A stretch of DNA of 64,000 nt from Corallium rubrum (lineage: Eukaryota; Cnidaria; Anthozoa; Scleralcyonacea; Coralliidae): positions 15,999,030-16,063,029 of the forward strand of contig OZ036004.1 in NCBI GenBank assembly GCA_964035015.1, read 5' to 3'. Made by a program: the position numbers and the translations under genes. A model generated the notes under the pieces. It ran no database searches. It was not told the DNA's origin and saw nothing but the letters and a program-made list of their open reading frames with translations. How positions within the stretch are numbered: position 1 is the stretch's first letter; the number at the start of each line of letters is the position of its first letter. This document shows, in pieces, positions 1 through 64,000 of the stretch.

Positions 1-267
1 TCTCACAGTGGAATCAGAAAAGGGAAGCATGGGTGGCATGTGCTGTTAGGGCACCAGAAAGTTAAGCCTGGTTAGATGGGATTAGTACTTGGATAGCTTG
101 GAACTTATGTGAGTAGAGTTGTAGTTGATCTCTCCTGTGCTTCGAGGGTTTTTTGCTGGGTTCTCCAGTTTTCCTCCCTCTGTAAAATTAACACCTAACA
201 TCTGGCTGCCTGGAGTGCCTTTGATATATATGCCTCAACACAGCCACGTTGATCTGCGTCCTTCGTA
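1..267. repeat. Unclassified dispersed repeat, SINE-like 3' portion
   Basis: There is no ORF here. Positions 140-185 contain the phrase gggttctccagttttcctcc, very like the SINE tail at 30800-30850 (gggtactcaggtttcctcc). I read this as the 3' part of a SINE lying just outside the ISL2EU-like element. The A and B boxes are not visible. Confidence 0.35.
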
Positions 268-269
268 AT

Positions 270-459
270 AGTCGGTTCCCCTTATTCGCGAAGGCCGCAA
301 AGAATTCTGGTAAATGTATTCAGCAAGACCAAGCTCCAATATGGCGTCCAACATGATCGATGAGGAGCCATCTACTTCTGGCGTTATTTCTCTGTCATCT
401 CAGCCAAACTCTAGTTCTTTTCAGAACTCTTGCACGAGTTTGGTATCTGAGATGCCAGT
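270..459 (+). repeat. Left 190-bp TIR of the ISL2EU-like element
   Basis: Nearly identical, as reverse complement, to 4186-4375. It contains the ATG at 314 and the first 49 codons of the SWIM protein, so it is coding as well as structural. Confidence 0.9.
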
Positions 460-1279
460 AGAAGGTTCATTTGATGCGGAAAACGTTTGTCCGAACAATA
501 TAAATGTCGAAGGAAATGTTGCCATCAGTCAGCCTGGAGATGGTTGGACTCGATCTCTTCTTGGTCTTCCTGCCTTTCAATACGCGTTTATTCATGAGCA
601 TTTGGTGGAAAATTCAGAGACAATGCCCGATCATCGTCCCACTGGCGCCCATCGCCACAAGAAAATGGGATATCGCTTGTTCAAAGAGAATTATGTCAAA
701 AATCTTCGTGTCAAACCCAATGTGCAAACCAACTCCAAACTCTTTCTGGTGAAGAGCCTTGTGTGCGCGTCCATGAAAAAGCAATCCTACACCGTCTATG
801 TCCATCTCTCCCAAACAGATGGTAAGGTTGCAAAAGCTAAGTGTTCTTGCAAGGCTGGTGCTGGGGGATGTTGTAAACATGTTGCAGCGACTCTGTTCCA
901 AATACATGACTTTGTGGAACTTGGTTTAAGTACTGTCCCTGATGACAAAAGCTGTACTGATGTTTTACAGCAATGGAATGTTCCGAAAAATGCAGATACA
1001 CAGGGACCATTACTATTTACTGAATTGAAATTTGAAAAGGCTAACTTTGAAAGGGACAATAGCAAAAGGAAAAGACCCATTTTGTCTGCATCAAGAAATG
1101 GTTACTGTGCTACCCCACCTATGGCAAGGGAAATAAGTGTTGAAAGGATAAAGAAATTAAAAGATAGTTTAAGTGGTTCTAATACTCTTCTTGGTGCATT
1201 ACTTCGTGACAGTGATTGCAAACCATGTACTATATTTCCAACTTCATTAAAAACTCCAGTAAATTGTGAAGAGAGTTAA
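314..1279 (+). pseudogene. SWIM zinc-finger half of the transposon accessory protein (frameshifted)
   Basis: This reading frame has 321 codons. A Ser/Thr-rich N-terminus encoded by the TIR is followed by a SWIM zinc finger at about residues 165-200, with the pattern C-x-C (CSCKAG) then C-x-H (CCKHVA). SWIM fingers bind DNA or protein, and in ISL2EU-type elements they precede a YqaJ nuclease in one polypeptide. Here the frame stops right after the motif CEES. One extra AG dinucleotide near 1271-1275 (gaagagagtt) separates it from the nuclease frame, which continues without a stop from 1273. I infer one ancestral ORF, 314-2043, broken by a 2-bp duplication. An undetected intron is the alternative. 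Confidence 0.75.
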
Positions 1280-2043
1280 TTACAGTAGACCCAAGACAAG
1301 AGATTTTTGATGGCTTGGCACAAGAAATTGAGTGGAAACATGTGGATGGACCATGTCGCAAGTTTGTAACTGATATCGTATGTGTATCAAAGGAAGAGGT
1401 AAAGAGAATTGAAAAGGAAACTATGGGACAATCTTCCAATAAGAAATGGTTTATGGAAAGACGAAAAAGACTCACTTCTTCTAACTTTGGCTCAGTGATC
1501 AAAAGAAAAATGGACATCTACCCAAAAAGTATTTTGAAGAAAGTACTTGGAGGCCAAAAATTGTCAACTTCAGCTTGTCATTGGGGGCTAGAAAATGAAC
1601 ATGTTGCAAAAGAGAAGTACAATGAACAACTTCCCAGTGCTAAACTTTATGATTGTGGACTCATCATCAACCCACAATGGCCCTGGTTGGCTTGCAGTCC
1701 TGATGGGTTTAGTTTATTAAATGGTGAATGGTATGCCATTGAAATAAAATGCCCATTTTCAAAGAGGGACATGACCATTCAAGAGGCATGTTCTGACAAA
1801 AGCTTCTGTATGATCCTTATTGATGGAAAACCAACACTAAAAAGAAATCATCATTATTTTTTTCAGTGTTTAGGTGTAATGGCACTATGCCAGTTACCTT
1901 TTTTAGATTTCATTGTTTATACACAGGAAGATATTTGTATAGAAAGAATTTATTTTGACAAACAATTATGGAACAAGAACATGCTTCCTAAACTCTCAGA
2001 TTTTTATTTCAAATTTATGATGCCTGAAATTCTAAAGGCATGA
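1273..2043 (+). pseudogene. YqaJ/lambda-exonuclease-like domain of the transposon accessory protein
   Basis: The frame is open from 1270 to the stop after 2040. It has no credible ATG start of its own and continues the SWIM ORF in another frame. PD-(D/E)XK nuclease motifs are in order: LTSSNFG, GLENEHVAKEKY (first acidic position), ACSPDGFS (catalytic Asp), AIEIKCPF (E-x-K), then HHYFFQCLGVM. All catalytic residues expected of a YqaJ-type recombinase/exonuclease are present. In ISL2EU elements this protein accompanies the transposase; its exact role in transposition is not established. AATAAA follows at about 2056. Confidence in the family is high, and lower that the protein is expressed as one unit. 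Confidence 0.8.
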
Positions 2044-2681
2044 TATTCAGTTAAATAAATATTATTAAAATTGAACTAAGTAATTATTAGACCTACCTGG
2101 CAGCTGCTGGGTGCTTATAACGTTTCTATTGTTACCAAGAGGCATATATAATAAGTCAGTACATTACAGTCCTCTTTTTTGGCATATATAATAAGCGTAA
2201 GCTTTTCAAACGTAAACAAACGTGTGAAATAGTTCATGCTTCAAGCTCGAACGTAAATGGTAGGTAGTAATTTCACAATGTTTGTCAACATTGCTACATT
2301 AACCCATTGAAGGCAAGGGTACACCACTATATTCTGGTTAATACCAGATGATTTTATTCAGCAGAGTGGGGCGCATGTCTCTCAATGGGTTAATTCTAAG
2401 TTCCATGAATAGAAAAATGTTTCTTGAATTCAGTTTGTCGAACTGTATAAAATTGATTTTAAGTTAAAAATTTACTGCATGTACCCCCTGGCTGATAAAA
2501 TAGTTCTTATCGCAGATTATGTATCAGACCTCACCACTCTAACAATTACAACATACATTAAAACAAATATCTAAACACAACCAAATGATATGAAAAAACA
2601 TTTTATTCCTAAGATCTGAATACCTCGCTTTTAATATTTAATACATTTTAATTTTTTTATACCAAAAATTTAGTTCATCTA
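2044..2681. other. Non-coding spacer between the convergent transposon genes
   Basis: AT-rich, no supported ORF. It contains a 95-bp hairpin (2299-2393) with ends TTAACCCATTGA / TCAATGGGTTAA, probably a small MITE, and a duplicated ggcatatataataag motif (2142-2156, 2181-2195). Confidence 0.5.
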
Positions 2682-3554
2682 TTATGTATTACCATCACTG
2701 ACTAAAGGAGGTAAAAAATTAACAAGGTAACAACAAATCACCCAAATTTTATTTAGCTCTGCAATCATGCTTGTTGGATACCTTCCTTGGAGTATCCTAT
2801 AGTTTTTAATTCGTTCAATTGCCCGCTCAACATGTATACGCAAGGAGGCAATTCTCCTTGTTTCTGTCTCCTCTTCCACAGATAACTGGTCTTTACCCCT
2901 CATGAAGGCTGGAATGTTTAGTGTGACACCTTTCGGTAAGTCATCCAAAATTTCAAACCCTCGGTCAGCCATAACTGAATCACCTTCTTCCAATAGTTGT
3001 AAAACACCACTGTGCTTGGTAATATTTTGGTCACTTGTTCTACCAGGATACAGCTCAGAAACAAAGGTAACTGCTCCATTAGGTGCTACTCCAATAAGAC
3101 CTTTAGCTGTGTTCTGGTGCTTGTAGCTTGAGAATGTTGCACTCTGTGTTCGGTATGAAGATGCCATTTCAATAAATAATTCTGTGCAGTCTAATATGAC
3201 CCTAGTTGTTGGGTATGAATTTTGAAAACAACTTGGCATAGTTTTCTGGATTGATGCCTTGGATGCCCAGATTGGTATTGCTCGCAGATGCGAATGAAGT
3301 ATATCAATCCATGTAATGCATATCCGGCTGAGGTGGCTAGTGGACAGGTTGCATCTTACAGCAAGGTCTTGCTCAAGGAGACCACATCTCAACCTTGCTA
3401 AGACAATGAACAACTCTTGTTCAGGACTCATTTGTCTCTTTGGACCACGTTTTGATGACTCTGGCGTGACTGAGTCATCATTTCTGGTATTTGATCCCCA
3501 GTAGTTCAGTTTATTAACTGCTGGTCCCAGGAATTCAAAAAAGATCTTGAACAA
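2682..3554 (-). pseudogene. DDE transposase catalytic half (DDE_Tnp_4-like), ISL2EU type
   Basis: This 290-codon frame lies on the - strand. It begins with a helix-turn-helix region (PEQELFIVLARLRCG through STSHLSRICITW), followed by the RNase-H-like DDE domain: first Asp in ILDCTELFIEM, second Asp in VMADRGFEIL, catalytic Glu in IHVERAIERIKNYRI. A YPGRTSDQNIT motif lies between them, typical of the DDE_Tnp_4 family shared by Harbinger and ISL2EU elements. The true N-terminus is not at this frame's first Met. The upstream frame (3506-4110) ends in residues that run on into this one after a one-base deletion near 3557 (gttatg). The catalytic triad is intact, but the gene as assembled is broken. 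Confidence 0.85.
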
Positions 3555-4110
3555 ATCATAACTTGAAACCCAGTATAAAACATAAAAAGTTTTGGATTGT
3601 CCTTAAATGTTTCTAAAGAGAATGCATTCTCTTTTAGTTTCTGCTTAAGTTCGTTAATAGTGTTGGTCAACTCCTCTACCTTTTTACTGTTCTCCTGCTT
3701 CAGCTGTTCCATCTGCTCTTTTAGTTCTTGGTTTTCCTTTCGCAGTCTTTTCAATTCATTTGCCTCCTTGTTTTCAACATCTTGCTCAAATCGTAGTTTC
3801 TTTGGTAGTAGAGCTGAAGTCATCCTTCCTCCTGAACTATTTCTTGTCGTACGTGGCGTGGCTATGGTTGGTGTTGTTGACTTAATAGGCACGTTTATGG
3901 TGGGAATATTGTTCATGTATGTTTTCGTACCTCCAACAAAATGGGCTGAACAAACTCGATGGGAAGACGATGGGACAAAATTTTCCCGTTTAATCATGTG
4001 GAGCCACTTCTTCCTTAGGTTAGAATCCTTGGAATAACATAAAAGGACAATTTATCTTCTTTATTCCTGATAGAATTGTTGAAACAGTTTGGAACACAGC
4101 ATGTAATACC
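3506..4110 (-). pseudogene. THAP zinc finger plus coiled coil, N-terminal half of the transposase
   Basis: On the - strand a THAP-type finger is spread over two frames. ITCCVPNCFNN (about 4080-4106) supplies the first cysteines, and IKRENFVPSSSHRVCSAHF (about 3940-3995) supplies the C and H ligands. A missing base in ccaagg near 4018 separates the halves. A Lys/Glu-rich coiled coil follows (about 3600-3790), then FYTGFQV, the lead-in to the DDE part. THAP domains bind the transposon ends. The upstream ATG at 4331, inside the TIR, is a possible start, but the frame between it and the THAP finger also shifts, so the real start is unresolved. Confidence 0.75.
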
Positions 4111-4185
4111 ACCACCACTATGATACGTCGATTTGGGGTTGAATTTTCTTCCAATGACGGCGACAAACAATCTGAAATACTTCCC

Positions 4186-4375
4186 ACTGGCATCTCAGAG
4201 ACCAAACTCGTGCAAGAGTTCTGAAAAGAACTAGAGTTTGGCTGAGATGACAGAGAAATAACGCCAGAAGTAGATGGCTCCTCATCGATCACGTTGGACG
4301 CCATATTGGAGCTTGGTCTTGCTGAATACATTTACCAGAATTCTTTGCGGCCTTCGCGAATAAGGGGAACCGACT
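4186..4375 (-). repeat. Right 190-bp TIR of the ISL2EU-like element
   Basis: Inverted copy of 270-459. Read on the - strand from 4331 it opens with the same ATG and the same 49-residue N-terminus, with one substitution (M to V at residue 14). Confidence 0.9.
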
Positions 4376-4377
4376 AT

Positions 4378-4880
4378 TCAGCTGCTGGCTGCGAGTAAGG
4401 ATGATTAGCCCCCAGTCCTTTATCCTTTAAAACACTTGCTGCCAAATCGAAGAACACGTACTTGCAGCTAGTGACAAATGCTCTTGGGAAATAATCATGG
4501 CAGATATTAATGCCACTTGCCACTTCGTGGTGGTATGTTGAACTGATTTGCTTGCAAGGAAACTAGCTTGCTTAGCTTGCAGGTTGTTTAAAGTCTCTAC
4601 ATATGGCCTGCAGCTTTTCTCGGCTCTACATTACTTGCAGCTCCAACTTGGCTGACACTTGCAGCTATGCATAAGCAAACATAAACATGTTTTCCAACCT
4701 TGAAATCTGTATAGGAGAATATCCAGCGGTGAGTTTACTACTCAACCCTTAAATATCAGTTGGTCACAGACATTGTCTGACCCATTCGTGAAATTGTCTG
4801 ATGTAGTGAAGGAACCACTGGACATTCTGTCCAACCCAAGTCTTCAATAAAGAAAATGTTTGAAATAATAAATGTTTATA
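4378..4880. other. Intron/intergenic DNA, no gene seen
   Basis: No supported ORF or clear repeat boundary. Phrases built on gtctgac recur on both sides of the pogo-like insertion (4760-4830 and 10310-10390), so this is probably one older repeat split by it. Confidence 0.4.
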
Positions 4881-5450
4881 CAGTGAAACCTGAGTTTTGC
4901 GACCCCCATGTTTTACGACCACCTGTCATACATGGTCACTTTTTCTGGCACGGACGATTTGTAGTTGAAATATACCTGCAATGAGCGACCACCTGCCTTA
5001 CGTTACCAGCGACCGGTTTTTTGTGTCCCAAACAAGATATGTACCTGTTATGAGCGACCAACTCAACGTAAAACTGCTGAAATACGTTAAAGAAATACCC
5101 GTTTTTTCGTAGTAAACAAATGCGAATGCGACCACATGTGAATACAAGAAACCGGAAGTGTTGCTCAATTGCCGTGTTACCGCATTTTAGTCTTGTTTTG
5201 CTTCTCTTTTGAGCATTATTTGATGAAAATCTGTGTGAATTTCTCCTGCCAAAGCCAAATACTTTTTAGTTGATGTTTGAGAGTTTAATACAATGACTGA
5301 ACAGTCCAAAACCATGAGTAATATTTGTTAACTTTAGACAAGTTGATCCTGACGATTGTTTACCGCGACAAGTTTGTATATTTTACAGCGGCTTTTTAAC
5401 TTGGAAAGGAAAGTGACAAAACTGAGTGTTCACATCTAAAAAATACTACT

Positions 5451-8400
5451 GGGTCATTCCTGCTCAAATCATCACCAAAAATGAGATTTGTTAACCATAC
5501 CATTTAGATTTTCCTGAAATTTGGCATATGTGTAAAATTCCATGTCACAAACACCCTTGCCAAGTATTATTCCAATATTCCCAACCATTCAAATGTTACA
5601 GGTCCTTACCGTTTGGTCCAAAAAAGCCCAAATTCTAGACAGGAAACAAAGTTGATGTTGTGTCCAAAGAACTGCTCCACTGAAAATAGTTTAAAATGAG
5701 GTAGTGCAATGAAACTTGGCCCTATGGTATTTTCAGCTATGCTGAATCTGAAGAACACATGCATTAATGCATGTGACAGCCCTCAAGACAGCTATTCTAA
5801 TAACAATGTACCCTGTATTTTCAAGCCATATGTAACCGGTAGTCAGTTGAAGGTGTCCAAATGAAAAGTACAAAGTTGTACCACTTTAAATAAAGACTTT
5901 TCCTTATCTATATAAATATATTTAAAATATGTAGAAGTGTCAGATTGGTACTATTAACCATTCCTAGAAAAAAACGACAATGAAAATAGGGCAAAATTGC
6001 ATGGTTTCACTCCAGCACATGAAGTTACATGTTTTCCAATTGCTGCCATTTTTGCCGATCTGAGCATGCTCAGTTCCACTATGAATGTATGTCCCACATG
6101 AGGAGGAGACTGAAACAGGTTTAAAAATGTTGTCTCAAAAGTAAAGATCACAAGCACAAGTACAAGCATCTATAAGGTATGTCATTGAATGTGGGGTTTT
6201 TTTTTGCATTTGATGTTCCCCCTTTGCCAACTCATGATATCTCTCTTTATATCTTAGTTTGACTCACTGAAGAATGGATCCCTGCTCTGTTGGAATTGCT
6301 AAAGATTGGGAATGTCACAAAAGATCCCATACCAGTCAAACAGGATTGATTGAATTTGCAGACTTAGAAGAGTCCCAGCAAGAGTTAGTTGTTTTGAGAT
6401 CAGGAGTAACAAGTGAAGTAAAGACCCTTTGCCATCATCATAAACAATTTTTGTTGGTGAAGTACGAGGCTTTTGAGAGAGTTTGCTGTGACCCATAATC
6501 GTACCCATGAAAAATCCAGGAAAGGTAAGTATTTTCATAAAATAAATCAAAATTATAGATTCAAGTGTTATAATCACTCATTGTCTTCATAACAGTTAGC
6601 AATGACAAATATTCAGTACTGCATATAAATTGAAACATTGATGTTTATTGAAAACATGTCTCTATCTACAGGTTCCCTTAGATGTATCAGCATGGATCTG
6701 GTCAAAGCAGCAAGTAAGCTAAAATTGAATTTGGTGCCTGGTAAAAAACTTTGCCCAACATGCAGAACCAGGATTTCCAATGCTTTACAGGAGTCGGACA
6801 ACGATCTGCACGAACTGGAAAATGTGGCAAGTCCATCTGACGAAGATATATCCGAACTTGAGAAATCAGTATCATTGGAGAAGGACCGCAGGATGTTATC
6901 AGACTGCTTCTCTTCAATTGGACTTTCACCACTGAAGTTGCACTCACAACCAACTTCGAGCAAAGTTCAGCAGGGTAAAAGAAAGTTGGAAGCTGCCTTT
7001 GGAACTATTACAAAAAAGGTTGCTAGATCACTGGATGTACCTTTAGAGAGATTGGCAGATGCTGAGGATAAGGGAGCAAAAGACACATTTGAAAAAGCCA
7101 AAGCCTTTGATGGATGATATGATGCTTTCACTGAAAGACAAGCTTAGATCTTTGAAAAACAACAGGCAGAAAATTCAGGTCCTTACTCTTGTTCCACCAA
7201 ACTGGACTAGCAAACAAGCAGCTGAGTATTTTGATGTCTCGCAGTATATGATACGTACAGCTCGCAAATTAGCAAATGAAAAAGGCATTTTATCACTGCC
7301 TGATCCAAAGAGGGGTAAAGGATTACCATCAGCAATATCTGACTTGGTACATCTTTTCTATCATGACGATGAGTTTACCAGGTTAATGCCTGGAAAGAAA
7401 GACTTTGTGAGTGTTTCACGAAATGTGCATAAGCAAAAGAGACTTATTTTATGCAACTTGAAAGAGCTATTTTCAGCTTTTGGGGAAAAGTTTCCGGAGG
7501 CAAAAGTTAGTTTCTCTAAGTTTTGTTCTTTGCGACCAAAGTGGTGTGTTTTGGCCGGAGGTGCTGGGACACATTCTGTCTGTGTGTGCACCATGCATCA
7601 GAATATCAAACTTTTGCTTGCGCCAATAGGTGCAAACTACAAAGAGTTAATGCAGTTGATTGTCTGTGACCTTGCCAATCGAGAGTGTATGGTGCAGAGA
7701 TGTGCCCATTGTCCAAAGACATCCGATGCTCTCAGAGATCATCTAAACGATCTTCTAACTGACTGTGATGATGTTTTGGAGTTTTCCCAGTGAACTACAA
7801 CCGATCGATCTACTCTCATATGCCAACAAGCATCAGTTGAAGATTATATTGATCTTGTAATTTTGCAGTTGCAAAAGTTGACAGCCCACTCTTACATTGC
7901 CAAGTCTCAAACTAAGTATTTAAAGAAGAGGAAAGAGGGGTTAGAAGAAGATTCTGTATTGTTTCTAGGGGACTTCGCGGAGAATTATAAATTTGTAGTG
8001 CACGATGAGGTGCAAGGGTTCCACTGGAACAACTTACAGTGCACTCTTCACCCCGTTGTAATTTATTTCAAAAATGATTCGGTAATTAATCATTATTCGT
8101 ACTGTGCCATATCTGATGATATGACCCATGATGTTGCTTTTGTTTATGAAGTGCAAACGAAGGTGATCGACGACATTAAAGAACGAATTCCAGGTATAAA
8201 AAAAATTGAATATTTTTCAGATGGTTGTGGCGGCCAGTATAAAAACCGAAAGAATTTTATCAACCTTTGCGTTCATAAGAAAGATTTTGACGTAGATGCA
8301 AAATGGACATTCTTTGCCACAAGCCATGGCAAGCAGCCGTGTGATGGTATTGGAGGGACGGTTAAACGTTTAGTTAGAAAGGCAAGCCTCCAGAGAAGCC

Positions 8401-9797
8401 TGAATAATCAAATCTTAAATCCGAATGAAATGTTCGAGTATTGTAAGGCTAATATTGCTGATATTATCTTCTTGTTCATTGATAAGAAAGAATTAAGCGT
8501 TACTCGGGAGGTACTAGAAAAACGGTTTAAAGATACCAAGGCAGTACCTGGCACGAGAAGTTTCCACCAGTATGAGCCCATAGATGAGAGCAAAATAAAA
8601 GTCAAAAGATGTAGTGAAGATGAGGAGTATACTCTGACACATGATTTATATGGACAAGACAATGTAGAACTTATAACTATTGCACCTTCTGATTTTGTAG
8701 CCTGCATCTATTGCGGAAAGTGGTGGGTTGGAGTTGTGGAAGAAATTAACGAGAAGGAATTAGATGTGTTGATAAAATTCATGCATCCACGTGGGCCTGC
8801 ACGATCTTTCCACTGGCCCAACCGAGAGGATTGCTGTTGGGTACCACAAACACATGTGATTTGTAAAATTGAAGTGCCAACAACAGCCACAGGAAGGCAA
8901 TACTACCTTGCCAAACAGGATATTATGACAATACCCAACAAATTTATAGCTCTTAATTAATAATTAAATTAAGAATATAAAATGAAGTTGACTTTATACT
9001 ATCCAATACCAGTTGTAATATGGATTAGAGCACCATCGTGCCTTAAAATTCCAATATGCTCATTGCCATGTATATATTTGGAACTGTGATCAAATTGTTG
9101 TGCATTACGCCATTAGCCACCTTGAGGTGATTAATAAAATAGCGGACAACTTCAAATCCAATTTAGTTTTGATTAGAAAGATATACTTATAACAAAACAG
9201 CTCTCCCCAAAACACAATCAATACAAGTATAACTTGATGTGCTGGGGTGAAATCATGCAATTTTGCCCAATTTTCATTGTCGTTTTTTTCTAGGAATGGT
9301 TACTAGTACCAATCTGAAACTTCTACATATTTTACATATATTTATATAGATGAAAAAAAGTCTTTCTTTAAAGTGGTACAACTTTGTACTTTTCATTTGG
9401 ACACCTTCAACTGACTACCGGGTACACATAGTTTGAAAGTACAGGGCATATTGTTATTAGAATGGCTGTCTTGAGGGCTGTCACAAGCTTTAATAGATGC
9501 GTTCTTCAGTTTCAGTATAGCTGAAAATGCCATAGGGCCAAGTTTCATTCCATTACCTGATTTTAATCAATTTCTGGAGCAGGTCTTCGGACACAATAAA
9601 ATCAACTCTGTTTCCAATCTAAAATTTCAGCCTTTTTGGACCAAAATGGAAGGACCTGTAACATTGGAATGGTGGGAAATATTGGAAAAATACGTGGCAA
9701 GATTGTTTTTGACATGGCATTTGACCAATATATCAAATTTTAAGCAAATCCAGGGGGTAAGGTTAAATCACCTTGATGATTTGAGCCGGAATGACCC
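5451..9797. mobile_element. 4.35-kb cut-and-paste transposon with 4-bp TSD and long TIRs (Sola-like?)
   Basis: The ends are GGGTCATTCC (5451) and GGAATGACCC (ending 9797), each flanked by TACT (5447-5450, 9798-9801). The inverted similarity extends inward about 550 bp with divergence (to about 6010 and from about 9240). One + strand transposase gene lies between. Four-base duplications and a GRG start fit Sola-type elements as I recall them; Chapaev- and Kolobok-like groups are alternatives. It inserted into the pogo-like element, so it is younger, yet its gene has already accumulated lesions. Confidence 0.7.
6274..8960 (+). pseudogene. Decayed DDE/D transposase with N-terminal zinc-binding region
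   Basis: It starts at ATG 6274. An intron runs from gtaagt (6524) to ctacag (ending 6671). The product has an N-terminal Cys/His region (CHHHKQF, FERVCCD, LCPTCRTRI), a helix-turn-helix (TSKQAAEYFDVSQYMIRTAR), the motif SLRPKWCVLAGGAG, then a catalytic domain: FLGDFAENYKF, FSDGCGGQYKNRKNF, SHGKQPCDGIGG. A C-terminal region with CIYCGKWWVG follows. The Asp-rich motifs resemble transposases of Sola/Kolobok-type elements. Lesions: a one-base shift near 6490 (gacccataat), a shift near 7112 (gatggatgat), and an in-frame TGA at 7791-7793 where the flanking frame suggests a Trp codon. The stretch 7794-8960 remains open to the stop at the end. Confidence 0.75.
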
Positions 9798-10239
9798 TAC
9801 TGGAAGACCGTAAATAAAGCCAAGAGCTTTTAACAAGACCAAACCAGCGCAAAAATTGAATCAAACGTAACAAAAACACAGCACAAAAACTGAAGTGAAC
9901 GACAGTACGAGACCATTTTGATGTGGAGAACATCGCTCTATAAAGGCCATGATATTAAACACACAAATGTCAAATTTCTTTGATATCCAATTAACATTAA
10001 TAAATCAAGACTGCACTTCTTTGAAGTGTTCCTGCTTTTTCCATTTCCCTTGTAAATGTTTATAAATCGCCATTTTCCTAACCTTGAAACAATGTTTATA
10101 TAAAGAACCGCTGCGGGTCGCGGCGCTGCCAAAATGGCTGCTATGACGTCACATCACTACCTGTCTGAACGACCACCTGTCCTTAACGACCACTTTTTCG
10201 TGGCACCAGAGGTGGTCGCAAAACTCAGGTTTCACTGTA

Positions 10240-10685
10240 CACTGTATAACCTTCTATTGTAACAATTTAATCACTGTAATTCAGTCCTCTTATTATTAAA
10301 TGATTTAATAAGTTTGTCTGACCTGAGTGTGTTGGTGTCTGACCAAACTGTAATTTTGTCTGATGTAAATGTACTCTGGTCCAAGGACCAGAGATTTGCA
10401 CATAAATCTTTGAACTTTTACACAAATGTTTGGTGACTTAATTAAAACCTGATTTTCCCCTCCTGTATAAATGACCCTATTTTGATGTTATTAATTTTTG
10501 CTCTGACTTATTTCCAAGCCAAACTAAACTCAAAGTCATTGGACATCCTATCACAACTTGGTACTCTCAGTTAATGAAACCCAATATTTTCAGTAGTTTG
10601 GGAGAGAAATCACCCTCATTTGGTCACATGAGTCACATCACGCAAGTTACAAGTATAGAATGGAGTGGATTAACCCTTTGATGCC
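10240..10685. other. No gene seen
   Basis: AT-rich sequence continuing the gtctgac-containing repeat seen before 4880. No supported ORF. Confidence 0.4.
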
Positions 10686-11269
10686 TAGCCTGCATAGCTG
10701 GTGGTATTAGGGAGTTTGGGCACAGTAGGCAGGCAATGCAAAATAACTCCTGCCAGAAAACCATGTGTTTTTGAATTCCTCCCACCGAATATGTTTGTGT
10801 AAGAGAACCAATCAGAATGTGAGCTAATAATAGTGATGCATGAAGCAATTGAAGCATGGTTGTTCAGTTTAATGGTAAATAAATTGAGGCAGTGATTGCA
10901 CTACATCTGCAAATGGTTCATCGGAGAGTGACGAGAGTTTACTATAACTGTGTAGTTAAACGATTCAACAGAAGAGATTTGATTGTTTATAAATATTCTT
11001 CAAGGGGGAGAGTTTTCACTTTTCAAAACGATGTGTGACCGATACGACTGATACTTTCTCAATATGACAATACCTTACCTTAATATTTGTCCACTCATGT
11101 CTGTAATATGATAACTCCTGAAATAAAAAAATCAATATTCTGACCAATCAGAATTCTCCATCACCCAGCGGACGGAGACCACTCAAAAACACATGGTTTT
11201 CCACAAGCGGTATTTTGCGTTGCCCACCTACCAACCTATGCCCAAATACCACCAGCTACGCAGGCTATT
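10686..11269. mobile_element. Fold-back MITE, about 580 bp
   Basis: The arms at 10686-10785 and 11173-11269 are inverted copies (agcctgcatagctggtggta versus its complement). The inner arms include aaaccatgtgtttttga. There is no coding capacity. Confidence 0.6.
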
Positions 11270-11302
11270 TGATGCCCGGATACAGATTTTTCTGTATTGC
11301 AT

Positions 11303-12308
11303 AATAGACCTTTTCGATAATTACATCACGCTTCATGAAAATGAGGCTCCAGGCCCAAGTTTCACAATTTGGGTAATCCACCATATTTTTGTGTGGAAGA
11401 AGATAGCTAATAACATCCAAACTACATATATGGTAGAAATACATTGTGTACGTATGTTGTCATTTCATAAGCTTTCATTTGGTATATAGTTTAAGTTTCT
11501 GTGTTGTGTGTAACTTTTTGAAATGTCCAAAATGTTTGCACCATTGCTCGTCAAGTACTTCTCACAACTGTTGTAAAATTTGGGATATTGTTTTTAAAAT
11601 ACACAATGCACAACTTTGAAACATATACATCAAACAGAAGATAATGTAAAATGCTATTTGTGGTAGAACTTTCAAGTTTCTAGTTTAAAAAGTATTTTAA
11701 AAACGGAAAAACATTTTTTACTTTGTCCGAGTAGTAAACAAAACAAAACAAAACAAAACAAAACAAAACAAAACAAAACAAAACAAAACAAAACAAAACA
11801 AAACAAAACAAAACAAAACAAAACAAAACAAAAACTTAACAAATTCATCCATCAGACCAAGATAATAGTACGTTTTCTCATTTTTTAAATACTTCCCCTT
11901 AAGCTAGAAACTTAAAAGTTCTACCGCAAATAGCATTTTACTGTATCTTCTGTTTGATATACATTTCAAAGTTGTGCGTTAAATATTTTAAAAACGGCAT
12001 CCAAAATTCTACAACAGTTGTGAGAAGTCCATATCATTATTACTTGACGAGCAATGGTGCAAACATTTTGACCATTTGAAAAAGTTACACACAACACAGA
12101 AACTTAAACTATACATCAAATGAAAGCTTATGAAATGCCTAACAACATACGTCCACGATGTATTTCTACCGTATGTAGTTTGGACGTTATTAGCCATCTT
12201 CTTCCATAAACAAATATGGCGGGATTACTATGATAATCAAAATTGTGAAACTTGGCCTTGGAGCCTCGTTTTCATGAAGCGTGACGTAATTATCGAAAAG
12301 ATCTATTG
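11303..12308. mobile_element. Large fold-back element with AAAAC microsatellite at its centre
   Basis: The left arm (11303-11735) and right arm (about 11850-12308) are inverted copies over more than 400 bp, for example aatagaccttttcgataatt against its complement near 12290. The loop is an (AAAAC)n array. No ORF of substance is present. Confidence 0.75.
11737..11831. repeat. (AAAAC)n microsatellite, about 18 units
   Basis: Uninterrupted acaaaacaaa repeats form the apex of the fold-back element. Confidence 0.95.
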
Positions 12309-12449
12309 ACCCGATCTGCGTGGATACAAATTTTTCTGTATTTTTCAGTTGCTATGATTTAGCCAATCATAGCTCAGCAGGCTTACCATATAAGGTAAAG
12401 CAGATTGCACCATCAGAAAGAGCGTGAAATTTTACCTAGACTTCAAAAA

Positions 12450-12760
12450 CGCATCAATAATTCATGAGGAAAACACAAAGAAAAATCATGACCGTGACGT
12501 GTCTCTATATGTGATAGAGACACGCTCACTATTTTCGATGAACTTTTTGTTCGATTTTGCGGCTCAGACAACTTTACTTTTCAAAATTGATTTCTATATG
12601 AGCTTATTATATGGATAGTTTTTGAAGCCATTTAAAACATTCGCAGTACGTGTTTTATCAGATCTAAAACACTCGGCTATCGCCTCGTGTTTTAAATCTG
12701 ATAAAACACTGCTGCTCATGTTTTAAATAGTACTTCATGAATATTCCTAAGAACCTAATG
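12450..12760. repeat. Dispersed palindromic repeat, copy 1 of 2 in the window
   Basis: It contains aattcatgaggaaaacacaa, a tatatgtgata core and a hairpin around ctcggctatcgcctcg (12660-12700). The same order of blocks recurs at 35945-36225. Probably a MITE family. Confidence 0.55.
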
Positions 12761-12845
12761 CGAAGAATTAATTGTTACGCTCACTTGAAAGTTATAGATC
12801 GCAACGCTAACATGTTGACGTGCATTAACATATTTTGCGTTAAAC

Positions 12846-13010
12846 ATGGATATATTCAAAGAGACTTTTGGTGATTCGGACAGTGAAGAAGTCTTCTACG
12901 GGTTTGAAGTTGAAGACATTGAACTTGACAACAGCGAAGATGGCGTTGCGCATTGGCTTTGTTGGAAGAACTTGAATGGTTTAGGGAAGGAAGCCATATC
13001 GGTTGGCTAG
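12846..13010 (+). CDS. Short acidic hypothetical ORF
   Basis: ATG at 12846 opens a 54-codon frame starting MDIFKETFGDSDSEEVFYGF, acidic and rich in Asp/Glu, ending at TAG 13008-13010. It lies directly downstream of the palindromic repeat at 12450-12760. I do not recognise it. It may be the first exon of a lost transposon gene or chance. ARL8 exon 3 begins 540 bp later in unrelated sequence. Confidence 0.25.
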   Translation: MDIFKETFGDSDSEEVFYGFEVEDIELDNSEDGVAHWLCWKNLNGLGKEAISVG

Positions 13011-13547
13011 TTTCTCTCCATTCTTTGGCCTTCTAAAATTATCCAACAGTATGGTTGGCATTAGGATTTTTCCTATTATTCTTTAGTTTTGAGTTATTCG
13101 AACTCGCTGTAGAGCAAACTACATGTAATCTCTACGCTGCACAAGAAAGAAGAAGGAAAGCGACCTCGTGAATTGCATTTTCGTTGCGGGCCATGTAATA
13201 TTGTGTTGTGTAAAGGTGACTGTTAGATAGCGTGGCATTGGCCAATCTTCTGAAGATCATTAACTGTTCAAATTTTGTTATTCTTGAACCTTAATTATTT
13301 GTGTTCAACTTTATTAAGTGTATTCTTGTGTGTGTGCCTAGTTTTAATAGAAAAAATATGCAAATTGGTATTTTAGCAAGATAACAAGATTTCCTTGTTA
13401 TCCCAATGGGTATCAAGGTTTCAACATCCGGTATCCTAAAGTAAAAACTAATATCCTCAGGATACTGGGATATCGCAAATCTCGAACCCTAGCTGGGACC
13501 ACATGTACATGCCAGTGCTAAACATAAATATTGGTGTATTTTTTCAG

Positions 13548-13621
13548 GTTTGGGATATTGGTGGACAACCAAGGTTCCGAAGCATGTGGGAGCGGTATTG
13601 TCGTGGAGTCAATTGTATTGT
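13548..13621 (+). CDS. ARL8: ARL8 exon 3
   Basis: Preceded by ttttttcag, followed by gtgagt. Phase 0 in, phase 2 out. Encodes [20 protein letters not shown] through NCI, covering switch II. Confidence 0.95.
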
Positions 13622-16600
13622 GTGAGTAGATTGAATCAACCCATTATTCAAGATCTGCAAGTCTCAAAATAACATTCAGAACTACGCCAGCCAAATTATG
13701 CATCCATTTGATGGTGACCAGCCATTATTTTGAGCCCTATATATAGCAGCCAGGCCTATCACTGAGAGGCGTGCAATCGCACGCACACGCCTCGGCACAC
13801 GCCTGAAGAACATGATCATGAGGCGTGCCTTTGGTCGCACGCCTAAAAGATCACGAAGGTTAATTTCGGTTAATTAAGGTTACAGGATACCCCAGGAAGA
13901 CATTTCAAGAAATTTGTTGCCGCGCTCGCTCAATTTTTTCCCGATTTGTCTCAAATTTGCAACAAATGTAGTTAAGTATGTGACGGACACTACCGTATTA
14001 TACAGTAAATAAAAAATAAAATATTGTTGCAGATATACTCATCAGTTTAAAATCACAGTACCTTCGCGCCGCGGTTTAAGGCGGTTTTACCAAGAAGTTC
14101 TCAATTTATCATATTTACACTTCTCAATGTTTGTTCTAAAAAAGTGTGTTCGCATTGTAGTGGTTTAGCAGCTAGGATATTTCATTTCTCGACCTATGTT
14201 GTGGCACAAGCAATTGACAAATACAAGCTTCTAACTCAGGTAATTTTTACATAAATGAAACGCGCGAACACATTTTTTTAGAACAAACATTGAGAAGTGT
14301 AAATATGATAAATTGAGAGCTTTTTGGTAAAACCAAAGACCGCCTTAAACCGCGGCGCGAAGGTACTGTGATTTTAAACTGATGAATATATCTGCAACAA
14401 TATTTTATTTCTTATTTACTGTATAATACGATAGTGTCCGTCACATACTTAACTACATTTGGTGCAAATTTGAGACAAATCGGGGAAAAATTGAGCGAGC
14501 GGTAACAAATTTCTTGAAATGACTTCCTAGGGTATCCTGTAACCTTAAGGATTTTTTATTCAGAATTGTGGTCTATTCTCCAAATAGAAATTGTTATGAC
14601 AGCGGATGCTTTGAGATGCATCACAGCATCAGACACAGGTTTCTGTTTATACTAACACGATTCGTTTGTGGTTCAGACAGAGTTCACATCAGATTATTAA
14701 CGTTTTTTAAAGTGACTATGAAACGAAAATTAAGTCTTATTTGAAAGAACACTTAAAATGATAGAGTAACATCTTTTGAAGTTTAAAGAACACTAAACAT
14801 GTAGATTTTCAAGTGATTATATTTCATAATAGCAAAGATATATAACGTTTTTCAATAACTCATTATGCACGTGTGACGTCGCAACATGTGACATTTACAT
14901 CAAGCAAATTGAAATATCTCAAGAACGAAGCAAGGAAACGAAAAACTGCAAAAGTTGTTACTCTATCATTTTAAGTGTTCTTTCAAACAAGACAAACTTA
15001 ATTTTCGTTTCATAGCCACATTACACTCCTTATTTATTAACAGAAACTGAAAATCATAATATCATACTGTACCTGCAGAAAAGCCTCCTAGGTGTGCTGA
15101 GCCTAGGACGAAATTTTTCTTGACCAAACTGAAAAATTCAGCTCGACAGTTCGACTGAAATCTGTTGTCTTTTGTGTAAATTGTATGTTTTATATGACGT
15201 TTTATAATCTTCAGAATTCTATAAAATGTTCCCCCAAAACGCAGGAAATGGCACTTCAGAGACTCTAGATTTCAAAATTTTCCGGGGGGACCCCCCTTTT
15301 TCTACAGGCATGAATCCTGTTACAATATGACGTTGAACTGACATTTTACTCTTGTCGAGTTGTTTATAGTCACATCCGTTGGTTCATACAATGCGTACAT
15401 GAGCTCCGTTATGAGATTAGAATGGCACAAAGATATTGAATTTACAAATAGGCAATAGCCATCGCGCATTCACACGCATTGTAGCGCACCGAAATTGCGA
15501 AACGGGAATAATTTAAAAACGTTATTTAGATGGTGCGAAATGAATTCTGCTAGTGATTTTATAAATCGCTTTATTCAGCTTAGTGTCCAGACTATATTTT
15601 CTCTAAGAAAAGAACTAAATAGTCAGACCGTGTAAAAAAAGTGTAGTACTGCGTAGGTAGTGTCTGTTATGAAAGATCAAAACGCCTAAGGTGTTGAACT
15701 GTCAAAACTATGAAGGAATTTCGTTTAATGATTTTGGCAGTTCACCACCTTTTACAGCGTTTTGATCTGTCATGTACTTTGGTCGTTTTCTAAAAGTCAG
15801 TCCAAATGAAACCATTTTTTTATGTTTTGCAAACTTATTTCTTGTGTTCTGAAAGCGTTGCACGTCATCCACGCCTAGACCTGGTATGGGGTACCAGCAT
15901 CTCTGAACTTGGTATCCCAAATGAAAACCAGGTATCCAAATTTTGGGTGCGTTTGAATTCATTTCACTTTTCAATTTCACTTCTGCCACTGATTCCACTG
16001 CTTCAACCACGGCGTCTTCAACATTTTAAACCGCTTTGTTGATATTTATAGTGGATGGATTCGTTTTAAAGAGCTTCCACTTTGATAAAATTGATTATAT
16101 TCCGGGCGGGTGTCAAGTACTTTCACTAATCTTAACAAATAAATCCCCATCGCAGCCAGGTGAAGAATCAGACATAATTTAACGCTATTCTGGCTTAAAA
16201 GTTTTTTGAACGTAGCTTAAAAAGTTACTGTTCATGACCCAACGTTTCGACACTCCGATCTAGTGTCTTCATCAGGGGTGATCGTTGTGAAGACAGGTCT
16301 CATGCTCTCATAGAACCATTGATGACGTTATCTATCAACAACATGCAAATAGGCTTCCAGCAATAGACCGCCGTCATCACGATTTAATGGAGCGCGTTTG
16401 GCACGCGTTTAAAAGAACACCAAAAAGCGGTTTTCTTTTCAAAAAAGGAAAATTCTGCTTTGTCGAAGTACGCGTGCAAAACCAACCATGAGATTGCGTG
16501 GGATAATTCAAAAATTATCACTACCAATCCACGGTACCACCAAAGACGTTGTTTGGCATATCAATAACGTCCACGCTCCATTAAATCGTGATGACGGCGG

Positions 16601-19600
16601 TCTACTGCCTGAAGCCTATGGTTCTATGAGAGTACAATAAATATGGGACCTGTATTCATCATAGAAATCATAGAAATACTAGAGGGGGCATTGGCGGGAA
16701 AATTTGGTAACCACATGGCAGCCGCCATTACCGATGATATTTCAGTCAATTGGTTGGCAAATGTACTAGACCCAGTCCTTTGCCAACCAACGCGCCTAAT
16801 GTTTGCCTCAAAAAAAAATCCAAGATGGCGGGTTCAATTGGTTACCCGCCGTTGACTGAAACTAAGATAGGATGCCCCCTCTAGTATTTATATGATCTCT
16901 ATGGTATTCACAACCATCATGCACCCCTGATGAAGACACTGGATCAGAGTATTGAAACGTTGGGTCATGAACAGTAACTTTTTAAGCTACGTTCAAAAAA
17001 CTTTTAAGCCAGAGTAGCGTTAAACTATGTTCAGTAATCTTGTCACCAGACTTCGCACGATTGGGAATTTTTGCAAAATATTGCATGCCCGCTGCATTAC
17101 ATGTATATCAATGAAACTGGAAAAACAAGGCTTCAATTAATGGTGCCATGATGGTTAACATTGGTATTTTAGCAAGATTTCTTTGGTGTCTCAATGGAAT
17201 ACTAAGGTTTCAACATCTGGTATCCAAAATCAAAAACTGGTGTCTTCAGGATACTGGGATACCACAAATCTTGAACCCTGCTTATTTGAAAGAACACTTA
17301 AAATGACAGAGGCTACATCTTTTGCAGTTTTTCGTTTCCTTGCTTCGTTGTTGAAAACAGTATTTCAGCTTCTTTGATATGCAAATTAAACATCCTGACA
17401 TCACATGTGCATAATGACTTATTGGAGAAGGTTATATAGAGTATATCATTGCTATTATCAAACATAATCACTTGAAAATCGATCTACATGGTTGATGTTG
17501 TGGAGGAAACACATCCACATGCTTCCTTTGAATTGATTTGGTTTGATAATAGTAACGATATATAACCTTCTCCAATATGTCATTATGCGCATGTCACGTC
17601 AAAATGTTTAATTTGCATACAGTAAAAACGCGCGTATAAGAAGGTATGAATTAAGAACCTTTAAACTAAAATTTGCCATAGACCCCCATTTTATAAGAAC
17701 CTTTTTAGCCTAAAAATTATAACAGGTTCTTACTTGAAAAACTTCAGTTGAAATAACCAAAAATAAATGGACAAAAACTGGTTGTTAGAGTATGACTGTG
17801 CAACTGTCAGGCGGTTCCATTGCTTTATTAACATTCTAGTTTTGTTGCAGTTTAATTGTTACATAAAGGACCTGGATATAAATCAGAGCCTTTTTGATTA
17901 TGTGGTCATATTAGTTATAATTAAAGTGTTTATTGTCCAAAAGCAAGGGGCTACACCCATTTTGAGCTTGTTGTTGGACCAGCAGCAAGTACCCTTACCT
18001 CGAAAAAAATAAGAACCTATTTAAGAACCTAAATAGCCTAAAATCCCAGTAAATAGAACTTTTTTAGGCTAACTCGAAAAATGGTGGTTCTTATACGCGG
18101 GTTTTTACTGTATCAAACGAACTGAAATATCTCAAGAACGAAGCAAGGAAACGAAAAACTTCAAAAGATGTTACTCTATCATTTTAAGTGTTCTTTCAAA
18201 TAAGACAAACTTAATTTTCGTTCCATAGGCACGTTAATCTATTTTTTTGTTTTCTTTTAGGTACATGGTAGATGCAGCTGATCACGATAAATTTGATGCT
18301 TCAAAAAATGAGCTTCATAATCTATTAGACAAACCTCAACTCTCAGGAATTCCCGTAAGGAACATTTAAATGTAATTTATTTGTCACAGGCATGCATTCT
18401 GTAGGAAGTGCCTAGTGGAAAATATAAGTGTTTCTTTTGTTTGTTTTAGATTCTTGTTTTAGGCAATAAACGAGATTTACCAGACTCCATAGACGAAAAA
18501 GAGTTAATAGAAAAACTGTAAGTTACTTTGTTTTATTGTCAACTTCCCTTCACTTTTCAACGCACGGTTCGGAAGTTCGTTGCCAAGTTTCAAATTACGT
18601 TTCCAAATTTAGAAGTTCATTACGAAGTTCGATTCGAGGTTCAGCTTTGCGCGCTGTTCTGTGGTTACGTAGTTGGTAATTTGGAATTGCAGAATGATTA
18701 ACAACATTTCCCGACAGAAATCGTATCAAAAGTAAGTCTGGTCGACCGAAGGTTTTCCGTAAAGGTGAACTTCGAATCGAACATTCGAACAAATCGAACT
18801 TCGTAATGGACTTCTGAATTTAGAAACGTAATTTGTCAAATTACGTTTCTAAATTCAGAAGTCCATTAAAGTTTGATACTTGGAAACGAACTTCCGAACC
18901 GCGCGTTGAAAAGTGATGAATACATTACCAGAAATTGATGACATAATGGCCGCCGCTTAAGAGTTAATTTACATATGGCCTTCATAAAATGGCATCCAAT
19001 TTTGAACAGTAAATATATAGAGGGGAAATATTAAAATGAAAATTCTGCTAATTGAGTATCTCGCTTACTATTTGCCGACCTCGTTATTTAAGCAACAGCG
19101 ACTTTCAAATTATTTACTTCCTGTATACCAACGATCTGCCAAATGACTATATTTCTCGAGCTGTCGTTTGTCAATGTTTGAGCCTGAACCTCCATTAGTC
19201 ATGGTGAGTTCAAAAGGCATATTGTCTTCTTGTCATTACAAGTCGGGTAGTTGTTGAATTGGATATATAGAACTTCAGCCAATTTGGTCAATATGTAATC
19301 TATTACATTATTATTATTACACACGGCCCTTTGAAAATCACTGTGGTGAAAGGTCACCGTGTTTAAATAAGTTTAATAATAATAATAATAACATGTAAGA
19401 TAAAGGTTCCTCTATCAACTCTCTAGCATTTGACCAAGTATCAAACAAAATCTTACCGCAATCTAGTGGTGCATGACCTGCTTATATTTGTTTATTATTT
19501 CAACACAATTTGGCAGATCGTAGATATACCTGATGAAAATAAATAGGTGACTGAATGATTGGATAATAGTTGTTTAGATCAGGAGGTCGGCAAATAGTTG

Positions 19601-20283
19601 GCAAGCTACTCGATAAGCAGAATTCTCACTTTAATATATTCGCCTTATATATTCACTGTTCAAAATGGGACGCCATCTTCTAAGGAATATATGTAAATTG
19701 GCTATTTTGTCATTAATTTCTGGTAATGATAACCCGACAATAAAGTTGCTTCCTACAGTTTCTACCACCGTTCTACATAATTCTTAGTCAGCGCTTGAAA
19801 CAAGGGGGGGGGGTTCACTGACCCCCGACTTTCATGATTTGACCACATGAAATTAGTTCAGCGTACGCTGCGAGTCAGAGCCCCATTCCGACCTACGCAA
19901 GCTTCGGAGGAAAGTGGGCTCTGCCAACAAACTCGATATTTCTTTTTGAGCATGCGTGAACGGTTGCCAAGATACTATTTTGGGCCCAGGCTCTAACGCG
20001 TCACTTCCTATGTTCCTGCTTACGCGTGTTCGTAAACTAGAACTTGTTTGACCAGTTTAAAACCTGACTGACTCGCCCCAAACTTGGGGCGAAGATCGAG
20101 TTTGTTGGCAGAGTCCACTTTCCCCCGTAGCTTGCGTAGGTTGGAGAGGGGCTCTGACTCGCAGGGTAAGTTCAGCGTGACCAACCCCTCAAATTCTCTC
20201 CACAAGCAAACTTTTCTTTTTAACCTTTACCGACCATTATAACTGTAAAACTCTCGCTTTTCCTGTAAGATGAGAAAAACTAG

Positions 20284-20350
<67 letters not shown>

Positions 20351-20617
20351 ATGTTTACAACACGAGCGGCCGTGTTGTATTGAATTATACAATCACGAGC
20401 CGAAGGCGAGTGATTGTATATTCAATACAACAAGGACGCGAGTGTTGTAAACAACTTGTGAAATGAATAAATAGTAAAAATCCCTTTGGGATAATCATAT
20501 TGAGATGCTAATTAGTTACAAGCACTAGTGGTTTGTATGGGGTTTACAGGGGTATACATGTGACGTAATTTCTGAAATTGGATTGGCTGCAAAACTCATG
20601 AATTATTAATGAATTTC

Positions 20618-20681
<64 letters not shown>

Positions 20682-23600
20682 TGGGAGTTTAGATAGCATT
20701 GGTGAGGAAGCCGTACGTCTGCCGTCAAACCCTGTAATTGGTCTTCCGCCCCTTGACACTTGGCATGTAAACAAACTGCAGGGCGACCCGCCTTCGACGT
20801 ATCTACACTGGCGAAATAAACGTTTACTTACACACCATATCCTTGACTGCCATTCCTCTGCAATAAAAGGAAACTTCGCGATTTCCTTCTAATGTTATTT
20901 AAGTATCCAAGGCAATTGATTTAATGATTTGCCAATTCTTTCACTGGCCGCCTTTTGCAGAAGCTGGCGCTGAATTCACTCGGGATTTTTCTGCTAAACT
21001 GAACCCGTTGGAAGTTGAGCAAAACGTCTCGGCTTCACAGCAAATGGCCTCAATTTAAAAGTTAACTGAACAATTGTGTCTCAACACAAGTGAAAATATT
21101 ATTAAACGATCCCAGCCATATAATCTTGCAAAATAGAATTCTCAAAGTGAAAGTTAGAAAACTGTTATTAACCGTGGCCAATCATAATAGAAGTGGAAGT
21201 AGCAGAAACGTTATAAGCCAATCAGAACACTAGTCCGCCACACGGACTAGTAATTTATTTTTGAGTGGATTGTCCACAGATTGTCTTCCTTTCTCCCAAA
21301 GACAGTCCCCCCCCCCCCCCCCCCCCGCCGCCAAGACAGTCTGTTTACAGGCTACTGTTTGGCATGTAAATTCAATTCATTATTCATCAAGGTAGAAGTC
21401 CTGAAAAACCGCTGATATGGCGGCATCTGTGTTGTAGTCTTGAAAAGGACTGTTGTTGATATTTTTAACAAACGGACAGACTTCTACCTGCTAGAGCAAT
21501 ATGCAAATGCAGTATCAAAGTAAATGGTTTGAACTGCAGGAGTGTTAACATTAGCTTAATACTTTATCCCATACCACCCGGGGTAAATGCGGCTTTCCTA
21601 TTGGTTCCGAAGACGTGCGCTTTTTCCAAGCTTACTCATTTCAGTGCGAGCGCACCACCTTTGAATTATTTTGATATTTATCAATTTATCGAAGTAATAT
21701 TTGCTGTCATTCTTATTGATGTGAACTTTATTATAACCAGACAAAGTACTAAAGAGCGGTGCCCTGTTTGGCGTCAAAAATGTCGCTTGTATTCTCGTTC
21801 CCAGACCCCGTGTTTCTCTGTCCGTCGCTTATGGGTGCCACAAAAAACGTACGATTCCGTCAAACACTCAGAATATAAAGCTACCTAACAGGTCGTTAGG
21901 GAAGTGACTGGCTTGTCAGGGCTCCGCAGTATAAAGCTGCCTGACGATCTAGCCGGTAACTTGTCAGGGCACTGCGATTTTTTGTGCAAATGTGTTTACC
22001 TGCCGAACGTTTCGCTTCACGGAGATCGTCAAAAAGCCGCCAAAATTCCTCGCGTCAAAAACATCGCTTCCATTCTCAATGCGACAACGCCAGAGCCCGT
22101 GACGTTTGTGTGGCTGTGGCTATCAATTCTGCACAAACGTACAAGCGAAATTCTAAAGCTGATTGATGCCGCTGTGCATGTCAGTCAGGGCACCACAAAT
22201 GTATTACCTGCGGAATGCTCAATGCTTTTCTTTGCAATCATGATGTCGTCAAAAAGCCGCAAAAATCCTTGGCGTCAAAAACATCGTTTATATTCTCGTT
22301 CCCAGAGCCCAGGTTTCTGTGTCCATGGCTTACGGGTGTCACAACAACGCAACACCCAGAATATAAAACTATCCATATAGTCCCTAGAATTATATTGTCT
22401 GGAGACGCGGCGAACATCAAAGCGGTTAATAATGAGCTACAATTTATGTTGGGGGTGGCAAATAAGGTGCACAATCTTTTCTTTCACGTTCATTGGTATT
22501 TATAAAGCAACGCTGCTATTGGTTGATTGCTTCATTATACCAAAAATACAATGTGTTCAGCAAGCGTTAAGGTGAAATAAGGTGCACAAACGTCAACAAA
22601 AATGTAGAACAAAGACTTTGGCCGCGTTTTCAGACAATTTATTTCTAGGGACTATGAACTAACGAGCCAGCAGCTCAGCGGCTACTCGTCAGGGCACCGC
22701 AATATTTAATGAAATATACGAAATATTTAACATTGTTTTAATACCAAAAAGCATTTTCTTCAGCACTTATGTGCATTCGGAGAGTTGTGAAATTAATATC
22801 AAAGAACCATTCTATTTGATTTAGTGAGAATAATTAAAATAATATACCAAGACAGTTGAAGATGTGTATTTTCATCAAAATGACGCTTGTAGGCTAACTT
22901 GTAGGTGGTATGGGATAAAAACCAAACCCACTTGCGGTGCTTCTGCGATTGCCAGCCCCTCTCGGTCCTTCAATCCCGGACACACCTCCCTGAAAGTGCG
23001 TTTGTTGTATTACAGTAGTACCAAATTAAAATACAGTCGTTGGCACCTAAGCGTGTACACCGCCCGTCAAAACATGTTCTAACGTGATTGGCGAAAACGT
23101 GATTGACTAAGGGCACATTCGTGTGACAATAATGTATTAGTTCGATTGTATCGAATGAAAACCTAATACGTTTCCAAGGTAAACATTTAACTTTGACATA
23201 AAACATGTTTTGATTACTGGCGGTGTACATAAGGTTTGAGAGTCGCATGCCGCCTTGAAAAAATTAAGCCAGAGTGACGTAAGATTACATTAGATGATGA
23301 GGGTATGTTTTGGGAGATTGGCTAGTGCTCAGCGAATTTTAGCGCTATGGATCTCAAATTTCCAGTCAAGAAAGACAAATAATTGCTGATTGTGAAAATA
23401 TAAATTTCATGAGTATTCATTTCAAACTTTCCTCTTTTTTAACGAGTTCACGAAATACACACACTGCAGAAAAACTCAAAAAATATATTTACGGTTTAAC
23501 TAAAAATTATGTCTGACCTTTGCATCTCTATAACAATACAGACGGACAGAACCAGAAAAATTATTTATTAAGCAATTCATAAATATATTGTCATGTATGG

Positions 23601-24427
23601 AAAGTGAACATTAACTGTAAGTTTGTTGGGTTGTTGTTTTTTTCAGAAATCTTTCGTCAGTTCAAGATAGAGAAATATGCTGTTATTCCATCTCATGCAA
23701 AGAAAAACAGAACATTGGTATGTTTCCTTTCTGTTTTGCCGCCGTTGAATAATTACCTCTGTACTTACCTTCCCCGAAATCACGGCTAGACTCGTGAGCT
23801 TGCCTTTGTCGATTTGCAGCAATATAACAATCGTGCCTGCACATTTTTAACGGGGATATATTGCTATTAGGATGATTGCATGAGTTACTCTGTCGGTTTA
23901 AAATGGCGAACAATATACTATTGCTGATGAGTGAGGCATGTGGTCGCCTTTTAGAAACGTACGTTTAAGGTTGATTGTCTAAAATATTTACAACGGGAAT
24001 CTCTAGAGAAATAGGTTAATTGTCAGGGTGTTTTCGTCATTCAGCCTGCATGATCGATTATTTTTCTTCTCTTCCTTCTTCGTCTTCTTCGTCGTCTTCT
24101 CCTCCTTGTTGTTCTTGTTCTTGTTCTTTTTCTTGTTCTTGTTCTTGTTCTTGTTCTCCTCCTTCTTCTCCTCCTTCTCCTTCTCCTTCTTCTCCTTCTC
24201 CTTCTCCTTCTTCCTCTTCCTCTTCTTCTTCCTCCTCTTCTTCTTCTTCTTCTTCTTCTTCCTCTTCCTCTTCCTCTTCCTCTTCCTCCTCTTCCTCTTC
24301 CTCCTCTTCCTCTTCCTCTTCCTCCTCTTCCTCTTCCTCTTCTTCCTCTTCCTCTTCCTCTTCTTCTTCTTCTTCTTCTTCTTCTTCTTCTTCTTCTTCT
24401 TCTTCTTCTTCTTCTTCTTCTTCTTCT

Positions 24428-24474
<47 letters not shown>

Positions 24475-25434
24475 TTCCTCCTCCTCCTCCTCCTCCTCTT
24501 CCTCCCCCCCCCCCTTCTTCTTCTTCTTCTTCTTCTTCTTCTTCTTCTTCTTCTTCTTCTTCTTCTTCTTCTTTTTCTTCTCTTTCTTCTTCTCCTCCTC
24601 CTTTTCCTTATGCTCCTCTTCCTCCCCTTCTTCCACCCCCCCCCCCCCCCCCTCATTATGCTCCTTCTAATTCAATTTTATCAAAAAAATTTAAATTATA
24701 TTTCTCATGAATTATTAATGAATTGGATAAGTATATTTATAATTTACCAAGACCGATGATTTCCGCCAAAACATCAACGAATCCGTCTGCATTCCTCAGC
24801 CTTTGAAATTGACACCGTAAGATCACTGCAATACAGTAAAAACCCGCTAACAAGAACCTAGATTTTACCAAATCAGCCTGGGATAGGTTCTTATATTCTT
24901 ATATAAATAAATTCTTAATTTCTGCCTGAGATTCTTAATAGTGGTAGGTTCTTGTTAGCGGGTTCTTACTGCATGATTGGTCCATTTTCTACTTTTGCCA
25001 ATAAGGTTTAGGAATGCAGACGGATTCCCCAATGTTTTGGACAGAATTGATGACGTGTTTTCTTGGGGCCATGCCGCGCATCATCGGCTTTGGTAATTGT
25101 GAGGGTGATGAGTGACCCCAAGAGATGTGTGTCCCCAGTCACTTAGCCCTTAGGGATCTCCAGGGATGAATGCCCCCTCCCCCTAAATTTAACTAATCTA
25201 AAATAGTAAACGACCAACACCAACCGTAACTGTAATCCCAACCCTAACCCTAATACAAAATTTTTAATTTAATTTTAACTCTAAAAGGTCACTGATAACT
25301 AGGGTGGAATGACTGGCGTGTCACCGAGCACTGGGATCATTACCTGCCTGTCCAATTCGTGTAAATTTATTGATTTCTCTATTTTAGATATAACATTACA
25401 GTGGCTAATGAACCACTCGAAATCAAAGAATTAG
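13548..25434 (+). CDS. ARL8: ARL8 (ADP-ribosylation factor-like 8 GTPase), exons 3-7; 5' end outside window
   Basis: Five exons: 13548-13621, 18261-18354, 18450-18517, 23647-23717, 25388-25434 (stop TAG). All have GT-AG borders and phases that join perfectly. Motifs: WDIGGQPRF (G3/switch II), [38 protein letters not shown] (G4 NKxD), [13 protein letters not shown] (G5). The last residues are NHSKSKN. ARL8 is an Arf-family GTPase of lysosomes that recruits effectors for kinesin-driven lysosome movement and fusion. Exon breaks match those I recall for vertebrate ARL8A/B. Exons 1-2 (N-terminal helix, P-loop, switch I) are not recognisable upstream to position 1, so they probably lie before the window. 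Introns are inflated by MITEs. No lesion was seen. Confidence 0.95.
13878..14544. mobile_element. TTAA-inserting fold-back MITE, 667 bp
   Basis: The ends GGTTACAGGATACCC and its complement are flanked by TTAA on both sides (13874-13877, 14545-14548). The arms are about 270-300 bp and nearly identical. A TTAA target fits piggyBac or Kolobok relatives. It lies in ARL8 intron 3. Confidence 0.8.
14711..15029. mobile_element. Palindromic MITE family P, copy 1
   Basis: Inverted ends agtgactatgaaacgaaaat / attttcgtttcatagccaca. The arms carry gaacacttaaaatgatagag and its complement. Related copies lie at 17281-18233, 34465-34920 and 56365-56485. Confidence 0.7.
15030..16180. other. ARL8 intron sequence, no gene seen
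   Basis: No supported ORF. A short inverted pair around gatcaaaacgc (15675) and gcgttttgatc (15758) suggests a small decayed MITE. Confidence 0.4.
16233..16284 (-). ncRNA. Hammerhead ribozyme motif, Penelope-type minimal form (- strand)
   Basis: Read on the - strand: stem I strand ending ACCC, core CUGAUGA (16275-16269), a perfect 6-bp stem II GACACU/AGUGUC with loop AGAUCGG, then GAAAC (16248-16244), GUU, and the partner stem I strand GGGU. Stem III is reduced to AAC/GUU. Minimal hammerheads of this kind are known from Penelope-like retroelements and retrozymes. Confidence 0.75.
16918..16969 (+). ncRNA. Hammerhead ribozyme motif, slightly decayed (+ strand)
   Basis: Core CTGATGA (16927-16933), stem II GACACU/AGUAUU (one mismatch and one G-U against the partner copy), GAAAC (16954-16958), GUU, then GGGUCAUG pairing with CAUGCACCC across stem I with one bulged C. 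Both stem II changes are transitions. Confidence 0.65.
17281..18233. mobile_element. MITE family P, copy 2, split by a pogo-like MITE
   Basis: The left part (17281-17619) and right part (18111-18233) match copy 1 (14711-15029) in order. The intervening 491 bp is a separate element. Confidence 0.7.
17620..18110. mobile_element. Pogo-like MITE, TIR CAGTAAAAAC..., copy 1
   Basis: Ends CAGTAAAAACGCGCGTATAA and its near complement (ttatacgcgggtttttactg), flanked by TA (17618-17619, 18111-18112). Related copies: 24834-24971 and a decayed one at 33265-33680. Confidence 0.8.
18261..18354 (+). CDS. ARL8: ARL8 exon 4
   Basis: Acceptor tttcttttag, donor gtaagg. Encodes [11 protein letters not shown] through KPQLSGIP. 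Confidence 0.95.
18450..18517 (+). CDS. ARL8: ARL8 exon 5
   Basis: Acceptor ttgttttag, donor gtaagt. Encodes [20 protein letters not shown] with the NKxD guanine-specificity motif. Confidence 0.95.
18550..18917. mobile_element. Palindromic MITE
   Basis: Ends tcacttttcaacgc / gcgttgaaaagtga. The arms share cgaacttc, gaagttc and aattacgtttc blocks. An inner short palindrome lies around 18820-18850. Confidence 0.65.
18923..19728. mobile_element. Fold-back MITE, about 800 bp, 150-bp arms
   Basis: Ends cattaccagaaattgatgac / ttaatttctggtaatg. The inner arms contain aatggcatccaattttgaac against its complement near 19665. Confidence 0.65.
19870..20163. mobile_element. Palindromic MITE
   Basis: gcgagtcagagcccc at 19870 pairs with ggggctctgactcgc ending at 20163. 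gccaacaaactcgat pairs with atcgagtttgttggc. Confidence 0.6.
20286..20346. repeat. (TA)n microsatellite
   Basis: About 30 TA units. A second array follows at 20622-20680. Between them (20350-20460) is a hairpin repeat with tttacaacacgag and ctcgtgattgt blocks. Confidence 0.9.
20622..20680. repeat. (TA)n microsatellite
   Basis: About 29 alternating TA units. Confidence 0.9.
20690..21760. other. ARL8 intron 5, no gene seen
   Basis: No supported ORF. A poly-C tract at 21307-21326. The rest is unremarkable. Confidence 0.4.
21764..22380. repeat. Degenerate tandem repeat, three diverged units
   Basis: The phrase gcgtcaaaaa(c/t)atcgctt, with attctcgttcccaga following in the first and last units, recurs at about 21770, 22050 and 22270, a spacing of roughly 220-280 bp. 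Each long ORF here reads through repeat units in different frames and is not credible as a gene. Confidence 0.5.
23054..23229. mobile_element. Palindromic MITE, about 176 bp
   Basis: Ends tgtacaccgcc / ggcggtgtaca with aaaacatgtt adjacent in both arms. Confidence 0.65.
23647..23717 (+). CDS. ARL8: ARL8 exon 6
   Basis: Acceptor tttttcag, donor gtatgt. Encodes [20 protein letters not shown] and QNI, with the SCK G5 motif. Confidence 0.95.
24059..24658. repeat. 600-bp polypyrimidine tract (TTC/TCC/TTCC)n
   Basis: The + strand is almost pure C/T from 24059 to 24655, with G or A only at the start and a few places, and two poly-C runs. It lies in ARL8 intron 6. Open frames in all phases (poly-Ser, poly-Leu/Phe, poly-Lys, poly-Glu) are artefacts. 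Confidence 0.95.
24834..24971. mobile_element. Pogo-like MITE, TIR CAGTAAAAAC..., copy 2
   Basis: 138 bp, ends cagtaaaaacccgctaacaa / ttgttagcgggttcttactg. The left flank is TA, the right CA. Confidence 0.75.
24972..25387. other. ARL8 intron 6, 3' part, no gene seen
   Basis: No ORF or clear repeat. The two-unit ccctaaccctaa at about 25240 is too short to be telomeric. Confidence 0.4.
25388..25434 (+). CDS. ARL8: ARL8 exon 7 with stop codon
   Basis: Acceptor ctattttag. Encodes [15 protein letters not shown] and TAG, matching the usual ARL8 C-terminus in length. Confidence 0.95.
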
Positions 25435-26320
25435 ACGAGCAAACAACAGAGCGGCTGTTCTGGGCTTTGACACTATCGAAGCCATTTCGAAAATTGTGAC
25501 AAGTACTAAAATCATTTATTACATATATTTGTTATGTAGCATGTCTTTTTGTAGAGTGATTTTGCAGAATCGATACGACCTATTCAGGAATGCTTTTATA
25601 AATAATCATTTTCAAGGTCAAATGCAACGCGAAAAAATGCATTTTATTATTGTTTATATTAAGCAATTATTGGATGAGACTTTGATATCAAGAATTATCA
25701 AGTTCGAAGTCTGTGTTATCTGCCGAGACCTTGATAACCTTGGTATAAAAAAGTCGAATTCAATAATTGTTTTATTATACATTTTAAGTTGACATTGTAG
25801 AGAAAATCTTCCGTTTTTGTTTTTTTTTAAAAAGCAATTCAAAGGCAGTTGTTTCTTTCCCGCGCTTTTCTGCGGTTTGCCTAGCTGGACAAGTTCACGT
25901 CAGCACATGCATGATAAGACCTTTTTCCTACAGATAATACCTCCAGAAACTACAGGTAATAGCATTGTGGGCTCAGAATCTGACAATCACAGCGGCAAAT
26001 ACAACTAAAAGTACACATATCGAGAATTCTCATCAACTTTCTGACCAATTATAATCAAGGATTTGGTAATCAAGGTCATTGGTGACATCGGATATCTCGA
26101 CAAAACTCTTCCTTTTCAAGTTTTTCATTGTATAATTTACGATAAAGCAAAGTACTCGACGTTGCATTTGACCTTTGATATTTCTATGTAGTGATATAAC
26201 TCTGGTAGCATATTTTCCCCTCTTTTTGAAAGAAATGTATGACGTTTAATGAATTAGGTATTATGCATTAGGTGTTCCTGAATATTTCATGAAACCAAAA
26301 TAAATTATAATGACTTAGCT
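25435..26320 (+). other. Probable ARL8 3' UTR
   Basis: It follows the stop with no further coding signal. A candidate poly(A) signal AATAAA lies at 26299-26304. The true end is not shown by sequence alone. Confidence 0.4.
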
Positions 26321-26453
26321 TGGGTCTTGTGTGTTTTATAACTGAAAATTTAGTACTTAAATATATAAATTAAATATACCAATAAGTACTTGAGATACGT
26401 TTATGGGTTTATCCGTTTTCGAGTATTTGTATCGTAAACAGCCTCGGTCTGCC

Positions 26454-27243
26454 CACGGGCTTTAGGAAAGGCTCAGTATGGCTCGAGTGAAAAGTTGTTT
26501 CAGCATACGATTATAAACAAAAAATTGTGTATTTGTCTTACCTTAATGTTCAATGAACTTTCTTATGTATGATACAAAGTCTAAGGTATCTTGAAATACG
26601 TTACAATCGCTTCGCAGTCTTCCTATATCCACTGAATATCCTTCGATTTGAACGGTCATGTTTACCAGGCCCAGTCCTTCAAACTGTCACGCGGCTTACG
26701 AGTGTTCTTGAAACCCAAAAAACAAGGGGTAGGATCTTTGGATTTTTTCATCGTCAAGAGCGAGATGAAAGGACACTACCATATATGGCACCGAACGTGT
26801 CCCCAACTTCCATATATGGCACAAACGTGTCCCTGTTAATTTTTAAAACAAGCCGTTACTCTGACGTCAGAACGTTCAACCCGCTCTTGACGATTCAAAC
26901 AGATCACATGGTATGCAATCCAAATAGCTGATTGGTTTAGAAGAGTGCCACACCCACTTTGATCCTACCCTCTTGTTTTTTGGGTTTCAAGAACACTCGT
27001 AAGCCGCGTGACAGTTCGAAGGATTGGGCCTAGTAAACATGGCCGTTCAAATCGAAGGATATCAGTGAATATAGGAAGACTGCGAAGCGATTGTAACGTA
27101 TTTCAAGATACCTTAGACTTTGTATCATACGTAAGAAAGTTTATTGAACATTAAGGTAAGACAAATACACAATTTTTTGTTTATAATCGTATGCTGAAAC
27201 AACTTTTCACTCGAGCCATACTGAGCCTTTCCTAAAGCCCGTG
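26454..27243. mobile_element. Fold-back MITE, 790 bp, 7-bp TSD
   Basis: Ends CACGGGCTTTAGG / CCTAAAGCCCGTG flanked by gtctgcc on both sides (26447-26453, 27244-27250). Arms of about 290 bp are nearly identical. It is inserted in a SINE. Confidence 0.8.
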
Positions 27244-27288
27244 GTCTGCCATCTGAGTTCCAGTAGCTCAATGGTTAGAGCGTCTGGC

Positions 27289-27579
27289 CATAGTTAATAG
27301 AACGTATACATGGTTTGGAAAGTCGTCCAAAGTCATTGTTCTATGTTTTTGTTCAAGTTTATGGAAATTTGTGCAACTTCACCGTATTGTATTTTCTGTA
27401 TAATGAAGCATTCATCCAATATAGCAACGAGCGGGTTTAATTAGTGTGGTCCTTTATCGTCACGTGTTGTGGTGCTTCGTCACGTGTTCATAGAATTTAC
27501 TTCCATATAAGGAACTCCACTGTTTTTCAACATGTTGAAAGACAATGTAGCTTCCAAACCATGTGTTCTATTAACTATG
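27289..27579. mobile_element. CATAGT-family MITE, copy A (7-bp TSD GTCTGGC)
   Basis: Ends catagttaatag / ctattaactatg, TSD at 27282-27288 and 27580-27586. Inserted in the same SINE as the 790-bp MITE. Confidence 0.75.
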
Positions 27580-27799
27580 GTCTGGCTAGCATTCCGAAGG
27601 TTGTGGGAAGCTCAGAGTTTAACAACTTACGACAGCTTGTACAACAAAAACAACTCAAACTTTACCAACTTCAAGCTGAAAACACTTTACTAACGTCGAA
27701 AAAACCACATTTAACTGAAAATTAACTGACACATGCGACTTGTAGACAACTGACAATGCAACTTGTAGCCTAATAAGTACTTGTGACACACGAACGGTT

Positions 27800-28330
27800 C
27801 GACTCGTTCCCAGGTACTAGTATAGGTAATCATATGATAGCGAGTACAATTAAGGATTTACACTACAAGTGATATTTGAAAATTTTGCCAAAATTGCACG
27901 AGCCGTTACGCGAGTGCAATTTGGTATAATTTTCAAGTATCACTTGTAGTGTAAATCCTTAATTGTACAAGCAAAATCATATGATTACTCATTTATTATA
28001 TGCATGACAAAATTACGACACGTACGCTTCGTACTCACTCACGCCTTCAAAAACATCCTGTTTCATTACTTGACAAGAAACATTTTCACTCTGGGTGTTC
28101 TCTGTACTCATTTCAAAATATTTACATGGAATTTCTAGTTCATAGTGTACCACAGTATTTGTAAATGTGAAAACTTTCCATTTCAGAATTGGCCGCCATT
28201 TTGAATTTTATTGTCAACATCGTTCCCAGGGTCTTGGGAGCAGTACAATTAATAAAATAATTGTACTCAGTACAATTAATACAATAGTTGTACTCCTCTC
28301 AACCAATCAGAATGCATTAATTTTGTCATG
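27800..28330. repeat. Hairpin repeat, no gene
   Basis: An inverted pair around acaattaaggatttacactacaagtgatactt-type sequence (27846-27880 versus 27935-27970), then AT-rich DNA with aataattgtactcagtac repeats at 28245-28300. Confidence 0.5.
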
Positions 28331-28334
28331 CATA

Positions 28335-28505
28335 TAATAAGTATCGTAAACAACCTCGGTCTACTATCTGAGTTCCAGTGGTGCAATGGTTAGAGCGTCG
28401 TCTGGCTAGTGTTCGGAAGGTCGTCGGTTGGAGTCCCGTCTGGCGCTCAGAGTTTTCTGACTTTAACTTTCGACAGCTTGTACAGCAATGTCTAAATATG
28501 ACCGT
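28335..28505 (+). repeat. tRNA-like SINE, copy 2
   Basis: gttccagtggtgcaatggtt (A box region) and gtcggttggagtcccg (B box region) are spaced as in a tRNA. The trailing cgacagcttgtacagcaatg is also seen in copy 1. Confidence 0.6.
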
Positions 28506-28529
28506 TGTGAATTGTGATATTGGTAAAAG

Positions 28530-28824
28530 CATAGTCCATCGAGATATGGTCTGGAAACTCAGCTAAAGTCTTTGGTCTATCTTTTTGTTCGTCTTTATGC
28601 ATTTTTGTGCACGGTGCACGGTCACTGAACACATTGTATTTTAGTATAATGAACGAATTGTCCAATAGCAACGTTTCAGTTTAATCACTCAACCGTGCTA
28701 TTTAAATATTAATAAACCTAAAACAAAGGTGCACGGTGTAAGGTACGGTTCAACATAAAACCACAGCTCATTATAGGCCCTTTGAAGTTTGCCGAGTTTC
28801 CAGACCATATCTCGATTGACTATG
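28530..28824. mobile_element. CATAGT-family MITE, copy B (7-bp TSD GTAAAAG)
   Basis: Nearly identical to 48669-48966. TSD at 28523-28529 and 28825-28831. TIR catagtccatcgagatatgg and complement. Confidence 0.85.
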
Positions 28825-29547
28825 GTAAAAGCAACATTTCTTGGACGTATAAGGGACAAATGAATCCTTATACGTCCAAGCATTATTACTTTTAGTAATA
28901 TTACAACGTGGTTTTTCTTGGTACCTTTAATTTAATTCTCTTTTTAACAATAACACATATAGGAAATAACACTGCTCGGCAAGAATTAATGAAAAATAGG
29001 TACGCAATGCGTACATGTGAGCACAGAAAGATATATAGACAAGCAATGCATGAAAATGCATGAAAAGCAGACAGATACCAGGGCCTTTTTTAACAAGCTG
29101 GGGCCAAGCCCCCCAGTCCCCCTTGGCCCCCCAACGAATTGATTTACGAAGCCCAAATAGCTTATCTGGTGGATAAATCCACCAGATTTTGTGATTCTGC
29201 TTGTATTTTAAATAAGACAGTACAACAATACCCAGTATTGTAGTTTCAACAGATATTTTTTTCATGTCAAGGCTTTCAACATATTCAAGTTTCAAGTTTC
29301 CCAACAGTTCACAATAGCTTTTTAAAATGTACAATTAAGTGACACTTAGACACCAGATTATAGAATATTTTAGTGCTTTCACAAGAGTCAGACTTCTGGT
29401 GTATCTCCTATTCCGTGGTCTACAAACTTTGGTTTCTTAATTTTATTACTCTGGCTACCGCAGGTAGACGAGTCTAGGTTTCGGTCGCGTTGTTAGTGTT
29501 TTTGTGACTACCGCTGACATGTCAGCGGTAGCCATAATGTCGGCGTG

Positions 29548-29810
<263 letters not shown>

Positions 29811-30607
29811 GCGGTTGTTTGGACCGCATTACGTCATACTCGTGCAGCCATCGATCGCCGGATATTCGACGCGATCGCTATTGATCGCTATCTAGTCAAG
29901 AAGATCGCCATTGATCGCCAAGTATTCGGGAAGTAGTCGAGTTGTTTTCGTGGCCTCGCGGGGAATGAACTAAAGTGAATCTCGTCTTTGCATTTTGGTT
30001 GCTCTCTCGATGACAGTTTTGATTTTTGAAAGTGTTAATTATTACTTTGCAAATCTTTTCTTCTTGGAACGGTTTCTGTCCGCATTGATCAGTTTATACA
30101 AGGTAAGAAATAGTTTCAAAACTGTGACGTTGTTTATCTTATATTCTATATACAAAATTTATAAGTACTTGATCGGAAACAGGGTACTGTACTTATAGCA
30201 TTACTAGAAATATTCAGCTTATAAAGTTTGCTAGAAGTTGGGCCTTCAACTTTCTTTTATCGAAGAAACTGATATATACCTAAATTATTTATAATGATAA
30301 AATCGCTTTATAAGTTTCAGTTTAATGTTGGTTGAATTGGGTGCTGATCAGTGACTCATGTTTATACTGCATGTACAGTACATGTATATATCATACACCA
30401 GTGCATACACTAAGAGTGAGAAGTGTGTTTTAACCAACTTCGAGCTAGGTGTTTTGATATTAGATCAAACACAACTTTCATTGTTTAGTGATCAAACAAA
30501 TCAGGAAATGAATTGTTTGATCACACATCAAACCTTTGTCTCGCTTATGATTTTCCTATCTGTTTGGTTTGTGAATTATTAATGAGTTCGAGAAGTATAT
30601 ATCACAT
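29811..30607. other. Interior of the fold-back, no gene seen
   Basis: Only short AT-rich ORFs. A repeated gatcgcta/ttgatcgc phrase lies at 29870-29915. Confidence 0.4.
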
Positions 30608-30653
30608 TGCCCTGTATTTACACTATATACATTGTATATAAGAAATTTATGCT

Positions 30654-30954
30654 AGGTGGTGTAATGGTGGCATAGTGGTTAGTGCACGTGCCTTTCACCT
30701 CTGTTAGCTGCCAGGTTCAATACCTGCACGGTGCAGTTATCTGATTAAAATAATTCACCTTGGCCACATGTGAGAAGAGTGCTTCCAGTTTGACTCTACC
30801 AAACACCACAGGTTTCCTCCGGGTACTCAGGTTTCCTCCTGTAGTAACACTGGACCAATGAGGGTGGGCCTGTACTGGACCTCTGAGGATAACTGTTTAG
30901 ATATAACTGATAGAGTTATCCAGTATAAATAAGGTTAGTTTAATTTAGTTTAAA
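30654..30954 (+). repeat. tRNA-derived SINE, about 300 bp, with a readable empty site
   Basis: Head: ggcatagtggttagtgc (A box) and caggttcaatacc (B box). The tail contains ggtttcctccgggtactcag and ends in an AT-rich gtttaatttagttta. The same flanks without the SINE occur inverted at 32819-32980. Confidence 0.75.
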
Positions 30955-31384
30955 CAAAATATGTTGGCTGTTACATAGACATTACAAAACCTTGACTTGG
31001 TGCTTTGTTTACTTGTTTTAGGTGTTGTTCAATATCTTGTATAATGAAATTAAGAAACCAACATTTGTGGACACCAGAGCTGCTACAGTGATCTGTCGAC
31101 AGAATAGTAGATACACCAGAAGTCTGACTCTTGTGAAAGTACTGAAACATTCTATTACGTGCCACCAATTGTATATTTTGATAAATTGTTGTAAAGCTAT
31201 TGTGAAGTGTTAGGAAACTTAAAGCCTTGAATATGTTGAAAGCCTTGAAATGAAGAAATATATCTGTTGAAACCACAATACTGAGTATTGTTGTACTGTG
31301 TTATTTAAAATACTAGCAGACACAAAATATCAGTGATGTGCACGCATTACACTTGAAGGCCACTGACAGCATATTTATGGCAGG

Positions 31385-31780
31385 TAAAATGTTGTTTTGG
31401 AACACAATGTTGATTATCTGGAGTGATTAATTCTTTGAAAGTTTTCAAGGCGATAATGTATATAGATTATTTTTGTGGAAACACCATGAAAATTATTTAT
31501 TTCCTAACAGTTTCTGCCTGAGTCAACAGGCTGAAAGCTTAGCAAATAAATATTTTACGGTATTTCCACAAAAATAATCTGCATGTATATGATCTGGGTG
31601 ACTTGTACAAGCCAAGATAGCTTATCTAGTTGATATGTTCTAGCTAAAGAACAGCACTAATCATGCTTTGAACAACCTAATATAAAATTTTATCCACTGA
31701 ATAGTTATGTATCTGATAGTGCTGTTCAGTGGATAAAAGTTAAAAATTGGGTTGTTCAAAGCACCACTAGAGTGGTTCTC
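31385..31780. repeat. Two small palindromic repeats
   Basis: 31458-31590: tagattatttttgtggaaac against its complement. 31648-31775: gaacaaccta...ttatccactgaa against ttcagtggataa...gggttgttc. These are insertions within the right arm of the large fold-back. Confidence 0.5.
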
Positions 31781-32514
31781 TAGCTCGGATTTATCCACCA
31801 TGTCTGTGCTTTTCACACATTTTCATGCATTTCAAGTCTATATCTCGTTCTGTACTTAACAGCGGTAGTCACATGTACGCATTGCGTACCTATTTTTATT
31901 TTTTGGGTCGCGATATTGCCCCAAGAGGCTTTGCGAAACTGCAGGCATGACGTCACAGGTCAAATGCATGTTTCATCATGGCGGATTTTCATGCAGGAGT
32001 AGCGAGTTTTTTCTTCTGACGCCTTTGGTTGTGTTGTTCGAAGTGAATTTGTGTTTTAATGATAAACACGCTCGCAATGCTTTTATACTATAGTAGACGT
32101 GGGTTGGTCCGCGATCTCGATAACCGTACGCTGAAAATGTGTAGTACTCGACAAACTTACGAAAATTCTCGATCATTGTGTTCTCGACAATTTACATGTG
32201 TTATTAACTAAATGGTACTGAAAAATGTTGCTCAGTGCTGTAAATCAAAGAACAAAGAAAGTTGATAAAGCCAACTTGCAAGTGAAAGGTAAACATGCTG
32301 TGTTTTACATCTTCATCGAAGTTGTCATTTAGCTGAACTGACTTGTGTCTGTGAATGCTGTATGTAAGCTTAAATGTATTGAGGTAACTGTATTAATATT
32401 TGTGGTTTGCTTTATTTGCTTGTATTGTTTATTATTGTACTGGTGTCTTGCACTAAAAGTCGATGTTGTTAAACAGTTTATACATTACTTTCATCAAGTG
32501 TGTATTATTGTTTG

Positions 32515-32780
32515 GATACACCAATATGGCCCGACCATTCCAAGGTTTTGGTACACCAATTTCATTGTTTTGGTACACCAGTATGGCCACCATTTCATTG
32601 TTTTGGTACACCAGAATGGCTGATTGGCCACTATTTCATTGTTTTGGTACACCAGTATGGCCACCATTTCAATGTTTTGGTTCATCAGTATATATAGCCA
32701 CCATTTCATTGTTTTGGTACACCAATATGGCGATTGGCCACTATTTCATTGTTTTGGTACACCAGTGTGGCCCAGTGCCC
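32515..32780. repeat. Minisatellite, about 7 units of 33-45 bp
   Basis: Unit core cattgttttggtacaccagt followed by atggcc(n)ccattt, with length variants carrying attggcc. Confidence 0.85.
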
Positions 32781-32818
32781 ACTATTAAGTAGCCCGAGTT
32801 AACGCCTAGCGGGCGTCT

Positions 32819-32980
32819 TGTTATACAAGATATTGAACAACACAGTCAACACTGAAAACAAGTAAACAAAGCACCAAGTCAAGGTTTTGTAATGTCTATG
32901 TAACAGCCAACATATTTTTTCAGCATAAATTTCTTATATACATGTATATATAGTATAAATACAGGGCAATTTTGGACAAC
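32819..32980 (-). repeat. Inverted copy of 30608-31043 lacking the SINE
   Basis: The reverse complement reads ttatgctgaaaaaatatgtt where the other copy has the SINE between ttatgct and aaaatatgtt. Confidence 0.7.
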
Positions 32981-32984
32981 ACAC

Positions 32985-33217
32985 CAATACTCTTCTTGTA
33001 TGATCATGACTTTCCAGTTAAGGTTACAATCTATATGGATTCCTAAGTATTTGATGCCAGTTTCTTGTTTAATTTGTATTTGATTAATAAAAAGTTTTAT
33101 TGTAAATCTAATTTTCTTTTGAGATGGATGGAAGATAACAAAATTTATCTTATTAATATTGAGAGAAAGTTTATTACAATTAAACCAGCATATCTGCAAT
33201 GTTATCATTAACAACAT
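32985..33217 (-). pseudogene. Non-LTR retrotransposon RT fragment
   Basis: Minus-strand translation shows NCNKLSLNINKINFVIFHP then IKYLGIHIDCNLNWK, the thumb-proximal region of LINE reverse transcriptases (N-K-T-x-F, then K-Y-L-G-x-x-x-D). It is truncated at both ends and not functional. Confidence 0.7.
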
Positions 33218-33264
33218 GTTCCTCGTCTAAGATGCTCTGATTAGTACAAAACAGATTTGAATTG

Positions 33265-33680
33265 CAGTAAAAACCCGTGTGTAAGAACCTAGTAAATCAG
33301 TAGGTTAAAAATTTGGCATTTTCCAGAGGAAAAAATAGCAAAAATTAATTGGCAACCAATGCAAACTGTGCAGAACCTCTAACTTGTAATTTAAAAATTC
33401 GATATACGTACTGTAACGCATATAATTGCTTCTACATTAGTACTGATTTTAAATTTATATCATTTCTGCGAGTACTGTACTGTATGTGTAGACTCTTATC
33501 AGTAACAGTAACAGTTTTCAACCAGTGAGGTACTGTAGTTTCACTATTAACTGACAAGTGTTTCACTCTGAAATAAGAACTTACTTACGAACGCAAATAG
33601 CCTAATTCTCAGTTCACACCAAATATATTAGAACCTTTTTAGGCTAACTTGAAATGACCTAGGTTCTTGATGTACAGCAG
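33265..33680. mobile_element. Decayed pogo-like MITE, TIR CAGTAAAAAC..., copy 3
   Basis: Starts cagtaaaaacccgtgtgtaa. gaacctttttaggctaactt near its right end matches the interior of copy 1. The right end is degenerate. Confidence 0.5.
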
Positions 33681-34464
33681 TGGTTCCCAACTTTTATTCA
33701 TTCAAGGGCTCTTGCCTCTTGGGACACGTTAATTAAGAATGTTTTCGGACTTTCGCCCTCTCATTCTGTGATGATGTATTTGTAGGGGGGTGTATGTCTA
33801 GAGACATGCTTTTCTCGAAAATTCTTGATGTTGATTTCTGAGATGGCATTTCCTAGATATTGACATGTGGCATAGCCAGAGCATTTATGACCCCTGGGCT
33901 TGGGTAGCGCTTAGTAGGGAGTCCAGAAGCATGCTCCCCTGGAAGACATTTGAATTCTTGTGTTGCTGAAAAGGAATTTCCTGCATTTTAAGGGAACTAT
34001 TCCTGCGTTTTCGGCCGTGGCACCAAGATGCATTTGATGGATTCTTCAGTTGGTGCTAAATTCGTACAAACGAACAGATCGATAACAGATTTTTCAAATT
34101 ATTTTCTTAAATTGCTCGTTCACCCAGCTATTTGTGTGGACCAAACTTTGCAAGACCATATAGAATAATAATAGGAACCATTGTATGTCACTTACATTAA
34201 AAAAGGTTGATTGACAGTAGAGTTGATCAGCTTTACGAGTTGCTCAAGAAAAAAGGCCAGATTCTTATTGGAAACAGCCATTTTTGTGAATACCTGATGC
34301 CTGGGCCTCGGATCGAGTGGGCCTGGGTCTGGCTGCACCACTAATTATATACATGCATATGTAGAGTAGTGGTTGTCAACTTTATTTCCCAAGGGCCCTT
34401 CGGGACATGTTTAAAATTTGATGAACTCGCCCCTCATTCTGTTACGACACATTTCTAGGGAATT
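33681..34464. repeat. Two diverged copies of a cagtggttcccaac-type repeat
   Basis: 33676-33790 and 34365-34460 share agtggtt...caactttatt, aagggc, gggaca and cattctgt blocks in the same order. The end resembles hAT-MITE termini. No gene. Confidence 0.45.
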
Positions 34465-34920
34465 ATTATTGTCTTAAATGAAAGAACTCTCAAAACGACA
34501 AGTAACATCTTTTGCAGATGTTCGTTTCCGTGACTCGTTGTTGAGATATTTCAGTTTCTTTGATATGCAAATTAAACACTTTGACGTCACACGTGTATAA
34601 TGAGTTATCAGAGAAGGTTCGGTATCCTTGCTATTATCAAACGAAATCAATTAAAAATCTGTATGTCTAATGCTGTATGCAAAATAGACGCACAGGATCG
34701 TCTTCGAAGTGATTTCGTTTGATAATAGCAAAGAAAGATATAGAACTTTCTCCGGTAACTCATTATACACGTGTGATGTCAAAGAGTTTAATTTGCATAT
34801 CAAAGAAACTGAAATATCTCAACAACGAAGCACGGAAACGAAGATCTGCAAAAGATGTTACGTTGTAGTTTTAAGAGTTCTTTCATTTAAGACAATAATA
34901 ATTTTCGCTCCATAGGCACT
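34465..34920. mobile_element. MITE family P, copy 3
   Basis: Inverted ends ttattattgtctta / aagacaataata. Arms carry tttgatatgcaaattaaac and complement. Confidence 0.7.
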
Positions 34921-35944
34921 TTAATGAGGACCTACTCGTCTTCAAAGATTTAGATTTGAATGACTTTATTGCCTATAGCAAATGGTGGTCAAAAAGAGCG
35001 AAATGCCCCAATTGAACATAGAAGAGGGGGTAATGGGGTATTTTCGTGCTCCGTATTGGGGTAATTTAATTATTCATTCTTTGTTCAGTCATCTTTTTAT
35101 TAAACTTTTTCGATCCTGTCATGGATGGCGTGCATCGAGCTTCTGGTGTATTTAATACCTGTTTTCCGTTTTTCAACAGTATTTTAAGTCCGTTATTTAT
35201 CGTTATTTGTCGTTACTGGTCTTAACGACATGTTCCATTATTTGTGTCTGGATTTCACCTCCGTAAAGATCACAAGGGACCATAAGGGATCATAATGTAC
35301 ATTGCTAGATCAGAATCACATTGGCTCCCATCAATATGGCGGACATGGCGGGACTCTCAGACCTCTCAGAGCCGAATATTCGATAAATTTTGTGAATCCA
35401 AGCGCATTGTTAAACGCAAAAAATAGTAGTGAAAAATAAGTTTGTTATTTTACGTGCTTCAGGACTTCCTTCTTTTATTTTTCATGCTTCAAGATCGCTG
35501 GATATTATTTCTCATGCTTCAGGATTGGTTCCCCCCCCCCCCCCCCCCAACCACCACCAATTACCTCCAGGCCCTCTTCAAATTAGGCAGGTGTAACAGG
35601 ACCAGATGGCCCCCTTCAGAATGCCCCCGGGGCATCTGACGTAATCCGACAGTCGAGTTCTTTATTCCAACTTTATAAAACTTGATTGAAGAGGTTTGTT
35701 CAGAATTCCCGAAGGGATGGTGTTGAAAGAAGAAAATATTGTCGTGCGTACTAAGCTTCGCTTTTTGTTTATATATATATATATATATATACACTATATT
35801 TTATAGACAGAGCAGTCATCTCCACCCGCCTAGTGGGACTAGCAACTATCAAGAATTTATTTTATAACGATGACTGTATACTATATTATATAATCGTTAT
35901 TTATAGTCAGTTTCCAGATTATAACACATATGTATAATATATTT
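34921..35944. other. Intergenic, no gene seen
   Basis: No supported ORF. A poly-C run lies at about 35530-35548 and a (TA)n tract at 35770-35790. Confidence 0.4.
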
Positions 35945-36224
35945 CTAAAATCATTAATAATTCATGAGGAAAACACAAAGAAAAATAATAAGCTTATCGG
36001 ATCTATATATGTGATATATACTCGCTCTAAGTTTCGCACTGGTTTTTAACGGCTGAGATAAGCTTAATTTTCAAAATTACTACGCCAATGAACGTATGAA
36101 GTGATGAATTTTGGAAGTAATTTAAAAACCTTGCAGTATGGGCTTTATCGATCGGCTCTAAAACACACGGCTATCGCCTCGGGTTTTATATCCGATAAAG
36201 CCCTCCTGTGCGGCTTTTAAATAT

Positions 36225-36225
<1 letters not shown>
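35945..36225. repeat. Dispersed palindromic repeat, copy 2
   Basis: Same block order as 12450-12760: aattcatgaggaaaacacaa, atatgtgatata, then a hairpin around acggctatcgcctcg. Confidence 0.55.
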
Positions 36226-36283
<58 letters not shown>

Positions 36284-36353
36284 CGGTATCAGTAAAAGCT
36301 GTTGTTTAAATTTATCTTGTATGCTTTACGGTGTACTTACCTGTACTTATTAC

Positions 36354-36392
<39 letters not shown>

Positions 36393-36590
36393 ATTAAATT
36401 AAATTTATTATTTTTATAGTTTATTATTACAGTTATTATACGGCATCAGTAAAAGCTGTTGTTTAAATTTATCTTGTATGCTTTACGGTGTACTTACCTG
36501 TACTTATTACTGTTATTATTATTATTATTACTATATTAAATTAAATTTATTATTTTTATAGTTTATTATTACAGTTATTATTATTATAAC
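36222..36590. repeat. (TA)n followed by a 150-bp direct tandem duplication
   Basis: A TA array (36222-36281), then two copies (36282-36435, 36436-36590) of a unit with gtatcagtaaaagctgttg, cggtgtacttacctgtac and an ATT array of different length in each. Confidence 0.85.
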
Positions 36591-37507
36591 TGAACGAGAT
36601 ATTCTTTTTAAATAAAGCTTTCTATCTGTTGTACAACAGTCCAGCAGTCAAACAGGTCATACAACAAAAAGTAATTGATTAAAAAAATGACTGCAAATAG
36701 CTTTTGAATTTTGCAAAATTTTGAAACAAATGAATTATGTATTGTGCGGAATATTCTAATGGCTTTTTAACAAGAACTTTGTTAAGGACAGCTGTGTTTA
36801 GTTTTCTTATTCTACAACTTTACTTTAGCCAATGACTGATTATTAATAATTACTGCGTGATGCCCATTTTCACAAAAAAAAATTCTCTTTGCAAAGTTAT
36901 AAACTTTAAACAGCGAAATATATAAAGACAACATTAACCATTTTCAACTTTCTATTTTGTTACGCAAAAAATGTTTAGCTGTTCATTGATAAAACGTTTC
37001 TGAGTTGAAACAAAGCGTCGAGGTGTCGCTAAACGTTAACACAGCCGGTACAGTGTAATGACAAAGTCAAAACTTCTATTTTAATTTAATTGAGAGGATC
37101 AGTATATATAGAACACATCGGCAATATTGTGTCTTTCAATTAGGCCAAATATTCAATTATTCGAACGCGATGATTTCTACATACAATCTCTATGTTCTAT
37201 AAAAAAGTGGTTGTGTCGATATACTACTATATGATCTTATCATATACATTTTTCAACTTTAAGCTTTCTAGGTAACTCGAGAGAACTTTGAAAGTCAACT
37301 GACAGGTACTTACGTTTTTAGTTTAATTTCTTAAGTTTCAAAAAACAACAAAGTCAACCGCCGAATAGATAATTAATATGAGCTTCGATTGAATTATCTG
37401 AAAAACAGATCCAAGTTCATTTTAAGTGCAGCTTTGGCCAAGCTACGAGCTGCGCTTTCGACCGAGGGATTTTGTTCACTCTTTCTGGAGTTGAGTCCAA
37501 TTTGAGG
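36591..37507 (+). promoter_or_regulatory. Upstream region of the PAN/EGF/TLDc gene
   Basis: No ORF. tatatata-type sequences at 36917 and 37104 are weak TATA candidates. No firm promoter assignment is possible. Confidence 0.2.
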
Positions 37508-37673
37508 ATGTACCAAGACAGGAACTTTTTCATCAAGTCTTCTGGTCAACGACTATTCTTTCGCCTGACCTTTCTCTTTCTGCTATATTGGGCGTTGAAT
37601 TTTCACCTTGTTCAATCCCATGATAATCCCGTTCCAGGACGAACAAAGTTCTGCTCGGATGTAGGTAGCGAAG
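37508..37673 (+). CDS. Exon 1: signal peptide
   Basis: ATG 37508 is the first Met of the frame. The upstream extension has only a TTG. Hydrophobic core [18 protein letters not shown], then [18 protein letters not shown]. Donor gtacgt after GAA-G (phase 1). Confidence 0.75.
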
Positions 37674-38637
37674 GTACGTTAAAACTAAAATAGGCTACTG
37701 ATTACTTGATTAGTCATATTTAGTATATAATCCTATAATTGTGTACTATTATTTTTTAACAAGCATTTAATAGTCGATAAAAGTTGCTTGAGCAAAACCT
37801 TTACATTGCAAGATTTTTTCCCGTCAATTCTGACATTTATAGACATCTAAATTTAATACGAAAGTTGGTGCATGAAATGAGCAAACTTTACTTCAGGTCG
37901 AAAGATTCTTAATACACTGCCGCCCAACTTTATTCTTTCTATCGGAAAATTTTATTCACAGGTAACGAGAAAGTTTTAGGTGATAATGATTGTCAATGAG
38001 CAACATTTGTACGGTTACTGTCGTTTCTCGGCTAAATGTCGCGAGGCCTTGCCGGCGTCTATACCGACAACAGTCTTCTTCATTTCTCACTCTTCCCCGC
38101 ATTTTTCCTTCATTTCACACTTGCATGTCCCTCTCTACTATACGTAACTCCATGTCGTCTTCCCAGCGTCTCTCTCTCTCTCCATTGAGATTTGAAACCA
38201 ACTTGGGTGGACAACTCTTGCTGAAAGACGAGCTGAACATAAATGTATTATGATGTACAAAAATTTACAACATGAAGCTCCAACATATCTGAAGAAGCTT
38301 TTCCCTCACGTCAGAGATGCTGATGGACACTATTTCCGTAATAGAAAAATTAATCTTATTCTGTCGAAAGCAAAAACTTAGTATATAAAGAAAAGCTTTA
38401 TGTTTTCGGGGTCTAAATTATGGAGCTGCCTACCTATAGAAACGAAGCTTCAAAACACATCGCTTTTCAAGCGAACTCTGCTATTCTTAGTTATTCTATG
38501 ATTATCCACAAATATATATTAGCCTACTGTTCTACACTTCTTGTAAATACAACCATATATTTCTGTAATAATTTCGGAACTATAATATTCGGCTCTCTTG
38601 AAAAGCAATTTTGTATTGATGAGATTCCAAATTTAAA

Positions 38638-38720
<83 letters not shown>

Positions 38721-40248
38721 ATATCTCTCTCTCTCTCCCTCCCTCTCTAAATTCGTCCCAATTAACCCCTATTCTTTTCTTTAGATCAGCATGCATTTGG
38801 CACTCTATCTCTCAAAGATATACAGCACACACTTGTTTTTCTATTCTCATTTCTGTCGGCTGCAATATTCTATACCTTACTCTACATTAATCATAGCCTA
38901 TGTCTTACTTATAGACACCATCGCACTCCTCGCATGCAAGTGTCACAATTGTCACGCATGCATACTTCAAACTTTTCCAGCTGTCCCAATTTGTCCCGCT
39001 TTACAACGTCAGAAACCGACTCAACTCAAATTCCATTCCTTTCCTTAATTTCGCATTGCATTGAACACTATATTCCTCAATAGTATACAACGCATTCATC
39101 GTTTTATTCTCATCTTTTTTCACTCTAATGTTCCACTTTGCTCCACATTCATGGCTACACCAACCCACTCCCTGCATGCAACTGTCACATATACACCTCT
39201 TTAAACTTTCCCAGCTGTCTTAATTTGTCCCGCTTTACGACGTCAGAACTGACTCAATACTCCTTCCTTTCCTTAGCTTCCTACTCAATACTCTATGTTT
39301 CAGAGATATACGCTACATACATTCATCGTTGAATCCTCATATCCGCTCAAATCGTATACATGCACTCTGTTCCACATTAGTGCCCCACGTCTTACTTCCA
39401 TACACCATGGCACTCCTCGGCACTCACTGCACGTATCACGCACATATACTGCCGGTATTTTAAACCTTTCCCACACACATAACGCATTCTCACGGCAGAT
39501 TTCGAGCACGTTCCTCCTCTCTCATCTAGGATATTTCCCTGATAACAAAGTTTCCCAACATTTTCCAAATGCACTCTATTTCCCAGATCCATGCTTTCAT
39601 CCACACTACTCCTCATGCACCTGCCGTCTCACACCTTACAAACATGAAACATGCAAATGTATTCTCATCTTAACTCTAGCGAGTGAGCCATTCACATTTG
39701 AACATCACTTCGAATTACTGCACTTTATACATGGAACAAAGTATTCTCAAATATTCTGATGAACCACAATTTAAAATTTCTAATTCTAGTTTTCAATCTT
39801 GGGCCAGTGTGCATGGGTTTCGTTTTGTCATTACGACTACCTTATAGGCCTAGTTGTTTAATATAATCATATCTCATAACTATTAATAATTATTTATCAT
39901 TATTTTTGTCAATATAAATGAACTAAAACGTCCGTATATGACTAAACAAAAATAATGCATGTATACTTCTAAAGAAGTATGTATTTTGACATTTTTCTAA
40001 TTATTTATTCAGAATGAAAACTAAATGAAAAGCACATTAAACTTTGTTTATACTGCATGGATAACTCTATGAGACAAACTCAAATTTAATTTAAGAGAAA
40101 CCTATTTTGAAACGACTGTTTTCAAAACACTTATAACTATACTTATAATCTGAAAAACAATAATACGGACCTGGTACTACTAAAACCCATGAGAATTATT
40201 AAGAAGAAACTTTAAATTTAGCAAACTGTTGGAGCGCTTTATTTTACC

Positions 40249-40279
<31 letters not shown>

Positions 40280-43089
40280 GGGAAGTCGTCCCGGAAAGCC
40301 ATGCATGAAAGTGTTAAAAGGAACACATGCATAATGTGCATTGCATATACGCCCGACTGTGCATACAAAACTGGGTCGCGCCTAACAACTTATATATGCA
40401 TATATTCTATGTAGTTTCACCTGCGTACATCAGGCATATTTAAATTGTTTCTCCCAGAGGTCCAGTATTATAGGTGCTATTCTTTATTGCTCGAGTCTTA
40501 AGCCTGGTTTTCATATAGCCGTATAGCCGGCGGCATGGCTGGGGGAAGGGGCAATGGTCCAATCGCATACAACTTTTCATTGCTGGCTAATTCAACACTG
40601 TGTCTATGATTGGACCATCGCCCCTTGTCGCAGCCATGCCGCCGGATCTTACAGCTATGTGGAAACCAGGCTTTAATGATGCAGGAAGCCGGAGTACCCA
40701 AAGAAAACTGGTGTTTGGTATAGAATGAAGCTGGAAGTACTCTTCTCACCCCTACAAAAAATCCCTACTCTATATAGAATACAGCCTTATATACATGTAA
40801 GTCAACCTATAAGATCCTATAGGTTTCTATAGGCAATTGGCACGTTTACGTTCAAGGCGACCTATATAAAAATACAATGATATATAGGTAATCCATGCAC
40901 ATGCACCCATACATTTCTGTATAGACTTTGTGGGTTTCTATAGGCAATTGGAACACTTTCTATGGGGTGCCTATAAACTTTTCTCGTAATTGCACACATG
41001 CACACAATGAGAAATTTTAAAATGATAACTGCATGCATCGAGCATGAAGAATCGTGAATACACGGTTCGTATACAGGTGATATGCACTAATCGCTACGCC
41101 AATAACATACTTTAGTTTTAATTAAAATTGAATGTAAAAAGTTTACTTGAAAATTTTTCTTGTTAAAGGTCATCGTTTAAACAGCACGGTACATAGTAAA
41201 GGTTATGCTTTGTCACGAATAGATTGTGTGGCTCAGTGTGTTCACAAGCCATGTTGCAGATCAACAAACTACAGAGAACGTGACTCTTTTAACGGGGGAA
41301 AAATTGCGAGTTACTTCACGCCCTGGCATCAGAACAACCTAAAGATTTAAAAAGAGACGACGATTACGTTTATAGCATACTGCTTGAGCCAGGAAGAGTA
41401 AGTATCAAGCTAAAACAGTAAAACGTAAGACTTGTATTATTGAAAAGAAAGAATTTTGTACAGAAAATTGAAGTATAGACTTTAGCTGTAAGAAGTAGAC
41501 CAGTCAGGCAAGAGGCTTTTTAACATTGTAACAGCTTTTTTACTGTGTGTTTCGAACATAATATGAGCGAGCTTACATCTTTTGATATACTAAAGACTTA
41601 TTAACCGAGTGCGAGGTCTGTACGGGAAAGTATTTGCCTCAGGTTTTCGTACAGACCGAGCGACGAAGGAGCGAGGTTTGTGCGATAAAACCGAGGGCAA
41701 ATACTTTCCAGTACAGACCCAGCAAACGAGGTTAATAAGAAATTTATTATATGGCTATTGATTCATTTTATTTTTAAGCTTCGAGCGTTGTTTTCGTCTT
41801 CGGAGTATGCTGCATGTTTACCTTTCCTGTTGACTTTTTCGTGTCGCTTCTTGGCCTTCTTATTTACACTAGTTCGGCTTTTATTTGTCGTGTTTTTAGA
41901 TAAACAGCTTTAAAGGAAACCAGCAGTGATGTTCCAGCACATTTTATTGTTCAGAATATTTGAATAAAGATACCTGTTTCTCTTTTATTTGTATTCAAAT
42001 CAACTCGGAAATGTTCCCGCCAAAACTTACAGGGCCGAGAAAAAAGCGTATTGACCGGTCGGTCAATATCGTAAAATCCCGACCTCTCAGGAACCAATCA
42101 GCGTTCGTCGTTTTGCCTACGGACCGGAAATCAAACCCAGCCATATAATAAAGGCATGTACTAAGCTATATAGCCGCTGAGACCGTCGAAATGTCAGTCA
42201 TGCACTACCACCACTAACAGTCTTTCTCAAGACTATATTCTAACCTAGACGAGCAACTTTCGCAAACATGTTATTTTAATTCTTTCAACTTGTTTAGATT
42301 CCCACTACACTTGTAAGAACTATAGTCGACACTTAATGCTTTTTACAACATTAACAGATTACTCTCTTTTTATTCGGTTCTTTTGGGTGCGATTTTTACT
42401 AAGAAGCTTAACACTCCACAGTCAGTCTTCAAATCAGTTGTAGAGCATATCACTACAATATAATATAATATAATATAATATAATATAATATAAAGTAACT
42501 ATAATATAGAGGTTATATATGTATTGTAATGATTATAATGTATTCTCATCTTAACTCTAGCGAGTCTCAGTATCACTTGTGAACGACTGCACTTCATACA
42601 TGGAACAAATTATTCCAAAATATTCTGATGAACAACAATTTAAAATTTCTAATTCTAGTTTCAGATCTTGGGCGAGTGTTGGTTTCGTTTTGGCATTACG
42701 ACTATCTTATAGTCTTAGTTGTTTAACCCTTTCAACCGTAGCGGCCTCCAAAGGACGAGAAAAATCGTCTGGCGTTAGCCAGAGTAAAATACTAAAAGGG
42801 AATTCAGGGTTGAGGGTTAATATATAAGAATATCTCATAACTGTAATAATTTATTTTTTTTATCAATATACACATAAACTAAAACGTCTGTATATGACTA
42901 AACAAACATAATCCATGTATTTCTAATGAAAGTATGTATTTTGACATTTTTCTAATTACTTATTCATAATGAAAACTAAATGAAAAACATCAGTCACAGT
43001 CTTCAAATTTTCAGAGTATATCACTACAATACAATATAATATAAAGTAACTATAATATAGAGGTTATATTCATATTGTAATGATTATAA

Positions 43090-43143
<54 letters not shown>

Positions 43144-46100
43144 CCTCATCAACATGCACGGGAAATTTAGAAGACAAATGATAAATTTCCCTCTTTCATG
43201 AGCGATGGGGGAAATACGAGAACAAAAGAATCCGAGGCGATCATGGCATTACTAAATTAAAAATATCTGAGTTCATAGTCTTGAAAAGAAACACTCTATT
43301 ATAAAATTAAGTTATAAATTCAAATGCAGCCTATTTCCAGCTGCTTTTTAAGAAAAATAAAAATTTCTATCAAACAGCTGCAAATAGGCTTAATTTGATT
43401 TTACTCAATTTTACCAAAATATTCCCCTATGGGACAACTTTATACATATATGTGTCAACAAATAGTTGCTCAATTAAAGACGTTTTAGTCTTTATTAACA
43501 TTTGAACCTTAGTGTGGATACTTCTTTATTGTCAATTTTATTTATCTCTTTCTCGTCGATTTTTTCTAATCATGGCTGAATAATTGCAGTGTATGACTTA
43601 ATCGTTAAAAACAATTTTACTTTGTTTATAGTCATTTGACTGTGGTTGCTATTCGTGTGAAAATAATGGCAGATGTGAAAGACCCAAGAAGTCATGTTCA
43701 TGTTTTTCTGGTTTTACTGGAAAGAAGTGTGATAAAGGTATAATAATGAACTGAGATGTTTAACTCAAATTATATATTTTATATTTAGTTGTTATTAAAT
43801 TTCAGTAAACAAATTTGTATTGTTGTTTTATTATTTTCAGACGTCGACGAATGCGGTGTCCTTAATTCCTGTCACCAAAATTCCACGTGCAATAATACTG
43901 TTGGTTCTTATACTTGCACGTGTAATCATGGATTTACTGGAAATGGAACCAATTGTACAGGTGATTTATAATAAGTTCTTCTAGTTCTAGTGTTTTACAA
44001 CTTCTTTATTTTAGCATACGAGTAGATAACCCCCCCCCCCCCCCATCCACCGACACAAAGGGATGTCGCCTCATTAATATTCAGCGTGACTCACGCATCT
44101 TGACTCACGCACCGTGACTCACGCATGACTCACGCATGACTCACGCACCGTGACTCACGCACCATGACTCACGCATGACTCACGCCTGTGACATGATTAG
44201 GAAAGATTGGGATAATTATAGTATACATGAAATTATGTACGCTCGGACATTGCGATGTTAGGATTACACCTGGTCTGGTCGGCTAAGTTCGTTGGACGAA
44301 TCTGTACTTGTTCGAGACTTTAGAGAAAGATTGGAACGTTTGTTGAAAGCCGTTTAGAACTGAGACATGAATACTCGACATATAAATTGAATAATATGGA
44401 GACTTTGAATATTATATTAACCTAAATGATCAAACAGTCTTATACACGTTTTGTGGCAATAAGTGTTTTAAAGAGTTATCGTTTACTTTGGCCTACTTTG
44501 TAGAGGAACGAAACAGAAATGGATAGAGACACTTTATATTTTTTGTCTTAAACCTGGTTTGTAGGAATTTAGCGGGTTTTTTGGTTAAGTAATCTGAGTG
44601 TTATTTACGAAGAGATGAATGTTAACAGTTTTGGTCGAATTATCGCTTATCTAACCCTAGTGTATAGAGTATACGAATCCTTGGATGAAGAATCAATTCG
44701 AGAAGTCGTAAGAAGAACGATTTTAAGTGTGGAAATATAAAGCCAAAGCGGTTTATTACTTTGAAAGCGTTGCTACGCTTTCTGTTCCTAAGTGTGATAT
44801 TTGCATATTTATCCTCAGTGCACGTGCAGGAGACAAAAGAGAAACTCATTAGGGCAATTATGAGGATTAGGCAAGTCTAGGCGAGAAAGTCATTAACAAC
44901 ACGCGTACATGTAATACAGAATTTAAACTATTTTATTGAGAAATATATCTTTACACAAAAAACTCTTGATTATTTAGTGATCTATCGGTAACACTAGCAT
45001 ATGGGCATACAGTACATCTTATAATCCGAAGGCATGGATCATGAGTCTTGAATTCTGTACCACAAACATTACATATCAGATTTCGAATAACACATTTGTT
45101 AAAATATTTCCACAAACACGTAGGACACTCAATTACATGTGTAAAATTAACAGGATTCTGACAACGTTCGCAATCAACAGGTTCGTCAATTATAGAATTT
45201 CGGTGTAATCTTTATCGTGTTCTGAATCTTCTTCGGAGGACGTTTCTTCGTTTTTGCTCTCTGATTCTGCTTCTTCTTCTGCCTGCGCCAACATTGTCAG
45301 CACTCGAACATTTTCGATAAGGTTTTTGTCAATGTTAATGTCGGCGAGTCCTTTTACAAATACATTTAGACCAGCTGGTTCGGGAATTCCTGAGACGTAA
45401 GGTGATACGCAGTATTCTACCAATTCGGCTATTTTTGTGTTTGGTATAGTTCTTCCTTGATACACAATTTCTCCTTTGGGATTCCATGTTAAGTTGACAT
45501 AGGACGCGAGTAAACTATTCAGCAAAGAAGACGCTGTCGCTTCATCGACTCCGTAGTCAAAGTGTGACAGTATTACTTTAACACGAAAATCATCATGTAA
45601 TCTTTCTCCCATCGTGTTCAGGGTTCGAATGAGGGTCTTTACAAAATATCGTTCTTTTATATTAGTTCTGCGAGTCCGTCTAAAACAGAACCAAGTAAGA
45701 CATCAAGAAATCCTGCACCTTTTTGAACCAGTATCTCCTTTTTTCTCATAAAACTACTTCGGGGACTAGCCAAAGTTGATATGTCGTCGCTATAAGGCTT
45801 AACGTCTTCAAGCAAAGCAGGTGATAATTGATACTGCATTGACCAAAAGTTCAACATACAATCACAAATGCATCTAATTTGCTCGGGGTTTGCAGTCTCC
45901 AACAGAGCTCGCTGTTGAATAGGTTCACTTGTACATAAAAGTTCAAGAAACGGTTTATGCTTTTTCATCAACATCTCTATTTGACAGTCAGTGTCGAAAT
46001 GAGGAAAACGCTACCAAAACACACATTTTAAGAGGAGGAGGAGGAGGAGAAAGAGGAGGAGGAGAAAGAGGAGAAAGAGGAGGAGGAGGAGGAGAAAGAG

Positions 46101-49100
46101 GAGGAGAAAGAGGAGGAGAAAGAGGAGGAGGAGGAGAAAGAGGAGGAGGAGGAGAAAGAGGAGGAGGAGGAGGAGGAGGAGAAAGAGGAGGAGGAGAAAG
46201 AGGAGGAGGAAGAGGAGGAGGAGGAGAAAGAGGAGGAGGAGGAGGAGGAGGAGGAGGAGAAAGAGGAGGAGGAGGAGGAGGAGGAGAAAGAGGAGGAGGA
46301 GGAGAAAGAGGAGGAGGAGAAAGAGGAGGAGGAGGAGGAGGAGAGAGAGGAGGAGGAGGAGAAAGAGGAAGAGGCGGAGGAGGAGCAGAATAAATATTTC
46401 TAAAGAATGTCTTATTATTTATTTCTCCTCCGCCTCCTCCTCTTTCTCCTCCTCCTCCTCCTCCTCCTCCTCCTCTTTCTCCTCCTCCTCATTCTCCTCC
46501 TCCTCCTCCTCTCCTCCTCCTCCTCCTCCTTCTCCTCCTCCTCCTCCTCCTCCTCCTCTTTCTCCTCCTCTTTCTCCTCCTCCTCCTCCTCTTTCTCCTC
46601 TTTCTCCTTCTCCTCTTTCTCCTCCTCCTCCTCCTCTTAAAATGTTTTTTTAGTCGCGTTTTCCTCATTTCGACACTGACTGTCAAATAGAGATGTTGAT
46701 GAAAAAGCATAAACCGTTTCTTGAACTTTTATGTACAAGTGAACCTATTCAACAGCGAGCTCTGTTGGAGACTGCAAACCCCGAGCATATTAGATGCATT
46801 TGTGATTGTATGTTGAACTTTTGGTCAATGCAATATCAATTATCATCTGCTTTGCTTGAAGACGTTAAGCCTTATAGCGACGACATATCAACTTTGGCTA
46901 GTCCCCGAAGTAGTTTTATGAGAAAAAAGGAGATACTGGTTCAAAAAGGTGCAGGATTTCTTGATGTCTTACTTGGTCCTGTTTTAGACGGACTCGCAGA
47001 ACTAATATAAAAGAACGATATTTTGTAAAGACCCTCATTCGAACCCTGAACACGATGGGAGAAAGATTACATGATGATTTTCGTGTTAAAGTAATACTGT
47101 CACACTTTGACTACGAAGTTGATGAAGCGACAGCGTCTTCTTTGCTGAATAGTTTACTCGCGTCCTATGTCAACTTAACATGGAATCCCAAAGGAGAAAT
47201 TGTGTATCAAGGAAGAACTATACCAAACACAAAAATAGCCGAATTGGTAGAATACTGCGTATCACCTTACGTCTCAGGAATTCCCGAACCAGCTGGTCTA
47301 AATGTATTTGTAAAAGGACTCGCCGACATTAACATTGACAAAAACCTTATCGAAAATGTTCGAGTGCTGACAATGTTGGCGCAGGCAGAAGAAGAAACAG
47401 AATCAGAGAGCGAAAACGAAGAAACGTCCTCCGAAGAAGATTCAGAACACGATAAAGATTACACCGAAATAGAATCAGAAAATTCTATAATTGACGAACC
47501 TGTTGATTGCGAACGTTGTCAGAATCCTGTTAATTTTACACATGTAATTGAGTGTCCTACGTGTTTGTGGAAATATTTTAACAAATGTGTTATTCGAAAT
47601 CTGATATGTAATGTTTGTGGTACAGAATTCAAGACTCATGATCCATGCCTTCGGATTATAAGATGTACTGTATGCCCATATGCTAGTGTTACCGATAGAT
47701 CACTAAATAATCAAGAGTTTTTTGTGTAAAGATATATTTCTCAATAAAATAGTTTAAATTCTGTATTACATGTACGCGTGTTGTTAATGACTTTCTCGCC
47801 TAGACTTGCCTAATCCTCATAACTGCCCCTAATGAGTTTCTCTTTTGTCTCCTGCACGTGCACTGAGGATAAATATGCAAATATCACACTTAGGAACAGA
47901 AAGCGTAGCAACGCTTTCAAAGTAATAAACCGCTTTGGCTTTATATTTCCACACTTAAAATCGTTCTTCTTACGACTTCTCGAATTGATTCTTCATCCAA
48001 GGATTCGTATACTCTATACACTAGGGTTAGATAAGCGATAATTCGACCAAAACTGTTAACATTCATCTCTTCGTAAATAACACTCAGATTACTTAACCAA
48101 AAAACCGCTAAATTCCTACAAACCAGGTTTAAGACAAAAAATATAAAGTGTCTCTATCCATTTCTGTTTCGTTCCTCTACAAAGTAGGCCAAAGTAAACG
48201 ATAACTCTTTAAAACACTTATTGCCACAAAACGTGTATAAGACTGTTTGATCATTTAGGTTAATATAATATTCAAAGTCTCCATATTATTCAATTTATAT
48301 GTCGAGTATTCATGTCTCAGTTCTAAACGGCTTTCAACAAACGTTCCAATCTTTCTCTAAAGTCTCGAACAAGTACAGATTCGTCCAACGAACTTAGCCG
48401 ACCAGACCAGGTGTAATCCTAACATCGCAATGTCCGAGCGTACATAATTTCATGTATACTATAATTATCCCAATCTTTCCTAATCATGTCACAGGCGTGA
48501 GTCATGCGTGAGTCATGGTGCGTGAGTCACGGTGCGTGAGTCATGCGTGAGTCAAGATGCGTGAGTCACGCTGAATATTAATGAGGCGGCATCCCTTTGT
48601 GTCGGTGGATGGGGGGGGGGGGGGGGGTTATCTACTCATACGCAGAATTATTTTAAGCAGTTTGACATCATAGTCAATCGAGATATGGTCTGGAAACTCA
48701 GCTAAAGTATTTGGTCTATCTTTTTGTTCGCCTTTATTCATTTTTGTGCACGGTGCACGGTCACTGAACACATTGTATTTTAGTGTAATGAACGAATTGT
48801 CCAATAGCAACGTTTCAGTTCAATCACTCAACCGTGCTATTTAAATATTAATAAACCTAAAACAAAGGATGTGCACGGTGTAAGGTACGGTTCAACATAA
48901 AATCCCAGCTCATTATAGGCGCTTTGAAGTTTGCCGAGTTTCCAGACCATATCTCGATTGACTATGTTGACATTTTGATTAGTTAGACTTTTTAGAATTT
49001 CCAGTTGTATCTTTCACAGATAATTCTCAAATTTATGTTATTATATACTTAAACTGAATTGACTTTTTTACTTGTGAACAATGTTTTAATCTTGTTCTAT

Positions 49101-52100
49101 TATTTTTCAAACGTTGACGAATGCAGTTTGAGCTCCAATACCTGCCACCAAAATTCTACTTGCAATAATACAGTAGGTTCTTATACTTGCACATGTAATG
49201 AAGGATTTACTGGAAATGGAACCAACTGCCTAGGTTATTAGTCCTTCTAGCTCTACAACATTTTAAAATTATTTTAGCACACGCAGAGTTATTTTAAGCA
49301 GGTTGACATTTTGGTTTGTTAAAACTGTTAAATTTTAGGTTGGATTTTTTACAGATGATAGGATATTGAATTCAAATTCATACCACTATATACTTAAACT
49401 ACATTTTTTACTAGTAAACTATGTTTTAACGTTGTTCTATTATTTTCCAGACGTTAATGAATGCAGTAACTCTAATTCCTGCCAGAAACATTCCACTTGC
49501 AATAATAGTGTTGGTTTCTATACCTGCATTTGTAATCAAGGATTTACGGGAAATGGAAGCAATTGCACAGGTGATTAGTTTATCTAGTTCTAGAATTGAT
49601 TTGTTTTATCTTATTTTAGTATATATAGAATTATTTTAAGCAGTTTAACATTTTGGTTAGTTAAAATTGTTAGAATTTCCACGGTTGACATTTTACAGAT
49701 GACAGGATATTGAACTCAAATTTATACCATTATATACATTTTTAGTATCTTATTTTAGTATATATATCATTATTTTAAGCAGTTTAACGTTTTGGTTAGG
49801 TAAAATTGTTAGAATTTCCACAGTTGACATTTTACAGGTGACAGGATATTGAACTCAAATTTATACCATTATATACTTAAGCTAAAGTAATTTTTTTACT
49901 AGTAAATGATGTTTTACATAACCGTATTTTATTATTTTAAAGACGTTGACGAATGCACTTCGAGCCCAATGCGCTGCCACAAAAATTCCACTTGCAATAA
50001 TACTGTTGGTTCTTATACTTGCACATGTAATCAAGGATTTACTGGAAATGGAACCAACTGCACATGTTATTAGTCCTTCTAACTCTACAACTTCTTCATT
50101 TTAGCATACGCAGAATTATTTTAAGCAGTTTGACATTTTGGTTTGTTAAAATTGTTAGAATTTTAGGTTGGACATTTTTCAGATGACAGGATATTGAACA
50201 CAAATTTATACCATTATATACTTAAACTACATTTTTGTTACTAGTAAAAAATGTTTTAACGTTGTTATATTATTTTTCAGACGTTAATGAATGTAGTAAC
50301 CCTAATTCCTGCCAACAAAATTCCACTTGCAATAATACTATTGGTTCTTATACCTGCATATGTAATCAAGGATTTACTGGAAGTGGAACCAACTGCACAG
50401 GTGATTAGTTTATCTAGTTCTACAAATATTTTGTTTTATCTTATTTTACTATATGCAGAATTATTTTAAGCAGTTTAACATTTTGGATAGTTAAATTGTT
50501 AGAATTTCCAAGGATGGACATTTTACAGATGACAGGATAATAAACTCAAATTTATACCATTATATACTTAAACTACATTTTTGTTACAAGTAAAAAATGT
50601 TTTAACGTTGTTCTATTATTTTTCAGACGTTAATGAATGTAGTAATCCTAATTCCTGCCAACAAAATTCTACTTGCAATAATACTATTGGTTCTTATATC
50701 TGCATATGTAATCAAGGATTTACTGGAAATGGAACCAACTGCACAGGTGATTAGTTCATCTAGTTCTACAAATATTTTGTTTTATCTTATTTTACTATAT
50801 ACAGAATTATTTTAAGCAGTTTAACATTTTGGTTAGTTAAATTGTTAGAATTTCCAAGGATGGACATTTTACAGATGACAGGATATTGAACTCAAATTTA
50901 TTTCATTATATACATTTTTAGTACCTTATTTTAGTATATATATAGAATTATTTTAAGCAGTTTAACATTTTGGTTAGGTAAAATTGTTAGAATTTCCACG
51001 GTTGACATTTTATAGATAACTCAGATTACCATTATATACTTAAGCTAAAGTAATTTTTTTACTAGTAAACGATGTTTTATTTAACCGTATTCTGTTATTT
51101 TTAAGACGTTGACGAATGCACTTCCAGCCCCATGCGCTGCCACAAAAATTCCACTTGCAATAATACTGTTGGTTCTTATACTTGCACATGTAATCAAGGA
51201 TTTACTGGAAATGGAACCAACTGCACAGGTTATTAGTCCTTCTAGCTCTACAACTTCTTTATTTTAGCATACGCAGAATTATTTTAAGCAGTTTGACATT
51301 TTGGTTTGTTAAAATTGTTAGAATTTTAGGTTGGATATTTTACAGATGAGAGGATATTGAATTCAAATTTACACCATTATATACTTGAACTACACTTTTG
51401 TTACTAGTAAAAAATTTTTTAACGTTGTTCTATTATTTTCAGACGTTAATGAATGTAGTAATCCTAATTCCTGCCAACAAAATTCCACTTGCAATAATAC
51501 TATTGGTTCTTATACCTGCATATGTAATCAAGGATTTACTGGAAATGGAACCAACTGCATAGGTGATTAGTTTATCTAGTTCTACAAATATTTTGTTTTA
51601 TCTTATTTTACTTGGAATTTCCACGGTTGGACATTTTACAGATGACAGGATATTGAACTCAAATTTATACCATTATATACTTAAACTACATTTTTGTTAC
51701 TTGTAAAAAATGTTTTAACGTTGTTCTATTATTTTTCAGACGTTAATGAATGCAGTAACCCTACTTCCTGCCAACAAAATTCCACTTGCAATAATAGTGT
51801 TGGTTCTTATACCTGCATATGTAATCAAGGATTTACAGGAAATGGAACCAACTGCACAGGTGATTAGTTTATCTAGTTCTACAAATATTTTGTTTTATCT
51901 TATTTTACTATAAACAGAATAATTTTAAGCAGTTTAACATTTTGGTTAGTTAAATTGTTAGAATTTCCACGGTTGGACATTTTACAGATGACAAGATATT
52001 GAACTCAAATTTATACCATTATATACTTAAACTAAAGTAATTTTGTTACTACTAAACGATGTTTTATATAACCGTATTCTATTATTTTAAAGACGTTGAC

Positions 52101-55100
52101 GAATGTACTTCAAGCCCCATGCGCTGCCAAAAAAAATTCCACTTGCAATAATACTGTTGGTTCTTATACTTGCACATGTAATCCCGGATTTACTGGAACT
52201 GGAACCAACTGCACAGGTTATTAGTCCTTCTAGCTCTACAACTTCTTTATTTTAGCATACGCAGAATTATTTTAAGCAGTTTGACATTTTGGTTTGTTGA
52301 AATTGTTAGAATTGTAGGTTGGATATTTTACAGATGATAGGATATTGAATTCAAATTTATAACATTATATACTTAAACTATGTTTTTGTTACTAGTAAAA
52401 AAATGTTTTAACGTTGTTCTATTATTTTTCAGACGTTAATGAATGTGGTAACCCTAATTCCTGCCAACAAAATTCCACTTGCAATAATACTATTGGTTCT
52501 TATACCTGCATATGTAATGAAGGATTTACTGGAAATGGAACCAACTGCACAGGTGATTAGTTCATCTAGTGCTACAAATATTTTGTTTTATCTTATTTTA
52601 CTATATACAGAATTATTTTAAGCAGTTTAACATTTTGGTTAGTTAAATTGTTAGAATTTCCGAGGATGGACATTTTACAGATGACAGGATATTGAACTCA
52701 AATTTATACCATTATATACATTTTTAGTATCTTATTTTATTATGTATAGAATTATTTTAAGCAGTTTAACATTTTGGTTAGGTAAAATTGTTAAAATTTC
52801 CACGGTTGACATTTTATAGATGACAGGATAATGAACTCAAATTTATACCATTATATACTCAAGCTAAAGTAATTTTTTTACTAGTAAACGATGTTTTATA
52901 TAACCGTGTTCTATTATTTTAAAGACGTTGACGAATGCACTTCGACCCCCATGCGCTGCCACAAAAATTCCACTTGCAATAATACTGTTGGTTCTTATAC
53001 TTGCACATGTAATCCTGGATTTACTGGAAATGGAACCAACTGCACAGGTTATTAGTTCGTCTAGCTCTACAACTTCTTTTTTTTTAGCATACGCAGAATT
53101 ATTTTAAGCAGTTTGACATTTTGGTTTGTTAAAATTGTGAGAATTTTACGTTGGATATGTTAAAGATGATAGGATATTGAATTCAAATTTATATCATTAT
53201 ATACTTAAGCTACATTTTTGTTACTAGTGAACAATGTTTTAACGTTGTTCTATTATTTTTCAGACGTTAATGAATGCAGTAACTCCATTTCCTGCCCGCA
53301 AAATTCCACTTGTAATAATACTGTTGGTTCTTATACCTGCATATGTAATCAAGGATTTACTGGAAATGGGACCAACTGCACAGGTGATTAGTTTATCTAG
53401 TTCTACAAATATCTTGTTTTATTTTATTTTACTATATACAGAATTATTTTAAGAAGACAGAGCAGTTTAACATTTTGGTTAGTTAAAATTATTAGAATTT
53501 CCACAGTTGGACATTTTACAGATGACAGGATATTGAAGTTAAATTTATACCATTATAAACTTGAACTAACTCTTTTACTAGTAAACAATGTTTTAACGTT
53601 GTCCTATTATTTATCAGACCTTGACGAATGCAGGTCGAGCCCCAACCGCTGCCACCAAAATTCCACTTGCAATAATACTGTTTGGTTCTTATACTTGCAC
53701 ATGCAATCAAGGATTTACTGGAAATGGAACCAAGTGCACAGGAAATATATTTATTTTGATAATATGCAACGCAATATGCAACGCAATATGCAACGCAATA
53801 TGCAACGCAATATGCAACGCAATATGCAACGCAATACGCAATGCAATACGCAATGCAATACGCAATGCAATACGCAATGCAATACGCAATGCAATACGCA
53901 ATGCAATACGCAATGCAATACGCAATGCAATACGCAATGCAATACGCAATGCAATACGCAATGCAATACGCAATGCAGTACGCAATGCAATACGCAATGC
54001 AATACGCAATGCAATACGCAATGCAATACGCAATGCGATACGCAACGCAATATGCAACGCAATATGCAACGCAATATGCAACGCAATATGCAACGCAATA
54101 TGCAACGCAATATGCAACGCAATATTATGAATGAAATGGATCAAATAGAATCATTGGGCAGACTAAAGTATTTTGTATATAGTCAACCCTAACTTTTTAA
54201 GCTCGCACTTTTTAAAATTTGGTAAACTTCCTCTTTCTTAAATTTGGTAACTCACACTCGTTTTCTATGAGCGAATAATCAACTCGACAACTCGGCTTCG
54301 GCTCATTGACTATTCGATCAATCAATCGATCATAGGAAACTCGGGCTCGTTGTCTAATTTTTAAATATCACATTTACTGGAGCGCAATTCGGCTTACCTT
54401 CGTGAGCGTTCGTACCACGTCCGTACATACGAAGAAACTCTCTGATAGTCTTACGTGTGACTATATTCACGAAACATCGTTAGTCACATACGCTCTGGAT
54501 GCAACCGAGGTCATGACATATAGTGGATCCGTAGTTTTGGCGCCCAGTATCCGCAAAACCCCTAATTAAGCCTAGTCTGAAATCAGGTTTACTACCTTGC
54601 ATTTTGGAAAAACATATTTGACGACATATTTTGGAAATGCCGGGAAAGGACTGGACGGCTCCCTTTAAGTCATTTCTTTTTACCTCGACAGTCGTCTATA
54701 ACGTGCACAAATTTCTTGTTTTTTACTTATTAATATTTAAATAACACGGTTGAGTGATTGGCCCTAAACGCTGCTATTGGGTGACTGCATTATAACAAAA
54801 ATACTACGCTAAGTTTCTAGACCATCTTTCAATAGACTGTACCTTTACTCTAACTGGACCAGCGTTAGTTGGAATCTAGGTATAGTGCTAACACTTTGGC
54901 TAAACACGAGAAAAAGAAAGTAACTGCAAAAAAGAGGAAAACTTGATGTTCAAAAACGTTGTCACAAATTCAGTGTCACACCAAGATTCGAACCCTCTAG
55001 CTTTTGCGGCATTAACAATGATAAGTTGTACGTATATACATGTAGTGCATGTGGTACGTTTGCCTGACATTTAGCTTTCCATCTAAGCCTCAGTGGTGGA

Positions 55101-58100
55101 TAACTCATTCCTGTCCGGGGGCTTCCCCAGAGGTGAATAAAATCGTCTGGCGTTAGCCAGAATGAAATACTAAAGACCAATTCGGACAAGAAAGAGTTAA
55201 AGAGATAGTTTATAACTCATTCCTGTCCGGGGGCTTCCCCAGAGGTGAATAAAATCGTCTGGCGAATATTTAGTTAAACCAAGGTTTGGAAGCTAGACAA
55301 AAGTCGTTGTTTTATGTTTTTGTTCAGCTTTATGGAAATTCGTGCACTTTCACGGTTACTGAACATATTGTGTTTTCTCATGTACAATGAAGCAATCATC
55401 CAACAGCAACATTTGGGTTCAATCGCTCAACCAGACTGTTTAAGTATTGATAAGCTAAAACAAAGGATTTGTGCACCTTCATGTACCTTTCAACATAATC
55501 GTAACTTGATTGTTAACCGCTTTGAAGTTTGCCGGGTTTCCAAACCATCTTTATTTTGTATTATTAACTATTATCATTCATTTCGTTTCTATCCGGCATT
55601 CTGATTGGTTAATTTACCTGCAAATAACTGAGTGCAGATAATTTTCTGCTTGCAAATAATTTTATGAGCATGCGCACTAGTGGTAACACTGCTGACGGTC
55701 AATAATTTTCGCAAACATGGAGGCTAGTTCTTCAGCTATCCGAGGAAATAATCGAGAGTATTTGGAAGCATCCTTGACGACAATGTACTTCAGAAAAGAA
55801 ATAGTGAAAAGGAAGTTTTAGTGAGATAAAAAGCAAGACTCGTGCCAACAAAAAGTAAGTTTTACGAAGATTTTAGTATGCCGAAGACAGAGAGAAGAGT
55901 GGCGATCTCTTACTTCAGGCATTTCAAATTTTTAACTATTTTATGAATGATAAATCAATTATTGAACTCGTCTATCGCAAAATATCATGATTTGTCAGTG
56001 TCTCACTACTAGTTATTTGCCTCTGCCTTCGGCATCGGCAAATAACTAGTAGCTCGCCACTGACAAATCATGATATTTTGCTCCGACTCGTCCAATAATT
56101 GATAATTATTTTCTATCACCTGCATAAGATATGACATTTAGGCCCCGTTTACACTAGAGAAAGACTCTCCGAATTCACATTGTTTTTTATTCCAGTTATT
56201 CCCATGAGCATGAAAAACAATGTCAGTCCGGATACTTTTGCTCTGGTGTAAACGTGGTCTTAGTCATTCATTCCTTCTACATGGTGAATCTTGCGGTCAG
56301 ATTTTTTTGGACTAGTCCAATTATCAACCAAATTCAACCAAAATTTTTATGGATTGCACGCGGTTGTTGGTTGAGATATTTCAGGATGTTTGATATGCAA
56401 ATTAAGCATTTTGATATCACATGCGCATAATGAGTTATTGGAGAAGGTTATAAATCGTTGCTATTATCAAACCAATTTTTTTCGACGGAAGCCAGTGCTA
56501 ATAAACGTGCTATCAAGCAGGAAATATAAGCAAGCGTTACCTTTTTTTTTGCCAAACGATATATATTTAATATGTATATTACAAATATAAAATATGAAAT
56601 TTTATACCCTAACTTTACTTCGCCTTACAATACTATTTAGATTATTTTGACTCGGATATCCTAATTGGTAAACCCAACTTTCTTGAACAAATTAAACAGT
56701 GGCTTCCTGTCAAGACTCGTTGGCATCTTTGTTACCGTGCTTCCAGAGATGGCTGGAGAGCAAATGATTTTCACTCACGATGTGACAAGAAAGGAGCCAC
56801 AATTACCATTGTTCGTGTCAATCGTGTGGCACAATACATTTTTGGAGGTTATAATGATCTCCCATGGACAGGTAAGTAACACTGTTTTGGTTATGTCTTT
56901 TTGAATGAAAAGAGTTCACGTTCTTTGAAACTGAATGCAGCTTGATAAAAAGATACCTCAAAAATGTTACTGTTGTGAAAAAATACAACATTTTTCTCAA
57001 GATCTAGCTTTGGAAAATTCGTAACACATCAAACTTAATATTTAGTTTGTTAGGACAGGCATTTTAGTAATTAATAAAAACGGGAAAAGAGTTTTCGGCG
57101 TAATGTCTCTAAATCTATTTTAAGTGTATTTCAACAAAAACTTTATCTGATGCCTCGTTTTGTTTTTCTTTGAAATTTCTGAAACATTTTTCTGACATGT
57201 TTAACCTGCCTGGTTTCCAGAATTCAGACTCTTTAGAAGACAGGTTGAAAATGTTTTGGCCACAAAAATGTCTCCAAATTTGACCCCAAGCCAGCTCCCC
57301 TGAGAGTATAACCATTGAACTCTAAATAAACTGGAACGATAACTCGCTTGCACGTTTTGAAGCCAACATGAGGGCCGCCATGCACGTCAAACCCAATCCC
57401 TTTTACTGTATAACCGAGAGAAAATGAAGCTGAATTTGGTGAACTGGGTTGCAAAAACAGCTTGAAATCAAAGAAAAACTAAACTTGTTAACCACTTTTA
57501 GGCTTAAATCAAATTCCAATATACCGTAGAGTAGGTGAACACTGACATGACGAGTAAAAACAAGGAAAACAGTAAAAATATAAGCTCTCAAATGAAAGTC
57601 AACAATACGCAACCAAAATTGCCATTGGTTTGGACACATATAAAGAAAATACATATGAAACCCAGGTTTAAAATGGAGAGGTTGTTTATAAAAACAGTTG
57701 GGTTTTAAATTTCTCAATTTTCAGTAGGAAACAAACAACAAAAATGCACTTTACCGTGTGTTATTACAGCTCTGGAATTACTCTTTGTATCGAAAAATGT
57801 CAGTCAGATTTAGCATTTCCACAACTGAAACTTGAGTTAAAGCTATAATTTAGCATTATCTTATTATTAATTCTTGGCAAGACAACCTTCAAATTTTTGA
57901 GATTACAAAGAAAAATAAGAGAAACCTGCATTTTCCGTACGAGTTTCGGACTCGAATTTTGCTTTTGTTCGGCAGATTTTTGCTTTGTTCATCATTCAAT
58001 CCATTTTCGTGTGTAGAAATTGTTCAGGTACAAGGCCGATAAGCCCAATACGTACTAGCTTCTTCGTTATCATCTATAAAAAACTTTAGGTCTAAAAAAT

Positions 58101-61089
58101 GGTTGTTTTTTTGCAGCGAGTTTTCAGTTTTTCATTGTGCCCTTCATAGGTTCTGTTGACGTCAGACGTGGCTACCCCCAGCGGCCGGAAGATTGACTTC
58201 ACCCAATGATAGGGCCTACCTTATGGAGTTAGCGTTCCAGTTTATTTTGAGTTCAATGAGTACAACCCACGAGCTCTCTCCTCTAGCGTCGTCGAAAGTT
58301 ATATAGTACAATCGCAATTTGCTGTGTAAAGTTAAATAGATTTTCCTTGAAGATAAACCAGTACCATCGTATGTACCAACTTAAATAAACTTACGTAATG
58401 AAACTTAAGTTAGTATGAACATAAAGAAACTTTCTCGTTTGTTACTCTTATAGAATCTTATAGACGAGTAGGAGCAATCTCGTCTCCACAGTCAAGGGTC
58501 TCTGAAAACGAGAATGTATTTTCCGCGAGGCCCCTCTTGATTTTTTCTATTTTGTGAAGTCAACAAAATAAGTTATCGAAGAAAAGAGGACTGGGGACTA
58601 GTCTGATGTTGCCCCAAACCCGAACAACACAAATTTAATACACCTATCACGAGATACGTTGAATCCCGCAATACTTATTTTACCGCGCGGAAGCGCGAAT
58701 CTTGAGAGAACATTTTTTGTGACACCTATTAAATATCATGCAGGTACCGTAATAGTGTAAACAGGGCCTAAGTTGCCTATAATTCCATTTTTAAAAAGTC
58801 AGTGACTTTGTTAAGGTGGTCTTAGACATTAGTTCATTTACATATCAAATTGAAAAATATTGGAAAAAATAAAATCTTCTGATCTATAGACCGATTGTAA
58901 ATCCCGCGATTTCGTACATTTACACTACATTCTTAAGTCTTCCGTTCAAAATTTTTGTTGTGTTTACACTGTTCTGGGGTGGCTTGTCGTAGCGTATTCA
59001 CTGCGCTTAGCGCTCCCCCGTTGTTCGTTACAGTGTAAACAAACGTAAATTTTGCTACGGTATCGGCCTACTTTATTTGGAGCGGTTACCTGGTGTATAC
59101 ACGGCCTTCAACTAAGAGGTCACGTGAAGTCAGTTTAATAGCCCTTATGGATTTATAACAAAAGCAAACACGGTGGTGTTTTCAGTAAATTTTCGTTTAG
59201 TTGTCAAAATGTACATTTTATCTGATCAAATGACCAATCTCTTTCAAAATCATCTTTTTACACTAAAACAACAAAAAATATGAAAGGACGTTTTTTGACA
59301 TTGCTCATGTCAAGTTTTAGCAGGAATTATAACGTTTCCCATCATCTAAGTGCATTCTATTTTTGGCCGCCATGTTGGATGACAAATTTGTGTCCAGAAG
59401 CTATACCTTGACTCTCGCTCGGTTTGTACTAGAAAACGTAGACACAATGATTAGTAAAGATCGATCTCACGCGCTAGGTCAATAAGAAGTAAACATTGCA
59501 TTTGTTTCTTGGGGTGCTCCAAAGATCACAACAAGGTAAAAACCTTACAAAGGTAATGGGTACTTTACGACATAAGTGTTGTTCGATAACAGTATAAAAA
59601 AGGATATTAAAAAGGGATAGAAAATTTTATTTTATGGCACAGGTTACAGTAATTCGGTGAAATCGTGCCCTGTGATTGGTTAGTAACGCCAATTGAAAAC
59701 AAACAACAAAATCCTAAAAAAACACAGCTTAAAAAACTTCAAAACAGTTAACATATCTGAAATAGATGAGTGACTACTAACATTCTAAAAATACATTTTT
59801 ATATTGAGACGAAAATAAACAGCAGAACCATATTTCTGCATTTTGACGAAGTTAAAGAAGCGGACACCACGAGATACATATTTGATTTTTGAGTAAAAAG
59901 TGCCAAATAATAAACTACTTAATAACCTGGACCGTTTGGTCTTTACTGTAAAGTATCAAATCTCGGCCCTGAACGTATTAACCAACCTAGTACGCGCGTA
60001 CCCAGGGTTTTATCTCCGCTCGCCGCCCGACCACGTGTATTAACCTCGTTATCGCTCAGTCTAACAAGAAGACCTCACTCAGACTATGTGCACATGGTAA
60101 CGTTTCCGAGCGTTTTCGTGTTGTTTACTGTTCTCAAGGGAATCGAGAACAATCAGCTCATTACTTCAAACAATACGAAAACGCTCGGAAACGTTACCGT
60201 GTGCACATAGCCTCAGTTTGATACTTTACCGTAATGACCTCGCTCTCCGTTAAGTAGTTCCTAATTTGGTATGAGAGCATTATTATTGTTCAACGTTTAG
60301 TTTGTAAAAATATTTCAATAATCTAAAGAAGCTCACCCTATTTAGCAAGTTTAACAGAAACCTAAAATGGCCCAAAATTTTGTAATAACGGATGTATATT
60401 ATATATAAAACAGATAAGAGATTCTACTTTCTAGAGATCTGCACAGAAGTACATGTAATAAAAATTAAAGCGAGATTGAAAGGCATTGCAAATGTGACAT
60501 CTTGATTTCTGTTGACCTGGGAGTAATCAAGTTTTATAGGGCCAATTTGTGTAAAAACTGAGTCTTAAAAATTCAAAAATCTTCCATAGTTGTTGAGTAA
60601 CTCATATTTCATAATCGAATTAATGTACAGCTTTAATTTTGAAGTTTGCAGTTCAGAATTTCAACATAAGACAATCGAGGCTAAAAATAGCGCGACATAA
60701 CCTCCTTTAATATTAGTATTTGAAAGCAGTTTGTAACTATTTGTTATTTTCTTTTGTTTTTAGGACCAGCTGGTTATTGGAAATCAAGCTCGAATGCGTT
60801 TCTTTTCTCCCTCCGAAATAAAGACAATTTGAAGCCATTTAAAGCTCCAGTCTACCGATACAGTCAGTACGCAATTTTCGACTATTCTGGTTATGGACCC
60901 ACCTTTGGAAGAAGTCATGATCTCTACATCGCCAACAACGCTCACTCTTCAAAAAGCTCTTACACAAAGTTTGGTGACACATACCAACCTCCATCTGGCT
61001 ACAGATATGGCAGCAGCAACACCCGAACTCTCTTGGCGGGCAGTTGTTATTTCACTCCATCTGATGTAGAAGTTTTTTACTTTGGTTAA
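37508..61089 (+). CDS. Secreted PAN-EGF-(cbEGF)n-TLDc protein gene, 19 recognisable exons
   Basis: Exons: 37508-37673 (signal peptide), 41169-41397 (PAN/apple), 43632-43737 (EGF), fourteen cbEGF exons between 43841 and 53741, 56641-56871 and 60764-61089 (TLDc). All intact junctions are GT-AG with matching phases; EGF and TLDc introns are phase 1. The start ATG at 37508 leads a hydrophobic [19 protein letters not shown] segment, so the product is secreted or extracellular. Such domain mixes are common in anthozoans; the role is unknown, perhaps matrix or adhesion. As assembled the PAN exon and two cbEGF exons are frameshifted, one cbEGF acceptor reads AA, and the last cbEGF donor is lost. The locus may be a decaying gene, a functional gene using exon skipping, or a gene with assembly indels. 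Confidence 0.8.
38252..38498 (+). pseudogene. Non-LTR retrotransposon ORF2 C-terminal remnant
   Basis: The frame reads [20 protein letters not shown], a stop, then [20 protein letters not shown], the conserved tail of CR1/L2-type LINE ORF2 (Y-K-x-L-x-x-x-A-P-x-Y-L ... F-x-x-S-G-x-x-x-W-x-x-L-P). It has an internal TAG. It lies in intron 1 of the TLDc gene. Confidence 0.7.
38639..38745. repeat. (CT)n microsatellite
   Basis: About 50 CT units with short interruptions near 38718 and 38738. Confidence 0.95.
38800..39620. repeat. Degenerate repeats with period about 245 bp, possible LINE remnant on - strand
   Basis: The phrase cagctgtc(c/t)(c/t)aatttgtcccgct recurs at about 38975 and 39220, with the surrounding order retained. 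The - strand at 39392-39616 reads [19 protein letters not shown], resembling a LINE RT motif (F-C-Y-L-G-x-x-L-D-x-x-G-G). Too eroded to be sure. Confidence 0.45.
39656..40020. repeat. Dispersed repeat, copy 1 (copy 2 at 42538-42990)
   Basis: Both contain ctcatcttaactctagcgag, aacaatttaaaatttctaat-type sequence and aaaacgtc(c/t)gtatatgact in the same order. Unclassified. Confidence 0.55.
40500..40673. mobile_element. Palindromic MITE, 174 bp
   Basis: Ends aagcctggttttcatatagc and its near complement (gctatgtggaaaccaggctt). The inner arms share gccggcggcatggctg. Confidence 0.75.
41169..41397 (+). CDS. Exon 2: PAN/apple domain, with one-base deletion
   Basis: Acceptor ttaaag, donor gtaagt. It encodes [20 protein letters not shown] then [20 protein letters not shown]. 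After gggggaaaaattgc the frame is lost, but the next frame continues as [13 protein letters not shown], then [14 protein letters not shown], exactly the PAN pattern (C-E-L ... Y-x-Y). The exon is 229 nt. With one more base its end phase becomes 0, which is what the following EGF exon needs. This argues for a one-base loss in the A-run rather than a different splice. Confidence 0.75.
41597..41739. mobile_element. Palindromic MITE, about 143 bp
   Basis: Ends cttattaacc / ggttaataag. The arms share aagtatttgcc and ggcaaatactt. Confidence 0.65.
41740..43631. other. Intron between PAN and EGF exons, no gene seen
   Basis: AT-rich. Holds tataatataa microsatellites (42458-42495, 43020-43060), repeat copy 2 (42538-42990) and a (TA)n array (43093-43140). 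The motif aaaatcgtctggcgttagcc at 42763 recurs at 55140 and, inverted, near 40255. Confidence 0.5.
43632..43737 (+). CDS. Exon 3: EGF domain
   Basis: Acceptor tttatag, donor gtataa. Encodes [15 protein letters not shown] then [15 protein letters not shown], six cysteines in EGF spacing. Enters phase 0, leaves phase 1. Confidence 0.85.
43841..53741 (+). CDS. Exons 4-17: array of 14 calcium-binding EGF exons
   Basis: Exons: 43841-43960, 49111-49233, 49451-49570, 49943-50065, 50281-50400, 50627-50746, 51106-51228, 51443-51562, 51740-51859, 52093-52216, 52433-52552, 52925-53047, 53264-53383, 53618-53741. Two classes occur. Class A is 120 nt ([17 protein letters not shown]-like, acceptor ttcag, donor gtgatt). 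Class B is 123 nt ([18 protein letters not shown]-like, acceptor usually aag, donor gttatt). Each has the D-x-D/N-E-C calcium site and [10 protein letters not shown], matching the Asn-hydroxylation consensus. All are phase 1-1, so any can be skipped in frame. Exon 52093 carries +1 in an A-run, exon 53618 +1 in a T-run, exon 49111 has acceptor AA, exon 50065 ends in T, and exon 53741 lacks a GT donor. Confidence 0.85.
45190..45612 (-). pseudogene. Left-arm copy of the 224-aa protein, truncated by deletion
   Basis: Starts like 47055-47729 and agrees closely over about 138 residues. Near 45195-45205 about 14 bp present in the right arm are missing, shifting the frame so that it stops after about 140 codons. 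The Cys-rich C-terminal part still exists downstream (to about 44970) in another frame. Confidence 0.7.
45657..45974 (-). CDS. 105-aa virus-like protein, left-arm copy
   Basis: Mirror copy of 46693-47010, differing at a few residues. Basic/hydrophobic, with the segment [18 protein letters not shown] near the C-terminus. Short proteins with an R/K-rich centre and a final GGFL-x-x-LLG segment accompany Polinton/adintovirus-type genomes (recalled family knowledge, not tested). Starts at ATG 45974. Confidence 0.5.
   Translation of the reverse strand: MLMKKHKPFLELLCTSEPIQQRALLETANPEQIRCICDCMLNFWSMQYQLSPALLEDVKPYSDDISTLASPRSSFMRKKEILVQKGAGFLDVLLGSVLDGLAELI
46031..46640. repeat. GGA/TCC-rich centre of the palindrome
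   Basis: Left (GGA/GAAAGA)n 46031-46388, a short spacer with aataaatatttct, then (TCC/TTTCTCC)n 46424-46637. Polypurine on one strand, then polypyrimidine, so a very long hairpin can form. Gly-Glu-Arg and poly-Ser/Leu frames are artefacts. Confidence 0.9.
46693..47010 (+). CDS. 105-aa virus-like protein, right-arm copy
   Basis: ATG 46693 to TAA. Starts [20 protein letters not shown]; centre [17 protein letters not shown]; end [20 protein letters not shown]. No enzymatic motif. I infer a relation to small core/virion-associated proteins of Polinton-type viruses from the length, the position beside the other gene and the C-terminal glycine/leucine segment. A profile search is needed. It is followed after 44 bp by the next ORF. 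Confidence 0.5.
   Translation: MLMKKHKPFLELLCTSEPIQQRALLETANPEHIRCICDCMLNFWSMQYQLSSALLEDVKPYSDDISTLASPRSSFMRKKEILVQKGAGFLDVLLGPVLDGLAELI
47055..47729 (+). CDS. 224-aa virus-like protein with acidic tract and C-terminal Cys-rich zinc-binding region
   Basis: ATG 47055, stop TAA after 47726. The N-terminal half contains [19 protein letters not shown] and [20 protein letters not shown], followed by an acidic Glu/Ser tract (about residues 115-140). The C-terminus has paired cysteines ([32 protein letters not shown]), a likely double zinc ribbon or RING-like fold. The N-terminal motifs resemble an uncharacterised protein common in Polinton/adintovirus-like loci of invertebrates (recall, unverified). 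An AATAAA follows at 47742. Intact, unlike its left-arm twin. Confidence 0.55.
   Translation: MGERLHDDFRVKVILSHFDYEVDEATASSLLNSLLASYVNLTWNPKGEIVYQGRTIPNTKIAELVEYCVSPYVSGIPEPAGLNVFVKGLADINIDKNLIENVRVLTMLAQAEEETESESENEETSSEEDSEHDKDYTEIESENSIIDEPVDCERCQNPVNFTHVIECPTCLWKYFNKCVIRNLICNVCGTEFKTHDPCLRIIRCTVCPYASVTDRSLNNQEFFV
47832..48041 (+). CDS. 69-codon ORF of unknown significance (mirror copy 44640-44849 on - strand)
   Basis: [15 protein letters not shown] to a basic C-terminus. The same frame is kept intact in both arms, but the arms are so similar that this is weak evidence for coding. Confidence 0.25.
   Translation: MSFSFVSCTCTEDKYANITLRNRKRSNAFKVINRFGFIFPHLKSFFLRLLELILHPRIRILYTLGLDKR
48669..48966. 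mobile_element. CATAGT-family MITE, copy C (7-bp TSD TTGACAT)
   Basis: 298 bp, ends catagtcaatcgagatatgg and complement. TSD 48662-48668 and 48967-48973. Near-identical to 28530-28824. Sits in the same host intron as the Polinton-like element. Confidence 0.85.
53765..54125. repeat. 12-bp satellite, about 30 units, two unit types
   Basis: Outer units are gcaatatgcaac (about 6 at each end) and inner units gcaatacgcaat (about 18). It begins 24 bp after the last cbEGF exon. Repetitive Met-Gln-Arg-Asn and Ile-Arg-Asn-Ala frames are artefacts. Confidence 0.95.
54126..55270. other. Intron before the TLDc exons, no gene seen
   Basis: Contains a ctcgacaactcggcttcggc hairpin region (54270-54340), a partial CATAGT-like fragment (54700-54840) and two direct copies of cattcctgtccgggggcttc (55108, 55221). 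Confidence 0.5.
55275..55551. repeat. Diverged CATAGT-family repeat, copy D
   Basis: Internal blocks (tttttgttcagctttatgga, ctaaaacaaaggattt, ctttgaagtttgccgggttt) match copies A-C. The ends are decayed. Confidence 0.55.
55945..56115. mobile_element. Palindromic MITE
   Basis: atcatgatttgtcagtg pairs with cactgacaaatcatgat. actagttatttgcc pairs with ggcaaataactagt around a ctctgccttcggca apex. Outer arms: tcaattattgaactcgtc and complement. Confidence 0.7.
56141..56259. mobile_element. 119-bp MITE
   Basis: Ends ggccccgtttacactagag / ctctggtgtaaacgtggtc. A similar terminus appears near 58760 (gtgtaaacagggcc). Confidence 0.6.
56365..56485. mobile_element. MITE family P, fragment (copy 4)
   Basis: gttgagatatttcagg, tttgatatgcaaattaagca and gagttattggagaaggtt match one arm of copies 2 and 3. 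Confidence 0.6.
56641..56871 (+). CDS. TLDc domain, first exon
   Basis: Acceptor tatttag, donor gtaagt, phases 1-1. Encodes [20 protein letters not shown], then [19 protein letters not shown] and [16 protein letters not shown]. The latter matches the TLDc pattern (L-Y-x-x-x-x-D-G ... V-F-G-G-Y). TLDc domains occur in OXR1/TBC1D24-type proteins and, fused to extracellular domains, in many cnidarian proteins. Confidence 0.85.
56872..60763. other. Last intron of the TLDc gene, no gene seen
   Basis: No supported ORF in nearly 3.9 kb. Contains a MITE-like palindrome at 60083-60211 (agactatgtgcacatggtaa and complement) and AT-rich unique DNA. Confidence 0.5.
60083..60211. mobile_element. Palindromic MITE, about 130 bp
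   Basis: ctatgtgcacatggtaacgt near the left end and acgttaccgtgtgcacatag at the right end. The inner arms share ccgagcgttttcgt. Confidence 0.65.
60764..61089 (+). CDS. TLDc domain, last exon and stop
   Basis: Acceptor tttttag. Encodes [36 protein letters not shown] and [19 protein letters not shown], with the conserved FG-x-G/S-H-D-L and final E-V-F-Y-F of TLDc. Stop TAA 61087-61089. Confidence 0.9.
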
Positions 61090-61686
61090 ACCGTCAACGT
61101 CGTTTAAAGCATTACTAAAATTAAAGTAGTATATTGTGTTAATTAAAAAATGTTTGTCTTAAAGCGATAAAAGTCGATTAAAGTTGAAAATAGTAGGAGG
61201 ACGCATGTTGCTCGTTTGCTTTGATCTTTACTGTCAAATAGAATTAAAATCATGTGGAATTAATAGAAAGTCGTGTAGAACGGTATGAACTTCGGTATAA
61301 AAACCATTAACTGGACTAGTTAGCTATGTAAACTAGGAATATGAAAGGAATCTCAATATTGAGGTACCTTCTCGTCAGTTCTCGAATATGTGTCTTTTGA
61401 CCAGTCCATCGATCACCAGAAATTTTGGTCGTTTGTGCCGACGCTCTCGGTAAGCGGTTATTCGGCTAATAATATAATTATTTATTAAGTATAATTATGT
61501 ATTAAGTATCTTATACTTAATTAATATGTAGTCTTAATATCTTAATTGTATCCTTAGTGTGTAATAATTGAATGTTGTAATGTATGATAGACGTGTAAAT
61601 GGTAAAACTCTAATTATTTTAATCTTGTTATAGGGCCTAGATGAAAATTATGCTTGTAATTCTAATTACCTTGGTTAAATAAAGTA

Positions 61687-61687
<1 letters not shown>

Positions 61688-61770
<83 letters not shown>
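61688..61770. repeat. (ATT)n microsatellite fused to a retrotransposon fragment
   Basis: About 27 ATT units following aataaagtattg, a typical LINE 3' tail arrangement. The RT frame begins at the very next base. Confidence 0.9.
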
Positions 61771-61772
<2 letters not shown>

Positions 61773-62048
61773 TGCCGACGATGCTGCCGTTATCACTGGT
61801 CAGGAAAAAGAAAATCAAATGCTACTAAACCGTTTTACCATCTGGTGTCAGTGGGCCAATATGATTATACGTGTAGACTGTAAATGCTCAACATTTGGAA
61901 TTAAAAAAGAACTAACAAAATTCGTTCAATATCTCCCTAAACTGTTTATAAATAGTGTAATAAAAGTAGTGTGCTGCGCAGGCAGTGTTGAAACAACAAT
62001 CGAAATATGGTATAGTAGGTTAATACTGCCAAAACAGAGAACGTAAGT

Positions 62049-62092
62049 GGTCTAACGTTTCGAGCGAAGGCCCTTCGTCAGAGAGAAACGTG
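62049..62092 (-). ncRNA. Hammerhead-like motif, - strand
   Basis: Core CUGACGA (62081-62075), stem II GGGC/GCUC with loop CUUC (one G-U), GAAAC (62061-62057), GUU, then AGACC. Stem I is weak (UCU/AGA). Confidence 0.5.
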
Positions 62093-62134
62093 ACGAAAGG
62101 CCTTCTCTCGAAACGTTAGACCACTCTGACGAAG

Positions 62135-62176
62135 GGCCTCTCTGACGAAGGGCCTTCGCTCGAAACGTTAGACCAC
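62135..62176 (+). ncRNA. Hammerhead-like motif, + strand
   Basis: Core CTGACGA (62142-62148), stem II AGGGCCTTCGCTC (62149-62161), GAAAC (62162-62166), GTT, AGACCAC. Same design as the - strand copy. Confidence 0.5.
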
Positions 62177-63534
62177 TTACGTTCTCTGTTCCGGCAGTAT
62201 TAACCTACTATACCATATTTCGATTGTTGTTTATAAATAGCTGTTTTGTACCACGTGTCGAGAATGGTAAATCCTTTCGATACTTAGGTCGCTACTTTAA
62301 CTTCAATATGTCTGACGAAGATCACAAATCTGAATTATATGACATACTGACTAATACCATGAATGAAATCGACGAACTACCATTACATCCGAAAAACAAA
62401 ATTCTAATGTACAATCGCTATGTTCTTTCAAAAATCTCTTGGCACTTCACCGTTTCTGATATAGGTAAAACCTGGGTAAACGAGAATCTAGATAATATCG
62501 TGTCAAAATATATCCGAGAGTGGCTCGAGCTTCCAATTTCCGCAACTCTTAGCAACGTCCTACTTCCTCATAACAAATTCGGCTTAAATCTCATTCTCCC
62601 ATCAACTAAATTTCTTCAATGTCAAACTATATCTCGAAAAGTTTTGAAATCATCACCAAATGACGAGATCAAAAACCTATGGATGGCCACAAGCAATCAC
62701 AAAAATGTACAATATGACAAGTACAAAAACACAAAAGATGTACTGAACACTATCAGGAAAGAAAATGAAAAAAGGCTTCAAAATCACCTCATTTCACAAG
62801 GTTCATTCTTCTCCAATATCATCAAATACTCTACACTCTCGCTCAACTCTATATGGTCCTCGGTCCAAAACAAACTTCCTAAGAATATCTTTAACTTCAC
62901 CATCCGGTACATCAATAATACGCTCCCAACTCGCAAAAATCTGTTGACATGGGGAATATCACCAACATCCGACTGCTCTCTCTGCTTGGAATCCGAAACC
63001 TTGCTCCACGTCGTCAATGGATGCAAGACATACCTAAACGAAGGACGTTTTACGTGGCGACACGATTCCGTTCTTAATTTCATTGCAACCTCTCTTAAAT
63101 CCGTACAACACTATATTAACCTTTATGCTGACCTACCTGGCTTCATCAGTCCATCTGTTATCATCGGAGATAAGTTACGCCTTGATCTTCTGATAACAAT
63201 CGAAAACAAATACATCTACATACTCGAACTGACTGTTGGATTTGAATCTAATCTTTTTACTAATGCAACCCGTAAGAGACAAAAATATCTAGAACTTATT
63301 AACGAACAGCACAAAAATTATGAAAAAGTGAAATTTATAAATTTATCTCAGTTCGCTTGGAGTTTTTAATCGGTCATCTATAGACTTTATTGAAATGCTG
63401 AAAGACCTGAAATTTGACGAACGATGTAGAAAGTATTATACTCAGAAAATTATGAACACTTGCATAAGGACCTCTTACTATATATTTTGTAAACGTAACA
63501 AAAAATGGGATAACCCGACTTTAATGTCATACTA

Positions 63535-64000
63535 ATATTTTTATACCATATAGTGTTAATTCAAGTAGACATTGGTAAACTACCTGTTATTATTATTATT
63601 ATTATTATGTATTCTAAGCTCTTCTAAGGTGTGTGATTCCATTGTATTCTAGTGTTTCTCATTATTCTGGTCGTTGAGTTCTTTAGAATTTGCCTAAATC
63701 GTGCATGTATGTATATATAAACAACCTGTAAACGACAACAAAGACTGTGAAATCAAGCAAGTTCAAACGCTTTTGTAAGTATTATGCCAGGGACAAATGA
63801 GGACCTTTATGTGCTGACTCATGTCGAATGCACCGCGAGTCGGGCACATCGCATCGCCCGTAACGTTGTTGGTCAGTTTGGCAAATTTCTAGTGCCTGTT
63901 TACAAAGATTACTATGGCTAACACTATGAATAGTGGCGCTTTCAGTGCAAAAATAAGACGAGCTAGGGAAGTACTTTGTCGTCGAAGTAAGCAAATGTTT
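63535..64000. other. Retrotransposon 3' region and unassigned sequence
   Basis: A short ATT array (63579-63607) may mark the LINE tail. Beyond it no gene is recognised. ORFs of 45-70 codons near 63782-63994 on both strands have no motif I know. Confidence 0.35.

Follow-up and report, generated by a model that had tools for sequence, protein, structure and literature searches.

Palindromic elements with Polinton-type ends in the genome of Corallium rubrum: a probable family of inherited Polinton satellites

The window analyzed here is a 64,000-nucleotide stretch of the Corallium rubrum genome (assembly GCA_964035015.1, contig OZ036004.1, positions 15,999,030 to 16,063,029). It contains a palindromic element of 4616 bp (44021–48636) with near-perfect inverted arms. 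A sequence-only reading had described a 4.6-kb near-perfect palindrome with AG termini and a CATACG target-site duplication, and closer analysis bears this out. The terminus, AGTAGATAACCCCC, is alike on the left and the right; the terminal inverted repeats start with AG, AGTAGATAAC is present at either end, and the ends are of the AGTAG type. CATACG was read directly on both sides (44015–44020 and 48637–48642), giving the 6-bp duplication expected of a Polinton. Inverted arms of 823, 456, 349 and 280 nt, with 99–100% complementarity, make up most of the element. By self-comparison, the left arm without its microsatellite, beginning with AGTAGATAACCCCC, spans 44021–46018 on the forward strand, and the inverted right arm spans 46648–48636 on the reverse strand. 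Across a 1.64-kb core with 1638 aligned sites, the arms have diverged by 0.73%, which makes the palindrome near-perfect, not perfect.

From the outside inwards, each arm consists of a poly-C run, a short variable tag, TGACTCACGC-type repeats, a small-frame remnant, gene Y and gene M. The poly-C run, the tag and the repeats form the terminal region (44021–44260, forward strand). The remnant (44615–44740, forward strand, 41 codons), recognized by direct reading of the sequence, is Bcl-2/E1B-19K-like; the corresponding frame has 96 aa in another palindrome, L029, and 122 aa where it adjoins the left end of a full-length Polinton, C13, and its Pfam matches lie under the cut-offs. Genes Y and M point outwards and are duplicated, as the sequence-only reading had stated. 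Gene M encodes 105 aa and is open in both arms (45657–45974, reverse strand; 46693–47010, forward strand). Gene Y encodes 224 aa with a Cys-rich C-terminal region; the right copy is open (47055–47729, forward strand) and the left copy is interrupted, leaving frames of 140 and 54 aa (44951–45612, reverse strand). A GA-rich microsatellite in the left arm (46030–46385) and a CT-rich microsatellite in the right arm (46425–46636) join across a 41-bp centre (46386–46426, reverse strand), which matches the leader of an ATPase gene in the sister copies L012, L013 and L021 at 97.6%.

The only long frames within the element are M, Y and low-complexity frames. It therefore carries no polymerase or integrase, in agreement with the earlier claim that replication genes are missing, and it contains neither a frame for protein-primed PolB or an rve integrase nor one for a capsid protein or a protease. 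Neither the 105-aa nor the 224-aa protein had a Pfam or PHROGs match above threshold. In a protein-database search, the 105-aa protein had no match and the 224-aa protein had two. Viral contigs, scanned four times, and prokaryote genome contigs, scanned once, yielded no relative. Structure prediction for the 224-aa protein gave a fold of low quality (mean pLDDT 41.7).

A paralogous empty site lies nearby, in a repeated EGF-like unit (50086–50136). When the flanks of the element are joined with a single CATACG kept, they match this site at 98% over 51 bp. The empty site is clean, and the match indicates that the palindrome was inserted whole, as one piece. The window element is a mobile unit, bounded by AGTAG ends and flanked by 6-bp duplications.

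Searching the same genome with the arm gave at least 105 matches (40 of 2173 first-look candidates scored), which by our own count represent at least 27 loci besides the window; all genome counts given here are lower bounds, among the matches listed. Sequence was fetched for 20 of the 27 listed loci, with seven set aside. Each of the 20 has a pair of inverted arms, the left one being reduced in L023. Together with the number of arm matches, this places the palindrome beyond chance and shows that it is no isolated assembly accident; along with the empty site, it supports the earlier proposal that the element is mobilized as a whole. Other copies with identical ends and different 6-bp duplications had been predicted, and they were found: exact 6-bp duplications flank 19 of the 20 fetched copies, all different from CATACG (L014 and L020 need one end shifted by 3 bases). 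Altogether, the ends of 30 elements were read or tried, and exact duplications are present in 27, with 26 of them different. The 27 comprise the window element, the 19 fetched copies, L029, L030, L037, L031, L032, a PolB palindrome (C49) and the C13 Polinton; a script was used for the window element, the fetched copies, L029, L030 and L037, and L031 and L032 were read by eye. The three elements without a readable duplication are L013, whose right end is N, L033, whose ends are undefined, and L036, whose left end is damaged. The structure, the ends and the duplications are direct observations.

The commoner form of the palindrome has three genes, with an ATPase gene in the middle. A central ATPase match is whole in 13 of the 20 fetched copies, partial in six and missing from one (L009), which resembles the window copy in this respect. 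The frame reaches its normal end in 8 of the 13 copies with a whole match. The protein, of a 443-aa type, has a C2H2 finger at its N-terminus and matches Pox_A32 with 25.5 bits (cut-off 22.8). It has 542 relatives and, among the 120 listed, the named ones belong to the coral Oculina patagonica. In C. rubrum, at least 95 loci of this ATPase type were scored, from 2226 candidates. Ten comparisons among five satellite copies gave dN/dS values of 0.12–0.26, showing that the ATPase is under purifying selection. Compared with the L032 type, dN/dS is 0.32 for Y and 0.47 for M; the values between the window element and L013 (1.09 for Y, 0.52 for M) come from too few changes to tell. Because its 41-bp centre matches the ATPase leader, the window copy is a deletion derivative of the three-gene palindrome, and the 41 bp are the scar of the lost gene.

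Related ends are also found on palindromes of different content. L029, L031 and L037 have an ATPase gene in each arm, replacing Y and M. In L030, Y-M arms flank three ATPase copies, and L030 and L031 have three or four ATPase matches per copy. L032 and L033 are mixed, asymmetric forms, L032 with a 1340-bp inverted repeat (99.9%) that includes the 3' end of the ATPase gene on either side. A query with the terminal region gave at least 43 matches (40 of 2028 candidates scored), arranged as inverted pairs 3.1–5.4 kb apart, with no longer pair among the matches listed. A PolB profile search of the genome gave at least 199 matches (76 of 1079 candidates scored), and these include inverted PolB pairs. 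One such pair, C49, is a palindrome of 12.3 kb whose ends have the sequence found in the window element; its duplication is GACCTC, and its arms are 99.7% identical over the 2312 bp compared. Using the C49 end as a query, we obtained at least nine inverted pairs 10–13 kb apart (40 of 1220 candidates scored), of which C49 alone was read as sequence; no capsid-gene match lies between the ends of these nine pairs. Capsid-gene rows do occur near such ends, with at least eleven within 20 kb of a C49-type PolB end. No PolB locus (of 76) and no capsid row (of 95) lies within 20 kb of any of the 95 scored satellite-type ATPases; two of these ATPases, in mixed forms, are about 2 kb from a PolB-type end.

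A full-length Polinton was chosen from the eleven capsid rows near PolB-type ends, and both of its ends and most of its interior were read. This element (C13:9599065-9612278, 13.2 kb, duplication TATATC) answers the prediction of a complete Polinton with the same termini, and it has PolB, integrase, A32 ATPase and protease genes. Its first strand carries a GRF zinc ribbon, the Bcl-2/E1B-19K-like frame, an integrase with chromodomain, three probable virion genes and the protease; after the protease, the Y-like, M-like, A32 ATPase and PolB genes lie on the opposite strand. The protease matches the solved S273R protease (E 1.3e-5). The probable capsid protein has no match in Pfam or among solved structures, and the names capsid, penton-like and core protein are tentative and follow gene position.

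The C13 ends are of the same kind as those of the window element, whose terminal region is also of the type found in C49, so that full-length Polintons, PolB palindromes and the window element have their ends in common within one genome. Over the first 107 bp, satellite L013 (left end) and C13 (right end) have 1 difference. The ends are far closer than the proteins: identity to C13 is 29% for M (to a 109-aa protein), 27% for Y (to a 243-aa protein, 148 aligned codons) and 43% for the ATPase. The 105- and 224-aa proteins are distant homologues of two adjacent C13 genes. Gene order and direction in the satellite arm (end, Bcl-2-like frame, Y reversed, M reversed, ATPase) are those of C13 with the middle missing. 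The element had been described as two inverted copies of one element end, carrying terminal genes only. In C13, M and Y are internal genes, between the protease and the ATPase. The satellite arm is not simply one Polinton end; its M-Y genes are joined to a left-type end through loss of the intervening part. We see no recent derivation from a helper genome, the genes being 27–43% identical to those of C13, and this points to an old satellite lineage and not to a fresh fold-back of C13. Among the scored ATPase, PolB and capsid rows, no close full-length parent was found. Another Polinton, at C30, was considered as a parent and rejected: it has different ends (AGTAGTATAGG), and the L029 palindrome is inserted in it.

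The short tags near the ends provide a test of how the two arms are related. In 25 palindromic copies (L013, L033, L036 and C49 being left out), the left and right tags are equal in 23; 20000 shuffles gave a mean of 2.8 and a maximum of 10. In the C13 Polinton, the tags at the two ends differ. Equal tags in the palindromes and unequal tags in C13 are expected if one end yields both palindrome ends, and the equal tags and the 99–100% complementary arms match the inverted duplication of one genome end that characterizes snapback genomes. The tag CATATGGTGTATC is common to the PolB palindrome, L015 and L026. With L023 set aside, the two arms of a copy are each other's closest relatives in 8 of 20 copies, tied in 3 and not closest in 9. 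Divergence between the arms of a copy is 0–2.9% in the core, with 2.9% in L015 and 2.7% in L019. These comparisons indicate that the arms are often, not always, kept alike and that recombination between copies occurs. L010 and L012 have nearly identical interiors and different tags, indicating that tags also move between copies.

These observations make it probable that the window element belongs to a family of Polinton satellites that is old and amplified, of fold-back (snapback-like) form, and copied and integrated by a helper Polinton. In having spread as intact units, with ends that also occur on a complete Polinton, the palindromes look like inherited satellites; the earlier reading is supported, with the amendments given above. 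In the proposed mechanism, a linear Polinton strand would fold back during protein-primed replication, so that both sides would become copies of one end. The product would be a pure palindrome if the hairpin loop is short, and would keep a unique centre if it is longer. As both ends would carry the helper origin and integrase site, a co-resident Polinton could copy the satellite and insert it in trans; the ends and duplications suggest that helper enzymes may move these elements. Folding of the palindrome would keep the two arms and the end tags alike. The ATPase and the 105- and 224-aa proteins would be retained, probably for packaging or for use in the particle. For L030 and L031, with their extra ATPase matches, and for L015 and L019, with their unlike arms, recombination is needed besides one fold-back.

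Alternatively, the palindromes could be ordinary non-autonomous transposons that never went through fold-back replication, their terminal inverted repeats having grown longer through gene conversion, or because copies recombined at the GA/CT microsatellites. The long inverted repeat of L032, whose two copies each include the ATPase 3' end, the microsatellites at the centres of the M-Y palindromes and the hybrid arms of L015 and L019 are consistent with this. Yet the central repeat differs in the A|A copies, and palindromes of three gene sets and both Polinton ends have same-tagged sides, as expected from fold-back, where conversion would require a special rule; we regard this explanation as rather unlikely. 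Fold-back chimeras are a known artefact of long reads, and an assembly or sequencing error of this kind could mimic a palindrome. Here it is extremely improbable: the outer flanks, unique and unlike each other, are linked by an exact 6-bp duplication in 27 of the 30 elements, the arms within a copy differ by up to 2.9% in the core, and an empty site exists.

A different possibility is a multipartite Polinton-like virus, of which the M-Y, ATPase and PolB palindromes would be regular segments with common ends, reassorting and packaged jointly or apart. Palindromes with separate gene sets do have end sequences in common, CATATGGTGTATC marks the PolB palindrome as well as L015 and L026, the satellite ATPase is conserved and lies outside full-length elements in the scored sample, and segmented bidnaviruses bearing PolB are described (PMC11071296). 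Against this, complete 13-kb Polintons with these ends unite PolB, integrase, capsid-like genes, ATPase and the M and Y homologues, so that segments are unnecessary for a full gene set, and the capsid-gene rows listed are single except for one inverted pair (C30:408887/414367). We think a multipartite virus improbable. A related proposal, slightly less doubtful but still unlikely, is a segmented or satellite-supported Polinton virus with chromosomally inherited palindromic segments (M-Y, ATPase, PolB), common ends and one polymerase, in which the satellites' own ATPase would aid packaging; the palindromes would then be stable partners or parasites and not replication accidents.

No paper on palindromic or non-autonomous Polintons came up in the literature collection searched. 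Like Polinton/Maverick (adintovirus-like) elements, the satellites have AGTAG inverted ends and 6-bp duplications, and their M, Y and A32 ATPase genes are homologous to adjacent genes of the full-length element. They differ in having no PolB, integrase, protease or capsid gene, and in being palindromes of 3–9 kb with genes in two copies, where Polintons have 13 kb or more. The nearest parallel is the snapback subgenomes of adeno-associated virus, which are inverted duplications of the left or right half, symmetric or with an unpaired loop, and are reported to replicate if Rep and helper functions are supplied (PMC8235507). The snapback subgenomes occur transiently in a virus stock, whereas the satellites are integrated, inherited and present in high copy number; they carry their own genes under selection, and the virus to which they belong is of another kind. 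The nearest multipartite case is that of the Bidnaviridae, which have a Polinton-type PolB and terminal inverted repeats, with several segments in some members (PMC4061559, PMC11071296). That family is defined by a parvovirus-type capsid and helicase, and neither was seen in the satellite frames read.

Linear DNA viruses are known to give rise to fold-back genomes as short-lived by-products. In the genome studied here, apparent fold-back forms are numerous; their duplications are clean, their gene lineages have diverged, and their genes are under purifying selection. If the fold-back reading is true, a Polinton has long-lived satellites of its own, and their presence would be an indirect sign that the Polintons of animals still replicate in linear form, with their ends accessible. 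The genome would also hold a record in which fold-back origin, arm homogenization and helper dependence can be tested. Annotators should be warned that such palindromes may be broken into unrelated repeats.

Foldback elements and MITEs likewise have long inverted repeats and spread non-autonomously. Most satellite copies differ from them in carrying virus-type genes under selection. One copy, L036, is a palindrome without any gene and thus resembles these elements.

The window palindrome (44021-48636) is inserted into tandem EGF-like exon units, which recur at a spacing of about 340 bp across window 43700-50200. L029, a related palindrome of the ATPase type elsewhere in the genome (positions 2528-7227 of C30:781800-791500; duplication CAGAGC), is inserted into a frame within a Polinton of another family. 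This host (about C30:775577-799100) has the ends AGTAGTATAGG and the duplication ACAGAC, and carries genes of its own for an integrase, a PolB and an A32 ATPase. At least 113 copies of its integrase are present in the same genome (113 scored of 1416 candidates); the scored copies are 93-100% identical with mostly open frames, and these sequences indicate that the family expanded very recently.

Two further loci are nested inverted arrays, self-complementary at 98.8-99%: L030 (C15:1744300-1753700) contains three whole ATPase matches, and L031 (C12:351300-361000), with termini AGTAGTGATACC, contains four, two of them partial.

The probable capsid gene of the C13 family, the candidate helper Polinton, has at least 95 matches in the same genome (94 scored of 379 candidates), and many of those listed are open and full-length, at 95-100% identity. 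Among them, only C30:408887-410230 and C30:414367-415356 form an inverted pair within 15 kb, which may represent a capsid palindrome.

Elsewhere, the window contains a YqaJ-type nuclease frame (1315-2043), a DDE_Tnp_4 transposase frame (2682-3997) with an overlapping coiled-coil frame upstream, and coding-like long tandem repeats of SKQA units (29455-29936) and ICNA/IRNA-type units (53533-54192), both open in several frames.
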